Below, in pieces: positions 1 to 64,000 of a DNA stretch of 64,000 bases; position 1 is the first letter of the stretch, and every line of letters begins with the position of its first letter. The notes beneath the pieces were generated by a model. That model made no database searches, was not told the origin of the DNA, and was given only the letters and a program-made list of their open reading frames with translations. The stretch is from Phaeobacter sp. J2-8 (lineage in GTDB: Bacteria > Pseudomonadota > Alphaproteobacteria > Rhodobacterales > Rhodobacteraceae), in the NCBI RefSeq assembly GCF_022867865.1, contig NZ_JALIEC010000001.1:124001-188000 (forward strand), in the 5' to 3' direction. A program made the position numbers and the translations under genes.

Positions 1-91
1 GATTTTTCTGGCTCTTAGTGCGCCTTATATGCTGAGTTTGTGGAAAACCGCGGTTGAAAGCTTTGTTGCCAACCCAATAGGAGGCGTGTGA
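1..91 (+). CDS. fliR: FliR, flagellar export gate protein (3' end only)
   Basis: Only the last 29 or so codons are inside the window, reading a hydrophobic tail (LALSAPYMLSLW) that ends at a TGA at 89-91. The TGA overlaps the ATG of flhB by one base. FliR is an integral membrane part of the flagellar type III export gate and commonly sits directly before flhB. The call rests on this position and on the hydrophobic tail, because too little sequence is present for a family match. Confidence 0.6.
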   Translation, partial: IFLALSAPYMLSLWKTAVESFVANPIGGV

Positions 92-1176
92 TGGCCTCAG
101 AAACGGAAAGTGGTGACAAACCTCATGAACCTACGCCCAAAAAACTAGAGGATGCTCGAAAAAAGGGTGAGTTGGTTAAATCTGCCGAGGTCAACACCGC
201 TGCGATGTATTTCGGGTTTCTTATTGCGGCTACAATATTCGGCGGTTCGATGCTCAATGGTCTTGGAACGACTATGACACCGCTGCTGTCACATTCTGAA
301 GATCTTGCAAATGGGATATTCCGTGGGGATGGACGCGAGTTTGGCGGATATTTAATTGGCGCCGTTGCGATGGCGGTGGCGCCCTGGGTTCTTTTGCCCT
401 TCTTGACGGTACTGACATCGGTGCTTGGTCAGCGCAGTATGGTTTTTGCACCAGATAAGCTGAAATTTAAAACTTCACGAATTTCGCCAGTTGCCAATTT
501 CAAAAACAAATTTGGTTGGAATGGGCTGTTTGAGTTTTTCAAGAGTGCTGTGAAACTGGTGATCTATGCCGTGATCTTGGCGATGTTCCTCAATGGAAAA
601 CAAGAAGTCATTCTTGGCGCGATGCAGCTGGAGGCCTCTGAAGCCATATTGATTTGGCTGAACCTGTCTATTTCTTTGTTGGCAATTGTTCTGGGTATTG
701 CAACCTCGATTGGTGTTATTGACTATCTTTGGCAATTTCGAACGCATGTGGCCAAAAACCGCATGTCTGACAAGGAGATCAGGGACGAAGTCAAAGAGGC
801 TGAGGGCGATCCGCATCTTAAAGCATCCCGCCGAAATAAGGCGCAGGAAATTGCGTTTAACCAGATGTTGAAACAGGTTCCGGAGGCGGATGTGGTGATC
901 GTCAACCCAAGCCATTTTGCTGTGGCGCTGAAATGGAGCCGCGCGGCGGGGGAGGCCCCGGTTTGCATCGCCAAGGGCGTCGATGAGATTGCGTTGAAGA
1001 TCAAGGAGATAGCGCGGGAAGAGGGTGTGGCGATATATAGTGACCCGCCTACCGCGCGTGCGCTCTATGCCGATGTGAAACTGGATCAGCAGATTTGGTC
1101 GCAACATTTCGAGGCCGTCGCCGTTGCCATTCGCTACGCCGAAGCACTACGCCGAAAGAGCCGCGCATGGACATAA
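91..1176 (+). CDS. flhB: FlhB, flagellar type III export switch protein
   Basis: FlhB is an inner-membrane component of the flagellar export apparatus whose cytoplasmic domain self-cleaves to switch export from rod/hook to filament substrates. The 361-residue product begins with the family's N-terminal tract (EPTPKKLEDARKKGE), has four hydrophobic stretches at about residues 30-50, 85-110, 140-165 and 180-210, and then a soluble domain. The autocleavage motif reads NPSH at residues 272-275 instead of the usual NPTH. The ATG at 91 is chosen because a shadow GTG at 88 lies inside the fliR stop region and a GAGG ribosome site precedes 91. The stop overlaps the next gene by ten bases. Confidence 0.95.
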   Translation: MASETESGDKPHEPTPKKLEDARKKGELVKSAEVNTAAMYFGFLIAATIFGGSMLNGLGTTMTPLLSHSEDLANGIFRGDGREFGGYLIGAVAMAVAPWVLLPFLTVLTSVLGQRSMVFAPDKLKFKTSRISPVANFKNKFGWNGLFEFFKSAVKLVIYAVILAMFLNGKQEVILGAMQLEASEAILIWLNLSISLLAIVLGIATSIGVIDYLWQFRTHVAKNRMSDKEIRDEVKEAEGDPHLKASRRNKAQEIAFNQMLKQVPEADVVIVNPSHFAVALKWSRAAGEAPVCIAKGVDEIALKIKEIAREEGVAIYSDPPTARALYADVKLDQQIWSQHFEAVAVAIRYAEALRRKSRAWT

Positions 1177-1613
1177 ATCAACTGTCGGAATTGAACCAGG
1201 TCGCCCGCGCCCAATTTGATCGGGATGCATTGAATTTGCGCGAGGCAATGGCCAAGGAGGCCGCGCTTCGCGCCGAGTTAGAGGCGCTTGTATCGTCAGA
1301 AGACAAGCGGGTTGTGGCTCAGCAGGGGGGGCTGGAGGTTGCTTTTGCCCAAACCGGCGAGGCGCTGTGGCAACATTGGGCGGACATGCGTCGCCGCGAG
1401 TTGCTGGCCAGACTGGCGCATCAACTCGCGGAAAAGGATGTTCTGAGGGCGCGTGCGCGACGGTCATTCGGGCGCCATACGGCACTGACATCGCTGGAAA
1501 ATGAGTCCCGCGCGGAACGTCTGGATCAGGCCGGAAAACGTGACTTGCAGGATCTTCTCGATCTGGAGATTTGCCGGGAATGGGGAACCGGGTCAATGGC
1601 CCCGAAACGGTAA
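1167..1613 (+). CDS. Small coiled-coil protein after flhB, possibly FliJ-like
   Basis: A 148-residue charged protein that starts inside the last ten bases of flhB, so it is translationally coupled to it. The sequence is almost all predicted helix, rich in Ala, Glu, Arg and Leu, with no signal peptide or membrane segment. Its size, charge and helical nature resemble FliJ, the export-apparatus stalk protein that contacts FliI and FlhA. No diagnostic motif was recognised, so the function is inference from shape and position. fliI lies about 4.7 kb away in this same cluster and no other fliJ candidate is seen in the window. Confidence 0.55.
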   Translation: MDINQLSELNQVARAQFDRDALNLREAMAKEAALRAELEALVSSEDKRVVAQQGGLEVAFAQTGEALWQHWADMRRRELLARLAHQLAEKDVLRARARRSFGRHTALTSLENESRAERLDQAGKRDLQDLLDLEICREWGTGSMAPKR

Positions 1614-1625
1614 TGGGGCCCGACC

Positions 1626-2114
1626 CTAGGTATCCTGGCGTGCGATGTCGGTTATCAAGACGTCTTGGACCAGATCGCCGAAATGGCTTTGCGCGGTTTC
1701 GCGCAGCGCACGTCGCAAGACATCAAGGTTTCTGGAGCTGGTAAAAGTGCCGGTAAATCCACCCAGGTTGGCGTGATCAAAAAACACCTGAAGGAATGCG
1801 TCGCGGAGCTTTGGTTCGCGCAGGTAGACCTTATCCGAGCGTCCGGTTGGTATTTCAACGCTGAGGGCAATGACCATCATCGAAGCCACGCGCGCCTCTG
1901 TGACCACTGGGACGACGAATTGGTTGTTTAATTTGATGTATTCGACGTCGGTCGGGGCGGTTTCGGTGGTGTGGTCACTTGCCATTTTAGTCGGCATCTC
2001 GCCACATGGATTGTCCAGGACCACAGCCTCGGCCGTTGGTTTAAGCAGGATGCCGGCGCCAACACCGGCACCAATGCCAAGAAGCGCAAGCAGGATTGGA
2101 AGAATTTTCCCCAT
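1626..2114 (-). CDS. fliL: FliL-like flagellar basal-body-associated protein
   Basis: FliL proteins are single-span inner-membrane proteins that surround the stators and tune motor function. The 162-residue product has one N-terminal membrane helix (residues 4-24, LPILLALLGIGAGVGAGIL) and a periplasmic domain with the alternating hydrophobic strands and the late 'RNLDVLRRALRE' helix typical of the group. It is the last gene of the flgB-to-flgH operon, nine bases after flgH. Identity is moderately secure; a divergent paralogue of unknown role is the alternative. Confidence 0.72.
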   Translation of the reverse strand: MGKILPILLALLGIGAGVGAGILLKPTAEAVVLDNPCGEMPTKMASDHTTETAPTDVEYIKLNNQFVVPVVTEARVASMMVIALSVEIPTGRSDKVYLREPKLRDAFLQVFFDHANLGGFTGTFTSSRNLDVLRRALRETAQSHFGDLVQDVLITDIARQDT

Positions 2115-2123
2115 TTTGGCCCC

Positions 2124-2867
2124 CTAGAATGGCAGAACGACATCAAGCACTTGCTGCCCGATCCGTGGTTGCTGCACATCGGTAATTTGGCCGCGCCCAC
2201 CATAGGAAATTCGGGCAGATGCGATTTTGTCGTAAGTGATTTCATTTTGGCGAGAGATATCTTCGGGCCGCACATATCCGGTCACAATCAATTCACGCAG
2301 CTCGAAATTGACCCGCACCTCCTGTAGCCCCTGAATGGACAGGGTGCTGTTGGGCAAGACGTCAACGACGGTCGCAGCCACACGCAGCTCGAGCTTTTCG
2401 TTCCGCCGGACCGACCCATCGCCACCGGAGTTCGACGAAGAATTCAGGTTCACGGCATTAGAAAGCGAAGCCCCCTCTGGCAGGTCCGGGTCGATCCGTT
2501 GTGGCAGGCCAAAGAGTTGCGGCACCGCCATGGTTTCAGCGCCAGAGCGTGATCGCGCGGTGGAATTGGAAATTTCTGCGCTTTCGTCTATTTCGATGAC
2601 AACCGTCAGGATATCGCCCCGTTTGGCCGCACGCCGGTCACCAAACAGCGATTCCTGACCGCCCTCCCAGAGGGAGGATTCCGGGCGACGCACGCCATGT
2701 TCGCTTTCCACCGGTAGGCCGGGGCTGAGCATCGCAAAATGCTCTGCGGTGTCGTTCGTTTCACTGAACGTCGGCGCGCGACCCACATGATCGAGCCGGG
2801 CACAGCCCGCAGTTGTGAGCAGCAGTGCCACGAGGGAGACGGGTAGGGATTTGATAGGGGATTTCAC
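2124..2867 (-). CDS. flgH: FlgH, flagellar L-ring lipoprotein
   Basis: FlgH forms the outer-membrane L ring through which the flagellar rod passes. The 247-residue product has a lipoprotein signal ending in a TAGC lipobox (Cys22), then the family's conserved 'SLWEGGQESLFGDRRAAKRGDILTV' type region followed by the 'EISNSTARSRS' stretch, and a C-terminal 'GYVRPEDISRQNEITYDKIASARISYGGRG' region (written in part only). Its ATG overlaps the flgA stop as ATGA, indicating translational coupling. Length matches the family. Confidence 0.95.
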   Translation of the reverse strand: MKSPIKSLPVSLVALLLTTAGCARLDHVGRAPTFSETNDTAEHFAMLSPGLPVESEHGVRRPESSLWEGGQESLFGDRRAAKRGDILTVVIEIDESAEISNSTARSRSGAETMAVPQLFGLPQRIDPDLPEGASLSNAVNLNSSSNSGGDGSVRRNEKLELRVAATVVDVLPNSTLSIQGLQEVRVNFELRELIVTGYVRPEDISRQNEITYDKIASARISYGGRGQITDVQQPRIGQQVLDVVLPF

Positions 2868-3287
2868 TGGCTGACCTTTATCGTTCCGTCCAGTTGGACA
2901 TTTCCAAACAGGGTGGTGCGTGACGCGAGGTTCATGACCCGGACACGGTCACCCACGCCGCCGCGCCCAAGCGAGCGGCCATCCACATTGATGGACAGGC
3001 CGTTGGCGATATATTGCAAGACGACAATCTGATTGCGTTCGACCAATGCTGGCGGGCCGATGTCGCTGGGGCGGATCGGTCGGCCTGGCATATAGCGTCA
3101 CCCGGGTTTCCTGACCAATCACCTGGTCGGGATCGGACAGTGCCCCGGGCGTGTCGACGGGGCGAAGCACGAGATCGGCACCGGTCACAATGGTATTGGC
3201 GCGCAGCGTTTGTGACGGGACAAGCGTGTCGCCCGCAGCCTGGCTGGTCAATAATACGAGCATGACGGCGGCAAATTCCCCTCTCAT
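2864..3287 (-). pseudogene. flgA: FlgA, P-ring assembly chaperone, frameshifted
   Basis: FlgA is a periplasmic chaperone needed to polymerise FlgI into the P ring. The N-terminal half (signal peptide MRGEFAAVMLVLLTSQAAG, then the SAF-like stretch through ETRVTLYA) is read in one frame and the C-terminal half (GRPIRPSDIGPPALVERNQ onward to DGTIKVSQ) in another. The join is near 3086, where one extra base in GCCAGGCC (coding sense) separates the frames. Removing one base would give a normal 140-residue FlgA. Both ends are coupled to their neighbours by ATGA overlaps (flgG stop and flgH start), which argues that the gene is normally intact. It is either a sequencing error or a recent loss. Confidence 0.85.
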
Positions 3288-4072
3288 CAGCGTAACTGGG
3301 TTGTTGCGCCGAGCATTTGATCAGCGGCAGAAATGACTTTGGCGTTGAGTTCATAGCCCCGCTGCGCCTCGATCAATTCGGTGATTTCGCGCACGGCATC
3401 GACCGAACTGTCTTCCAGATAGCCTTGGCGCAGAATGCCCAATCCGTCTTGGCCCGGGGCGGACACAATGGCGGGGCCGGATGCCTCGGTTTCGAGAAAC
3501 ATGTTCGATCCCATCGCCTCCAATCCCTTGGCGTTGGTGAATCCGGCAAGGGTGAATTGACCCAGAAGCTGGGCTTCGGTTGTGTCGTTGAAATAGGCAT
3601 AGACGTCGCCGTCGGCATTGATCGACAGGCTGCGGGCGTCCGCCGGGATGACAATTTCCGGCGCAACCGGAAAACCGTCTGAGGTTACGATCAATCCTTC
3701 TGCATTGCGTTTGAGGCCGCCATCGCGGGTATAGGCCGCCTGACCGGAGGGGAGCGTGATTTCCAGATAACCTTTGCCGTCGATGGCCACATCAAGATCA
3801 CTGGATGTCGCGGACAGCGCCCCCTGTTGGAGATGCATTGAAACCGCGGCGGGGCGCACGCCAAGACCAAGCTGAATACCGGTGGGCAAAACTGTGCCGT
3901 CTGCGGCGCTGACCGTGCCGGCCCGGGCATATTGCTGGTAATGCAGGTCGGCAAATTCGGCGCGACGGGCGTTGTACCCGGTTGTCGACATATTCGCCAA
4001 ATTGTTGGAGATCGTTTCGACCCGCATCTGCTGTGCGGTCATGCCAGTCGCGGCAATTTTCAGGGCGCGCAT
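3287..4072 (-). CDS. flgG: FlgG, flagellar distal rod protein
   Basis: FlgG polymerises into the distal rod that crosses the periplasm. The 261-residue protein has the rod/hook N-terminal signature (ALKIAATGMTAQQMRVETI, then SNNLANMSTTGYNARRAEF), a central domain containing 'AYTRDGGLKRNAEGLIVTSDG', and the C-terminal helix ending 'VDAVREITELIEAQRGYELNAKVI'-like sequence shared by FlgE/F/G. Its length is that of the family. It lies 12 bases after flgF and overlaps flgA by ATGA. Confidence 0.96.
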   Translation of the reverse strand: MRALKIAATGMTAQQMRVETISNNLANMSTTGYNARRAEFADLHYQQYARAGTVSAADGTVLPTGIQLGLGVRPAAVSMHLQQGALSATSSDLDVAIDGKGYLEITLPSGQAAYTRDGGLKRNAEGLIVTSDGFPVAPEIVIPADARSLSINADGDVYAYFNDTTEAQLLGQFTLAGFTNAKGLEAMGSNMFLETEASGPAIVSAPGQDGLGILRQGYLEDSSVDAVREITELIEAQRGYELNAKVISAADQMLGATTQLR

Positions 4073-4084
4073 AATGTGGTTCCT

Positions 4085-4798
4085 TTATTTCAGCAGGGTT
4101 TGCACCGCGGTGCGAACACGTTCGTTTTCGGCATCGAGAAAGCTGGCGCCCATTTCATAGGCCCGCTGAACCTCGATCATGCGGGCGACCTGGCGGATGG
4201 GATCGACATTGGAATTTTCCAACGTCCCTTGCAGCACCTTGGGATTTTCGGCCGGGTCAAATCCGCTGTCAGCACGGAACAGCACGCCGTCTTCACGCAC
4301 CAAATTCTGGCTGTCGACCGGGATAACAATGCCAAGCTGCGCCAATGGCACACCGTTGGAGGACAAAGTCCCGTCAACCGCTACGCCGATCTCGGTGGAA
4401 TTGGGCGGGATGAAAATGGCGGCACCCCCGGCATCCAGAACGGGATACCCATCAAAATTGACCAGATCGCCCTGGCCGTTGACCGAAAAATTGCCCGCTC
4501 TGGTCAAACGTTCACCGGCAGGAGCCTGAACCAGAAAATACCCCTCGCCTTCGATGGCGAAGTCAAATGGCCCGCCGGTGGATGTCAGTGTTCCCTGAAT
4601 TTCCGACGAATGGCTGATATTGGCCGTGGCCATTGAAATCGACGGGCCATTGTCGACCCGCGCCACATGTTCCGAAAACACAATATCTTCGCTGCGAAAT
4701 CCGGTGGTGGCAGAATTGGCGATGTTATTCGCCACAATTTGCATTTCCCGCATCAATCCGCTTTGGCGGGTCAATGTGGTATAAGACGCATTTTCCAT
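4085..4798 (-). CDS. flgF: FlgF, flagellar proximal rod protein
   Basis: FlgF is a rod subunit paralogous to FlgG. The product of about 237 residues has the N-terminal ANNIANSATTGFRSE signature, a central 'EGYFLVQAPAGERLTRAGNF' strand pair, and a C-terminal helix with 'VDPIRQVARMIEVQRAYEMG'. The ATG at 4798 is used because it follows the fliQ stop by one base and is preceded by GGAG; a TTG at 4813 would lie inside fliQ. It is part of the flgB-fliL operon. Confidence 0.94.
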   Translation of the reverse strand: MENASYTTLTRQSGLMREMQIVANNIANSATTGFRSEDIVFSEHVARVDNGPSISMATANISHSSEIQGTLTSTGGPFDFAIEGEGYFLVQAPAGERLTRAGNFSVNGQGDLVNFDGYPVLDAGGAAIFIPPNSTEIGVAVDGTLSSNGVPLAQLGIVIPVDSQNLVREDGVLFRADSGFDPAENPKVLQGTLENSNVDPIRQVARMIEVQRAYEMGASFLDAENERVRTAVQTLLK

Positions 4799-4799
4799 T

Positions 4800-5066
4800 T
4801 CAGGCTCCGGCAATCAAGGGAATGATCCAATTGTGAAAAAAGGCGACAAGCCGTTCGGTCATGAAGCTCATCGACGCCCAGAAGACGACGATGATAGCGC
4901 CCAGTTTTGGCACGAAGGTCAGCGTCATTTCCTGGATAGAGGTCAGGGCCTGAAACAGCCCGATCGTGACCCCGGCCAGAAGCGCGGCAAGCAGGATCGG
5001 CGTTGACATGATCACCGAAACCCAAAGCCCATGGCGCAATGTGTCGAAAAACAGGGCCTCGTCCAT
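4800..5066 (-). CDS. fliQ: FliQ, flagellar export gate protein
   Basis: FliQ is a small membrane subunit of the FliPQR export gate. The 88-residue product has two membrane helices (about residues 15-38 and 52-74) and the conserved middle 'ALTSIQEMTLTFVPKLGAI'. Length is standard for the family. It sits between fliE and flgF; placing one export-gate gene among rod genes is common in Rhodobacterales. Confidence 0.95.
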   Translation of the reverse strand: MDEALFFDTLRHGLWVSVIMSTPILLAALLAGVTIGLFQALTSIQEMTLTFVPKLGAIIVVFWASMSFMTERLVAFFHNWIIPLIAGA

Positions 5067-5070
5067 GCGG

Positions 5071-5361
5071 TTAGACCGGCATCCGAAGAATTTCCTGATA
5101 GGCTTCGACGACCTTGTCGCGCACGGTCACCACGGTTTCCACGGCCAATTCTGACTGGGCCAGCGCCTGAACCAATGCATGGGGATCGGCATCGCCAACC
5201 ATTGCCGATTTTGCTGTGTCTTCAGCCACTTGCAGAGTTTCTGCAAAGTCCCGGGCCTGATCAAGCATCGCGGCGCCCATGGATTGCTTGGACTTATCCG
5301 GTGTTGTGACGGGACGAGAGGCCGCATATTTCTGTGCGGCAAAAATTGAACGGACATCCAT
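5071..5361 (-). CDS. fliE: FliE, hook-basal body adaptor
   Basis: FliE is the junction between the MS ring and the rod and one of the first exported substrates. The 96-residue protein is helical and carries the characteristic C-terminal segment 'SELAVETVVTVRDKVVEAYQ'. It starts with an ATG preceded by AAGGAG-like sequence in the 32-base gap after flgC and is four bases from fliQ. Confidence 0.94.
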   Translation of the reverse strand: MDVRSIFAAQKYAASRPVTTPDKSKQSMGAAMLDQARDFAETLQVAEDTAKSAMVGDADPHALVQALAQSELAVETVVTVRDKVVEAYQEILRMPV

Positions 5362-5393
5362 TCTGGGTCTCCTTCAAGGGGTTTTGAGAAAGT

Positions 5394-5786
5394 TTATCTC
5401 CGCAGGAGATCAAGCAGGCTGGTGGACATTTGCCGCGCCTGATCAAACATTTTGAGGTTCGCCTCGTAACTGCGCTGGGCTTCGCGTGCATCGGCGATTT
5501 CGATCACCAGATTTACATTCGATCCTTCATAATGGCCGGTTTCACCGGCCAAAGGATGTGAAGGATCGTAAATTTGGGCCAGATCATTCTGATCCAACCT
5601 GACGCGACCTGTGGTCACCTGCCCCTTGGCATCGCCGTTCTGGCGATCCACTTGGAATGGGACGGTTTTACGCCGGTATCCCGGCGTATCGGCATTGGCG
5701 ATATTTTCCGACAAATGCCGCAGTCGCGTTGCCTGGGCCTTCAGGCCACTGGCGGACACGGATAAAGAGTTTGAAAGGTCACTCAT
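5394..5786 (-). CDS. flgC: FlgC, flagellar proximal rod protein
   Basis: FlgC is a proximal rod subunit. The 130-residue protein has the rod N-terminal motif 'SENIANADTPGYRRKTVPF', the FlgC-type 'PSHPLAGETGHYEGSNVN' loop and the C-terminal helix 'EAQRSYEANLKMFDQARQM'. Length is normal. It is second in the operon, 14 bases after flgB. Confidence 0.96.
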   Translation of the reverse strand: MSDLSNSLSVSASGLKAQATRLRHLSENIANADTPGYRRKTVPFQVDRQNGDAKGQVTTGRVRLDQNDLAQIYDPSHPLAGETGHYEGSNVNLVIEIADAREAQRSYEANLKMFDQARQMSTSLLDLLRR

Positions 5787-5800
5787 GAAATAACTCCTGA

Positions 5801-6190
5801 TTATTTGCGGCCAAGGCTGCCGCGCAAAATATTGAGTGAGGAGCGGTAGATCGCCAGCGCACGGTCATGTTGACGGCGAATATCGACGCCACGCATCATT
5901 TCGGTTTCCAGCGACACGGTATTGCCATTGGGGTCACCAACCGCACCTTCGTCTGGAATGGCCTCGGGCATTGCCCCATCCATGGTGCCATGCAGATGGT
6001 CCGACCGAGAGGCGCGCAATCCGAATTGTGCCGAATTCTGGCGGATCATTTCCGGGAATTTCATAAGGTCGCGGGACTTGTAGCCCGGCGTATCGGTGTG
6101 GGCCATATTCTCGGCGGCCACGGCCTGACGCGCCGTGGCATGGCGTGCCATCGCCTGCGACAATTGCAGGACTTTCAGATTATCGTACAT
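5801..6190 (-). CDS. flgB: FlgB, flagellar proximal rod protein
   Basis: FlgB is a proximal rod subunit and the first gene of this minus-strand operon. The 129-residue product has 'VAAENMAHTDTPGYKSRDL' near the N-terminus and the C-terminal 'MRGVDIRRQHDRALAIYRS' helix. The ATG at 6190 (MYDNLKVLQL) is chosen because it has a GAGGGAGAAG ribosome site and gives the family length; an upstream in-frame start would run into the fliI region. Confidence 0.93.
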   Translation of the reverse strand: MYDNLKVLQLSQAMARHATARQAVAAENMAHTDTPGYKSRDLMKFPEMIRQNSAQFGLRASRSDHLHGTMDGAMPEAIPDEGAVGDPNGNTVSLETEMMRGVDIRRQHDRALAIYRSSLNILRGSLGRK

Positions 6191-6275
6191 CGGGGCTTCT
6201 CCCTCGATTGGCTTCAACCAAGGCTTAACCCTGATTCCTTTAGAAATTGTTGTCAGCAGATAAAGGAAGCGCCCG
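6191..6275. promoter_or_regulatory. Divergent flgB/fliI intergenic promoter region
   Basis: This 85-base gap must carry the starts for both the flgB operon and fliI. It contains a TTAACC hexamer at 6225-6230, which resembles a half-site of the CtrA cell-cycle regulator, but no second half-site at the expected spacing was seen. No clear sigma-54 or sigma-28 promoter was recognised by eye. Confidence 0.35.
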
Positions 6276-7664
6276 ATGCAACAGCCCCGGCTGGAAGGTT
6301 TGACAAAAAGGATCGCCAGAGTGACGCCCATTCGGCCGTTTGGCCGGGTCGTCAGTGTGGATGGGACCTATCTTATGGTGGCCGGTCTGGGAAAGCGGGT
6401 GCGCATGGGCGATCAGCTTCGGCTGGTGCGGTCGCGCGGGGAACCGTTGCGCGGCGAGGTTTTGAAAATCACGCCGGACGGGGTGATGATGCTGCCCGAT
6501 GACGCATTGGAAGGTGTGGCGCTGGGCGATCGTGTGTTCTTGATGCCGGAAGCACAGATTTCGCCGCATGCTGGATGGGTTGGCCGTGTTGTCGACCCCT
6601 ATGGTGTGCCGTTGGATGGCCGCCCCTTGCAGGGTGGTACGGAATTGCGACCGATCCATGCCCGTCCGCCGGAACCGGCGGTGCGCGGGCGGATGGGCGG
6701 TCGGCTCAATACCGGAATGGTGTTGTTCAACACGCTCCTGCCCTTGGTGCGGGGGCAAAGGATCGGGTTGTTTGCCGGATCTGGTGTCGGCAAGACCAGC
6801 CTTCTGGGCCATTTCGCCCGCAAGGTTGAGGCAGATGTTGTGGTGGTGTCACTGGTGGGTGAACGTGGCCGTGAACTGCGCGAGTTTATTGATGATGTCA
6901 TGGGCCCCGAAGGTATGGCCCGCAGTGTGGTTGTCGCCGCAACCTCGGATCGCTCGCCGCTGGTGCGTCGTCGGTGCCCGGCTGCGGCCATGGCGATCGC
7001 AGAATATTTCCGCGATCAAGGGCTTCAGGTTCTGTACCTTGCGGATTCGATTACCCGTCTGGCCGAGGCGCATCGCGAGGTCGCCGTTGCCGGTGGCGAG
7101 GTGCCGGCCTTGCGTGGATATCCGCCGTCGATGTCGCATATGATTATGTCGCTGTGTGAACGCGCCGGTCCCGGCAAAGAGGGCAGCGGCGACATTACCG
7201 CGATTTTCACCGTGCTTGTGGCCGGATCAGATATGAATGAACCTGTGGCCGACGTTCTTCGCGGGGTGCTGGACGGTCATGTGGTACTTGAACGGGCAAT
7301 TGCCGAACGCGGCCGCTATCCTGCAGTAAATGTGTTGCGCTCTGTGTCCCGCAGCCTGCCTGCCTGTGCGACGGACCATCAGAATGGCCGGATTGCTTTC
7401 GCCCGCAAATTGCTCAGCGCCTACAGTGGGTCTGAAACCATGATCAAAGCCGGGCTATATGCCCCTGGCAGCGATCTTGCGCTTGATCAGGCCGTACATG
7501 TGTTTGAAAAACTGGATGGTCTTGTCGCCCAGAAGGAACCGGGAACAATCGAACAAAGTTTCGAGCGGCTGGAACTGACCCTGAGAGAAGCAGAATCCTA
7601 TCGCCCCAATCAAAAACAACTTGGACGAATGCCAACGACCCGGCTGGCGCAACGTCCAGGCTAG
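6276..7664 (+). CDS. fliI: FliI, flagellar export ATPase
   Basis: FliI is the hexameric ATPase that energises loading of flagellar export substrates. The 462-residue protein has an N-terminal beta-barrel domain, the Walker A motif GSGVGKT at residues 168-174, the Walker B-like 'VLYLADSITRLAEAHREVA' and the family stretch 'GYPPSMSHMIMSLCERAG'. The start follows AAAGGAAG. It stands alone on the plus strand between two minus-strand flagellar operons. Confidence 0.96.
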   Translation: MQQPRLEGLTKRIARVTPIRPFGRVVSVDGTYLMVAGLGKRVRMGDQLRLVRSRGEPLRGEVLKITPDGVMMLPDDALEGVALGDRVFLMPEAQISPHAGWVGRVVDPYGVPLDGRPLQGGTELRPIHARPPEPAVRGRMGGRLNTGMVLFNTLLPLVRGQRIGLFAGSGVGKTSLLGHFARKVEADVVVVSLVGERGRELREFIDDVMGPEGMARSVVVAATSDRSPLVRRRCPAAAMAIAEYFRDQGLQVLYLADSITRLAEAHREVAVAGGEVPALRGYPPSMSHMIMSLCERAGPGKEGSGDITAIFTVLVAGSDMNEPVADVLRGVLDGHVVLERAIAERGRYPAVNVLRSVSRSLPACATDHQNGRIAFARKLLSAYSGSETMIKAGLYAPGSDLALDQAVHVFEKLDGLVAQKEPGTIEQSFERLELTLREAESYRPNQKQLGRMPTTRLAQRPG

Positions 7665-7709
7665 GACCTATCCAAAATGGGATGAATTAACCGGTCCAGG
7701 ACCGCGGCG

Positions 7710-8504
7710 TCAGCCAGCCGATTGCAGCAAGGTAAGCGCGACGGACATGCTGGAATAGCTGGTGCTTTCGGCCAGCTGACTTTGCAGCAAATACTGCTCG
7801 ATCAACTTTTCCTGCAATTCGGGGTCCGCAAAATCGGCGACTTCGGAGACGCCAAAACGCTGTTCGGACCGGTCGCGATAGATCTGTAGCTGTTGTTCAA
7901 GATCAAGCTGGCTGAAACCGCTAGGCATGTTCATTGCGGTATCAAAAACCTCTCGCAGGTATGGCGTGCCCATGACCAGATACCAGCGGCCATCATCGGT
8001 GCCGTCCTCAGCAGCCAATTCCGGAAGATCCTGGGCGGCATTCAACGCCAGGCGCATGCTTTCGTCCTGATCGCCCAGCGCAATCTCAAAAGCATTTCGA
8101 TTGTAACGGTCGACGACCTGTTGGGCGAAAGCCGGTGAATAGGTATTGGAGCCAGTAAATTGGTCGAACCCAAAGGCGGCAGAGAATTTCGCGTATCTCT
8201 TGTCGGTCAGCTTGTTTGCCAGCGCGTCTTCTGAGCGGGTGCCTTCCTCCAGGATTTTTTGAACGAAGTATCGATTGTCGATATCGTCTTCCAGACCAAA
8301 GGCGCCCAACGCCACGCGTAACAGTCGGCGATCATCGACGAGCTGTTCCGCGGTTTCTATTTTGGCGATATTCGCCTTGTAGTAGTCGGCATCGCGCAAA
8401 TTTTCCGGCGATTGATCAAAGGCCCGCTGCTGGGTTTCCAGCGTTCGTGTCAGCAACTTCCAACCGACCAGGCCAGAGGCAGGGAGGATCGGCTGAAAAC
8501 TCAT
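7710..8504 (-). CDS. DUF1217 family flagellar-locus protein
   Basis: A 264-residue protein with no signal peptide. It matches the DUF1217 pattern as I know it: an N-terminal 'DADYYKANIAKIETAEQLVDDRRLLRVAL' type region (quoted in part), repeated helical units with 'FGLEDDIDNRYFVQKILEEG', and a C-terminal 'EQQLQIYRDRSEQRFGV' helix. Its start overlaps the flbT stop as ATGA, so it is the last gene of the flagellin-flaF-flbT operon. Its biochemical role is unknown; occurrence in flagellar loci of Rhizobiales and Rhodobacterales suggests a filament or secretion role. Confidence 0.8.
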   Translation of the reverse strand: MSFQPILPASGLVGWKLLTRTLETQQRAFDQSPENLRDADYYKANIAKIETAEQLVDDRRLLRVALGAFGLEDDIDNRYFVQKILEEGTRSEDALANKLTDKRYAKFSAAFGFDQFTGSNTYSPAFAQQVVDRYNRNAFEIALGDQDESMRLALNAAQDLPELAAEDGTDDGRWYLVMGTPYLREVFDTAMNMPSGFSQLDLEQQLQIYRDRSEQRFGVSEVADFADPELQEKLIEQYLLQSQLAESTSYSSMSVALTLLQSAG

Positions 8505-8904
8505 TTCTGTGTGGCCGCCATCAACCTATCCTCGCGCGGAATAAGTGCGCGCAAGGATTTCAGGCATTGGTAGAATTGATCGCCCAACAGGGCCTCGGTT
8601 GCATTGGCCAAAAGCGGCGGCTGTCCGTGTCTGTCAGAACCTGACTCAACTCTTCTATGCGTCGCAAAAGTTGATGTCGCGATTCTTCGGGTTCCGCGTC
8701 ACCCGTCAGCACAAGTTGCGCGGCAAAACAGACCCGGCGGACCGGGGTATTTGCCTCTTCCGGGTGAATTGCGTCCCGCAACCGCAGGATATGCGCATTT
8801 GGCGTCAAAATGTTCAGCCTGCTCCGGCGGTCCCCGTTTTCGATCACCGCGCCGTTTACCAGGACCCTTTCCTTGGGTCCCAGTTTGAGGACAAGCCCGC
8901 TCAT
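8501..8904 (-). CDS. flbT: FlbT, flagellin translation regulator, with a single-base frameshift
   Basis: FlbT binds flagellin mRNA in Caulobacter and controls its translation. The first 98 residues (MSGLVLKLGPKERVLVNG through VLTDTDSRR) are normal. The frame then runs into an unrelated tail ending at 8560, while the expected C-terminus (LLANATEALLGDQFYQCLKS to the stop at 8501-8503) is in the adjacent frame. One base is missing near 8612 in the coding context AGCCGCCGCTTTT. Restoring it gives 134 residues and an ATGA overlap with the DUF1217 gene. The start also overlaps the flaF stop as ATGA. Coordinates cover the restored gene. Confidence 0.85.
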
Positions 8905-9278
8905 GACTGTGAACTCCCATTGCGCAAACCTCGAAGGATTGCGGTGTTGATTTCCAGCAGTGGCGCGACATTGGCCTTGCCCGCCAGGACCTGGGCTGAG
9001 TGGCGTTTCGAAAACTCGGACAGAAAGAAAATCCGCGCCTTCAGATCTTTGGGTAATTGATTGGCCTGATCCGCAACATCTGTTGCCAGGATGGTCCAAA
9101 GCCGATTGTTGCGATGCAGGGCGTCTGCCAAGCGCGGAAAATCGGCGCGGGAATTTTCGGCGGCGGCCTTTAACTCGTGTGTGGCACGGGCAATAGTTTC
9201 GTATTCCGCCCGGCGATGAGTTTTTGTTGGCGCGGCGGATTGCGAATAGGCGCGTTGGGCCATGGACTGAACGTTCAC
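8901..9278 (-). CDS. flaF: FlaF, flagellin synthesis/secretion activator
   Basis: FlaF works with FlbT in Caulobacter-type flagellin control and is proposed to aid flagellin secretion. The 125-residue protein has the typical 'AYSQSAAPTKTHRRAEYETI' N-terminus, 'NNRLWTILATDVADQANQLP' in the middle and 'RIFFLSEFSKRHSAQVLAG' near the end. It lies between the flagellin gene and flbT, the usual order in Rhodobacterales. Confidence 0.93.
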   Translation of the reverse strand: MNVQSMAQRAYSQSAAPTKTHRRAEYETIARATHELKAAAENSRADFPRLADALHRNNRLWTILATDVADQANQLPKDLKARIFFLSEFSKRHSAQVLAGKANVAPLLEINTAILRGLRNGSSQS

Positions 9279-9322
9279 GACGCATCCTTCCTTCTGGAGT
9301 TCGACGAGTTGTTTACCGAGGG

Positions 9323-9353
9323 TTCAAAGGCGGGGAAAATCCCCGCCTTTGAA
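9323..9353. terminator. Strong hairpin between flagellin and flaF
   Basis: A perfect 14-base inverted repeat (TTCAAAGGCGGGGA and its complement) with a three-base loop. Neither side has a T-run, so it may be a processing or mRNA-stability hairpin that separates the abundant flagellin message from flaF-flbT, not a simple intrinsic terminator. Confidence 0.7.
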
Positions 9354-9361
9354 CGATCCAT

Positions 9362-10576
9362 TTACCGGAAAAGCGACAACAGGGTTTGCGGCGCCTGGTT
9401 GGCAATCGACAGCGATTGAACACCCAATTGTTGTTGCACCTGAAGCGCTTGGAGACGGGCCGACGCTTCTTCCATGTCAGCATCGACCATGGCACCGATG
9501 CCCGATTGCATCGAATTTGTCAGGCTGGAAATGAACGACGCCTGAATTTCAATGCGGCCTTCCACCGAACCAAAGGCAGAGGAGGCGCTGATCGCGGTAT
9601 TGATCAGGGTTTCCACTGTTGCCAAGGCCGCTGTTGCGCCGACCCCAGTGCTGACGTTGATGCCGGTCATGGCACCCAAGCCACCAGATCCTGCGTTGGT
9701 GAACTGGCCAGTCACTGCCAGGTCGACGGTGCCGGCATTGGTAAAGGCCAATTCACCCGGGCTGCCGCTGTCATAATCAACGGTCAAACCAGCGATGCCG
9801 AGGTTGTCGATGGCGTTTTTCAAGCCAACAGCGACAATATCCGACGTGGTGGTCGCCGCCGCGTCATCCGCGGTCACGGTATAGGACACTTCCTGGCCAC
9901 CAACATTCAAAGACACCCGATCTCCCGCAGCAAAGGCCGCGCCAGCAGAATCGTCGATGGTGATCTGGTCATTGCCGCCGCCGTTATCGAGAGAGAGCGC
10001 GACCGTGTCACCATTGGTTGACGGCGTGCCGCCGGACGAACCAAAGACGTCATTCGCAACATAGTTGCCGGTCGACAGATCCTGGCCTGTGACCGTGATC
10101 GACGATGCTGTCACATTGCCGGAAGAATCGCGGTCCAGAGATGCAAGGATTGAGGCGCTGGCAGCGGAGCCATCGACCAGGTTCAGACCATTGAACTGCG
10201 CGGCAGATACAACGGCGTTGATCTGGTCTTTCAGAGCGGTGACATCATCGTTGATTTTCGAACGGTCAACATTGTCTTCTTGCGCGGCGACAATCTTGCC
10301 CTTCATTTCGGTCAGCAGATTGGTGATGGTTTCCGATGCGTTCCGCGCCACGGCCACGGTTGAAACGCCCAACGAAAGGCTGTCGCCGATGGCTTTGAAG
10401 CCTTTTACATCTGATTCCATGACCTTGGAAATGGCCCAGACGGCGGAGTTATCTTTGGCGGTCGCAACGGATTTGCCGGTCGAGATTTGCGATTGAACCT
10501 CGGACATGCCTTTGTTGATGGATTTGAGTGTTTGCAGCGCGACCATCGCGCCATTGTTCGTCAGGATGCTAGACAT
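9362..10576 (-). CDS. fliC: Flagellin, flagellar filament subunit
   Basis: The 404-residue protein has both conserved flagellin ends. The N-terminal D0/D1 region has 'ALQTLKSINKGMSEVQSQIS' and 'STGKSVATAKDNSAVWAIS'; the C-terminal region has 'EEASARLQALQVQQQLGVQ' and 'SIANQAPQTLLSLFR'. The middle (about residues 160-310) is a low-complexity, Gly/Asp/Thr-rich, cysteine-free D2/D3 domain that is surface-exposed. It heads the flagellin-flaF-flbT operon. It is the only flagellin in the window. Confidence 0.96.
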   Translation of the reverse strand: MSSILTNNGAMVALQTLKSINKGMSEVQSQISTGKSVATAKDNSAVWAISKVMESDVKGFKAIGDSLSLGVSTVAVARNASETITNLLTEMKGKIVAAQEDNVDRSKINDDVTALKDQINAVVSAAQFNGLNLVDGSAASASILASLDRDSSGNVTASSITVTGQDLSTGNYVANDVFGSSGGTPSTNGDTVALSLDNGGGNDQITIDDSAGAAFAAGDRVSLNVGGQEVSYTVTADDAAATTTSDIVAVGLKNAIDNLGIAGLTVDYDSGSPGELAFTNAGTVDLAVTGQFTNAGSGGLGAMTGINVSTGVGATAALATVETLINTAISASSAFGSVEGRIEIQASFISSLTNSMQSGIGAMVDADMEEASARLQALQVQQQLGVQSLSIANQAPQTLLSLFR

Positions 10577-10740
10577 AGATTTTCCTTCATACGCCAGACG
10601 CTTTTGCGTCGGATTGGGTTCGTGTCGGGTTTTCCGGCCACCGGTCCCCCGGTTGCGATGTCATTCTGACAAGTGCGGCCCGCGTATGTTCGGCGAAGGC
10701 TGCGCCACCGATATGGTGCGCTGCCAATTTGAATGTTTTG

Positions 10741-10813
10741 TCCTAACGCTTTCCTAATTCACATTTCCTCGGTCCGTAGCATTTGAAACAACCAATTCAG
10801 GTATTTTTCCTAA
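10741..10813 (-). promoter_or_regulatory. Candidate flagellin upstream control repeats
   Basis: Upstream of the flagellin gene, in its coding sense, the hexamer TTAGGA occurs twice exactly 11 bases apart (10752-10757 and 10741-10746) and a third time at 10808-10813. The paired copies form TTAG-N7-TTAG, a spacing like that of CtrA sites (TTAA-N7-TTAA) but with a different last base. Binding by any regulator is inference. Confidence 0.35.
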
Positions 10814-10820
10814 ATTGATT

Positions 10821-11177
10821 TCATGCCCGTTTTTCCAATCGACCGCTCTTTGATACTTCGATCATTTGTTTCTGGCCGCTGCGATCATAGGTTTCCAGCG
10901 ACTTGCGGACACGGCGGATGGTGGAAAACCGTTGCGCTACCGCCTGAATTCCCTTCATCGCGCTTTCAATCAATTCCTGATTGCGCGACAGCTTGTCCTT
11001 CAGCTCACCCAGGCCTGCGGTTTCCACATCGGCGCTTTCCGTCAATTCGCGCAGCAGCCGTTCCTTGGTGTCCAGCACGCGGCCAACCTCATCAATATCG
11101 CCGTGCAAAAGCGCCTTGCGCTCGGAATCGAGCAAATCATTAAGTTCGTCCAGAATTTCGCTTGCCCGTTCGGTCAT
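10821..11177 (-). CDS. FlgN-like flagellar chaperone
   Basis: A 118-residue, almost entirely helical, charged protein. FlgN is the export chaperone for the hook-filament junction proteins FlgK and FlgL. The size, the N-terminal 'LDELNDLLDSERKALLHGDI' pattern and the central 'ETAGLGELKDKLSRNQELIESAMKG' helix (partly quoted) fit FlgN-type chaperones, which diverge strongly in sequence. Its start overlaps the flgJ-like stop as ATGA. flgK and flgL are not in the window. Confidence 0.6.
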   Translation of the reverse strand: MTERASEILDELNDLLDSERKALLHGDIDEVGRVLDTKERLLRELTESADVETAGLGELKDKLSRNQELIESAMKGIQAVAQRFSTIRRVRKSLETYDRSGQKQMIEVSKSGRLEKRA

Positions 11178-11482
11178 TTTTCAGCCTCCATAAGAGCTTT
11201 GACAAAGGTTTCGGTCAGACCCACACCACCGGCGCGCACCATCGCTTCGGATTGTGCCTGGACAAGAAAAGAGGAAAATTGTTCCTCGCCGGCACCGCCG
11301 CCAAAAGAATCGCGCTGCTTGCCGAAACCTGCGGATTTCAGCATTTCAGCAAGAAAAGTCGCCTCGAGCTTTTGGGCGGCGTGATGAATATTGCGCGCCT
11401 TATGTTCAGTTTGATCAAACCCACGGCTCGTTTGCCCTGAAGGGCCTGTCGCGATTGCAATTGAATGCACCATATCTGGCAT
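11174..11482 (-). CDS. flgJ: FlgJ-like rod-binding protein, muramidase-free
   Basis: The product has the rod-binding domain of FlgJ ('AAQKLEATFLAEMLKSAGFG' and 'LTETFVKALMEAEK') but lacks the C-terminal peptidoglycan hydrolase domain found in enterobacterial FlgJ; single-domain forms are usual in Alphaproteobacteria. The ATG at 11482 (MPDMVHSI) is preferred on size. An in-frame ATG at 11554 would give 126 residues and would cover the TCGGTAA repeats that look more like promoter DNA. Confidence 0.7.
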   Translation of the reverse strand: MPDMVHSIAIATGPSGQTSRGFDQTEHKARNIHHAAQKLEATFLAEMLKSAGFGKQRDSFGGGAGEEQFSSFLVQAQSEAMVRAGGVGLTETFVKALMEAEK

Positions 11483-11596
11483 CGGAAAATCCTCAAAATT
11501 GAACGGGTTTTTCTCAATTTGCCGGAGTATCGGTAAAGAATCGGTAACCGACATGGTGGATATTCACCGGAATTGGGAAGAATTCCTGGAGAACAC
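11483..11596. promoter_or_regulatory. Divergent flgJ/fliK intergenic region
   Basis: The region separates divergent flagellar genes and contains a direct repeat of TCGGTAA at 11530-11536 and 11541-11547, again an 11-base period like that upstream of flagellin. This is a candidate regulatory site only; it lies inside the coding region if the flgJ-like gene starts at 11554. Confidence 0.3.
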
Positions 11597-14260
11597 ATGC
11601 AGTCGGACGTTTCTACGACCTTATCTTTGACGGCGCGCACCGGGCCGGATGCGCGCAAATCGCATTCACGCGTGATGTTGAACGGTTTGATCCCGGCGGA
11701 TCCGAAGACCGGCAGCGGTGGTGCGGCAATTGATTTTGCCAAGGTCTTCGCGGATGGGGCCATCAAGCTGAATGGGGTTAGAAGTGACCCCATGTTGGCG
11801 GTGCATGCAGAGCAAACGTCGAAAGCCGTCGAGGTTGGCTCCACTGCGGTGGCAGAGTGCGAAGCCGCTTGGGACGAAGAGGGTATTCTGCCTGAACCCG
11901 AAGAGCCGGGAACCGGAACGCTGCGGCAAGCGGATGTTGCAACCGCGATGAGCCAAGACCAAATGGCCGAAGCCGATCGCGGCGCATCTGAGTCCGGCGT
12001 CGTCCCAAAGAACTCTCGGGAACCGGGCCTGAGCGTTTCAGGGTCGCATTTCTTGCACAATACCAATGTGTTTGCGCCAGTTCGTGAGAGCAGCGGTGAT
12101 TTGGATCGTCGAGGGGAGCCGCAGGCGCGCATTGATGGCCACCAGCCCGGTGACATCATTCCAAAATTGCGCCTTGCACAAGATCCGGTTTCGTTCGGCA
12201 TGGTTGCGGAGGAGGCTTCGGTCGAAGCCGGGTTTGTGTCGCCGACGGGCCGGGCGGAGAATGATCCAAACGTTGGCATCATCAAAAATGTCATGCGTCT
12301 TGCGGGTGCCAGCCAGCCAAATCCGGTGGAAACCGTTCATCATATGGATGCAGTGCCCAGTCTGGTCGCATCGGTGGATGACGAGCCGGATCACGCCCGT
12401 GACCCAAGCCGTCCGACGGCCGTTTCCCGGCTACAACCTCCGGCCATTGACCCGGAATTCACTGGGGTGGCGTCCGTCCAGATGGCCAACGTCGCGCATC
12501 ATATCCCGTCGTCTGGACCGACATCCGATCTTTCCGGCGACAGCGAAATCCGGCGCTCTACACGGGCGGAAGATGGGCTGCGATCCGACATTCCCCCTCA
12601 AACGACAGATATTTCGGTGCGTTTTGGGCAGGTAGCCTCGAAAGATCAGCAACATGCATTGCCGGTTGATGGTCAACTGCCCGTCGATCCGCAGGGTGCG
12701 GGCCAAGGACCGTCACATTCCCGCGATCCTGAAAACACCGACGCCAGCGGGCTGACAAAGACAGACAGAACCCCGGCAGGGACCGGCCGATTTAACACAG
12801 CCGCCCCTCAGGAAATTGAATTGAACCCGGGTGGGGCCAAAATTGAACTCTCCGCAGCGCCGGAAATCGCTTCGGGTTCAGGGGATCGGATGCATCCGCC
12901 GACCGAAACAAACGGTCACAGGGGTCCGGCACCTGAAGCGGCAACGCAGTTGACTGCGACTACCTTGCAATCTGACCAAGAGGTTAGGTTGGTCACGTCA
13001 AACGAACCGCAAAGGTTTGCCGCCACCGAAGATGCTTTGCCTTCTGATATGGCTCCGACACGTCGCGGAACGGCATTGCCGACGCCGTTCAAGGGGTCAC
13101 AACCGGGCAATTTGGCGGAACTGGCCTGGTCGCAGAAGGTCTTGCACATCATGGGCAATGAGGCGGGTGCCAAACCGGTCGCCGCCGATCAATCTCAAAG
13201 CACGCAAACGCCCCCCACAACGCTTGTGCCTGCGGTTAATGCGCCAATCGCAACGGATCTGGGGCAATCATCGGGAATGGCGGGCGGAGGGGTGGCCGAC
13301 GTTGTTGCGTCCGTCAGATCACCGCAAGCAGAGGCACCGCCAACGCCGCAAGCCCACAGAGCGGCCCTGGACGCCACCGGGGGAGTTGCATTGCCACAAC
13401 CTTTGCCAGCGGGAGAAGGGGCAGCGGAGACGCCAATGGGGGCTTTGACAGGGTCAGACCGGATTGTGCCCGCCGCCAGACCAACCGAGGCAATTTCAAC
13501 CGCGAACGGGATGCCCGCGCAAGATCAGGGGCAAGGTCGCGAAAAACCGGACGTGCCGACAACCATGGCCGCATCCGATTTGGGCCGTGCGCAAGAACCC
13601 CAAACCAAGGCAGCTTTGCCGACAGATCACAGTACGCCGGGATCACAAGCGGAGCCTTCATCGCGGGGCATCGCCGCGCCACCGGACAACGCATCAGGCG
13701 GCGATCCCGCCAAACCCAATGCCCTCCAACCGGGCGTCGAAACGCAACAGGTGCAGCTGCGGTCCGAATTGGCCGCGCTGCCCACGCGGGACGTTCCACA
13801 TCAGAGCGTGACTGCGCCGCAGCCCGCCGCACAGATGCAAAATGCCATGGTCGCCCGCGATGTGGCGCAGCAACTGTCGCTTGTTACCCGAAGCGCCGCC
13901 GGCGAGGTGACCGAATTGTCGCTGCGGCCAGACGAGCTTGGCCATGTGCGGATGCGGATGACCGGGGGCGACGGGCAGATTGTGTTGCAAATTCTTAGCG
14001 AACGCCCGGAAACCCATGATCTCATGCGGCGTCACATCGACATCGTTGAACGGGCGTTCCGCGAACTTGGCTACAACGACATCGCATTCGAATTCTCGTT
14101 CAATGGCCGCCGCGATCGCAATGCCGCGGGCGGCGATGGCATCGGTCAGGTTGCGGAGGAGCCGCAATCCAATGCAACCGAAGGCGCGGACACCCCCGCC
14201 ACAGCCCCCCAGGCTGAACGCTTGGCTCTTGGCGCCACGCGATTGGATATTCGGCTATAG
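11597..14260 (+). CDS. fliK: FliK-like flagellar hook-length control protein
   Basis: FliK is an exported ruler that sets hook length and triggers the FlhB switch. The 887-residue product has a long, disordered Pro/Ala/Gln/Thr-rich stretch of about 740 residues and a C-terminal domain of about 100 residues with the family pattern 'LSLRPDELGHVRMRMTGGDGQ' (quoted in part) and 'HIDIVERAFRELGYNDIAFEF'. It is much longer than the enteric protein of about 400 residues. The ATG at 11597 has a CTGGAG ribosome site. flgD follows in ten bases, so the two form a hook operon. Confidence 0.85.
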   Translation: MQSDVSTTLSLTARTGPDARKSHSRVMLNGLIPADPKTGSGGAAIDFAKVFADGAIKLNGVRSDPMLAVHAEQTSKAVEVGSTAVAECEAAWDEEGILPEPEEPGTGTLRQADVATAMSQDQMAEADRGASESGVVPKNSREPGLSVSGSHFLHNTNVFAPVRESSGDLDRRGEPQARIDGHQPGDIIPKLRLAQDPVSFGMVAEEASVEAGFVSPTGRAENDPNVGIIKNVMRLAGASQPNPVETVHHMDAVPSLVASVDDEPDHARDPSRPTAVSRLQPPAIDPEFTGVASVQMANVAHHIPSSGPTSDLSGDSEIRRSTRAEDGLRSDIPPQTTDISVRFGQVASKDQQHALPVDGQLPVDPQGAGQGPSHSRDPENTDASGLTKTDRTPAGTGRFNTAAPQEIELNPGGAKIELSAAPEIASGSGDRMHPPTETNGHRGPAPEAATQLTATTLQSDQEVRLVTSNEPQRFAATEDALPSDMAPTRRGTALPTPFKGSQPGNLAELAWSQKVLHIMGNEAGAKPVAADQSQSTQTPPTTLVPAVNAPIATDLGQSSGMAGGGVADVVASVRSPQAEAPPTPQAHRAALDATGGVALPQPLPAGEGAAETPMGALTGSDRIVPAARPTEAISTANGMPAQDQGQGREKPDVPTTMAASDLGRAQEPQTKAALPTDHSTPGSQAEPSSRGIAAPPDNASGGDPAKPNALQPGVETQQVQLRSELAALPTRDVPHQSVTAPQPAAQMQNAMVARDVAQQLSLVTRSAAGEVTELSLRPDELGHVRMRMTGGDGQIVLQILSERPETHDLMRRHIDIVERAFRELGYNDIAFEFSFNGRRDRNAAGGDGIGQVAEEPQSNATEGADTPATAPQAERLALGATRLDIRL

Positions 14261-14270
14261 GAGGCCCCAA

Positions 14271-14966
14271 ATGATTTCATCAAGCACGACATCGGTGACA
14301 ACCGCCGCCACAAATACCCCCACACCCGCCAGCAGCGAGGCAATCCTGAGTTCGGATTACGAAACCTTTCTGAAAATGTTGACCACCCAGGCGCAAAATC
14401 AGGATCCATTGAACCCGATCGATTTATCGGATTATGCCGCGCAATTGGCGACGTTTTCGTCGGTGGAGCAACAGGTCGTGACCAATGATCTTTTGCAAAA
14501 CATGATGTCGCTCCTCAGCGTCGGCGGGTTGGGGGATTTGGCCTCTTGGGTGGGGCGCGAGGTACGCAGCGATGCACCGGGGTATTTCGATGGCGCGCCT
14601 CTGTCCCTTGCGGTCACCACGGTCACCGGCGCGGACACTTCGCAGCTTGAGGTGCGGGATGCGGCCGGAAACCTGAAGCAGTCGCATCCTCTGACCTCTG
14701 GCCAGGCCCGATTTGAATGGGCTGGCGTGGATGAGTTCGGCGCACCCTTGCCAATGGGGGAATACAGTTTTTCGGTCGAAAATTTTTCCAATGGCGAGTC
14801 TGTTGGCGTGACGTCGGTGGCCACCTACAACAGGGTGCAAGAGGCACGGGTGGACAACGGTCAAACCTATCTCGTTTTGAAGGGGGGGCATGTTTTGGCG
14901 ACAGATTTGTTACCGGTATCAGAGAGTAACTCAACCAAAGCGTGTGTCGGTATATTTTTTGGATGA
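14271..14966 (+). CDS. flgD: FlgD, hook cap/scaffold protein
   Basis: FlgD caps the growing hook and is needed for FlgE assembly. The 231-residue protein has the N-terminal signature 'YETFLKMLTTQAQNQDPLNP' followed by 'VEQQVVTNDLLQNMM' and a beta-rich C-terminal domain with 'EWAGVDEFGAPLPMGEYSF'. A strong AGGAGG precedes the ATG. The last 15 residues look unlike other FlgD ends, which could reflect natural divergence. Confidence 0.92.
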   Translation: MISSSTTSVTTAATNTPTPASSEAILSSDYETFLKMLTTQAQNQDPLNPIDLSDYAAQLATFSSVEQQVVTNDLLQNMMSLLSVGGLGDLASWVGREVRSDAPGYFDGAPLSLAVTTVTGADTSQLEVRDAAGNLKQSHPLTSGQARFEWAGVDEFGAPLPMGEYSFSVENFSNGESVGVTSVATYNRVQEARVDNGQTYLVLKGGHVLATDLLPVSESNSTKACVGIFFG

Positions 14967-15161
14967 AAAACCAGCAGAATATCGGGTTTCGGGGCAGTTT
15001 TCCGCAGTAAATGAACGCCACTGTTGCGGAAATGACGCTCAGGTGCTTGCGCCGAAAACGGAGCCAAAAACATGATCAAACGGGTTTGAAGCCTGAGCTA
15101 TTTCAATGTACTCTGGAACTGCGTGGGGTGTGTGTTCACCCAATAGTGTCTGGAGAACATG

Positions 15162-15383
15162 ATGAAGAAATTTGCATTGGCGGCGGCCGCAGCGGTTACG
15201 CTGGCGTCTGCTGCTCCGGCAGTGGCCGAACCGGCTGACGTCGCGGCCGATCCATTTATCGCCACTCAAGGCGATACAACTGCACTCGCCATTCTTGGCG
15301 GTGTTACCGTTCTGGTTTTGATTGCGGCCGGTGGCGGCAATGGTGGGTCCTCGAGCACGTCCAGCTCGACCGGAACTCCCTGA
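15162..15383 (+). CDS. Small exported Gly/Ser-tailed protein of unknown function
   Basis: A product of 73-74 residues with a signal peptide (KKFALAAAAAVTLASAAPAVA), a short acidic segment, one hydrophobic helix (ALAILGGVTVLVLIAAG) and a Gly/Ser/Thr tail. Two ATGs lie side by side at 15159 and 15162 after CTGGAG. Similar short signal-plus-helix proteins are common in Rhodobacterales, but I do not recognise a named family. It has its own terminator and no operon partner. Confidence 0.65.
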   Translation: MKKFALAAAAAVTLASAAPAVAEPADVAADPFIATQGDTTALAILGGVTVLVLIAAGGGNGGSSSTSSSTGTP

Positions 15384-15404
15384 GTTTGAATGACCCAAAA
15401 AACG

Positions 15405-15430
15405 AAACGGCGGCCCTTGGGTCGCCGTTT
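15405..15430 (+). terminator. Intrinsic terminator after the small exported protein
   Basis: A stem of 11 pairs (AAACGGCG at 15405-15412 with CGCCGTTT at 15423-15430, plus inner pairs) followed by T residues. It lies between this gene and the convergent ubiB and may serve both. Confidence 0.75.
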
Positions 15431-15483
15431 TGCGTTTGGCCACCCGAAGGTGGCAGCGCCGCCAAGATGGCGTAAGGCCACGG

Positions 15484-17019
15484 TCAGGTAAGCGGAATGA
15501 AGACCGCCGCCAGACCCGCCCCCATCACAAGCCCACATGCCAGGAACAGCCACCGGCTGCGCAGAATGCGGGACGTGTCTCTGTGTTCCGCTTTGTCGAC
15601 CTGCTGAATCAGGGCGGCCTCTGCCAGCTCTGGCAACCGGGGCCCGAAACGCGCCAGAACCTTTACCGTGTTGGCCAGATCTTCCAGAAAAGCGCGCGGG
15701 CCGATGCTGTTGCGAATATAGCTTTCGACAATGGGATGGGCGACCTCCCATATATTGGTGTGCGGGTTCAGCGAGCGCGCCACCCCTTCGACCACCACCA
15801 TCGTGCGCTGCAACAGGATCAGCTCGGTCCGGGTTTCCATGCCGAAACGTTCAGTCACTTCAAACAGATAGGCCAGCAATTTGGCCATGGAAATGCGCGT
15901 CGCATCCATGCCGAAAATCGGTTCGCCCACCGCGCGCAGGGCGCGGGCGAATTCATCGACATCGCGGTCGGCGGGCACATAACCGGCCTCGAAATGCACC
16001 TCGGCGACACGTTTGTAATCGCGGCGGATAAAGCCAAACAGAATTTCGGCGTAAACCCGGCGGGTGTATTCGTCGATATGGCCCATGATGCCGAAATCAA
16101 ACGCGATGATATCGCCGTTGGCCGCCACCTTCAGGTTGCCCTGATGCATGTCAGCGTGAAAGAACCCGTCGCGCAGCGCATGGTTCAGGAACAATTGCAG
16201 CACGCGTTCGGCCAGTTCCACCCGGTCATGCCCGGCGGCGTCCAGCGCGGCATTATCCCCCAGCGCCGCACCCTCGGCCCAGCCCATGGTCATCACCCGG
16301 CGATCCGACAAATGCCATTTGATTTCAGGTAGTTGAAACCCGGCGTCTTCCTTGGTGTTGGCGGCGAATTCCGATGCGGCGGCGCTTTCCAGGCGCAGGT
16401 CCAATTCGCCTGTCACCACGCCTTCGAAATGGCGGATCACCTCCATCGGGTGCAACCGGCGCGAAGACGGTGACAGCAATTCCACGGTTTTGGCCGCAAA
16501 GTAAAACGCGTCGATGTCGCGGTGAAAGGCGCGTTCGATGCCGGGGCGCAGCACCTTGATCGCCACGGTTTCGCCGGTTTCGGCGACAACGGCCTTGTGC
16601 ACCTGCGCAATCGAGGCCGCCGCGACAGGTTCGCTGATTTCGGAAAAGATTGCCTCGGAAGGCTGGCCCAATGCGGCGGAAATTGTGGCGCGGGCCTCTG
16701 CAACGGTAAAGGGTGGCAATTTGTCCTGCAGGACGCGCAATTGCAGCGCCAGGTCGTCCCCCACCACATCGGGGCGGGTCGACAGGATTTGACCGAACTT
16801 GATATAGGCCGGTCCCATCGCCGTCAGCGCGCGGCTGACCGGCGGCAGGGCCGGATCGCCACGATAGCCCAGCCATTTGAACGGCCAACCCAACGTCTTG
16901 GCGGCAATGCGCAGCGGCGTTGGCGCGTCAAACGCGTCCAATACGTCATTCATGGCGCCGGTACGTTCCAGCGTTGCGCCAGTGCGGATCAGACGGAAAA
17001 TATTGTGCGGTCCACGCAT
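15484..17019 (-). CDS. ubiB: UbiB, ubiquinone biosynthesis ATPase/kinase-like protein
   Basis: UbiB is an atypical kinase-like ATPase required for aerobic ubiquinone synthesis. The 511-residue protein has the hallmark KxGQ motif (IKFGQILSTRPD), the Ala-rich nucleotide loop (EPVAAASIAQVHKA), the catalytic-loop region 'FFHADMHQGNLKV' and 'IIAFDFGIMGHID', and a C-terminal membrane segment (WLFLACGLVMGAGLAAVFI). It starts two bases after the ubiE stop, so the two are co-transcribed. Confidence 0.95.
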   Translation of the reverse strand: MRGPHNIFRLIRTGATLERTGAMNDVLDAFDAPTPLRIAAKTLGWPFKWLGYRGDPALPPVSRALTAMGPAYIKFGQILSTRPDVVGDDLALQLRVLQDKLPPFTVAEARATISAALGQPSEAIFSEISEPVAAASIAQVHKAVVAETGETVAIKVLRPGIERAFHRDIDAFYFAAKTVELLSPSSRRLHPMEVIRHFEGVVTGELDLRLESAAASEFAANTKEDAGFQLPEIKWHLSDRRVMTMGWAEGAALGDNAALDAAGHDRVELAERVLQLFLNHALRDGFFHADMHQGNLKVAANGDIIAFDFGIMGHIDEYTRRVYAEILFGFIRRDYKRVAEVHFEAGYVPADRDVDEFARALRAVGEPIFGMDATRISMAKLLAYLFEVTERFGMETRTELILLQRTMVVVEGVARSLNPHTNIWEVAHPIVESYIRNSIGPRAFLEDLANTVKVLARFGPRLPELAEAALIQQVDKAEHRDTSRILRSRWLFLACGLVMGAGLAAVFIPLT

Positions 17020-17020
17020 T

Positions 17021-17787
17021 CTAGATCTTCCAACCGGAATGAAGACAGGCCACGCCCATCGTCAAATTGCGGTATTTCGCCTGTTCGAACCCTGCGTCGC
17101 GCACCATTTGCAAGAATGTTTCCTGGTCGGGGAATTGCCGGATGGATTCCACCAGATATTGATAGCTGTCGCGGTCATTGGCGATCAACCGGCCCATTTC
17201 GGGAATGACATTAAATGAATAGCGGTCATAGGCCCATTGCAGGCCGGGATTGGGGATCTGGCTGAATTCCAGCACCATCAACCTCCCGCCGGGGCGCAAC
17301 ACGCGATAGGCTTCGGCCAGGGCGTCGGCAGGCCGGGTGACGTTGCGAATGCCGAAACTGATGGTGTAAACATCAAAGCTGTTGTCGGCAAAGGGCAGGG
17401 CCATCGCGTCCCCGACCACCCAATCGAGGCTGTCAGCCATGCTTTCGGCCTCGGCGCGTTTGCGGCCTTCGACCAGCATCGGCTCGGTCAGATCCAATAC
17501 GGTGGCATGGGTCGTTTCGGCCCCGCCTGCGCCCGCCCGTTTCAGGAAACGGAACGAAATATCGCCGGTGCCGCCCGCCACATCCAGCAGCTTTTGCCCG
17601 GCGCGCGGCGCCAGCCAATCCATCATCGCATCTTTCCAGATCCGGTGAATGCCCATCGACATCGCGTCGTTCATCACGTCATAGCGGGACGCAACAGAGC
17701 CGAAAACGCCCTGCACGCGGCGGCTTTTTCTTCTTCGGGCACCGTTTGGTAGCCGAAATGCGTGGTCTTGGGATTGTCCTGCGTCAT
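17021..17787 (-). pseudogene. ubiE: UbiE, ubiquinone C-methyltransferase, frameshifted near the N-terminus
   Basis: UbiE performs the SAM-dependent C-methylation in ubiquinone synthesis. The first 23 residues ([20 protein letters not shown] onward) are read in one frame and the rest ([20 protein letters not shown] to HSGWKI) in another. One base is missing near 17717-17722 in the coding context AAAGCCGCCGCGTG. Restored, it has 255 residues with the SAM motif [12 protein letters not shown]. Because the long reading frame beyond the shift is fully conserved and the gene should be needed for respiration, sequencing error is likelier than real loss. Confidence 0.88.
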
Positions 17788-17873
17788 GGGGCTTGCCGTT
17801 TGGTTCCAGTTGCGTGTTGTTATAGTGCGCTGACAGGCCGACACAATGCGGCCCTTTGTATGGGAGCACCGAC

Positions 17874-18725
17874 TTGCCCGAATTACCCGAAGTTGAAACC
17901 GTGCGCCGCGGCATGGCCCCGGCAATGGAGGGCGACGTGATCGCAGCCGCGGCGGTAAATCGGCCTGATCTGCGCTGGCCATTTCCGGAGAATATGGCGG
18001 CGCGGCTGACTGGGCGGCGGGTTCTGGCCCTGCGGCGCCGGTCGAAATACATCCTGGCCGACCTCGATTCCGGGGAAACCCTGTTGATCCATCTCGGTAT
18101 GTCGGGCCGCATCCTGATTTCCGGCGATCCGCAGGGGCGGTTTGTGCGTGATCACCCGTCGGCGGAAAAACATGATCATGTGGTCTTCGACATGGCGGGC
18201 GGGGCGCGCATCACATTCAACGACCCGCGTCGGTTCGGCGCGATGGATCTTTTGCCGACCGTAGGCGCAGAAGATCACCCGCTTCTGGCCAAGCTGGGGC
18301 CGGAACCTTTGGGCAATGATTTCAGCGAAACCTACCTGGCCACGGCGTTGGCCCGTCGTAACACGCCGATCAAATCCGCGCTTCTGGATCAGAAAATCGT
18401 CGCAGGATTGGGTAATATCTATGTGTGCGAGGCATTATTTCGTTGCGGAATATCCCCAATTCGCAAAGCGCGTGATCTTTCTGAAACACAGATGCACGCG
18501 TTGGTGCCGGTCATTCGCGACGTGTTGATGGCGGCGATTGAAGCGGGGGGATCATCGCTCAAGGATTTTCGCCAAGCCGATGGAGAACTTGGATATTTTC
18601 AGCACAGCTTTGATGTTTATGGCCGCGAGGGCGACCCCTGTCGCACCCCGGATTGTGACGATACAATTGCCCGTATCGTGCAATCTGGGCGATCAAGCTT
18701 CTATTGTGCCAACTGTCAAAGATAG
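17874..18725 (+). CDS. mutM: MutM, formamidopyrimidine-DNA glycosylase
   Basis: Fpg/MutM excises 8-oxoguanine and other oxidised purines and nicks the site. The start is set at a TTG (17874) because the mature enzyme needs Pro as its first residue for catalysis, and this codon gives (M)[12 protein letters not shown] after a GGGAGC ribosome site. The 283-residue product has the helix-two-turn-helix '[15 protein letters not shown]' and a C-terminal zinc finger with Cys pairs in 'CRTPDC' and 'CANC'. It is divergent from ubiE. Confidence 0.95.
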
Positions 18726-18789
18726 CTTGAACCGCGCAATCAAGCTGATAAGCACGGGAAACTGACCGAAACAACGGAAAGCTTTTTAC

Positions 18790-19668
18790 ATGGCCTATGA
18801 GACGATCATCGTCGAAGTAGAAGACCACGTTGCCACCATCACCCTGAACCGTCCCGACGCGCTGAATGCGCTGAACTCGCAATTGTTGGGCGAGCTGTGT
18901 CAGGCGCTGGGCGAGGCGACGAAAAACGACAAGGTGCGCTGCATTGTGCTGACCGGCTCGGCCAAGGCCTTTGCCGCCGGGGCGGACATCAAGGAAATGT
19001 CCGAAAAGTCCTTTGTCGATGTCTTCACCCAGGATTTCTTTGGTCCTGAACATGCCCAGATCATGGGTGTGCGCAAGCCGATCATCGCCGCTGTGGCGGG
19101 GTATGCGCTGGGCGGCGGTTGCGAGCTTGCAATGATGTGTGACTTCATCATTGCGGCGGACACTGCAAAATTTGGCCAGCCAGAGATCAACCTTGGCGTG
19201 ATTGCCGGGCTCGGCGGCACCCAGCGTTTGACACGGCTGGTGGGCAAATCGAAATCCATGGACATGCACCTGACCGGGCGTTTCATGGATGCAGAAGAGG
19301 CCGAGCGCGCCGGTCTTGTCAGCCGCGTGGTGCCCGCCAAGAAGCTGATGGAAGAAGCCCAGGGCGCAGCCCAGAAAATAGCCGAAAAATCCATGCTGGC
19401 CGCAAGCGCCGCCAAGGAAGCCGTGAACCGGGCCGAAGAAGTGTCGCTGGCCGAGGGGCTGTTGTTTGAAAAGCGGCTGTTCCATTCGCTGTTTGCCAGC
19501 GAAGACAGACCGAAGGCATGGCAGCGTTCCAGGAAAAGCGTCAGCCGCAGTTCCGCGACAAGTAATCACACAGGCAAAGGCCGGATTGTCCAAATTTGGC
19601 CTTTGCAAACGCGGCGAAGTTGCGTATATCCCGCCGCCATACATGCGCGTGCAGCCCGCTTAGGCTAA
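18790..19668 (+). CDS. Enoyl-CoA hydratase, crotonase family, with a C-terminal frameshift
   Basis: Crotonases hydrate trans-2-enoyl-CoA in beta-oxidation. The first 239 residues are typical: the CoA/oxyanion-hole loop '[15 protein letters not shown]', '[16 protein letters not shown]', and the catalytic Glu region '[19 protein letters not shown]'. After the codon near 19504 the frame changes into an unrelated tail of about 54 residues. The expected tail ([20 protein letters not shown], stop at 19563-19565) is in the neighbouring frame, so one base is missing near 19507. The restored protein would have 258 residues. It lies between mutM and rpsT, a common order in Rhodobacterales. Confidence 0.88.
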
Positions 19669-19761
19669 AATCATCTCAGACCGGTGCCAGTTTTGGCCGG
19701 GGTCCGGGCGGTCCGGCATTGCGCTATTGAAAATACCAGACCCTCGAAAGGGAAGATCAGC

Positions 19762-20025
19762 ATGGCAAATACGCCCCAGTCCAAAAAACGCGCCCGCCAG
19801 AACGAGAAACGTTTTGCCGTCAACAAAGCCCGTCGTTCGCGCATGCGCACCTATCTGCGCAAAGTAGAAGAAGCGATCGAAGCTGGTGACAAAGAGGTTG
19901 CGGTTGCCGCACTTCGCGCCGCTCAGCCCGAGCTGATGCGTGGCGTTACTAAAGGTATCCTGCACAAAAACACCGCCGCGCGGAAGATGTCGCGCCTGGC
20001 CGCACGGGTCAAAGCCATCGGCTGA
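19762..20025 (+). CDS. rpsT: Ribosomal protein S20
   Basis: S20 binds 16S rRNA early in 30S assembly. The 87-residue basic protein starts '[18 protein letters not shown]' and has the family helix pair '[19 protein letters not shown]' and '[19 protein letters not shown]'. The ATG at 19762 has GGGAAGATC upstream; the longer frame from 19684 is upstream leader. Confidence 0.97.
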
Positions 20026-20068
20026 GTCGCGCTGAAATCGCGTTTCCACGTCGCTATACAAAACGCAA

Positions 20069-20098
20069 GGGCACCCGGATCTTCGGGTGTCTTTTTTT
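20069..20098 (+). terminator. rpsT intrinsic terminator
   Basis: A hairpin with CACCCG paired to CGGGTG around a short loop, followed by a run of seven T residues at 20092-20098. Confidence 0.9.
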
Positions 20099-20520
20099 GT
20101 TTCAAAGGCCTTTCATTGGCGGGTTTGTGTCCTGTCTGCACAGCCCGATAGATTTTTTTCGCCATTCCCTGAGTCAACATTTAGTTTGGGTTGCCGCTCC
20201 GCGGCGCGACTTGCTAAGTTCATCTTGCGATTCATGTCGTGAAGTTGGGGGGACAGGCGGAAACAGTCGATTTGCCACGACTGGCTTGGTCAAAGAACCA
20301 CCGGAAAGCGGTGGAATTTGAACGAGTTAGAGCATTTGCTCACAGCCATGTCCAACAAGTTAGGTTCGGCCAGATACCGATTCCCAGGGGCACTCACCCC
20401 TGGTCGGGAAAGGTGTCTGTACAGGTAGGCGCACGCTGTTGGGTATCCGGCAGGGGACCGTGCGGCGCGTTCTATTAGTAGGGACCGGATGTTGAGGGAC
20501 ATCCGGAAAATCGGGAACAG
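20099..20520 (+). promoter_or_regulatory. Long dnaA leader region with two hairpins
   Basis: About 420 bases without a convincing gene between the rpsT terminator and dnaA. It holds two clean inverted repeats on the leader side: CCAGGGG/CCCCTGG at 20384-20403 (six-base loop) and CCGGATGT/ACATCCGG at 20485-20506 (six-base loop), the second ending 14 bases before the dnaA ATG. I looked for DnaA boxes (TTATCCACA-like) and saw none, so there is no sequence support here for a replication origin. Confidence 0.5.
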
Positions 20521-21948
20521 ATGCAGGGACAAATGACAGAAGACCAATGGGGAGCACTACAAGGGCAGTTGCGGGAAACCGTGGGGGCAAACAATTATGC
20601 CAACTGGATTGAGCCGCTCGAATTCGAAGGTGTGACAGACGGGATCGCCCGCTTTGCTGTGCCAACCAGTTTTCTGGGCAACTATGTGCACCGGAATTAT
20701 GGCGAGCTGCTGCAATACACGATGAGCACGGCAGGCGCCGAAGTGCGCCGTCTTCAATTCGACGTGCCGGCGAACAAGGCAACCAGCCCAATGGCGCAGG
20801 CCGGGCAGAGTGCCAAAATGTCTCCGGTGCCGCGCGGCCCGGCAAAACCCGCCCCGTCGAAGTCGTCGCAGCCCAAGTCAATGCCGAGGTCCGATATGGC
20901 TGATCTGTTGCCAAGCGCACCTTTGGACAAACGATTCACCTTTGACACGTTTGTCGTCGGTAAACCGAACGAATTGGCGCATGCTGCCGCGCGCCGGGTG
21001 GGCGAGGGCGGTGAAGTCACCTTTAACCCGCTGTTTCTCTATGGTGGCGTCGGATTGGGCAAAACCCACCTGATGCATGCCATCGCATGGGAGCTGAAGT
21101 CGCGTTCGCCGCATTTGAATGTGCTGTATCTGTCGGCCGAACAATTCATGTATCGCTTTGTTCAGGCGCTGCGCGACCGCAAGATGATGGATTTCAAACA
21201 GATCTTCCGTTCGGTTGATGTGCTGATGGTCGATGACGTGCAATTCATCGCCGGCAAGGATTCCACCCAAGAGGAATTCTTTCACACTTTCAACGCGCTG
21301 GTCGATCAGAACAAACAGATCATCATTTCCGCGGACCGTGCGCCGGGCGAAATCAAGGATCTGGAAAACCGGATTCAGTCGCGTCTGCAATCGGGCCTGG
21401 TGGTGGATCTGCACCCCACCGATTATGAACTGCGTCTGGGTATTCTGCATTCCAAACTGGCCACGCATCGTCTGCAATATCCCGAGCTGGAGTTGGACGA
21501 AAAGGTTCTGGAATTCCTGGCGCATCGTATTTCCACCAACGTGCGCGTGCTGGAAGGGGCGCTGACCCGGCTGTTCGCCTTTGCGTCGCTTGTTGGTCGG
21601 CCGATCACCATGGAGCTGACGCAAGATTGTCTTGCAGACGTGCTGCGGGCATCGGAACGCAAGATCACCATCGAGGAAATCCAGCGTCAGGTGGCCGAGC
21701 ATTACAATATTCGCCTGTCTGAACTGGTCGGGCCGAAGCGGCTGCGGGTCTTTGCCCGTCCGCGTCAGGTGGCAATGTATCTCTGCAAACAATTGACCAG
21801 CCGGTCCTTGCCGGAAATTGGCCGTCGGTTTGGCGGGCGCGATCATACCACGGTCATGCATGGCGTGCGTCGGATTGAAGAGTTGAAGATCCAGGATGGC
21901 CAGATTGCCGAAGATCTGGAAATGCTGCGCCGGACGCTGGAAGCCTAG
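20521..21948 (+). CDS. dnaA: DnaA, chromosomal replication initiator
   Basis: DnaA is the AAA+ initiator that opens oriC. The 475-residue protein has an N-terminal domain I ('NNYANWIEPLEF'), a Pro/Ser-rich linker (residues 85-130), the AAA+ core with Walker A GGVGLGKT at residues 175-182 and Walker B 'VLMVDDVQFIAG', and the DNA-binding signature 'GGRDHTTVMHGVRRIEE' near the C-terminus. An ATG at 20533 (MTEDQWG) is an equally plausible start and gives the N-terminus seen in relatives. Confidence 0.97.
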   Translation: MQGQMTEDQWGALQGQLRETVGANNYANWIEPLEFEGVTDGIARFAVPTSFLGNYVHRNYGELLQYTMSTAGAEVRRLQFDVPANKATSPMAQAGQSAKMSPVPRGPAKPAPSKSSQPKSMPRSDMADLLPSAPLDKRFTFDTFVVGKPNELAHAAARRVGEGGEVTFNPLFLYGGVGLGKTHLMHAIAWELKSRSPHLNVLYLSAEQFMYRFVQALRDRKMMDFKQIFRSVDVLMVDDVQFIAGKDSTQEEFFHTFNALVDQNKQIIISADRAPGEIKDLENRIQSRLQSGLVVDLHPTDYELRLGILHSKLATHRLQYPELELDEKVLEFLAHRISTNVRVLEGALTRLFAFASLVGRPITMELTQDCLADVLRASERKITIEEIQRQVAEHYNIRLSELVGPKRLRVFARPRQVAMYLCKQLTSRSLPEIGRRFGGRDHTTVMHGVRRIEELKIQDGQIAEDLEMLRRTLEA

Positions 21949-21966
21949 GCCATAGTTGCCAAAAGA

Positions 21967-21992
21967 GCAGGCAAGAGACTTTCCTTGCCTGC
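21967..21992 (+). terminator. Hairpin after dnaA
   Basis: GCAGGCAAG (21967-21975) pairs with CTTGCCTGC (21984-21992) around an eight-base loop, starting 18 bases after the dnaA stop. No T-run follows, so termination strength is uncertain; it may separate dnaA from dnaN partially. Confidence 0.55.
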
Positions 21993-22111
21993 GGCACCCT
22001 TGACGCCCCCCTCAAACCATTGGAAACCTCACAGGAACGCCCGAAAAGGGCTTGGAGCACATGGGGGATGCGGCTAACGTGCCGGTTCCGGGCTTTCGGA
22101 GGGACAGGGAT

Positions 22112-23230
22112 ATGAAGATCAGTATCGAACGCGGCACATTGCTCAAGGCAGTGGCGCAGGCGCAATCGGTTGTCGAACGGCGCAACACCATCCCGATCCT
22201 GGCAAATGTGCTGATCGAGGCGGAGGGGGACACCGTGTCCTTTCGGGCGACCGATCTCGACATCGAAGTGGTGGACAAGGCCCCGGCCCAGGTCGAGCGC
22301 GCCGGTGCAACGACGGTCTCTGCCGTCACATTGCACGAAATTGTCCGCAAATTGCCGGACGGCGCCTTGGTCACGCTGACCGAAGAGCCAACAAATGGTC
22401 GTCTAACGGTCGAAGCCGGGCGGTCCAACTTCTCTTTGGCGACCCTGCCAAAAGAAGATTTCCCGGTTATGGCGACCTCGGAATATTCGTCGAACTTTTC
22501 CGCCCCGGCCCCGGTGCTGCGCCGGTTGTTCGACAAATCGAAATTCGCGATTTCGACGGAAGAAACCCGGTATTACCTGAACGGCGTGTATATGCATGTC
22601 TCGGATGCCGAAGGCGGCAAGGTTCTGCGCTGTGTGGCGACCGATGGTCACCGGCTGGCGCGGATTGACGCTGATCTGCCTGATGGTGCGGCGGAAATGC
22701 CCGGCGTGATTGTCCCGCGCAAGACCGTGGGCGAAATGCGCAAGCTTCTGGATGATGACGATATGGAAATCGCGGTTTCTGTGTCGGAAACCAAAGTGCG
22801 CTTTGCCACCCCCGAAATCACCCTGACGTCCAAGGTCATTGACGGCACATTCCCCGACTACACCCGCGTCATTCCCCAGGGCAACACCCGCAAGCTGGAA
22901 GTGGATGCATCCGATTTCGCCCGCGCGGTGGACCGGGTTGCGACCGTCAGTTCGGAACGTTCGCGGGCGGTGAAATTGTCGCTTGACGAAGATCGGCTGG
23001 TACTGTCGGTCAATGCGCCCGACAGCGGTGCAGCCGAAGAAGAGCTGGCCGTGGCCTATGCCGACGAGCGGCTGGAAATCGGGTTCAACGCGAAATACCT
23101 GCTGGAAATCGCCAGCCAGGTGGATCGTGAAAACGCGGTGTTCATGTTCAATTCCTCCGGTGATCCGACCCTGATGCGCGAAGGCAACGACACCAGCGCG
23201 GTCTATGTCGTCATGCCGATGCGGGTATAA
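22112..23230 (+). CDS. dnaN: DnaN, DNA polymerase III sliding clamp
   Basis: DnaN is the beta clamp that tethers polymerase to DNA. The 372-residue product starts MKISIERGTLLKAVAQAQ and ends 'NDTSAVYVVMPMRV', as typical of clamps, and has three repeated clamp folds including 'FAISTEETRYYLNGVYMHV'. The ATG at 22112 has GGAGGGACAGG upstream; an in-frame start at 22052 would add a 20-residue tail not seen in the family. Confidence 0.97.
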   Translation: MKISIERGTLLKAVAQAQSVVERRNTIPILANVLIEAEGDTVSFRATDLDIEVVDKAPAQVERAGATTVSAVTLHEIVRKLPDGALVTLTEEPTNGRLTVEAGRSNFSLATLPKEDFPVMATSEYSSNFSAPAPVLRRLFDKSKFAISTEETRYYLNGVYMHVSDAEGGKVLRCVATDGHRLARIDADLPDGAAEMPGVIVPRKTVGEMRKLLDDDDMEIAVSVSETKVRFATPEITLTSKVIDGTFPDYTRVIPQGNTRKLEVDASDFARAVDRVATVSSERSRAVKLSLDEDRLVLSVNAPDSGAAEEELAVAYADERLEIGFNAKYLLEIASQVDRENAVFMFNSSGDPTLMREGNDTSAVYVVMPMRV

Positions 23231-23246
23231 CGGGGCAGGGCACAGA

Positions 23247-24359
23247 TTGCCCTCTGCGCTGCCCAGCCATCTGACCCGTCTGAAACTGTCGCATTTTCGC
23301 TCGCATAAACATGTGGCGATGACCTGTGATGCGCGTCCAGTGGCCCTGTTTGGTGACAATGGCGCGGGCAAGACCAATATCCTGGAGGCAGTGTCGCTGT
23401 TTTCCCCCGGTCGCGGGCTGCGCCGTGCCAGCGCCGAGGATATGACCCGCCGCCCCGAGGCATTGGGCTGGAAGATCTCTGGCGAGTTGCATGTCGAAGG
23501 CCGCCCGCGCGAAATTGAGAGCCAATCGGAAAACGGCGCATCGCGGCAGGTGAAGGTGGACGGCAAACCCGCCGCACAGGTGGCTTTGGCCAAATTGGCC
23601 CGCGTGCTGTGGTTAATCCCCGCAATGGATCGGTTATGGATAGAAGGCGCAGATGGGCGGCGGCGGTTTCTGGACCGGATGACGCTCAGCTTTTTCCCCG
23701 ATCATGCCCAAGCGGTGCTCGATTACGAAAAGGCAATGCGGGAACGCAATCGTCTGCTCAAGGATCAGGCGCGCGACGGTCATTGGTATGCCGCGTTAGA
23801 GGTGCAGATGGCCCGTGCCGGCGCGGTGATCCATGGCAATCGCCAGGCCACCCTGACGCGGATCGCTGCGGCCCAGGCAGAGGCCGAGACCGCGTTTCCG
23901 GTCAGTACCCTGGAACTGACGGCACCAGATGATGACATGCCGGACGGGGAAGAGGCGCTGCGCACCGCCCTTGCCAACAGCCGATCCCGCGACATGATCG
24001 TCGGTCGGGCGATGATTGGACCGCACCGCACCGATCTTCATGCGGTTTACACCGCCAAGGGTACGCTGGCCCGTGATTGTTCCACCGGCGAGCAGAAGGC
24101 GCTTTTGATTTCGCTGATACTGGCCAATGCCCGCGCGCTGGCCAATGACATCGGCAGCCCGCCGATCCTGTTGCTGGACGAGGTCGCGGCACATCTGGAC
24201 GCGGCCCGCCGCGCCGCGCTTTATGATGAAATCTGGGCGCTGGGCGCGCAGGCCTGGATGACCGGCACCGGCGCGGAATTGTTCACCGACCTTGGGGATC
24301 GCGCGCAACGGTTCGAAGTGTCGGAAACCGTGGGCGAATCCCGGGTGGCGCCCGCCTAG
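23247..24359 (+). CDS. recF: RecF, recombination/gap repair protein
   Basis: RecF is an SMC-like ATPase that helps load RecA at single-strand gaps. The 370-residue product starts near a TTG at 23247, 16 bases after dnaN, preceded by GGGGCAGGG. It has 'LTRLKLSHFRSHK', Walker A GDNGAGKT (about residues 36-43), the ABC signature 'STGEQKALLISLILA' and Walker B 'ILLLDEVAAHLD'. An ATG at 23205 would overlap dnaN and add unrelated residues. Confidence 0.92.
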   Translation: MPSALPSHLTRLKLSHFRSHKHVAMTCDARPVALFGDNGAGKTNILEAVSLFSPGRGLRRASAEDMTRRPEALGWKISGELHVEGRPREIESQSENGASRQVKVDGKPAAQVALAKLARVLWLIPAMDRLWIEGADGRRRFLDRMTLSFFPDHAQAVLDYEKAMRERNRLLKDQARDGHWYAALEVQMARAGAVIHGNRQATLTRIAAAQAEAETAFPVSTLELTAPDDDMPDGEEALRTALANSRSRDMIVGRAMIGPHRTDLHAVYTAKGTLARDCSTGEQKALLISLILANARALANDIGSPPILLLDEVAAHLDAARRAALYDEIWALGAQAWMTGTGAELFTDLGDRAQRFEVSETVGESRVAPA

Positions 24360-24376
24360 GGGCCACGCAGAGGTGA

Positions 24377-26872
<2,496 letters not shown>

Positions 26873-26900
26873 GGTCTTTCGGCCAAGCGGATAAACCTGC

Positions 26901-26926
26901 GTGGCGCGCATGATTTTGCGCGTCAC
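26901..26926 (+). terminator. Hairpin after gyrB
   Basis: GTGGCGCGCA (26901-26910) pairs with TGCGCGTCAC (26917-26926) with one mismatch. It lies 28 bases after the gyrB stop and ahead of the convergent LysR gene. Confidence 0.6.
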
Positions 26927-27050
26927 GGATGGCGTATGAATATATGTAACCGCTTCTATTCAATGGCTTGGGCCTTGTTGCCCAAACCGGTTGATCGGAC
27001 ACAAGGGCATTGGGCCAACCCTCGGCTGGCTTCGAAAAGCGGCCCATCCA

Positions 27051-27950
27051 TCAGGAGCCTGCGGTCGATATATCCTCATCATTCGCAAGATGGTGGATCA
27101 GGGCGCGCACGCGGCGGGTCAGGCGGCGGTTTTGTGGGAACAATGCGGCCACGGTGTAGGGCGCGACGCGATATTCCGGGAAAAGCTCGATCAGGGCACC
27201 GGACTGCAAAGCCTCGGCGACAGAATAGGCCGGGCAACGCGCGATGCCGGCCCCCGCTATGGCAAGGCGCGCCGTCGCTGCGGGCGCATTCGCGCGGAGC
27301 CGACCGGTGAGATGAATCGCCACCGGCGCTCCGTCTACATTGAACCTCCAGATTGTCGGGTCCGTCATGTTGCCATCCAGAATGCAATCATGCGTGGGCA
27401 GCGCGTTTGGATGCGCCGGTGTTCCCGCACGCTCCAGATAGGCGGGCGCCGCGCTCACGATCAGGGGCATCGGCCCCAGTTGCCGCACCTTGAGCGAGCT
27501 GTCGCGCATGGGGCCGATCCGCACAGCAAGGTCCAGCCCCTCTTCGATGATCGAAACCCTTTGATCTGAAAGCCGAAGGTCAATGTCGACCTCGGGATGT
27601 TGCGCCGCAAAGGCCGCAAGCGAGGGTGCAAGCCGGACAGAGCCAAATCCGGTCGGGGCGGAAATGCGTATCACCCCGCGCAATGACCTTTGTTCATTTC
27701 GAACCGTTTCTTCAAGCTCGTCAAAACCCTCCAGTAGCGGTTCGCACATGGCCAGATACGTCGCGCCCGCATCGGTCAGCGAAACACTGCGTGTTGTCCG
27801 GTTGAGCAGTTGAACCCCCAACGCATCTTCCAGATCGGCAACATATTTGCTGACCAATCGCGCGGATTTCCCCAGGCGTTTGGCCGCCGTGGTAAAGGAC
27901 GCGTGTTTTGCAACCAATGCAAAGGCGCGCATTCGGTCGATCTTATCCAT
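27051..27950 (-). CDS. LysR-family transcriptional regulator
   Basis: A 299-residue LysR-type protein with an N-terminal winged helix-turn-helix ('FTTAAKRLGKSARLVSKYVA', then 'LEDALGVQLLNRTTRSVSLT') and a C-terminal effector domain. It is divergent from the GST-DUF1348-reductase operon, and the shared gap contains a T-N11-A operator. It most likely controls that operon in response to an unknown, perhaps electrophilic, ligand. The ATG at 27950 gives the usual MDKIDRMRAF start. Confidence 0.92.
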   Translation of the reverse strand: MDKIDRMRAFALVAKHASFTTAAKRLGKSARLVSKYVADLEDALGVQLLNRTTRSVSLTDAGATYLAMCEPLLEGFDELEETVRNEQRSLRGVIRISAPTGFGSVRLAPSLAAFAAQHPEVDIDLRLSDQRVSIIEEGLDLAVRIGPMRDSSLKVRQLGPMPLIVSAAPAYLERAGTPAHPNALPTHDCILDGNMTDPTIWRFNVDGAPVAIHLTGRLRANAPAATARLAIAGAGIARCPAYSVAEALQSGALIELFPEYRVAPYTVAALFPQNRRLTRRVRALIHHLANDEDISTAGS

Positions 27951-28005
27951 GGCGCATTGCGCCCTGTGGGGGCTTAAACATCCTCTGAAAGTGGCAATTA
28001 TCATC

Positions 28006-28026
28006 CAGATGCGCAAGTGGCATCTG
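28006..28026. promoter_or_regulatory. LysR-type operator (T-N11-A) between LysR gene and GST
   Basis: The 7-base inverted repeat CAGATGC-N7-GCATCTG is perfect, and its inner ATGC-N7-GCAT fits the classical LysR box with T at 28010 and A at 28022. It lies 55 to 75 bases upstream of the LysR start and 40 to 60 bases upstream of the GST start. Confidence 0.65.
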
Positions 28027-28065
28027 ATGGGGCAGACACGCCAAACACAAAGCAGGAGCTGAAAG

Positions 28066-28686
28066 ATGTCCAACGCCGTTCGCATTCACCACTTTCCGAA
28101 ATCTGGCCATGCCCACCGTGCCTTGGTCTTTGCCAAGCTTGCGGGGATTGCCCATGACGCGGTTCATGTCGATCTGGCGGCGGGCGCCCACAAGACGCCG
28201 GAATTTCTGGCGATGAACCCGAACGGTCAGGTGCCCGTTCTGGAAGACGGCGATGTGATCGTGTCGGATTCCAATGCCATCCTTGTCTATCTTGCGCGCC
28301 AATATGCGCCCGATTGGATGCCAAGTGATGCGGTGGGTGAGGCCAACGTGCAGCGCTGGTTGACGCTGGCGGCGGGTGAAATCGCCTTTGGCTCTTGTGC
28401 CGCCCGTCTGATTACCGTGTTTGGCGCGCCGCTGAATGCCGATTTTGCCGCCGCAACCGCCGCCAAGGCGATGCAAAAGCTCGAAGCGGGTTTGGCGGGG
28501 CGCGATTGGCTGGTCGGGGATCGCCCAACCATCGCCGACGTTGCCGCCTATTCCTATACGGCACATGCGCCCGAAGGGAATATCTCGCTTGACCCCTATC
28601 CCAATGTGCGCGCCTGGCTCACCCGTTTCGAGGCGCTTGATGGCTTTGAAGCGATGCCCGCCACCGCAGCGGGCCTTGTTGCCTGA
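28066..28686 (+). CDS. Glutathione S-transferase
   Basis: A 206-residue GST with the thioredoxin-like N-terminal domain ('GQVPVLEDGDVIVSDSNAIL', where the VPVL cis-Pro and SDSNAI Ser contact glutathione) and the all-helical C-terminal domain ('WLVGDRPTIADVAAYSYTA'). It is first in a probable operon with a DUF1348 protein and a flavin reductase. The role is likely detoxification of electrophiles; the substrate is unknown. Confidence 0.9.
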   Translation: MSNAVRIHHFPKSGHAHRALVFAKLAGIAHDAVHVDLAAGAHKTPEFLAMNPNGQVPVLEDGDVIVSDSNAILVYLARQYAPDWMPSDAVGEANVQRWLTLAAGEIAFGSCAARLITVFGAPLNADFAAATAAKAMQKLEAGLAGRDWLVGDRPTIADVAAYSYTAHAPEGNISLDPYPNVRAWLTRFEALDGFEAMPATAAGLVA

Positions 28687-28752
28687 TCCTGTGTTGGGTG
28701 GAGGCCGCTTTCTGCACCTTCACCCGATCCCCTGCCAGCCAAGGATTTTTCG

Positions 28753-29229
28753 ATGACCGATATCGCCCCCCGCCATCCTCTGCCCCCGTTCACCCGCGAC
28801 ACCGCGATTGAGAAGGTCCGTCTTGCCGAAGATGGTTGGAACGGGCGCGACCCGGCCAAAGTCACGCGCGCCTATACCCCCGACAGCAAGTGGCGCAATC
28901 GGGCCGAATTTCCACAAGGCCATGCCGAGATCGAGGCGTTCCTGACCCGCAAATGGGCCAAGGAACTCGACTATCGTTTGATCAAGGAGTTGTGGGCCTA
29001 TGCGGGCAACCGCATCGCGGTGCGCTACGCCTATGAATACCACGACGACAGCGGCAACTGGTTCCGTGCCTACGGGAACGAGAATTGGGAATTCGACAAA
29101 AACGGCTATATGGCCAATCGGTTTGCCAGCATCAACGAACACCCGATCACGGAAAAAGAGCGCAAGTTCCACTGGCCCCTTGGGCGGCGACCGGACGGTC
29201 ATCCGGGACTAAGCGATCTGGACCTCTGA
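28753..29229 (+). CDS. DUF1348 (NTF2-like) family protein
   Basis: A 158-residue soluble protein of the SnoaL/NTF2-like fold group. It shows the family core '[20 protein letters not shown]', '[20 protein letters not shown]' and '[20 protein letters not shown]'. Proteins of this group are small cone-shaped enzymes or binding proteins; the reaction is unknown. It lies 66 bases after GST. Confidence 0.88.
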
Positions 29230-29258
29230 CCCCGAAAAACTGCAAAAGGATCAGGACA

Positions 29259-30881
29259 ATGCCGGATCGGAACGCCCCTTTTCACAGCGGCGAATTGGCT
29301 GCACAAAAACGCGCTGGCGCCAGCGACATTGCAGAACGCGCCTGCCCGTTCATCCGCGATTTCATGCCCGCGCAACACCGCGCGTTTTTTCAGGCGCAGC
29401 CCTTTCTTGTCGTCGCCTCCAGCGATGCAAAGGGCCGGGTTTGGGCCACAATTGTTGAGGGGGAAGACGGGTTTATCCAGTCGCCAGATCCCCGGACGCT
29501 CACCCTGTCCACGCAGGTTGATCCAAGTGATCCATTGGCGGCGGGCCTTGGGGCGCAGGTGGATATTGGCGTTGTCGGGATCGAGCTTGCCACCCGTCGC
29601 CGCAACCGGATGACCGGCCAAATGCGCCCCACGCCGGGCGGATTTGCCATTGATGTGCGCCAGTCGTTTGGAAATTGCCCGAAATACATCAATGAACGGG
29701 AATGGTGGCGTGAACCCCTGATCGCACCGGTTGAGGCGGTGGCAACCGACCAGCTGACCCAGGATCAGATTACCCGGATCGCCGCCGCCGATACGCTGTT
29801 CATCGGGTCAGGGCGCCAAGGTCCGCAGGGCGCTGTTTCTAACGGCTTTGACGCCTCTCACCGGGGGGGCGAGGCGGGGTTTGTCCGGGTGGTCGGCCCC
29901 AATCGCCTGCGTATTCCCGATTACACCGGCAACAATTTCTTCAACACCATCGGCAATCTGTTGGAAGACCCGCGTATCGGTCTGCTGTTTGTCGATTTCG
30001 CCAGTGGCGGCTTGCTGCATGTGACCGGACGGGCCAGCATTGACTGGACCCCAGCCGAAGCCCGCGACCCCAGCATCCTGCGCGTGATCGAGGTTGAAAT
30101 CGACGCCGTGATCGACCGCCCCGCCGCCTTGTCATTGCGGTGGTCGGCCAAACCCACCCCCGCCAGCAACCTGATTGTCAGCGATAAAGTGGTAGAGGCC
30201 GAGGGCATCACGTCCTTTCACCTGAGGCCCGCGAACGGCACCGCGCCCGCGCCGTTTCTTGGCGGTCAACATTTGCCCATTGTGCTGACCATTCCCGGGC
30301 AGGCCAGCACGCTGCGCCGCACCTATTCCCTGTCGAACACATCAGGTGAAGGGCATTACCGGATCACGGTCAAACGTGAGCCGGCTGGCCTTGCCTCGCA
30401 ATTTCTGCACGACCACGTGCAGATCGGTGATGTGATCGTGGCCAAGCCGCCCGCCGGTGATTTTGTGGTTCCAAAAGGGGATGGACCGATCATATTGGTC
30501 AGCGCCGGCGTCGGGATAACACCCATGCTTGCCATGCTCCGCCAGCTTGTGGCCCAGGGCAGTGACCGCGAAATCCGGTTTGTCCACGGCACACGGAATG
30601 GACGCCAATACGCCCTGCGCGATGAAGTCGACGCGCTTGTCGCGGCCCGTGCAAACATCGAGAAACACATCTTTTTCAGCGCGCCCAACCCAGAGGACAA
30701 AATCGGTCTGCACCATGACGTCCAGGGCCGGATCAAAACAGAAAGCCTGCTGCCCGAGGACATAAGCCCTGACGCGCAATTCCTGCTCTGCGGTCCGCTG
30801 GGGTTCATGATGGGCATTAAATCGGGCCTTGAACAGGCCGGGATCGGGAGCAATCAGATCAAGTTCGAAACCTTTGGGTAA
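29259..30881 (+). CDS. PNPOx-like/ferredoxin-NADP reductase fusion flavoprotein
   Basis: The 540-residue product joins an N-terminal pyridoxamine-phosphate-oxidase-like split-barrel domain (about residues 40-270) to a ferredoxin-reductase-type module. The FAD motif is RRTYSLSN (residues 353-360) and the NAD(P) motif is GVGITPML (residues 417-424). It ends 'IKFETFG' without the C-terminal 2Fe-2S ferredoxin domain that many relatives carry. It probably moves electrons from NAD(P)H through FAD to a partner or to a nitro/quinone-type substrate. It is third in the LysR-controlled operon. Confidence 0.85.
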   Translation: MPDRNAPFHSGELAAQKRAGASDIAERACPFIRDFMPAQHRAFFQAQPFLVVASSDAKGRVWATIVEGEDGFIQSPDPRTLTLSTQVDPSDPLAAGLGAQVDIGVVGIELATRRRNRMTGQMRPTPGGFAIDVRQSFGNCPKYINEREWWREPLIAPVEAVATDQLTQDQITRIAAADTLFIGSGRQGPQGAVSNGFDASHRGGEAGFVRVVGPNRLRIPDYTGNNFFNTIGNLLEDPRIGLLFVDFASGGLLHVTGRASIDWTPAEARDPSILRVIEVEIDAVIDRPAALSLRWSAKPTPASNLIVSDKVVEAEGITSFHLRPANGTAPAPFLGGQHLPIVLTIPGQASTLRRTYSLSNTSGEGHYRITVKREPAGLASQFLHDHVQIGDVIVAKPPAGDFVVPKGDGPIILVSAGVGITPMLAMLRQLVAQGSDREIRFVHGTRNGRQYALRDEVDALVAARANIEKHIFFSAPNPEDKIGLHHDVQGRIKTESLLPEDISPDAQFLLCGPLGFMMGIKSGLEQAGIGSNQIKFETFG

Positions 30882-30957
30882 CCCGGGTGACTGCGCGCCT
30901 GCCTGTCACAGTGGGGGCGCACGCCATCCGCTGCCCGGCGGCGATGTCCTCAAACCT

Positions 30958-31662
30958 CTAAAGCGTGGGGTCGTTGGCGGCACGCACCAGCCGGGTCAGA
31001 TCGCTCAGCCGCTCTTTCTGGCGGCCATCCGCGTCGAAATTTGACGGCGCCAACCAAGCGGAAAACGCCTCTTGCAAGGCGGGCCATTCACGGTCGATTG
31101 CGGCAAACCAGGCGGTGTCGCGGTTGCGGCCCTTGACCACCATCGCCTGACGAAAGACGCCTTCATAGCTGAAACCCAGCCGTTGCGCGGCGCGGCGCGA
31201 CGGCAGGTTCAACGCATTGCATTTCCATTCATAGCGCCGATACCCGGCCTGAAACGCCCATTGCATCATCAGATACATCGCCTCAGTCGCGGCGCGACTG
31301 CCCGCAAGATCGGGCGAAAGTTGGATGTTGCCGACTTCAATCGAGCCTTCCGCCGGGTTGATCCGCAGATAGCTCGCGACTCCGCCGAATTTGCCGCTGT
31401 CCAGATCCTTGATCGCATAGAAAACCTGACCCGGTGCCACAACGGTTTCCCGCACCCAACGATGATATTGCGCGGCGGAATGGAACGGGCCGTAGGACAT
31501 GTAGTCCCAGCGCGCGTCATGGCCTTCAAAAGCGCGAAACAGCAAAGCGGCGTGCTGTTCTGCATCCAGCGGCTCCAGCCGGGCATATTGGCCTTGCATC
31601 ACCGCACCTTTCGGGGTCGGCGGCGGGGCCCAGTCTTCGACTTTTTCACCCAGAACGTTCAT
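30958..31662 (-). CDS. GNAT-family N-acetyltransferase (RimJ/RimL-like)
   Basis: A 234-residue protein with the GNAT fold: 'ARLEPLDAEQHAALLFRAF' at the N-terminus, the acetyl-CoA loop region 'IQLSPDLAGSRAATEAMYLM' and the C-terminal 'NLPSRRAAQRLGFSYEGVFR', as in the RimL-type group. Start at 31662 (MNVLGEKVEDW); an alternative at 31716 is possible. Substrate unknown. It is convergent with the flavoprotein gene and runs toward it. Confidence 0.85.
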   Translation of the reverse strand: MNVLGEKVEDWAPPPTPKGAVMQGQYARLEPLDAEQHAALLFRAFEGHDARWDYMSYGPFHSAAQYHRWVRETVVAPGQVFYAIKDLDSGKFGGVASYLRINPAEGSIEVGNIQLSPDLAGSRAATEAMYLMMQWAFQAGYRRYEWKCNALNLPSRRAAQRLGFSYEGVFRQAMVVKGRNRDTAWFAAIDREWPALQEAFSAWLAPSNFDADGRQKERLSDLTRLVRAANDPTL

Positions 31663-31762
31663 CGCATCGGCTTTCGTCAGTTCAGGGCAGGATAGGGGGT
31701 TGGCAAATTGGCGCAATGGGGAAAAACCGGTGTCTTTCCGCCATGCGCCAATGCCGCCAGAC

Positions 31763-33616
31763 CTAGCTGTCCTGCGGGATCACCCGCAGTCCCAATTCCA
31801 TCAACTGATCCGACATCGGTTCGGATGGGGCGGACATCATCAGGTCCTCGGCGCGTTGGTTCATCGGGAACATGATGACCTCGCGGATGTTGTCCTGATC
31901 GGCCAACAGCATGACAATCCGGTCGATACCGGCGGCACAGCCCCCGTGCGGCGGCGCGCCATATTGAAAGGCGTTGACCATGCCACCAAAGCGTTTCTTG
32001 ACCTCGTCGGCACCATAACCGGCGATTTCAAACGCTTTGAACATGATTTCCGGCTTGTGGTTCCGGATCGCGCCAGAGACCAGTTCATAGCCGTTACAGG
32101 CCAGGTCATATTGATAGCCCAGCACATCCAGCGGATCGCCATTCAGCGCATCCATCCCGCCCTGCGGCATCGAGAACGGGTTGTGTTCGAAATCGATCTT
32201 GCCGCTTTCTTCGTCTTTCTCATAGATCGGGAAATCGACGATCCAGGCAAAGGCGAAACGGTCCTTGTCGGTCAGGCCCAGCTCTTCGCCGATGACATTG
32301 CGCGCTTTGCCGGCGACGGTTTCAAATGCCTTGGGTTTGCCACCAAGGAAAAACGCCGCATCGCCGACATCCAGACCCAATTGCTGGCGGATGGCTTCGG
32401 TGCGCTCGGGGCCGATGTTCTTGGCCAGCGGACCGGCGGCTTCCATGCCGCCCTCGATCTCGCCCGATTTCAGCTTGGCCTGGGCTTCTTTTACCTTGAT
32501 GCCCAGCTCTTGCGCCACGGCATCTGCGGTTTTTTCCCGCCAGAAGATATAGCCCATGCCCGGCAGGCCCTGTTCCTGGGCGAATTTGTTCATCCGGTCA
32601 CAGAATTTGCGGCTGCCGCCCTTGGGTGCGGGAATGGCGCGGATTTCGGTGCCGTCCTGTTCCAGCAGCTTGGCAAAGATCGCAAAACCAGAGCCTGCGA
32701 AATGTTCGGACACGACCTGCATCTTGATCGGGTTGCGCAGGTCGGGTTTGTCGCTGCCATACCACAGCGCAGCATCGCGATAGGAAATCTGCGGCCACTC
32801 CTGGTCAACCTTCCGGCCACCACCGAATTCTTCGAAAATGCCGGTCAGAACGGGCTGGATCGTGTCGAACACATCCTGCTGCTCAACAAATGACATTTCG
32901 AGGTCGAGTTGGTAGAAATCGGTCGGGCTGCGATCCGCGCGCGGGTCTTCGTCGCGGAAACAGGGCGCGATCTGGAAATATTTGTCATAGCCGGACACCA
33001 TGATCAGCTGTTTGAACTGCTGTGGCGCCTGCGGCAGGGCATAGAATTTGCCGGGGTGCAGACGGGACGGCACAAGGAAGTCACGCGCGCCTTCGGGGCT
33101 GGATGCGGTGATGATCGGGGTCTGGAATTCGCGGAAATTGCTGTCCCACATCCGGCGGCGCATCGAGGCCACAACGTCGGAGCGCAGTTTCATGTTGTTC
33201 TGCATCACCTCGCGGCGCAGGTCGAGATAGCGATAGCGCAGGCGGGTTTCCTCGGGGTATTCCTGATCGCCGAACACGATCAGCGGCAATTCCTCTGATG
33301 CGCCCAGCACTTCCATGTCGCGGACATAGACCTCGATTTCACCGGTGGGCAGCTTGGGGTTGATCAGGCTCTCGTCGCGCGCCTTGACCTCGCCATCAAT
33401 GCGAATGCACCATTCCGAGCGGACCTTTTCCAAGGCGGCAAAAGCCGGGCTGTCGGAATCGCACAGCACCTGGGTGATGCCATATGTGTCGCGCAGGTCG
33501 ATGAACAAGACGCCACCATGATCCCGGACGCGATGCACCCAGCCAGAGAGGCGGACGGTTTGACCGACGTTGGATTTGTTCAGGTCGGCGCAGGTTTGGC
33601 TGCGATAGGCGTGCAT
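31763..33616 (-). CDS. aspS: Aspartyl-tRNA synthetase
   Basis: The 617-residue class II enzyme charges tRNA-Asp. It has an N-terminal anticodon-binding OB fold ('[20 protein letters not shown]'), motif 2 '[19 protein letters not shown]', the bacterial insertion domain, and motif 3 '[20 protein letters not shown]'. The start at 33616 ([18 protein letters not shown]) is the family start; the longer frame to 33970 covers the YciI gene antisense. Confidence 0.96.
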
Positions 33617-33755
33617 TTGCGGGCTCCGGTGGGTCTTTGCGGTTCGCGCCGATACACCGCGCCCGGGCCAGAAAGTCAAGCAGAGAGGGCGCTCTTCCGC
33701 CCTTTGCGGGCCGTCTTCGCGACGACGACCACAAGGTCGGAGGAGCGCCGATCTG

Positions 33756-34070
33756 TTACATTTCGATGATTGGCGCGATTTCGATCGTGCCTTTGCCACC
33801 TTCCAGGATCGGACATCCCTTGCCCAGTTCGGCCGCAGCTTCGATGCTTTCGGCCTCGATGATGCTGTAGCCGGACAATGGGTTGGCGCCGCCGCCGTCG
33901 GCAAAGCCATCGGCGCTGAGGGTCGATGACATGCCGACGGGATTGCCGCCGTCCACCATCGCCGCACCACATTCGCCCATCCAGGCCATCCAGGCGGCCA
34001 TCATCCGCTTTCCTTCTTCTTCGGTCTCCGGCATGCCGCCGCCGTGATATGCAAACATGAATTTGGCCAT
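33756..34070 (-). CDS. YciI/DGPF-domain protein
   Basis: A 104-residue protein of the YCII-related group, with '[20 protein letters not shown]', '[20 protein letters not shown]' and '[20 protein letters not shown]'. Fungal and bacterial members are small ferredoxin-like-fold proteins of uncertain activity. A GGAGACGAA ribosome site precedes the ATG. It is third in an arsR-SRPBCC-YciI operon, a frequent trio. Confidence 0.88.
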
Positions 34071-34083
34071 TTTTCGTCTCCTG

Positions 34084-34536
34084 TTAAGTTTTGGGTAATT
34101 CGGGGTGGTCAAACAAAGTCTCCAGCCTGCGGAGCGTCGCGGCCCATCCGGCCTCATGACCCTTGGCGATATCATCGCCGGGCAGGCCATTGTGGTGCAG
34201 GATCAGGCGGCTTTTGTCGGGGCCATCGGGTTCCACATTGAAAATGACCTCGCTTTCCGCACCGCGCCTGCCCTGATCATCGTGCCAGGCCCATGTAATA
34301 TGAACTTGTTTCGGTGGCGTGACCGTCAGCACCCGGCCGCTCATGTGATAGATCCCGCTTTCGGCCCCGGCGAAACGCGAAAACCATTGGCCGGGTTGGG
34401 TCAGGTCGAGTTGATATTCCTGAAGGGTCCAGCCCTCGTGACCCCACCATTGCAACAGGTTTTCGGCCTCGGTCAAAAAGGCAAAGACCAATGCCTGTGG
34501 GGCGTTGAAGTGGCGTTCAATCGTCAGGTCGGTCAT
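34084..34536 (-). CDS. SRPBCC (AHSA1-like) domain protein
   Basis: A 150-residue START/Bet v1-like protein with the AHSA1 pattern: 'IERHFNAPQALVFAFLTEAE' then 'WWGHEGWTLQEYQLDL' and the C-terminal 'GHEAGWAATLRRLETLFDH'. Such proteins bind small hydrophobic ligands; function here is unknown. Its start overlaps the arsR stop as ATGA. Confidence 0.9.
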   Translation of the reverse strand: MTDLTIERHFNAPQALVFAFLTEAENLLQWWGHEGWTLQEYQLDLTQPGQWFSRFAGAESGIYHMSGRVLTVTPPKQVHITWAWHDDQGRRGAESEVIFNVEPDGPDKSRLILHHNGLPGDDIAKGHEAGWAATLRRLETLFDHPELPKT

Positions 34537-34859
34537 GGCTTGCCTATCTCCTTGGCCAGCGCGCGGTCCAATCGGTCAAAGCTGCTTTCCCAAAAACGCC
34601 GCGCCTCGGCGGCCCAATCCGCAACCGCAAGAAGCCCCTCGGGCCGGATGGAATACATCCGGCGCTGCGCCATGGCCCGACGGTTGACCAGCCCCGCCGC
34701 CCGCAGCACCCCAAGATGCTGCGACACCGCCGGGCTGGAAATGCCGAACCCTGCACCCAGATCGCCCGCCGCCAATTCACCTTCGTTCAACAGCCGCTCC
34801 ACGATGGCAAAGCGGACAGGATCGGCAAGGGCGGCAAAGGTCTGGGGCAGTGGCGTCAT
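34533..34859 (-). CDS. ArsR-family transcriptional repressor
   Basis: A 108-residue winged-helix protein ('FAALADPVRFAIVERLLNEG', 'ISSPAVSQHLGVLRAAGLV', 'RRAMAQRRMYSIRPEGL'). It lacks the Cys pair of metal sensors, so the signal is probably not a metal. It heads the SRPBCC/YciI operon and likely represses it through the nearby palindrome at 34909. Confidence 0.92.
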   Translation of the reverse strand: MTPLPQTFAALADPVRFAIVERLLNEGELAAGDLGAGFGISSPAVSQHLGVLRAAGLVNRRAMAQRRMYSIRPEGLLAVADWAAEARRFWESSFDRLDRALAKEIGKP

Positions 34860-34908
34860 GGTGTGGCCCTTTGGCTTGGGATTCTGTCAGATCATTTGTT
34901 GTCCATCC

Positions 34909-34920
34909 ACTTAATTAAGT
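34909..34920. promoter_or_regulatory. ArsR operator candidate (12-base palindrome)
   Basis: ACTTAATTAAGT is a perfect palindrome located about 50 bases upstream of the arsR start, in an A+T-rich patch of the arsR/carB divergent gap. ArsR-family repressors typically bind such A+T-rich dyads overlapping their own promoter. Confidence 0.55.
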
Positions 34921-35055
34921 AAAGTCTAAATTACGGCAACAGCAGATGAAGCGCGACAATGCGCCTTATGCCCTTGAACCCCGGCGTTCGACGTCTATAA
35001 CCCACCAAGATTTGCGCGATGCCCTCACCCCCCGCGCTGAACCCCGAGGTCCGTT

Positions 35056-38000
35056 ATGCCAAAAAGAACCGATATTCAGTCGATCATGATCATTGGAGCG
35101 GGACCGATTGTGATCGGTCAGGCGTGCGAATTTGATTACTCTGGTGCACAAGCCTGCAAGGCGCTGCGCGAAGAGGGTTATCGCGTGGTTTTGGTCAACT
35201 CGAACCCGGCGACGATCATGACCGACCCCGGTCTGGCCGATGCCACCTATATCGAGCCGATCACACCCGAAGTTGTCGCCAAGATCATCGAAAAAGAACG
35301 CCCCGACGCATTGTTGCCGACGATGGGCGGGCAGACGGGGTTGAACACCTCGCTTGCGCTGGAAGAAATGGGCGTGCTCGAAAAATTCGGCGTCGAGATG
35401 ATTGGCGCCAAGCGCGAGGCCATTGAAATGGCTGAAGACCGCAAATTGTTCCGCGAGGCGATGGACCGCATCGGGTTGGAAAACCCCAAGGCGACGATCA
35501 TCACCGCGCCAAAACGCGACAACGGCAGCACCGATCTGGATGCCGGCGTGCAGATGGCGCTGGCCGAGCTGGAAGAAATCGGTCTTCCGGCGATCATTCG
35601 CCCGGCCTTTACCCTTGGTGGGACTGGCGGCGGCGTTGCGTATAACCGCGAAGATTACATTCATTTCTGCCGCACTGGCATGGATGCCTCGCCGGTCAAT
35701 CAGATCCTTGTGGATAAGTCGCTGCTGGGCTGGAAAGAATTCGAGATGGAGGTGGTGCGCGACAAGGCGGACAACGCCATCATCGTCTGTGCCATCGAAA
35801 ACATCGACCCGATGGGCGTGCATACCGGCGATTCGATCACTGTGGCCCCGGCGCTGACCCTGACCGACAAGGAATATCAGATCATGCGCAACGGTTCGAT
35901 CGCCGTGCTGCGCGAAATCGGTGTCGAAACCGGCGGATCGAACGTCCAATGGGCGGTGAACCCCGAAGATGGCCGCATGGTTGTGATCGAGATGAACCCG
36001 CGGGTGTCGCGGTCGTCGGCCCTGGCGTCCAAGGCCACGGGTTTCCCGATTGCCAAGATCGCGGCGAAACTGGCTGTCGGCTATACGCTGGACGAGCTGG
36101 ACAACGACATCACCAAGGTCACACCGGCCTCTTTCGAGCCGACCATCGATTATGTCGTCACCAAGATCCCGAAATTCGCGTTCGAGAAATTCCCCGGCTC
36201 CGAGCCATTCCTGACCACCGCGATGAAGTCGGTCGGCGAAACCATGGCGATTGGCCGCACCATCCACGAAAGCCTGCAAAAGGCGCTGGCCTCGATGGAA
36301 AGCGGGTTGACCGGATTTGACGAGGTCGCCATCCCCGGTGCACCGGAAAAATCCGCCGTGATCAAGGCGATCAGCCAGCAAACCCCCGACCGGATGCGCA
36401 CCATTGCCCAGGCAATGCGCGAGGGGCTGAGCGACGATGAAATCCACGGCGTCACCATGTTTGACCCTTGGTTCCTGGCCCGCATCCGCGAGATTGTGGA
36501 AACCGAGGCCGAGGTGCGCGAAAATGGCCTGCCTGACAATGCGGCGGGCCTGCGCCATCTGAAAATGATGGGCTTTACCGATGCGCGCCTGTCGAAACTG
36601 ACCGGGTTCTCTGAAAAAGACGTGCGCAACCGGCGGATTTCCAAGGGTGTGGTCGCGTCGTTCAAACGCATCGACACCTGTGCCGCCGAGTTCGAGGCGC
36701 AGACGCCTTATATGTATTCCACCTATGAAGCGCCGATGATGGGCGACGTGGAATGCGAAGCGCGGCCCAGCGACAAGAAAAAGGTCGTGATCCTTGGCGG
36801 CGGTCCCAACCGGATCGGGCAGGGGATCGAATTTGATTACTGCTGCTGTCACGCCTGTTTCGCGCTGACCGAAGCGGGATACGAGACCATCATGGTCAAT
36901 TGTAACCCCGAAACGGTTTCAACCGACTATGACACCTCTGACCGGCTGTATTTCGAACCGGTGACCTTCGAACATGTGATGGAAATCCTGCGGGTCGAGC
37001 AGGACAACGGCACATTGCACGGCGTGATCGTGCAGTTCGGCGGTCAGACGCCGCTGAAACTGGCCAATGCGCTGGAATCCGAGGGTATTCCGATCCTCGG
37101 CACCACGCCCGACGCCATCGACCTTGCCGAAGACCGCGAGCGGTTCCAGGCGCTGGTCAATCAGCTTGGTCTGAAGCAGCCGAAAAACGGCATTGCTTCG
37201 ACCGATGCCCAGGCGCTGGCAATTGCCGAAGACATCGGATTCCCGCTGGTGATCCGCCCCTCCTATGTGCTGGGTGGCCGCGCGATGGAAATCGTGCGCG
37301 ATATGGCGCATCTGGAGCGTTATATCAACGAAGCGGTGGTGGTGTCCGGCGACAGCCCGGTTTTGCTGGACAGCTATCTGTCTGGCGCGGTCGAACTGGA
37401 CGTTGACGCGCTTTGTGATGGCGAGGCCGTGCACGTCGCGGGCATCATGCAGCACATCGAAGAGGCCGGCGTGCACTCTGGCGACTCGGCCTGTTCGCTG
37501 CCGCCCTATTCGCTGTCGCAGGACATTCTGGCCGAGATCAAGACCCAGACCGAGGCTTTGGCCCGCGCGCTGAACGTTGTTGGTCTGATGAACATCCAGT
37601 TCGCGATCAAGGATGGCGAGATCTATCTGATCGAGGTCAACCCGCGTGCGTCGCGCACCGTGCCCTTTGTCGCCAAGGCGACCGACAGCGCAATTGCCTC
37701 TATCGCGGCGCGGGTGATGGCGGGTGAGAAGCTTTCGAACTTCCCGCTGCGCCCTGCGTACCCGGAAAATGCCGATTATGACACGGTGCTGCCGCTGGCC
37801 GATCCGATGACATTGGCCGATCCCAACATGCCGTGGTTCAGCGTGAAGGAAGCGGTGCTGCCCTTTGCCCGGTTCCCCGGTGTTGACACGATCCTGGGAC
37901 CGGAAATGCGTTCAACAGGCGAGGTCATGGGCTGGGACCGCAGCTTTGCCCGCGCGTTCCTGAAGGCGCAGATGGGCGCCGGAATGATCCTGCCCGAAGG

Positions 38001-38388
38001 CGGCAAGGTGTTCCTGTCGATCAAGGATTCCGACAAGACACCGGAACTGGTGGAAACGGCACAGATCCTGGCCGGGCTTGGCTTTGCCATGGTTGCCACC
38101 TCTGGCACGGCGGCGTTCCTGCGCGAACATGGGTTGACGGCGGAAGTGGTCAAAAAGGTCTACGAAGGCCGGCCGAACGTGGTGGATATGTTGAAAAACG
38201 ACGAGATCACCCTGGTGATGAACACAACCGAGGGCGCGGCGGCCGTTGCAGACAGCCGCGAGATCCGTTCAGTCGCGCTTTATGACAAGATCCCGTATTT
38301 CACGACCGCCGCTGCCGCACATGCTGCGGCGCTGGCCATGCAGGCCCGGCGTGAGGGTGAATTGGTGGTAAAGCCGCTACAAGGCTAA
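35056..38388 (+). CDS. carB: Carbamoyl-phosphate synthase, large subunit
   Basis: CarB makes carbamoyl phosphate for arginine and pyrimidine synthesis, using ammonia supplied by CarA. The 1110-residue protein shows two ATP-grasp halves, each starting with a glycine-rich segment ('[20 protein letters not shown]' and '[20 protein letters not shown]'), '[13 protein letters not shown]', and a C-terminal MGS-type allosteric domain ending '[19 protein letters not shown]'. carA is not adjacent. Confidence 0.97.
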
Positions 38389-38393
38389 AGGCG

Positions 38394-38417
38394 GGGTGCG
38401 CCCCAAAAGGCGCACCC
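38394..38417 (+). terminator. carB intrinsic terminator
   Basis: A perfect 9-base stem (GGGTGCGCC and GGCGCACCC) with a six-base loop, followed by TTTGCTT. Confidence 0.85.
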
Positions 38418-38466
38418 TTTGCTTAGAACTGCCAGTTGAACTGCCGGATCAAAGTGACCCCAAAGC

Positions 38467-39180
38467 TTATCTGATCTTCGCTGCCAGCCCGGTGACCGGC
38501 GAATCCGCGAAATCATTGGTCAGACGGTGCCAGCCCAATTTGCCTTCGATCGCCCAGGTGTCGGTCAATTCGCGGCGCGCGATCAGCTCAAGCCCATAGG
38601 ATTTCACCCCGCCATCCGCGGAATAGGGGCTGAGGTTGGACGCGGACGCCGGGACCGAGAAATAGGTATCGGCGTAATTGTCATCGCCAAATGTCACGCG
38701 CGGGCCGAACCGCAGGGTGGTCAATGCGTCCGGGCGCAGGATGGCGTTGGCCTTCAGGTCGCCGACAATGCCGTCATGGCCATTGATGCCCTTGCGGATC
38801 GCGGCGGACACTTCGGCATTTTCCCAAGTATAGCCTGCCTGAATCCCCAGCTCGAGCGCCCAATCGACGTCATCCATGCCTTTGAGGTCGTCATGTTCCG
38901 ACGCATCCCGCGCCGAGACAAAGCCAAAAGACGGGCTGATGCGGAAACCCGTGGTCTCGCCACCACCTGCGGAAACACCGCCAAAAGACAGGCTGTGCAG
39001 ACCGCCCTGGATTGTGGGGCCAGCCTTATAGGTATCTGCGCCCTCGTAATCGGGCGAATATTTGGTGCCGATCCCCAATTCAAAGGCAATATGATTGCCT
39101 TCGGCAGATCCCAGCGCGGGGCTGAGGGCGATCAAAGCGGCGACAAGCGATGCAACGGGGCGGCGAAGACGGTTTTTCAC
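38467..39180 (-). CDS. MipA/OmpV-family outer-membrane protein
   Basis: A 237-residue beta-barrel candidate with a cleavable signal (residues 1-27, ending ALGSAEG) and alternating strands such as 'FELGIGTKYSPDYEGADTYK', a typical MipA/OmpV start, and 'LIARRELTDTWAIEGKLGWH' near the end. The last residues do not end in the usual aromatic residue. MipA-like proteins were linked to a murein-enzyme scaffold in E. coli; the function in this group is uncertain. Confidence 0.82.
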   Translation of the reverse strand: MKNRLRRPVASLVAALIALSPALGSAEGNHIAFELGIGTKYSPDYEGADTYKAGPTIQGGLHSLSFGGVSAGGGETTGFRISPSFGFVSARDASEHDDLKGMDDVDWALELGIQAGYTWENAEVSAAIRKGINGHDGIVGDLKANAILRPDALTTLRFGPRVTFGDDNYADTYFSVPASASNLSPYSADGGVKSYGLELIARRELTDTWAIEGKLGWHRLTNDFADSPVTGLAAKIR

Positions 39181-39390
39181 GGCAACGTCCTTTCAAGGAA
39201 AATCGGTCAGGGTGATGTCCCGCAGCAGCGCGGGGTCTTATAGAGCCAGTAACATAGTCTCTGGGACAATCCGCCATATAGTCCTGCGAAAAGTTTTTGA
39301 AAGCAGAATTTTGCAATCTGCGGCCCGTGCCAGAAAAATCCCGGTGTTGCCGGGAAAATGTGTCACTCTTGCATCGCCATTGGCGGTGGT

Positions 39391-40197
39391 TCAGACGACT
39401 TGGCCCCAGAAAATAAGGCCGAGGCCCAGTATTACCCGATAGACCACATAGGGCGTAAAGCTGATTGATTTCAGCAGCCGCATCATCAGTGCCAGCGCCA
39501 GCAATGCCGAAAAGAAGGCAAACACCGCGCCAATGCCAGCCAGCCGAAGCATGGCCCAATCCGCGCTGCCGACAACCTCGGCGCCCAGAAGCAGGCCAGA
39601 GGCGATAATGGTCGGGATCGACATCAGCATCGACAGCCGCGCCGCATCGCTGCGCTCATAGCCCAGAAACCGCGCGCCGGTGATGACGATACCGGACCGG
39701 GACGTGCCGGGAATCAGGGCAACGGCCTGCCATATGCCCAGAATCCAGGCGTGATGCGGTGACCAGTCGGCTGTGGTGCGATTGGATTTGCCTTTTTGAT
39801 CGGCCCACCACAGGACAAGACCAAACAGCAACATGGACCATCCAATCACCGTGATCGACCGCAATGCATCGTCCAGCCCGGTCAGCTTGAGCAGCAATCC
39901 GGCCAGCACCACCGGCACCGTTGCAATCAGCAACAGGAATGCCAGCCGCGCGCCCGGCGTGTCGATGTGCCCGCGCAGCACCCGGGGCAGACCAGCAAGC
40001 GCCATGCGCACATCGGACCAGAAATAAAGGATCACCGCCCCCAACGTGCCGACATGAACGGCGACATCAATAGCCTGTCCCTGATCCGCCATGCCGGTCA
40101 GATTCGGCAGAAGAATCAGATGACCGGAGCTGGACACCGGCAGAAATTCGGTAATGCCCTGGATCACGGCAACAATCAGAAGATGAAATAGCGTCAT
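39391..40197 (-). CDS. uppP: Undecaprenyl-diphosphate phosphatase
   Basis: UppP (BacA) recycles the C55 lipid carrier for cell-wall synthesis. The 268-residue protein has about seven to eight membrane helices and both active-site motifs: 'GITEFLPVSSSGHLIL' near the N-terminus and 'PGTSRSGIVITGARFLGY' in the middle. It is divergent from gltD. Confidence 0.95.
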   Translation of the reverse strand: MTLFHLLIVAVIQGITEFLPVSSSGHLILLPNLTGMADQGQAIDVAVHVGTLGAVILYFWSDVRMALAGLPRVLRGHIDTPGARLAFLLLIATVPVVLAGLLLKLTGLDDALRSITVIGWSMLLFGLVLWWADQKGKSNRTTADWSPHHAWILGIWQAVALIPGTSRSGIVITGARFLGYERSDAARLSMLMSIPTIIASGLLLGAEVVGSADWAMLRLAGIGAVFAFFSALLALALMMRLLKSISFTPYVVYRVILGLGLIFWGQVV

Positions 40198-40420
40198 GGG
40201 GCTGAACCTTCGCGATGCGGATGCCGCTTTATAAACTCAAGGGAAATCAAACGGAAACGGGAATATGGGTCCGTATCGGATCTATTTTGTGACATTTACC
40301 CCTGCCTTGGGGTGCGGCTTGTTAAAATAACATGATAATAGGTCAGCATAACTGACTTTTCATGCGTCGCGACCTGCGCTAAAACGCATCCAACCCATTC
40401 AAGAACCGGAGCCCAGCAAA

Positions 40421-41863
40421 ATGGCCAAGCAGCCGATGTTGAAATTCGTCCAGATCGAACGCGACATGCCGCAAAAGCGGGACGCAGAGGTGCGTAACAG
40501 CGATTTTGACGAGATCTATGCAGAGTTTGCCAAGGCCAAAGCCGAAGAGCAAGCCAGCCGGTGCAGCCAATGTGGCGTGCCCTATTGCCAGAGCCATTGC
40601 CCGCTGCACAACAATATCCCCGATTGGCTGAATCTGACCGCCACCGGCCGCCTGAAAGAGGCCTATGAGGTCAGCCAGGCCACCAATACCTTCCCCGAGA
40701 TTTGCGGTCGCATCTGTCCGCAGGACCGCCTGTGCGAAGGCAATTGCGTGATCGAACAATCTGGCCATGGCACTGTGACCATCGGCTCGGTCGAAAAATA
40801 CATCACCGATACCGCCTGGGAAAACGGCTGGGTACTGCCCGCCAACCCGGCGCAGGAACGCGTTGAAAGCGTGGGCATCATCGGCGCGGGCCCCGGCGGT
40901 CTGGCGGCGGCGGATGTGCTGCGCCGTGCAGGTGTACAGGTCACGGTCTATGACCGGTATGACCGCGCTGGCGGCCTGCTGACCTATGGTATCCCCGGTT
41001 TCAAACTGGAAAAGCCGATTGTCATGCGCCGCAACGAGCAGCTTGAAAAGGGCGGCGTGACCTTCAAGCTGAACTGTACCGTGGGCGAAGACATCTCGTT
41101 CGAAGAGATCCGCGCCGCGCATGATGCGGTGATCATCGCCACCGGCGTGTACAAATCGCGTGATCTGAAGGGTCCGGGCAGCGGCGCCGACGGTATCGTT
41201 AAGGCGATCGACTATCTGACCGCGTCGAACCGCGCCGCCAACTTTGGCGACAAAGTGCCGGAATTCGAAAGCGGCGAGCTGAATGCCAAGGGCAAAAAGG
41301 TTGTCGTGATCGGCGGCGGTGACACCGCGATGGATTGTGTGCGGACCGCCATCCGGCAGGGCGCGGAAAGCGTCAAATGTCTCTATCGTCGCGACCGCGC
41401 CAACATGCCCGGTTCGCAGCGCGAAGTGGCGAACGCCGAAGAAGAAGGCGTGCAGTTTGAATGGCTGACCGCGCCGCAGGGCTATACCGGCGACACGGTT
41501 GAGGGTGTGATGGTGCAACGCATGCGTCTGGGGCATCCCGATGCCAGCGGCCGCCAAGCGCCCGAAGTGATCGAAGGCAGCGATTATGTCGAACCCGCCG
41601 ATCTGGTGATCAAGGCGCTGGGCTTCGAGCCAGAGGATCTGCCAACGCTCTGGGATTGCCCGGAATTGTCTGTGACCCGCTGGGGCACCGTCAAAGCCGA
41701 GTTTGAAACCGGCGCGACCGATATGGAAGGCGTCTATGCCGTGGGCGACATCGTGCGCGGTGCGTCGCTTGTGGTTTGGGCGATCCGTGACGGGCGTGAT
41801 TGTGCGGATGCAATCCTCAAACGGTTGGATGCCAAGGCCGCGGCACAAATCGCAGCGGAATGA
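40421..41863 (+). CDS. gltD: Glutamate synthase (NADPH) small subunit
   Basis: GltD feeds electrons from NADPH to GltB. The 480-residue protein has N-terminal cysteine clusters for 4Fe-4S centres ('RCSQCGVPYCQSHCPLHN', 'ICGRICPQDRLCEGNC'), the FAD motif 'VGIIGAGPGGLAAADVLRR' and the NADPH motif 'VVVIGGGDTAMDCVRTA'. gltB follows after 93 bases, so the two form an ammonia-assimilation operon. Confidence 0.96.
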   Translation: MAKQPMLKFVQIERDMPQKRDAEVRNSDFDEIYAEFAKAKAEEQASRCSQCGVPYCQSHCPLHNNIPDWLNLTATGRLKEAYEVSQATNTFPEICGRICPQDRLCEGNCVIEQSGHGTVTIGSVEKYITDTAWENGWVLPANPAQERVESVGIIGAGPGGLAAADVLRRAGVQVTVYDRYDRAGGLLTYGIPGFKLEKPIVMRRNEQLEKGGVTFKLNCTVGEDISFEEIRAAHDAVIIATGVYKSRDLKGPGSGADGIVKAIDYLTASNRAANFGDKVPEFESGELNAKGKKVVVIGGGDTAMDCVRTAIRQGAESVKCLYRRDRANMPGSQREVANAEEEGVQFEWLTAPQGYTGDTVEGVMVQRMRLGHPDASGRQAPEVIEGSDYVEPADLVIKALGFEPEDLPTLWDCPELSVTRWGTVKAEFETGATDMEGVYAVGDIVRGASLVVWAIRDGRDCADAILKRLDAKAAAQIAAE

Positions 41864-41956
41864 TTTTGACGTTCCCCTGAAGGGGGCAATGCAAGAGATA
41901 TCAATTCGGGCCGGGGCGCATAACGCGCCGACCGCCCGCACAGTGGGAGACCCCTG

Positions 41957-46495
<4,539 letters not shown>

Positions 46496-46516
46496 GCGGA
46501 AGACCACTGAAAAACG

Positions 46517-46544
46517 GGCCGCGGCGCTAAAACGCGCCGTGGCC
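46517..46544 (+). terminator. gltB terminator hairpin
   Basis: GGCCGCGGCGC (46517-46527) pairs with GCGCCGTGGCC (46534-46544), with one G-U pair. It lies 22 bases after the gltB stop. Confidence 0.75.
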
Positions 46545-46691
46545 GGATCTTGCCCCGCGATTGCGGCGCTTTTTCGGGCGCGCGCGTGGTGGCATGACAT
46601 TTGCCAAACACGATGCGCAAAGGTCACGAAGCGGTGATTTTGCGGGTCCGAGGCGATTTCCTTGGCCCACGACAGCAGCTAGTGTGCGGCC

Positions 46692-47414
46692 ATGGCACGC
46701 AAGGCAAAATCGCGGAAACCCGCACCCAAACCCCGCATCGCATTTCGGCCCGGACGTTTCATCCGGCGCTGGGTGTTGCGGCTTGTCAGTCTTGCGTTTC
46801 TGATCGTTGCCTTTCTGATTGTGGTGTTTTCGATCTTTAACCCGCCCGCCACGATGTACATGCGCCAGGAACAGGCGCGATTGGGCCAGATTGATCATGT
46901 CTGGGTGCGGATGGACAATATCGCACCGGTCATGGGCCGGTCGGCGGTGGCGGCGGAAGACGCCAATTTCTGCAATCACTGGGGTTTTGATATGGTGGCG
47001 ATCCGCGCGGCGCTGAATGCCGGGGGCAGCCGTGGCGCTTCGACGATCAGCCAGCAGGTGGTGAAAAACGTCTATCTCTGGCATGGCCGCAATTGGACCC
47101 GCAAGGCGCTTGAGGCTCTGATCACGCCAATGGTCGAGACGGTTTGGTCCAAACGGCGCATTTTGGAAGTCTATTTGAACGTCGCGGAATTTGATGAAGG
47201 CGTGTTTGGGGTCGAGGCCGCCGCGCGGCATTATTTCGGCGTCTCACCCGGCAATCTCAGCGCGGTTCAGGCGGCGCGGCTGGCGGCGATTCTGCCCAAC
47301 CCCAAGGGGCGTTCGGCCAGCAATCCATCGGGGGCGGTGCGGCGCAGGTCGGCATCCATCCGCGACGGAGCGGCAACAATCGACCGGGACGGCCGGGCCG
47401 ATTGTTTTCAGTAA
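46692..47414 (+). CDS. mtgA: Monofunctional peptidoglycan transglycosylase
   Basis: MtgA polymerises lipid II into glycan strands. The 240-residue product has a basic N-terminus, one membrane helix (about residues 33-52, SLAFLIVAFLIVVFSIF) and the GT51 motifs 'AAEDANFCNHWGFD', 'GGSRGASTISQQVVKNVYLW', 'KRRILEVYLNVAEFDEGVFG' and 'ARLAAILPNP'. It has no transpeptidase domain. It is convergent with the mini-catalase gene. Confidence 0.95.
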   Translation: MARKAKSRKPAPKPRIAFRPGRFIRRWVLRLVSLAFLIVAFLIVVFSIFNPPATMYMRQEQARLGQIDHVWVRMDNIAPVMGRSAVAAEDANFCNHWGFDMVAIRAALNAGGSRGASTISQQVVKNVYLWHGRNWTRKALEALITPMVETVWSKRRILEVYLNVAEFDEGVFGVEAAARHYFGVSPGNLSAVQAARLAAILPNPKGRSASNPSGAVRRRSASIRDGAATIDRDGRADCFQ

Positions 47415-47441
47415 TCCTGCGCTCTGCCCCGGCCCAAGGGA

Positions 47442-48443
47442 TCAGGGCCGCCCGGATTTGTGCCGTCTGAGATCGGACATGGCGCGATAGATCTCCCGCC
47501 GGGCGCGGTTGATGAACCCCAACGGGCGATGCGTAGGCAGGGACATCCAGGGATTGAAACGCATGGTTTCGGCGCTTTTGTCCCGATCCGGTGCGTTGCT
47601 TTGCCGGAAAAGGGTCAAGTCCGCCAGTTTGATGAAATCCGCACCATTGGCGCCCCAGTCGACGGTTGGGTCTTCGATTGGATGTGCCTCCGCGTCCGCC
47701 TGCACCACGACCCCGAAATCGAATTGCGCCGGACCCTCTGCCAAAACCCGCCAGAGATCTTGGCGCAAACCATCTTTACTGTCCACGGCGGCGGTTGGCG
47801 GGCTGTGGCCGATGGCCTTGTATTTCACGGCGCGACCGTCCCCACAGAGATAGGCCGTGGTGCTGTGATAGGTCAGTGACACCAGCGCGCCGACCTGACG
47901 ACCGGCAAATTCACGCGCGGCGCGCAGGGTTTTACGATGAAACAGCCAGAGCATCGCCAGCCCCCATGCCGCGGCCAGGATGCGGCCCGTAGTGATCCCA
48001 TTGCCGCGCAGGTCCTGCATAGGCGTGAAATAGCGGTTGAACGCGGCATATTCCGCCATTGTGGCGGTGAAATAGGTGGGGTGATCAACAAGGATGAAAT
48101 CCTGTTCCGTCACCGGGCCGCTCCCCGGCAACAGCTTCTGTCCCGGCACATCCAGCAGTTTGATCGCCATGCCGCGCACGTCGCGGCGGCGATCGTCTGT
48201 CTGTCCGCCGTTGGAAAACCGCACCAGACAGCGATAGGTTTGCCCCGGTTGAAACACCCCAACCGCAAAACCATCCGGCAGGTCACCCCGCACCCGCAAG
48301 CGCCCCTCGACCAATCCATGATGTTTGCCATGCTGGCCGCGCTTGGCGGTCTTGCCCTCCAGCCAAACGGTTTTCAGATTGTCGCGGATCAGCCCCGCAA
48401 TGACCTGCGGTTCCCTCTTGGGAATGACCTCTTGTGCCAGCAT
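47442..48443 (-). CDS. Minimal catalase-family haem protein (mini-catalase/allene-oxide-synthase type)
   Basis: A 333-residue protein with the catalase core but none of the longer catalase C-terminus. It has a distal His candidate at residue 38 (RGQHGKHHG), 'YRCLVRFSNGGQTDDRRRDV' then 'RGMAIKLLDV' as in catalases, and the haem-ligand region 'RFNPWMSLPTHRPLGFINRA' with the RxxxY motif (Arg315, Tyr319). This layout matches small catalase-like proteins such as coral allene oxide synthase and bacterial mini-catalases, which act on fatty-acid hydroperoxides or peroxide. It follows the cytochrome c gene by eight bases and reads the same way. Hydroperoxide substrate is inference. Confidence 0.82.
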   Translation of the reverse strand: MLAQEVIPKREPQVIAGLIRDNLKTVWLEGKTAKRGQHGKHHGLVEGRLRVRGDLPDGFAVGVFQPGQTYRCLVRFSNGGQTDDRRRDVRGMAIKLLDVPGQKLLPGSGPVTEQDFILVDHPTYFTATMAEYAAFNRYFTPMQDLRGNGITTGRILAAAWGLAMLWLFHRKTLRAAREFAGRQVGALVSLTYHSTTAYLCGDGRAVKYKAIGHSPPTAAVDSKDGLRQDLWRVLAEGPAQFDFGVVVQADAEAHPIEDPTVDWGANGADFIKLADLTLFRQSNAPDRDKSAETMRFNPWMSLPTHRPLGFINRARREIYRAMSDLRRHKSGRP

Positions 48444-48451
48444 GCCGCGCC

Positions 48452-49837
48452 TCAGAGCGATTTGAGATACTCCAGAAGCGCAGATTTCTCATCCGCGTCC
48501 AGATTGGTGCCATAAAGATGCCCGCCGTTGCCATTGCCAATCAGGGTGGTGTCAAACGCAAAACCATCAGAACAGGCAAACCCGACACGCTCGGGATCGA
48601 AATGGGTACAGCCGCGAAAGAATTCCGCCGGGCGATCCGCGGGGGGCGACAGAAGATCGGCCAATGTCGGCACCGATCCGTTGTGCAAATAGGGCGCGCG
48701 CATCCAGATGCCATCCAACGGCATGTTGGCATAACCGTCCGTCACGCGGTAATTGTTGAATTTCCAGGAATATTTGTCGCCGACAGTGCCAAAGTAGCGC
48801 ACCATCGTGGCGTCAAACAGATCGGTGCGCTGGCGGTCGGTGCCCAGCACCTCTGAGGATGTGACCTGGCCCATGCGGGCCGCGCCGGGATCGTGACAGG
48901 TATCACAGGCCGCGCGCTGGTAAATTTCGCGCCCTTTGTCGGCCAGCTCCGGGTTAAAGGCCACCGGAAACGGCGGCGGCGGGAAATCCATCAGCCAATT
49001 GGACACCCGCTCAATCGCATGTTTTTCCAACAGCCAATCCGAAGCACCACCGGCCATCGCGGCGGAAATATTGCGTTCGTCGAGCGAGGCATTGTTGCCG
49101 TCCCAGTGAAACCAACCGTCCAGCCGAATACGCTGGTTCCAGACAGACGGGAAATCCACCGTGCCGACACGGGTATCGTCGGCGGGCTCCAACCCCCAGC
49201 GTTGACGCCAGAAATTGCCGGCATCGGTGCGCCCGGGCCCATGTTCGGGGCGGGTGGCAAGCCAGGCAAGACCATCTTTCAGGCTGGTGATCTGATCCTC
49301 CAATCGCGGGAACACCACAAACCGCAAAACGATCTTGTCGAGAAAGCTGGGGGGGCGGCCGTTGGCCTCGGCCGCAGCGATCACCGCATCAGCGGTCAAT
49401 CGGGCATCGCTGGCGGCCGTGGTCAGGAATTCGATATAAGCCTGAAGATTCAGCGCATTGGCAGGCGCGCCCAACACCAAATGAGCCGCGCCATTCAACT
49501 GATAGGTCGAGACATGGCAGGTGCCGCAATTGAACCCGACCCGTGGCACCCCGATCCGGCGCACAGACACGCCAATCGGCAGCTCATGCCCGGGTTCGGT
49601 GAGAAACCCGAATTCGGCAAATCCATTTGGCAGATCATCGGCGAATATCGTCGGCAATTCACGCCAGATGGCATAGGGAAACCCGTCAACTTCGGCCCCG
49701 ACAGAGCCATATTTGAAATGCTCGGCCTCGTCCGCGAAATAGGGTGCAGGCCAGGGTTTCACCGTCAGCCTCTTGAACTCAAGGAACAGCGCGGCCGCGA
49801 GCAGGGCGAAGAAGGCCAGAAATATCAGTTTCTTCAT
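48452..49837 (-). CDS. Di-haem c-type cytochrome, RoxA/cytochrome c peroxidase-like
   Basis: A 461-residue exported or anchored protein with an N-terminal hydrophobic segment (KKLIFLAFFALLAAALFLEF) and two haem c motifs, CGTCH (residues 104-108) and CDTCH (residues 311-315). The C-terminal 'YANMPLDGIWMRAPYLHNGS' then 'VPTLADLLSPP' is characteristic of the RoxA group of di-haem oxygenases that cleave polyisoprene, and of related di-haem peroxidases. It is shorter than rubber oxygenase RoxA (about 680 residues). It is divergent from the cyclooxygenase-like gene and upstream of the mini-catalase. Confidence 0.82.
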   Translation of the reverse strand: MKKLIFLAFFALLAAALFLEFKRLTVKPWPAPYFADEAEHFKYGSVGAEVDGFPYAIWRELPTIFADDLPNGFAEFGFLTEPGHELPIGVSVRRIGVPRVGFNCGTCHVSTYQLNGAAHLVLGAPANALNLQAYIEFLTTAASDARLTADAVIAAAEANGRPPSFLDKIVLRFVVFPRLEDQITSLKDGLAWLATRPEHGPGRTDAGNFWRQRWGLEPADDTRVGTVDFPSVWNQRIRLDGWFHWDGNNASLDERNISAAMAGGASDWLLEKHAIERVSNWLMDFPPPPFPVAFNPELADKGREIYQRAACDTCHDPGAARMGQVTSSEVLGTDRQRTDLFDATMVRYFGTVGDKYSWKFNNYRVTDGYANMPLDGIWMRAPYLHNGSVPTLADLLSPPADRPAEFFRGCTHFDPERVGFACSDGFAFDTTLIGNGNGGHLYGTNLDADEKSALLEYLKSL

Positions 49838-49933
49838 GCTACAACTCTATCGGGAATATTGTTGGACATAACACGCATGAGTGTGACACACTGCCCCCCA
49901 TAAATCGAGAAATTTCAGACCTTGGACAGAGCG
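49838..49933. promoter_or_regulatory. Divergent promoter gap of the oxygenase cluster
   Basis: The 96 bases separate the cytochrome c and cyclooxygenase-like genes and must carry both starts. An inverted repeat AGTGT-GAC-ACACT lies at 49880-49892. It may be an operator; no family of regulator can be assigned. The nearest regulator gene is the LysR at 52072-53031. Confidence 0.35.
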
Positions 49934-52051
49934 ATGACCATTGTCGATGACGCGATGAAGGGGCCGTTTTCCGGCTGGAACTGGGCCAGATGGCGCCGCC
50001 CTCTTTTGCAACTGACCTGCATTCTGGTGGGCGCGATGATGTTTTATCGCGGGCTTTTGAACCTGTTTGGTTATCCCAGTGAATGGATTTCGTTGTTTCC
50101 CGGCGTGCCATTGCTGGGCGATATTTGCCGGGTGCCGGCCTATTGGGAACGCTGGGTGCTAGGCCCGGTGTTCATGGGCGGGGTGTTCGGCATTGTGTTG
50201 ATGTGGCGCGAGTTAAAGATCGGCTGGTGGGTGTTCACCGCGCTGAACTTCTTTGTCGGCTATTGGTTCATCTTTGTGCTGGAGGATATCTGGCAGCATC
50301 ACGTCCTGCCGCATATCGTGTTTTCGGCGGTGTTCCTGCCGTTTTATCCCGGCATGACCACGTCGCATTGGTTGAAACGCCAGATTGTCGGGCGGTTGGG
50401 TGCATGGCTGTTGGGGCTGTTGCAGAAACCGGTCATTGGCCGGTTGATCGAGGGGGTGCCGCCGCTGCATTCCTGGGTCAACAAGCTGCTGATCAATCGC
50501 ATTGTCACCCAGGCGCGCAGCCGTCCCCATCCGTTTTCGACGATGGCGCCCTATACCTCCTGGAGCAGTTTGACGGATCGGGTTTGGGCGGGACGGCATC
50601 TGGGGGTGTCAGAAATAGATCAAACCACCCTGCCGGACCCCGAAGGGGTAAAGGAGCTGTTTCGCAGACCGGATGGAACCCAGCGGATGTGCCCGAAATC
50701 CACCTGTCTGTTCCCCACATTTGCGCAATATCTGACCGATGGTTTCCTGCGTACCATGCCGGAAAAAGACCCGGTGACGGGTGATTTGGACCCGGAGCGG
50801 CGCAAGAAGAATACATCGAACCACGAAATCGACATGTGCCCGCTTTATGGCCGCACATCCGCCCAGACCCGTGCCCTGCGTGTGCCCGATCCGGGGCCGG
50901 AGACGCGTGGCATGTTGCGGTCGCAACTGATCAACGGCGAGGAATATCCGCCGTTTCTGTTTCGTGATGGCGCATTGGATGCGGATTTCGCCGTGCTGGA
51001 CCCGCCGCTGGGGCTGGACCGGATTGTAAAGGCCTGTGCCAACCCGGACCCGCAAATCGCGGGCCGCGCGGTGATGGTGCGCGATGCCCTGTTTGCGGTG
51101 GGGGGCGACCGGGTCAATTCCGTGCCTCAGGTGTCGATGATGAACACGCTTTGGCTGCGCGAACACAACCGGCTGGCGCGGGAATTGGGCCGCCGCTACC
51201 CCGCGTGGGATGACAGCCAGGTGTTTGAAACCGCGCGCAATATCATTGTGGTGCAATTCATCAAAATCGTGGTCGAAGATTATATCAACCACATCGCGCC
51301 CTTTGCTGTGTCGCTGAAGGCCGATCCGGCGGTGGCGTGGAATGCGCCGTGGAACAAACCGAACTGGATCACCACGGAATTCAGCCTGCTCTATCGCTGG
51401 CACGCGCTGATCCCTGATCGCATCACCTGGGGCGAAAGCACGCTTGAGGTGGGGCCGGGGTATTTCATGAACAATCTGCCGCTGTTGGCGGTCGGGTTGA
51501 AACGCGGGTTTGAGGACATAAGCGCCCAGACCGCGGCGGAACTGGGGCCGCGCAACACCACAGATCACCTGTTGGATGTGGAAAAGGAGTTGATCCGGCA
51601 GGGGCGGATTTGTAAATTGGCCTCCTATAACGACTATCGCGTCTATATGGGACGGGACCGCGTGGCGGGCTTCGACGAAATCAGTTCCGATCCAGAGGTG
51701 GCGCGCATGTTGGCGGATCTTTACGGCGAGGTCGGCAACGTGGATTTCTTTGTTGGTATCTTCTGCGAAGACCGGGTGGCAAATTCGCCTTTGCCCCGCA
51801 CCATCCTGTCCTTTGTCGCGCTGGATGCGTTTTCCCAGGCGCTGCCTAACCCGTTGTTGTCAGAACATGTGTTCAAACCGCCCGCCGGGTTTGATCAGGA
51901 CGAAGACATGGAGCATCCAAGCTTCACCCGCTATGGCTGGCAACAGATTGTCAGCTGCACCAGCCTGCGCGATGTGGTGGCGCGCAATGTGGCGGAGCCG
52001 GAAACGCTGGGTTTTGTTGCGATGACCCAACCGGGCTGGCAGGTGGAATAA
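49934..52051 (+). CDS. Membrane-anchored cyclooxygenase-like haem peroxidase
   Basis: A 705-residue animal-type haem peroxidase that aligns by eye with prostaglandin synthase. 'NTLWLREHNRLARELGRRYP' and 'IKIVVEDYINHIAPF' match COX segments, and 'EFSLLYRWHALIPD' matches 'EFNHLYHWHPLMPD', keeping the cyclooxygenase Tyr385 (here Tyr487) and the proximal haem His388 (here His490). 'DAFSQALPNPLLS' keeps the Ser530 position (here Ser634). The distal region 'FAQYLTDGFLRT' keeps Gln203 (here Gln265) but has Asp269 where COX has His207. Four hydrophobic helices precede the domain (about residues 23-45, 74-92, 96-117, 122-139); the EGF-like domain of animal COX is absent. The ATG at 49934 is preferred over a TTG at 49922. 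Fatty-acid dioxygenation is the likely activity, inferred from family. Confidence 0.85.
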   Translation: MTIVDDAMKGPFSGWNWARWRRPLLQLTCILVGAMMFYRGLLNLFGYPSEWISLFPGVPLLGDICRVPAYWERWVLGPVFMGGVFGIVLMWRELKIGWWVFTALNFFVGYWFIFVLEDIWQHHVLPHIVFSAVFLPFYPGMTTSHWLKRQIVGRLGAWLLGLLQKPVIGRLIEGVPPLHSWVNKLLINRIVTQARSRPHPFSTMAPYTSWSSLTDRVWAGRHLGVSEIDQTTLPDPEGVKELFRRPDGTQRMCPKSTCLFPTFAQYLTDGFLRTMPEKDPVTGDLDPERRKKNTSNHEIDMCPLYGRTSAQTRALRVPDPGPETRGMLRSQLINGEEYPPFLFRDGALDADFAVLDPPLGLDRIVKACANPDPQIAGRAVMVRDALFAVGGDRVNSVPQVSMMNTLWLREHNRLARELGRRYPAWDDSQVFETARNIIVVQFIKIVVEDYINHIAPFAVSLKADPAVAWNAPWNKPNWITTEFSLLYRWHALIPDRITWGESTLEVGPGYFMNNLPLLAVGLKRGFEDISAQTAAELGPRNTTDHLLDVEKELIRQGRICKLASYNDYRVYMGRDRVAGFDEISSDPEVARMLADLYGEVGNVDFFVGIFCEDRVANSPLPRTILSFVALDAFSQALPNPLLSEHVFKPPAGFDQDEDMEHPSFTRYGWQQIVSCTSLRDVVARNVAEPETLGFVAMTQPGWQVE

Positions 52052-52071
52052 GGCCAGTATCTATCCGGTAT

Positions 52072-53031
52072 CTATTCGGCCCGCGTCGCCGGTCGGATGG
52101 TACAGCCGAGCGTGGCCAGCACCGCGCGCACCTCGCTGTCATGGGTTGCGGCCTCGTGGCCCAGCCATTCCGCAAACCGCTTGACGATCCGGCGGCTAAG
52201 GTGGCGCGGCGGACAGACCAGCCAATAGGTTGGTGTTTCCAGCGCGGGAAAGTCCACGGACAGCGGCACAAGATCACCACGTTTCAGATCGTCGACATAA
52301 AGTGCGGCATTGTCCAGCGCGACGCCGCCGCCGCGCTTGGCCATCTCGATCACCATCGACGACCGGTCAAACCGGAAAGGATAGGTGAGGTCCGACAGCT
52401 CTATCCGGGTTGCCGCCAACCAGACATCCCAGCGGCATTGCGATTTCACACTGTCAATCAACCGCGCCTGGGCCAGCTGCTCGGCCGGGGTGTCGGCAAG
52501 GGATTGCAGATGCGCCAGATATTCCGGGCTGCAAACCGGCATCACCAGATCATTCATGATCGGTTCCACCGACAGGCCGGGCCAATCGCCATGGCCATAA
52601 CGCAGGTCGAAATCAAACGGCTCGGCCTCAAACGCCGAGATTTCCGGCGTGGCGTCGATGCGAATGTTCCAATCGGGATTGTCGGCGGCAAAGGTGGCAA
52701 TGCGCGGGCCAAGAAACCGCACGCCAAACGACGGGCTGACCCGCAGGGTCAGACTGCGCAGATGGCGTTGGCGGCCAATGGCGGCGGTGGCATTGCGCAA
52801 TGCGCCAAAGGCCTGGGTGGTGGTCTGAAACAGCCGGTCGCCATCCAGCGTCAGCACCAGCCGCCGCTTTTCCCGGCGGAACAATTTGACGCCGAATTGC
52901 CCCTCCAGGGTGCGAATCTGTTGCGACACGGCAGAGGGGGACACCCCCAGTTCCGCCGCCGCACGGGTCACCGTGCCCAGACGCGCCACCGCTTCGAAAT
53001 ATTCTGTGGCCTTGAGATTGATATCACGCAT
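52072..53031 (-). CDS. LysR-family regulator, GcvA-like
   Basis: A 319-residue LysR protein with the winged helix 'VTRAAAELGVSPSAVSQQIR' and 'TLEGQFGVKLFRREKRRLVL', and an effector domain with 'FDFDLRYGHGDWPGLSVEPI', typical of the GcvA group. It is convergent with the cyclooxygenase-like gene (20 bases between their ends) and divergent from the FzlA-like gene. Its targets are not evident; control of the oxygenase cluster is possible but not supported by position. Confidence 0.92.
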   Translation of the reverse strand: MRDINLKATEYFEAVARLGTVTRAAAELGVSPSAVSQQIRTLEGQFGVKLFRREKRRLVLTLDGDRLFQTTTQAFGALRNATAAIGRQRHLRSLTLRVSPSFGVRFLGPRIATFAADNPDWNIRIDATPEISAFEAEPFDFDLRYGHGDWPGLSVEPIMNDLVMPVCSPEYLAHLQSLADTPAEQLAQARLIDSVKSQCRWDVWLAATRIELSDLTYPFRFDRSSMVIEMAKRGGGVALDNAALYVDDLKRGDLVPLSVDFPALETPTYWLVCPPRHLSRRIVKRFAEWLGHEAATHDSEVRAVLATLGCTIRPATRAE

Positions 53032-53187
53032 TGCGCGACATTAGCGCGGCGGCGGCGGGGATGGAACGGTTCGCGTTCACCGTGATTTCGGCGGCTCGCC
53101 GCGTATTGTGTATCTGTCTGCTGTTGAACTGGCCCCGGTTTGCAGGCAAACAGACGGGCAATCACCTTTTTCTGGACGCCTCCCGCA

Positions 53188-53853
53188 ATGGCCAAACTGT
53201 ATCATGTTCCTCTTTCGCCCTTTTGTCGCAAGGTCCGCCTGAGCCTGGCAGAGAAAAAGATCGAATGCGAATTGGTCGAAGAGCGTTATTGGGAACAGGA
53301 TCCCGATTTTCTGCGCCGCAATCCGGCGGCGAAGGTGCCGGTGCTGAAGATCGAAGGCAAGACCATGGCGGAAAGCGCCGCGATCTGTGAATGGCTGGAA
53401 GAGAAATACCCCGAGCCGTCGCTGATGCCGAAATCGACCGATGCGCGCTATGAAGTGCGCCGCATCGTCAGTTGGTTTGACGACAAGTTCCACAACGAGG
53501 TCACGGCCAAGCTGCTCTATGAGCGGGTGAACAAGAAGATCATGGGCGCGGGGTTTCCCGACAGCAAGAATGTCAAAGCCGGGTCCAAGGCGATCAAATA
53601 CCATCTGGATTACATGGCCTGGTTGCTGGATCACCGCCGTTGGTTGGCGGGGGATGTGATGACGCTGGCCGATTTCGCGGCGGCGGCGCATTTGTCGTCG
53701 CTGGACTATATTTCGGATGTTGATTGGAACCGCAGCGCGGTGGTCAAGGATTGGTACGCCAAGATCAAATCGCGCCCGGCGTTCCGCCGCATTCTGGCGG
53801 ATCAGGTGCCGGGTTTCCCGCCGCCGCGCCATTACAATGATCTGGATTTCTGA
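53188..53853 (+). CDS. fzlA: GST-like protein, probable FzlA cell-division regulator
   Basis: A 221-residue GST-fold protein. In Alphaproteobacteria FzlA binds FtsZ filaments and is needed for cytokinesis. The sequence has 'YHVPLSPFCRKVRLSLAEKK', 'EERYWEQDPDFLRRNPAAKV', 'YEVRRIVSWFDDKFHNEVTA' and a distinctive C-terminal tail 'PGFPPPRHYNDLDF', which fits the FzlA-type group as I recall it, and it sits directly before queG. The start at 53188 (MAKLYHV) is chosen on family size. A general GST is the alternative. Confidence 0.7.
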   Translation: MAKLYHVPLSPFCRKVRLSLAEKKIECELVEERYWEQDPDFLRRNPAAKVPVLKIEGKTMAESAAICEWLEEKYPEPSLMPKSTDARYEVRRIVSWFDDKFHNEVTAKLLYERVNKKIMGAGFPDSKNVKAGSKAIKYHLDYMAWLLDHRRWLAGDVMTLADFAAAAHLSSLDYISDVDWNRSAVVKDWYAKIKSRPAFRRILADQVPGFPPPRHYNDLDF

Positions 53854-53870
53854 TCCTCAGGTGAGGAACA

Positions 53871-53929
53871 GGGGGCGCTGCCCCCGTCGCCGCTGGCGAC
53901 TCCCCCGGGATATTTTTGAACAGAAGAAG
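53871..53929 (+). repeat. Roseobacter-type intergenic repeat, copy A
   Basis: A hairpin (GGGGG-cgctg-CCCCC, 53871-53885), then a GTCGCC/GGCGAC dyad (53886-53900), then the conserved unit TCCCCCGGGATATTTTTGAA followed by CAGAAGAAG. The AGAAGAAG end provides the ribosome site for queG two bases later. Two related copies lie at 62609 and 62673. Confidence 0.75.
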
Positions 53930-53931
53930 CT

Positions 53932-54963
53932 ATGGATGCGCTGAAACAGGAACTGATGCGTGAGGCGCGGGAAATCGGGTTTTCCGCGGCGCGCATTTGT
54001 CGCCCCGAAGCGGTGCCGCAGGTGGCGGAGCGGTTGGCGGGGTTTCTGGATGCAGGCTATCACGGGCAAATGGGCTGGCTGGCGGAGCGGACCCATTGGC
54101 GGGGGGATCCAAGCGCATTGTGGCCAGAGGCCCGTTCGGTGATCATGCTGGCCGAGAATTACGGCCCTGATCATGATCCGCTGGCGATATTGGCACAACA
54201 AGAGCGCGCGGCGATTTCGGTGTATGCCCAGAACCGGGATTATCATGACGTATTGAAGAAACGTCTGAAGCGATTGGCGCGTTGGATGGTGGCCGAGACC
54301 GGCTGTGAATTGAAGGTGTTTGTGGATACCGCGCCTGTGCCGGAGAAACCTCTGGGGCAGGCGGCGGGATTGGGTTGGCAGGGCAAGCACACCAATCTGG
54401 TCAGTCGCGAGATGGGATCGTGGTTCTTTTTGGGAGCGGTGTTTACCACGTTGGACTTGCCGGTGGATACGGCAGAGGTCGATCACTGTGGGTCATGCCG
54501 GAAATGTCTGGATATCTGCCCCACAGAGGCCTTTCCGGCGCCGTATCAACTGGATGCCCGGCGCTGCATTTCCTATTTGACGATTGAACACAAAGGGCCG
54601 GTGGATCTTGATCTGCGCCCGAAGTTGGGCAATCGGATTTACGGCTGTGATGATTGTCTTGCGGTCTGTCCGTGGAACAAATTTGCGGCGCGCTCGGCAG
54701 AGGTGAAGTATCACGCCCGGGCGGAATTGCTGGCGCCGGAACTGGCGGAGCTGGCCGGTTTGAACGATCCTGAGTTCCGGGCGTTCTTTTCCGGTTCGCC
54801 GGTCAAACGCATCGGACGTGGGCGATTTGTGCGCAATGTGGCCTATGCGATTGGCAATTCCGGTCAGGCGCGGTTGCGCCCCGTGGTGCAGGCGCTGTGC
54901 GAAGACGAGGATGCCACAGTGGCCGATGCGGCGCGCTGGGCGGTCGGGCAGCTGCCGGATTAG
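53932..54963 (+). CDS. queG: Epoxyqueuosine reductase
   Basis: QueG reduces epoxyqueuosine in tRNA to queuosine using cobalamin and two 4Fe-4S clusters. The 343-residue product has the cluster motifs '[16 protein letters not shown]' and '[13 protein letters not shown]', the cobalamin-binding stretch '[19 protein letters not shown]', and a HEAT-like C-terminus ('[18 protein letters not shown]'). The start is directly after the intergenic repeat. Confidence 0.95.
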
Positions 54964-56090
54964 CGCGGCATCGGGTTTTCGGCGCGGTTATAGGCCGTCC
55001 AATCCGTGATTTCGGGATAAAACGTCCGTCGCCATGCCCGCACGCGCGGGTTCATCACACGGCGCCAGACCGGCGGGATCAGGGCCGCGATGGTCATCAC
55101 GGAATAGCCATAGGGCAGTTGCGGGGCCTCGTCCGGGCCATAGGTTTGCAACAGGGGAAAGCGCCGGTCCGGTTTGTAATGGTGGTCGGAATGGCGTTGC
55201 AGGTTGATGAGCAGCCAGTTCGAGGCCTTGTGGGCGGCGTTCCAGCTGTGGCGGGGTTTGACGTGTTCGTATTTGCCATCGCCCAGGTGTTTGCGGGTCA
55301 GGCCGTAATGTTCGACATAATTGACCAGCTCCAGCTGCCAGACGGCCGTAAACGCCTGGATCAGGAACAGGCCAAGCCCGACCCAGCCGCCCAGAAGGGT
55401 GGCAAGGACCAGCATCGCCGCCTGCAAGGCCCAGTACCGCCAGAACGGGTTGGATCTGTGATGCCAGGGGCGGTTTCTGCGGGTTTGCAACGCGGCTTCG
55501 GCAGCAAAGGCCGAGCGCAGGGATTGCTGTAGCACCCGGGGAAAGAAGCGGTGAAAATTCTCGTTATAGCGGGCCGTCACCGGGTCGCGCGGCGTGCCGA
55601 CATAGGTGTGATGCACCAACAGATGCTCTGAGCGGAAATGCGAATAAAGCACCATCGACAGCAGGATGTCGCCCAGCCAACGTTCCAGCCGATTGCGTTG
55701 GTGCATCAATTCATGCGCATAGTTGATGCCGATGGTGCCGGTCAGCACGCCCACGCCAAAGAACAACACGACGCTTTCCAAAGTCCCCAGATGATCAGCG
55801 CGCGGCACGTACCAGACCAGGGCAAACAGGGTTACCACCTGCACCGGCACCCAAAGCGATGTCAGGCGTTTGTACCATGTCAGTGTGGCTTCAGGGGTGT
55901 TGGGATCGGGATTGTCGAGGTTCAGGCCGGTCAGGGCGTCCAGTGCCATAAAGAGATACCAGGCGCACAGCGGCAAGAGCACCACAGTCCAGCCGCCGAA
56001 AATCGCGCCAATCCAGGCCAGCGGGAACAACAGAAACGACACCCAGAATGGCAGGGCGCTTTGCAATTGGCTGAAGTCTTGGTTTGACAT
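54960..56090 (-). CDS. alkB: Alkane 1-monooxygenase (AlkB family)
   Basis: AlkB is a membrane di-iron enzyme that hydroxylates the terminal carbon of n-alkanes with rubredoxin as electron donor. The 376-residue protein has several membrane helices and all the histidine boxes: HELMH (126-130), EHLLVHH (155-161), NYVEHYG (257-263) and LQRHSDHH (297-304). No rubredoxin gene is adjacent. The last codon overlaps the queG stop, so the two are convergent by four bases. Confidence 0.92.
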
Positions 56091-56120
56091 GCTTTGATCC
56101 GGCCTGTTTGCGGCAGCTTA

Positions 56121-57236
56121 TCAGGGTTTCGCGGCAGGTTTAGAGCGTTTTTTGGCCTTCGGTCCTTGCGTCAGATCAAACGCCTTGCGCATGACGGTGG
56201 GCAGATCCGAGAGGTCAAATTCCGCGTCCGTCAGGAACGTGCCGCGCGTGGGGTGGCGTTCCATCGGCACAAGCGCGGTTTTGACCGTCAGGCGCAGGTG
56301 AAAATGGGTAAAGGTATGGCGGGCTTCGCCGTCACAGGTTTTCCATTCGGCGCGGATTGGCGGATTTGGGTCCGGGGTGGCTTCGCTACTGTCGATCCAA
56401 TCCGACCCGGGCCAGCCCAGCATGCCACCCAAAAGCCCCTTGTCGGGGCGCCGCTCCAGCAGGATCGCGCCATCAACACGGCGGGCGATATAGGCAATGC
56501 CCTGGCGAATGGGCTTCGGTTTGCGCGGGGTCTTCTTTGGCAGATCCGTGGCGGTGCCGGCCAGACGTGCGGCGCAATCGGGTCGCCAGGGGCAGATGCC
56601 GCAGGCCGGATTGCGGGGGGTGCACAGCGTTGCGCCAAGATCCATGATCGCCTGGGCATAGTCGCCGGGGCGTATCGCGGGGGTCAATCTGCGGGCGAGG
56701 TCGGTCAATTCCGTTTTGGCGGCGGGCAGAGGGGTGTGCACGTCATGCAGCCGGGCGATCACCCGTTCGACATTGCCGTCGACCACGGTTTCCGGCAGGT
56801 CAAAGGCAATCGCGGACAGGGCGGCGGCGGTGTAGGGGCCAATGCCCGGCAGTGCCAGCAATTGATCATGATCGGCGGGAAAGATCCCGCCATGATCGGC
56901 CACCACGGCCCGCGCACATTTCAAAAGATTGCGGGCGCGGGCATAATACCCCAGCCCGGCCCATTCCGCCATGACATCGCCGTCTTCGGCGGCGGCCAGA
57001 TCGCTTACCGTGGGCCACCGGGTGGTGAAGCGCAGGAAGTAGTCGCGCACCGCCGCGACGGTGGTTTGCTGCAACATTACCTCGGACAGCCAAATGCGAT
57101 AGGGATCCGGCAGAATGCCCTGTGCGCGTTCATGCGGGCCAACCCGCCAAGGCATGATTCGGGCATGACGGTCATACCAAATCAGAAGTTCGGCGGTCAG
57201 GATGGAAGGCTCACGCAAGAGTGTAGGTCCGTTCAT
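56121..57236 (-). CDS. mutY: MutY, A/G-specific adenine glycosylase
   Basis: MutY removes adenine opposite 8-oxoguanine, complementing MutM. The 371-residue product has the helix-hairpin-helix 'ALPGIGPYTAAALSAIAFD', the catalytic 'VVDGNVERVIARL' with Asp, the 4Fe-4S cysteines ('CTPRNPACGICPWRPDC') and a C-terminal MutT-like domain. The ATG at 57236 is preferred; the GTG at 57254 is upstream. It is divergent from dciA. Confidence 0.94.
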   Translation of the reverse strand: MNGPTLLREPSILTAELLIWYDRHARIMPWRVGPHERAQGILPDPYRIWLSEVMLQQTTVAAVRDYFLRFTTRWPTVSDLAAAEDGDVMAEWAGLGYYARARNLLKCARAVVADHGGIFPADHDQLLALPGIGPYTAAALSAIAFDLPETVVDGNVERVIARLHDVHTPLPAAKTELTDLARRLTPAIRPGDYAQAIMDLGATLCTPRNPACGICPWRPDCAARLAGTATDLPKKTPRKPKPIRQGIAYIARRVDGAILLERRPDKGLLGGMLGWPGSDWIDSSEATPDPNPPIRAEWKTCDGEARHTFTHFHLRLTVKTALVPMERHPTRGTFLTDAEFDLSDLPTVMRKAFDLTQGPKAKKRSKPAAKP

Positions 57237-57300
57237 GTCGGGTTTTGCTGGCACCGGGCGCAGGGGACACTAGAATAGCGTGAGCGAAGGAGTGTCAATC

Positions 57301-57809
57301 GTGCCGCCACGAAGAACGTCAACTTACGGATTTGCCCGTACCTCCAGTCTGTTGAACCAGCGGATTAGCGGGCCAGCGAAAGCAGGGGATTCGCCCAGAC
57401 CCGCCTGTTGACCCATTGGCCCGAGGTGGCAGGCGAAGATATTGCCGCCATCGCCCGTCCGGTCAATGTGTCCTTTGGGCGGGGTGGGCTTGGCGCGACG
57501 CTGACCGTTCTGACCACCGGGGCCAACGCCCCATTGCTGGAGATGCAGAAGGAACAGCTGCGTCAGAAGGTGAATGCGGTCTATGGCTACAATGCCATTT
57601 CCCGCATCCGCATCACCCAGACCGCCCCCACCGGTTTTGCCGAAGGTCAGGCCCAGTTCACCTATGGCACTGCCCCCAAAAAAGATCCGCAGCCCGACCC
57701 CAAGGTGACCGCCGCCGCACGCCATTATGCCGAAGAAGTGATGGATGCGGACCTCAAGGGGGCGCTTGAAGCTTTGGCGCGGAACGTTCTATCCAAGGCC
57801 AAGACATGA
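57301..57809 (+). pseudogene. dciA: DciA-like (DUF721) helicase loader, frameshifted
   Basis: DciA loads the replicative helicase in bacteria that lack DnaC. The N-terminal part starts at a GTG (57301) after AAGGAG and reads (M)PPRRTSTYGFARTSSLLNQ onward. One base is missing in a G-run near 57385-57388, after which the normal sequence (GFAQTRLLTHWPEVAGEDIA) continues in another frame to 57809. Restored length is 169 residues. Its stop overlaps the ATG at 57806 of the dsbA frame, and mutY-DUF721-dsbA order is usual in Rhodobacterales. Confidence 0.82.
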
Positions 57810-57832
57810 CCGATCCCAAAAGGAACAAAGAT

Positions 57833-58507
57833 ATGAAGCGTTTGATCCCTGCCGCCTTGCTGGCGATTGTACTGGTGGCCGGTGGCGGCTGGTGGCTGAT
57901 GAACCAAGGGGCGGGCCAATCCGCCGTTCCGGCCGGGGCGCTGGACGCACAGGAAAGCGCCGAGGATGTGGATACATCCAGCATCATCGAAATGGTGCAG
58001 GGCGCTGCGGACGCCCCGGTGACCGTGATCGAATATGCCAGCTATACCTGCCCGCATTGCGCCAATTTCCATGCCAATCAATACAAGGATCTGAAGTCCG
58101 ATTATATTGATACCGGCAAGGTGAAATTCATCTTCCGCGAAGTTTACTTTGACCGTTACGGTCTGTGGGCGTCGATGGTGGCACGCTGTGGTGGCACCGA
58201 ACGGTTTTTTGGCATCACCGATCTGATTTTCAAAGGCCAGCAATCCTGGGTCAGCGCGGGCGAGCCGGCGGCGATTGTCGAAGAACTGCGCAAGATCGGG
58301 CGTCTGGCCGGGTTGAACAACGACCAGTTGGAAAGCTGTCTTCAGGATGCCGATCAGGCCCAGACACTGGTGGCCTGGTATCAGAAAAACGGCGAAGCGG
58401 ATGAAATCACCGGCACCCCGTCGTTCATCATTGATGGCGAAAAATATTCCAACATGCCGTGGAATGAGTTCAAATCCGTTCTGGACGAAAAACTGGGCGA
58501 CGCATGA
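57833..58507 (+). CDS. DsbA-family periplasmic thiol-disulfide oxidoreductase
   Basis: The 224-residue product has a signal anchor (MKRLIPAALLAIVLVAGGGW) and a thioredoxin-like domain with the CPHC active site in 'YASYTCPHCANFH' and the cis-Pro loop 'TGTPSFIIDGEKY'. The start at 57833 has AAGGA upstream; an in-frame ATG at 57806 overlaps the dciA stop. The group is the thioredoxin_4/DsbA-like family common beside dciA. Confidence 0.9.
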   Translation: MKRLIPAALLAIVLVAGGGWWLMNQGAGQSAVPAGALDAQESAEDVDTSSIIEMVQGAADAPVTVIEYASYTCPHCANFHANQYKDLKSDYIDTGKVKFIFREVYFDRYGLWASMVARCGGTERFFGITDLIFKGQQSWVSAGEPAAIVEELRKIGRLAGLNNDQLESCLQDADQAQTLVAWYQKNGEADEITGTPSFIIDGEKYSNMPWNEFKSVLDEKLGDA

Positions 58508-59611
58508 GCCCACTTCGGGGACTTAAAGTCGTCGAACTGGCACGTATTCTGGCCTGGCCCCTGGGCCGGTCAGACCCTTGCCGATCTTGGGGCCGAGGTG
58601 ATCAAGGTCGAAAGCCCCGATGGCGACGACACCCGCCGCTGGGGCCCGCCGTTTGTCGACCGCGAAGGCGACCGGTCTGCGGCTTATTTCCATTCCTGCA
58701 ACCGTGGCAAAACCAGCATTTCGGTCGATTTCCGCACCGAGGCCGGCCAGGCGCAGGTACGCGATCTGATCGCCGATGCGGACATCCTGATCGAGAATTT
58801 CAAGGTTGGGGGGCTGGCGAAATACGGTCTGGATTACGCCAGTCTGGCCAAGGTCAATCCGGCGCTGATCTATTGCTCGATCACCGGGTTTGGCCAGGAC
58901 GGGCCGTATGCCCATCGCGCGGGATATGATTTCATCATTCAGGGCATGTCGGGCCTGATGTCCGTCACCGGCGAGGTCGGCGGTCAGCCACAGAAAACCG
59001 GCGTGGCGATCACCGATATTTTCACCGGCGTCTATGCGGCCACGGCGATTCTGGCGGCGGTCCACCAGCGCGCCACAACCGGCCGCGGTCAGTGGATCGA
59101 CATGAGCCTGCTGGACACCGCCGTGTCGGTCACCGCCAATCAGGCGATGAATTACCTGACCACCGGCACCGCGCCGACCATGATGGGCAATGCCCACCCG
59201 AACCTTGCACCCTATCAGGTGTTTGAGTGTGCGGATGGCTTTATCATCATTGCGACCGGCAATGACGGCCAGTTCCGGCGGCTTTGTGATCTGCTGGACC
59301 TGGCCGACACCGGCACCGATGCCCGATATACCAGCAATGCCGACCGGCTGGCGCACCGCGAGAGCCTGACAGAATGTCTGACCAAGGCCACGCGGGGCTG
59401 GGCAAAATCCGATCTTCTGGCCGCCTGCGAGGCGGCCGGCGTGCCCGCCGGGCCGATCAATGACATGGCCGAGGTGATGGCCGATCCGCAAGTGGTGGCG
59501 CGGGGCATGCAAATCAGCGCCGACGGTGTGCCCGGCGTGCGCTCGCCCTTTCGGTTTTCCGATGCTGAATTGTCCCTGGACAAGGGCGCGCCAAAACTGC
59601 CGCGCGGCTGA
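58504..59611 (+). pseudogene. CaiB/BaiF-type CoA-transferase, frameshifted near the N-terminus
   Basis: Class III CoA-transferases move CoA between carboxylic acids. The first 17 residues (MSPLRGLKVVELARILA) read in one frame; then GGCCTGGCCCC carries one extra base near 58554, and the normal continuation (GPWAGQTLADLGAEVIKVES) runs in another frame to 59611. Restored length is 368 residues with 'RAGYDFIIQGMSGLMSVTGE' and the Asp-containing 'KTGVAITDIFTGVYAATAIL'. The start overlaps the dsbA stop as ATGA. It is likely alpha-methylacyl-CoA racemase/transferase-like; the substrate is unknown. Confidence 0.85.
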
Positions 59612-59614
59612 GCC

Positions 59615-62521
59615 TCATCCGGTGTTGGATGGCGGCGGCGTCAACCGGTCGCGCAACAGCGCCAGCGGATGGGCGCGCAGCGTCAGGCGCAGGGCAACGT
59701 AATCTTCGACCACCTCCTCGCCCAGCGTCATGGTGGGCAGATTGGCGGTGGGTTCATCAATTGCCTCGCCGTCCAGATCGCCTTCGAACAATGGCAGGGT
59801 CTTGGGTGTGGTCAGCGCCTTGGCCTCCCACAGGGCTTCGCGCCGGGTCATCAGCGCGGCAAATCCATCGGCCTCGGCCAATCGCGCCAGCACCGGCGCC
59901 GCCAGACCCGCCCGCCGCCAGATATCGCGCACCGATTGATAGCCATTGCCGCGCGCAGCGGTGATCCAGTTGGCGTCCTCTTCCCGCAGCCCCTTGATCT
60001 GGCGAAACCCAAGACGCAGGGCCAATCCGCCGCGCCCGTCGGGTTCCATCACATTGTCCCAATAGCTGTTCTGAACACAGACCGGGCGCACCGTGACCCC
60101 GTGTTCGCGCGCGTCACGCACGATCTGCGACGGCGCATAAAACCCCATCGGCTGGGAATTCAGCAGCGCACAGGCAAAGATGCCGGGATGGTGGCATTTG
60201 ATCCAGGCCGAGGCATAGACCAGCAGGGCAAAGCTGGCGGCATGGCTTTCGGGAAACCCGTAAGAGCCAAAACCCTCGATCTGGGAAAAACAGCGGGATG
60301 AGAATTCCTCGTCATAGCCGTTTCGGGCCATGCCGCGCATGAAGCGGCTGCGGAAATCGCTGACATTGCCGTGTTTCTTGAACGTGGCGAGGGACCGGCG
60401 CAATCGGTCAGCCTCTTCCGGCGAAAACCCCGCGCCGACAATGGCGATCTGCATCGCCTGTTCCTGAAACAGCGGCACCCCCAGGGTTTTCGCCAGCACC
60501 GCGCCCAGCGCGTCCGAGGGAAAATTCACCTCTTCCTCGCCATTGCGGCGGCGGATGTAGGGATGCACCATATCGCCCTGAATGGGCCCGGGGCGGATGA
60601 TCGCCACCTCGATCACCAGATCATAGAAATTGCGCGGCTTCATCCGTGGCAGGAAATTCATCTGCGCGCGGGATTCCACCTGAAACACCCCGATACTGTC
60701 GGCGCGGCACAGCATGTCATAAACCTTGGGGTCTTCGGGCGGCAGGGTGGCCAGCCGCCAATCCTGACCGTGATGGGTTTTCAAAAGGTCAAAAGCCTTG
60801 CGGATACAGGTCAACATCCCAAGGCTAAGCACATCGACCTTGAGAATGCCGAGACTGTCGATATCGTCCTTGTCCCAGCAGATGACGGTGCGATCCTCCA
60901 TCGTGGCGTTTTCAATTGGCACCAATTCGTCCAACCGCCCCTCGGTGATGATGAACCCGCCGACGTGCTGGCTGAGGTGCCGGGGAAAGCCGATGATTTC
61001 CTTCACGAGCGATAGCGTCAGGCGGATCTGATGGTCGTTCGGGTCGAGCCCGATTTCGCGTAGCCGCTGATCGGCCAGCCCATCGGCGCCCCAGAACCCC
61101 CAAAGCTGCGAGGCCATCGCGCCAATGGTGTCCTGCGACAGACCCATGGCCGCCCCGACCTCGCGTATTGCGCGCTTGCCGCGATAATGCACAACCGTGG
61201 CACAAAGACCGGCGCGATGGCGGCCATACCGCTCATAGATATGCTGGATCACCTCCTCACGGCGTTCATGTTCGAAATCAACGTCGATATCGGGCGGCTC
61301 GTTCCGCGCCTCGCTGACGAAACGTTCAAACACCATGGTGCCGATTTCAGGGCTGACAGAGGTGACGCCAAGACAGAAACAGACCACCGAATTGGCCGCA
61401 CTGCCACGCCCCTGGCAGAGGATGTCGCGCGACCGGGCGAAATGCACGATGTCCCGCACAGTCAGGAAATAGGGCGCGTAGCTCAGCTTGGAGATCAATT
61501 GCAGCTCATGTTGCAACATGGCGCGTACCTTGTCAGAGGCGCCGCCGGGATACCGCCACTTCAACCCCTCATGCGCCAGACGCGACAGGCGCTGATCAGG
61601 GGTTTCGCCCTGGGCAACCTCGGAGGGGTATTCATACCGCAAGCTGTCGAGCGAAAAGGTGCAGGTGGCAGCAATGTTATTTGCGCGGGTGATGGCCTGT
61701 TCGAATCCGCGGAACAGCTGTCGCATCTCGGCTTCTGATCGCATGCGACGCTCGCCATTCGGCTGGGCCAACGCGCCAAGGTTTTCAACGGTGGTGCCAT
61801 GGCGAATGGCGGCCAGCACATCCGCCAGACGACGGCGCGGCCCGGCATGCATGATCGGTGCGGCAGAGGCCAATGTCGGGATGCCCAGCCGGTCGGCCAA
61901 ATGGCTAAGCCGGGCAAAATGTGCGGAATCATTGCCGTCATAAACCGGGGCCATCAACAGCGACATTTGTGTGCCAAAGCGGCGCGTCAACGCCTGCGCC
62001 CCTTGCAACCATTCGCCCGCGCCGGGCTGAGGGGGCTGTGCCTGTGGCGGGCCATGTAGCGCAAGGTGAAGCCCGTCAGCGCCCATTTCCATCAAATCCG
62101 CAAGACGCACAATGCAGCTGCCCTTCCCTGCCCGAAGCCGCCCGCGCGAGAGCAGCCGACAAAGCGTCGCCCAGCCCTGCCGCGTCTGGACCAATGCGGT
62201 GATCGCCGGGGCATCGACAAAAACCAGCTTCGCGGCGGCGATCAGCCGTGGGATGGCAGTGCGCAAAGGATCAAGCGCCGTCGGAAAAGGGGCCGGTGGG
62301 CCAATCAACCCATATTTCGCATCAAACTCCTGACGTTCCCTGATTTGTCGGGCGATCTCGCGTCCGGCTGTATGGGCGCGAACAATCCCGGCTACCGAAT
62401 TCTCATCAGCGATGGCAATGGCCGGCATGTCCAATTGCGCTGCCCGATGCATGTAATCCTCTGGGTGAGAGGCACCGGTCAGAAACGTGAAATTGGATGT
62501 GGTCGATAACTCGGTGAACAT
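59615..62521 (-). CDS. dnaE2: Error-prone DNA polymerase DnaE2 (ImuC), C-terminally short
   Basis: DnaE2 is the polymerase of the ImuA-ImuB-DnaE2 mutasome. The 968-residue product has the N-terminal PHP domain ('FTFLTGASHPEDYMHRAAQL'), the polymerase palm Asp motif 'PPDIDVDFEHERREEVIQHI', 'CWDKDDIDSLGILKVDVLSL' and 'YGFPESHAASFALLVYASAW'. It ends soon after 'LRAHPLALLRDRL', without the OB-fold C-terminal region that follows in most family members of about 1080 residues. It stops three bases from the convergent CoA-transferase. imuA and imuB are not adjacent. Confidence 0.9.
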   Translation of the reverse strand: MFTELSTTSNFTFLTGASHPEDYMHRAAQLDMPAIAIADENSVAGIVRAHTAGREIARQIRERQEFDAKYGLIGPPAPFPTALDPLRTAIPRLIAAAKLVFVDAPAITALVQTRQGWATLCRLLSRGRLRAGKGSCIVRLADLMEMGADGLHLALHGPPQAQPPQPGAGEWLQGAQALTRRFGTQMSLLMAPVYDGNDSAHFARLSHLADRLGIPTLASAAPIMHAGPRRRLADVLAAIRHGTTVENLGALAQPNGERRMRSEAEMRQLFRGFEQAITRANNIAATCTFSLDSLRYEYPSEVAQGETPDQRLSRLAHEGLKWRYPGGASDKVRAMLQHELQLISKLSYAPYFLTVRDIVHFARSRDILCQGRGSAANSVVCFCLGVTSVSPEIGTMVFERFVSEARNEPPDIDVDFEHERREEVIQHIYERYGRHRAGLCATVVHYRGKRAIREVGAAMGLSQDTIGAMASQLWGFWGADGLADQRLREIGLDPNDHQIRLTLSLVKEIIGFPRHLSQHVGGFIITEGRLDELVPIENATMEDRTVICWDKDDIDSLGILKVDVLSLGMLTCIRKAFDLLKTHHGQDWRLATLPPEDPKVYDMLCRADSIGVFQVESRAQMNFLPRMKPRNFYDLVIEVAIIRPGPIQGDMVHPYIRRRNGEEEVNFPSDALGAVLAKTLGVPLFQEQAMQIAIVGAGFSPEEADRLRRSLATFKKHGNVSDFRSRFMRGMARNGYDEEFSSRCFSQIEGFGSYGFPESHAASFALLVYASAWIKCHHPGIFACALLNSQPMGFYAPSQIVRDAREHGVTVRPVCVQNSYWDNVMEPDGRGGLALRLGFRQIKGLREEDANWITAARGNGYQSVRDIWRRAGLAAPVLARLAEADGFAALMTRREALWEAKALTTPKTLPLFEGDLDGEAIDEPTANLPTMTLGEEVVEDYVALRLTLRAHPLALLRDRLTPPPSNTG

Positions 62522-62608
62522 TGGGCGATTCTCTGGGAATGACCAGTATATTCACGTTTTGTTCCAAATTGGAGTCGGGAATGAGATACCGCAAGCCAAT
62601 TGCTTTTT

Positions 62609-62655
62609 CGGGGGCTTTGCCCCCGGACCCCCAGGATATTTTCAAACAGAAGAAG
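62609..62655 (+). repeat. Roseobacter-type intergenic repeat, copy B
   Basis: A GGGGG/CCCCC hairpin is followed by CCCCCAGGATATTTTCAAAC and AGAAGAAG, the same unit as at 53871. It faces copy C across the small dyad AAGGAC/GTCCTT at 62653-62669. Confidence 0.72.
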
Positions 62656-62672
62656 GACCAGGAGTCCTTGAT

Positions 62673-62731
62673 CTTTCTTCTTGTCCAAATATCCCGGGGG
62701 TGAGGCCAAAGGCCGAGGGGGCTGGCCCCCT
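62673..62731 (-). repeat. Roseobacter-type intergenic repeat, copy C (inverted)
   Basis: Read on the minus strand, ACCCCCGGGATATTTGGACA then AGAAGAAAG repeats the unit of copies A and B, with its own AGGGGG-ctgg-CCCCCT hairpin at 62716-62731. Copies B and C form a large inverted pair between the thiamine-diphosphate enzyme and dnaE2, and probably act as a terminator for the former. Confidence 0.7.
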
Positions 62732-62740
62732 GTTCCAAAC

Positions 62741-64000
62741 TCAGAGGTCACGTAAAATGGCGCGGGTGGACAGGGCCCTGGGATCAACCTGCAGCTCGAT
62801 CAGCGCCGGGGTGTCGGCGGCCAGTGCCTGATCCATCGCGCCGCGAAAATGCGCATTATCGGTCACAGTCAGACCAAGCGCGCCATAGCTGCGGGCGAGC
62901 GCGGCGAAATCGGGGTTCTTCAGCCGGGTGCCTGACACACGCCCGGGGTATTTGCCCTGTTGGTGCATCCGGATGGTGCCATACATGCCGTTGTTGACCA
63001 CCAGGACAATGACCTTGGCGCCATATTCACAGGCGGTGCCGAATTCCTGAGATGTCATCTGGAAACAGCCATCACCGGCGAAGCAGATCACGGGCCGGTC
63101 AGGATGTTCCAGTGCGGCGGCGACAGCGGCGGGCAGTCCATAGCCCATAGACCCGGACGTCGGGGCGAGCTGGGTGCGATATGTCCGCCATCGGTAGTAA
63201 CGGTGCAGCCAGCCACAGTAATTGCCGGCCCCATTGGTCAGGATCGCCGTGTCCGGCAGCATGTCGCGCAGTTCGGTCATGGCGCGCTCCATCTTTACCG
63301 TGCCGGGGGTGTCCTGCGGTTCCTGCCAGGTATCGTATGACGCGCGCGCCACAGCGATGTCCGCGCCCCGGCCCTGTGCCGGGGCCTCACAGGTGTCGGC
63401 CAATTGCTGCACGACCTGACCGGCCTGGCCCGTGACAGAGAGTGTTGGGTAAAAGACGTGCCCCGGCTCGCTTGGATCCGGGTGCACGTGGATCAGTTTT
63501 TGTTGCGGGTTGGGTGGGGTCAGCAGGGTATAGCCGCCGGTGGTCATCTCTCCCAGCCGTGCACCAAGGCAGAGCAGGACATCTGCCGCGCGCAAACGTT
63601 CCGCCAGGTCGGGATTGGGGCCAATACCCATGTCGCCGACATAGTTGCGGTGGTGATTGTCCATGTAATCCTGACAGCGCAACGACGTGACGACCGGCAG
63701 TTGGGCAACCTCGGCAAAGCGTTCCAGCGCCTGCCGCGCCTCTTCGGACCAGAGCGGCCCACCGGCCAGGACAAGGGGGCGTTCTGCCCCAGACAGCAAA
63801 TCCAGTATCGCGGCGATGTCACTCTGCGCCACGCGACCGGATGGCAGGCAAGCGGCCGGCAGCACCGTTGCCTCGCATTTTGCCGACAGCACATCTTCGG
63901 GCAGCGCCAAAACCACCGGCCCCGGTCTGCCGGATTGGGCGACATGGAAGGCGCGGCTGATGTATTCCGGGATCCGGTCGGTGCGATCAATTTCAGCCAC
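62741..64000 (-). CDS. Thiamine-diphosphate-dependent enzyme, acetolactate-synthase-like (5' part outside window)
   Basis: The 419 codons present cover the middle and C-terminal domains of a TPP enzyme. 'GRPGPVVLALPEDVLSAKCE' is typical of the end of the PYR domain, 'YMDNHHRNYVGDMGIGPNPD' lies in the central domain, and the TPP-binding motif is 'FAGDGCFQMTSQEFGTACEY' with 'NNGMYGTIRMHQQGKYPGRV'. The family includes acetolactate synthase, sulphoacetaldehyde acetyltransferase and benzoylformate decarboxylase; the exact substrate cannot be told from this part. The N-terminus continues past 64000. Confidence 0.85.
   Translation of the reverse strand: MAEIDRTDRIPEYISRAFHVAQSGRPGPVVLALPEDVLSAKCEATVLPAACLPSGRVAQSDIAAILDLLSGAERPLVLAGGPLWSEEARQALERFAEVAQLPVVTSLRCQDYMDNHHRNYVGDMGIGPNPDLAERLRAADVLLCLGARLGEMTTGGYTLLTPPNPQQKLIHVHPDPSEPGHVFYPTLSVTGQAGQVVQQLADTCEAPAQGRGADIAVARASYDTWQEPQDTPGTVKMERAMTELRDMLPDTAILTNGAGNYCGWLHRYYRWRTYRTQLAPTSGSMGYGLPAAVAAALEHPDRPVICFAGDGCFQMTSQEFGTACEYGAKVIVLVVNNGMYGTIRMHQQGKYPGRVSGTRLKNPDFAALARSYGALGLTVTDNAHFRGAMDQALAADTPALIELQVDPRALSTRAILRDL

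Follow-up and report, generated by a model that had tools for sequence, protein, structure and literature searches.

The window, by which we mean the whole stretch of DNA that we analysed (64,000 nucleotides), contains a small cluster of genes for haem proteins, together with a regulator gene. Its features are as follows.

47442 to 48443, minus strand: mini-catalase gene P0001 (333 amino acids), encoding a probable fatty-acid-hydroperoxide-processing haem enzyme
48452 to 49837, minus strand: P0002, a RoxA-like di-haem c-type cytochrome (461 amino acids) with two CXXCH motifs, PYLHNGSVP and an N-terminal signal or anchor
49838 to 49921: divergent promoter region between P0002 and P0003, an 84-bp gap
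49880 to 49892: perfect palindrome AGTGTGACACACT, a candidate operator
49922 to 52051, plus strand: P0003, a COX-like fatty-acid dioxygenase (709 amino acids) bearing signatures of a 10S-dioxygenase and, at its N-terminus, a membrane domain
52072 to 53031, minus strand: P0004, a LysR-type regulator, convergent with P0003 and a candidate regulator of the cassette

P0001 opens with an ATG at 48443 and runs to 47442 on the minus strand; on the plus strand of the same interval, frame 1 is interrupted by an internal stop. Its start lies 8 bp past the stop codon of P0002, the upstream gene, and the two are probably co-transcribed. The original prediction of a 333-residue protein with His38, Arg315 and Tyr319 is borne out on the minus strand. 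In fact, R35, H38, R315 and Y319 are all present, and they are invariant in an alignment of 16 relatives. The codons for the haem site are at these positions.

48330 to 48341, minus strand: R35-G36-Q37-H38, the distal haem motif
48084 to 48086, minus strand: codon 120 (Asp120, distal site)
47487 to 47501, minus strand: R315 to Y319, the proximal RxxxY haem ligand motif

We do not think that this frame arose by chance, because a genome from the same genus encodes a 68% identical orthologue in the syntenic place, Aestuariispira has a relative at about 40% identity, and the Pfam Catalase model (PF00199) matches it locally, if weakly (E 0.0022; 17.6 bits, below the 25-bit cut-off). No NCBIfam model matches P0001 or any of six mini-catalase relatives. 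Matches to P0001 were found in 10 of 147 relatives' genomes, 25 of 385 genomes sampled from the class and 44 of 388 sampled from the phylum, with some overlap between the samples and with full-length catalases among the weakest matches.

It had been claimed that P0001 keeps the haem core and little else, which understates the resemblance: the catalase core is kept in the structure model, with Z scores of 19.7 to 21.6 over 270 to 286 aligned residues among the 50 matches listed. The model is of moderate quality (pLDDT 70.8), and residues 27-39, which include the distal His, are below 50. Among the matches listed, a 33-kDa catalase-related protein from Mycobacterium avium comes first (Z 21.6 and 21.1), followed by coral allene oxide synthase (AOS; 20.9 and 20.6) and the best catalases (20.5 and 20.3). 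All of these lie within about 1.3 Z, so the structure comparison is of little use as a discriminator. A family profile made from 16 rows ranks the M. avium protein (E 2e-18) above the catalases (1e-12) and coral AOS (2e-8). If P0001 is used alone to search the PDB sequences, then only true catalases are found, weakly (best E 0.015) and in the distal region; AOS and the M. avium protein are both absent from those matches.

The distal site was originally thought to be nearer to that of AOS than to that of catalase. We find that it matches neither. In P0001, Gln37 precedes the distal His38, and Asp120 aligns with the place of the distal Asn; the stretch around NNTPVFF / VDHPTYF aligns clearly with true catalases. 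True catalases have Val-His-Asn, and P0001 has replaced both the Val and the Asn. In coral AOS, the distal residues are T66, H67 and N137, with the motif R64-x-T66-H67 (PMC5617202), so two of the three distal residues differ and we reject an identification as AOS from the distal motif. P0001 does have the catalase fold, the proximal Tyr and the distal His. As for monofunctional haem catalases (PF00199), P0001 scores below the cut-off of the family and is without the distal Val-His and Asn.

To see how common this arrangement is, we collected 73 non-identical mini-catalase rows, with matches below 200 bits dropped and near-identical rows merged. Nine have Gln-His-Asp, 19 have Ala-His-Asn, 15 have Val-His-Asn, 4 have Val-Phe-Asn, and the rest have other sets. 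A branch of the maximum-likelihood tree (support 90/92) sets the nine Gln-His-Asp proteins apart from the other rows, which suggests a single clade but is not decisive.

Another suggestion was that a hydrophobic stretch at residues 153-169 could bring P0001 to the membrane.

47940 to 47990, minus strand: codons of helix 152-168, the hydrophobic stretch, unconvincing as a membrane segment

The stretch does exist, as a helix in the model, but membrane segments are usually more hydrophobic than this one, whose 19-residue Kyte-Doolittle mean peaks at 1.45. With a 17-residue window it scores 1.40, which puts it sixth among the listed mini-catalase rows, and the values for the same-genus orthologue and for Paracoccus yeei are 0.97 and 0.65. 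Hydropathy does not support membrane insertion of this helix, and the N-terminus of P0001 is not hydrophobic either.

In contrast to P0001, P0003 carries an N-terminal extension of about 150 residues, which holds three to four candidates for membrane helices (28-46, 77-95 and 102-120, and 130-145 by eye). This N-terminal domain (window positions 49922-50400) has no match in Pfam, and its residues E121, D122, H126, H127 and H131 are invariant in three orthologues. It is found in 3 of 16 10S-dioxygenase-like proteins (the window, L002 and L003). Hydropathy, along with the positive residues between the helices as read by eye, suggests that the catalytic domain of P0003 is cytosolic, which would match the leaderless P0001; this topology rests on hydropathy, as the AlphaFold model of P0003, made from three sequences, has a pLDDT of 34. 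P0002 has an N-terminal signal or anchor and is probably periplasmic, whereas P0001 is expected to be cytosolic, so the compartments of these two proteins do not match.

P0003 matches PF03098 (E 2.5e-37) and COX-1 (E 3e-46); its listed start is a TTG, with an ATG at 49934. We compared 32 distinct COX-like proteins at the positions that are named in PMC13049297. Where COX has T-H-Q-F and the Nostoc 10S-dioxygenase (10S-DOX) has F-T-D-S-F, P0003 has T-D273-G-F. It has further signatures of 10S-DOX in Tyr491, His494, Tyr454, Phe610 (at the place of COX Tyr504) and a DAFSQA that is like the terminal motif, and it departs from 10S-DOX at T310 (Ala). The T-D-x-F type accounts for 16 of the 32 proteins. 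A second group of 8 has HDW or HNW, YRMH/YRLH and ASRRL, and from these motifs the group looks alpha-dioxygenase-like; the remaining 8 are more distant peroxidases. According to PMC13049297, the Nostoc 10S-DOX oxidises oleate and linoleate to 10S-hydroperoxides. Given the Nostoc signatures in P0003, its product is probably a 10-hydroperoxide too, and since P0003 is without the distal His, it seems less likely that it reduces this hydroperoxide itself.

The cytochrome, P0002, carries an inter-haem Trp and a distal His motif in addition to its two CXXCH and PYLHNGSVP. In a pairwise alignment, Gly263 is at the place of RoxA Phe317. Among the 40 other RoxA-like rows that cover this column, none has Phe there; in six rows without a mini-catalase link (L049-L053 and L056), a Phe lies one residue along, so the verdict for those six depends on the alignment. 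The Gly weakens the idea that P0002 is a fatty-acid dioxygenase like PA2077. The chemistry of the RoxA-like cytochromes here need not be that of PA2077 (PMC4496055). The cytochromes that are beside mini-catalases keep the CXXCH pairs, and PYLHNGSVP where it is covered.

Widespread in the Pseudomonadota is a gene pair in which a mini-catalase, in most cases bearing a signal, an anchor or a lipobox, is adjacent to a RoxA-like di-haem cytochrome. Among our 73 rows, 21 have a RoxA-like neighbour but no COX-like neighbour (for example L107, L108, L173-L177 and L181), and 20 of these 21 are outside of the Gln-His-Asp clade. With starts taken crudely, a hydrophobic N-terminus is present in 18 of the 21, in 1 of 11 COX-linked mini-catalases, and in 3 of 41 others. 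(L173 and L009, which are among the 21, have a signal-like sequence that was missed by the hydropathy window or by the choice of start.) The 41 rows without a recognised partner are an upper bound, as 21 of them were read with less than 3 kb on the shorter side. Within the open literature that we searched, we found no paper on this pairing of exported mini-catalases with RoxA-like proteins.

As for regulation, the pattern AGTGTGNCACACT occurs at a single place in the source genome (4.8 Mb), where, being a palindrome, it matches on both strands. The same-genus locus keeps the arms of the palindrome and differs at the centre base; the palindrome is absent from the other 8 loci that we tested, two of which are Aestuariispira-type. 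A sigma-70 scan of the region gave no promoter-like sites, and terminator-like sites were at chance level. The LysR gene P0004 is kept in the same-genus locus. A few genes past it, at 54960-56090, is a fatty-acid-desaturase-family gene (alkane-hydroxylase-like by eye), and the block is similar in the same-genus locus. Elsewhere in the source genome, katG (G000:C11:18195-20032, L183), which has a divergent LysR-like gene next to it, falls into two overlapping frames towards its 3' part; this is either a sequencing or assembly error or a broken gene.

All three genes, COX-like, RoxA-like and mini-catalase, are together in 5 of the 73 rows: the window, the same-genus genome, Aestuariispira, P. 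yeei and Rhizobium phaseoli. The layout is divergent in Aestuariispira, as it is in the window, and co-directional in P. yeei, where four plasmid records hold all three genes by their coordinates (we read the sequence of one). In R. phaseoli, the mini-catalase is fused to a dioxygenase of the other, alpha-dioxygenase-like type, and the cytochrome gene follows. A COX-like gene with a mini-catalase is also found in two Ruegeria plasmids and in Methylobacterium currus. Among the titles and abstract openings that we saw in an open-licence library, which lacks most subscription journals, we recognised no description of this cassette in proteobacteria.

Viewed from the dioxygenase side, 7 of the 16 distinct 10S-DOX-like genes adjoin a mini-catalase, 2 adjoin a P450 (R. 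etli and S. medicae) and 2 adjoin a KatG-like gene (G739 and G763). For the other 5, profiles picked out neither a mini-catalase nor a RoxA-like or P450 neighbour among the genes listed; profile scoring covered these three families, and the KatG neighbours were noticed by eye. Asp120 is present in all 7 mini-catalases that are beside 10S-DOX-like genes (six are Gln-His-Asp, and that of M. currus is Ala-His-Asp and belongs to another clade), versus none of the 4 that are tied to the alpha-dioxygenase-like type (two fused and two at L178). This is suggestive that Asp120 tracks a 10S-DOX-like partner, with counts that are small and with six of the seven Asp cases from one clade. Across all rows, Asp120 is found in 7 of 11 COX-linked versus 6 of 62 other mini-catalases (Fisher p 0.00025, which ignores kinship); phylogenetically independent comparison leaves 4 pairs and no power. 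Also, two Gln-His-Asp proteins (L036 and L125) lack a COX-like neighbour within the 16-20 kb that was read, and their genomes (G034 and G237) have no COX-like match.

Several side observations concern gene arrangement. On two rhizobial plasmids (L063:3691-6593 and L064:3640-6557), a 10S-dioxygenase-like COX gene is beside a cytochrome P450 gene. Fungal DOXs are fused to P450s, and the rhizobial pair is possibly a bacterial split version of these fusions. At L170:7162-11154 and L171:5602-9583, a katG-like gene comes directly after a 10S-dioxygenase-like COX gene, and both genomes are without a match to P0001. In four cases (L041:6570-9557, L111:2826-5888, L113:3350-6427 and L076:1318-3618), a mini-catalase domain is fused to a LodA-type amine oxidase, with the match at L076 limited to the N-terminal LodA domain. 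Because Phe replaces the distal His in all four, these domains are unlikely to be catalases as usually understood. Finally, on S. fredii pNGR234a (L117:1948-8915), a Gln-His-Asp mini-catalase shares the 8.9 kb that was read with a RoxA-like gene in two frames, another di-haem cytochrome and a gene for a patatin-like phospholipase; no COX-like gene is present there.

We favor the explanation, with a probability of roughly 0.58, that P0001 processes the 10-hydroperoxide made by P0003 in a lyase or isomerase reaction. From the gene order, the recurring linkage, the residues, the clade and the signatures that we observed, we infer this activity, and with it the substrate, the type of reaction, the compartment, the role of the cytochrome and the co-regulation. 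P0003, like the Nostoc 10S-dioxygenase, would convert an unsaturated fatty acid to a 10-hydroperoxide, and because it is without the distal His that COX has, it would be expected to leave the hydroperoxide intact. Cytosolic P0001 would act second, binding the hydroperoxide at its Tyr319-ligated haem, where Gln37, His38 and Asp120 would steer cleavage of the O-O bond towards lyase- or isomerase-type products rather than the turnover of H2O2. The products might be a short-chain oxo-acid plus an alcohol or aldehyde, or else an epoxy-alcohol or diol. Periplasmic P0002 may act on these products, or on hydroperoxides, across the membrane. The theme of the original prediction, which was a catalase-fold enzyme with a probable role in lipid-hydroperoxide metabolism and a COX-like neighbour, survives, while the likeness to AOS does not hold in detail.

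The strongest alternative, which we consider unlikely, is that P0001 scavenges peroxide or works as a peroxidase, lowering the tone of H2O2 or hydroperoxide, and so protects or tunes a peroxide-activated COX-like enzyme, with no defined oxylipin. Its best support is that a KatG-like gene is directly beside the COX-like gene in G739 and G763, whose COX-like proteins are 59-60% identical to P0003 (the KatG-like gene of G763 is a PF00141 peroxidase by test; that of G739 was read by eye), together with the lack of any Pfam Catalase match in the source genome. With the KatG of the source genome in two overlapping frames, spare peroxide defence may be scarce. Also, some mini-catalases are fused to LodA-type amine oxidases, although those lack the distal His, and P0001 alone does match true catalases, albeit weakly, in the distal region. 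On the other hand, both the distal Asn and the Val of catalase are replaced in P0001, the loss of the distal His from P0003 predicts an unreduced lipid hydroperoxide, and the partners elsewhere include P450s.

It seems very unlikely that the cassette oxidises a lipid other than a free fatty acid (a hopanoid, a carotenoid or something derived from an alkane) and that P0001 processes that peroxide. RoxA cleaves polyisoprene, the gene directly upstream of P0001 encodes a RoxA-like cytochrome, and the alkane-hydroxylase/desaturase-family gene at 54960-56090 would also fit, but P0003 has the signatures of 10S-DOX and P0002 has Gly263 at the essential Phe317 of RoxA. Least likely of all is that P0001 is a coral-type AOS: it does share the catalase fold (1u5u at Z 20.9, level with the best match), and it has a polar Gln37 at the place of Thr66 and a neighbour that probably makes hydroperoxides, but Thr66 and Asn137 are both replaced, the coral protein is below MAP2744c and the catalases by family profile, P0003 is COX-like (PF03098) rather than a lipoxygenase, with no lipoxygenase fusion or pairing, and the AOS route goes via an epoxy allylic carbocation, which a monoenoic 10-hydroperoxide fits poorly.

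If P0001 does process the 10-hydroperoxide of P0003, then Alphaproteobacteria would have a COX-to-mini-catalase oxylipin route like the cyanobacterial one. It would rely on a Gln-His-Asp distal haem site that is absent from the catalase and coral enzymes compared here, and it would be a natural experiment on how the catalase fold turns from destroying peroxide to lipid chemistry. More tentatively, and we would call this possible rather than likely, mini-catalases may be a module that generally supplies the second step in the processing of lipid hydroperoxides, and that has been joined several times over to oxygenases of unrelated kinds: haem enzymes that are 10S-dioxygenase-like, alpha-dioxygenase-like or RoxA-like, and lipoxygenase in corals and cyanobacteria. 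The compartment would be matched to the partner, with exported mini-catalases accompanying periplasmic RoxA-like proteins and cytosolic ones accompanying COX-like proteins. The lineage in the window would have specialised its Gln-His-Asp site for 10-hydroperoxides, within a self-regulated oxylipin cassette (RoxA-like cytochrome, LysR gene and private operator) that is comparable to the oxylipin signalling system of P. aeruginosa. The pairs of exported mini-catalases and RoxA-like proteins in the Pseudomonadota would give a search for bacterial oxylipins a defined set of genes to examine.

In that P. aeruginosa system, PA2077 and PA2078 are fatty-acid di-haem cytochrome c peroxidases with a LysR regulator, OdsR (PMC4496055 and PMC6377657). 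Like RoxA and these two proteins (PA2077 and PA2078 by their description), P0002 has the paired CXXCH, PYLHNGSVP, the inter-haem Trp and the distal His, and there is a LysR gene nearby. Unlike them, P0002 has Gly263 at Phe317 and is shorter, and the window adds a COX-like enzyme and a mini-catalase. Coral AOS and hydroperoxide lyase (1u5u and 3dy5) share with P0001 a catalase fold in a short protein or domain, a Tyr-ligated haem and a distal His; they differ in having Thr66 for Gln37, Asn137 for Asp120, and a fused lipoxygenase instead of a COX-like partner. The 33-kDa protein from M. avium paratuberculosis (3e4w and 3e4y), which has peroxidase activity, is the best solved relative of P0001 by profile (2e-18) and comes first by structure, where it is tied with AOS, but it is only 20-23% identical to P0001.

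Instead of the coral fusion of AOS and lipoxygenase, the best functional precedent appears to be the tandem of 10S-dioxygenase and catalase-related lyase in Nostoc punctiforme, where a catalase-related hydroperoxide lyase cleaves the product of the 10S-dioxygenase (PMC9579011 and PMC13049297). PMC11719350 tells of a catalase-dioxygenase fusion, while PMC9579011 and PMC13049297 tell of a separate gene. Compared to the Nostoc tandem, whose lyase is represented here by its description, the window has a RoxA-like cytochrome, a membrane domain on the dioxygenase and an alphaproteobacterial host. Nevertheless, both systems join a COX-like dioxygenase to a catalase-related protein, and P0003 shares the distal Asp, the Tyr, the Phe and the terminal motif of the Nostoc enzyme.
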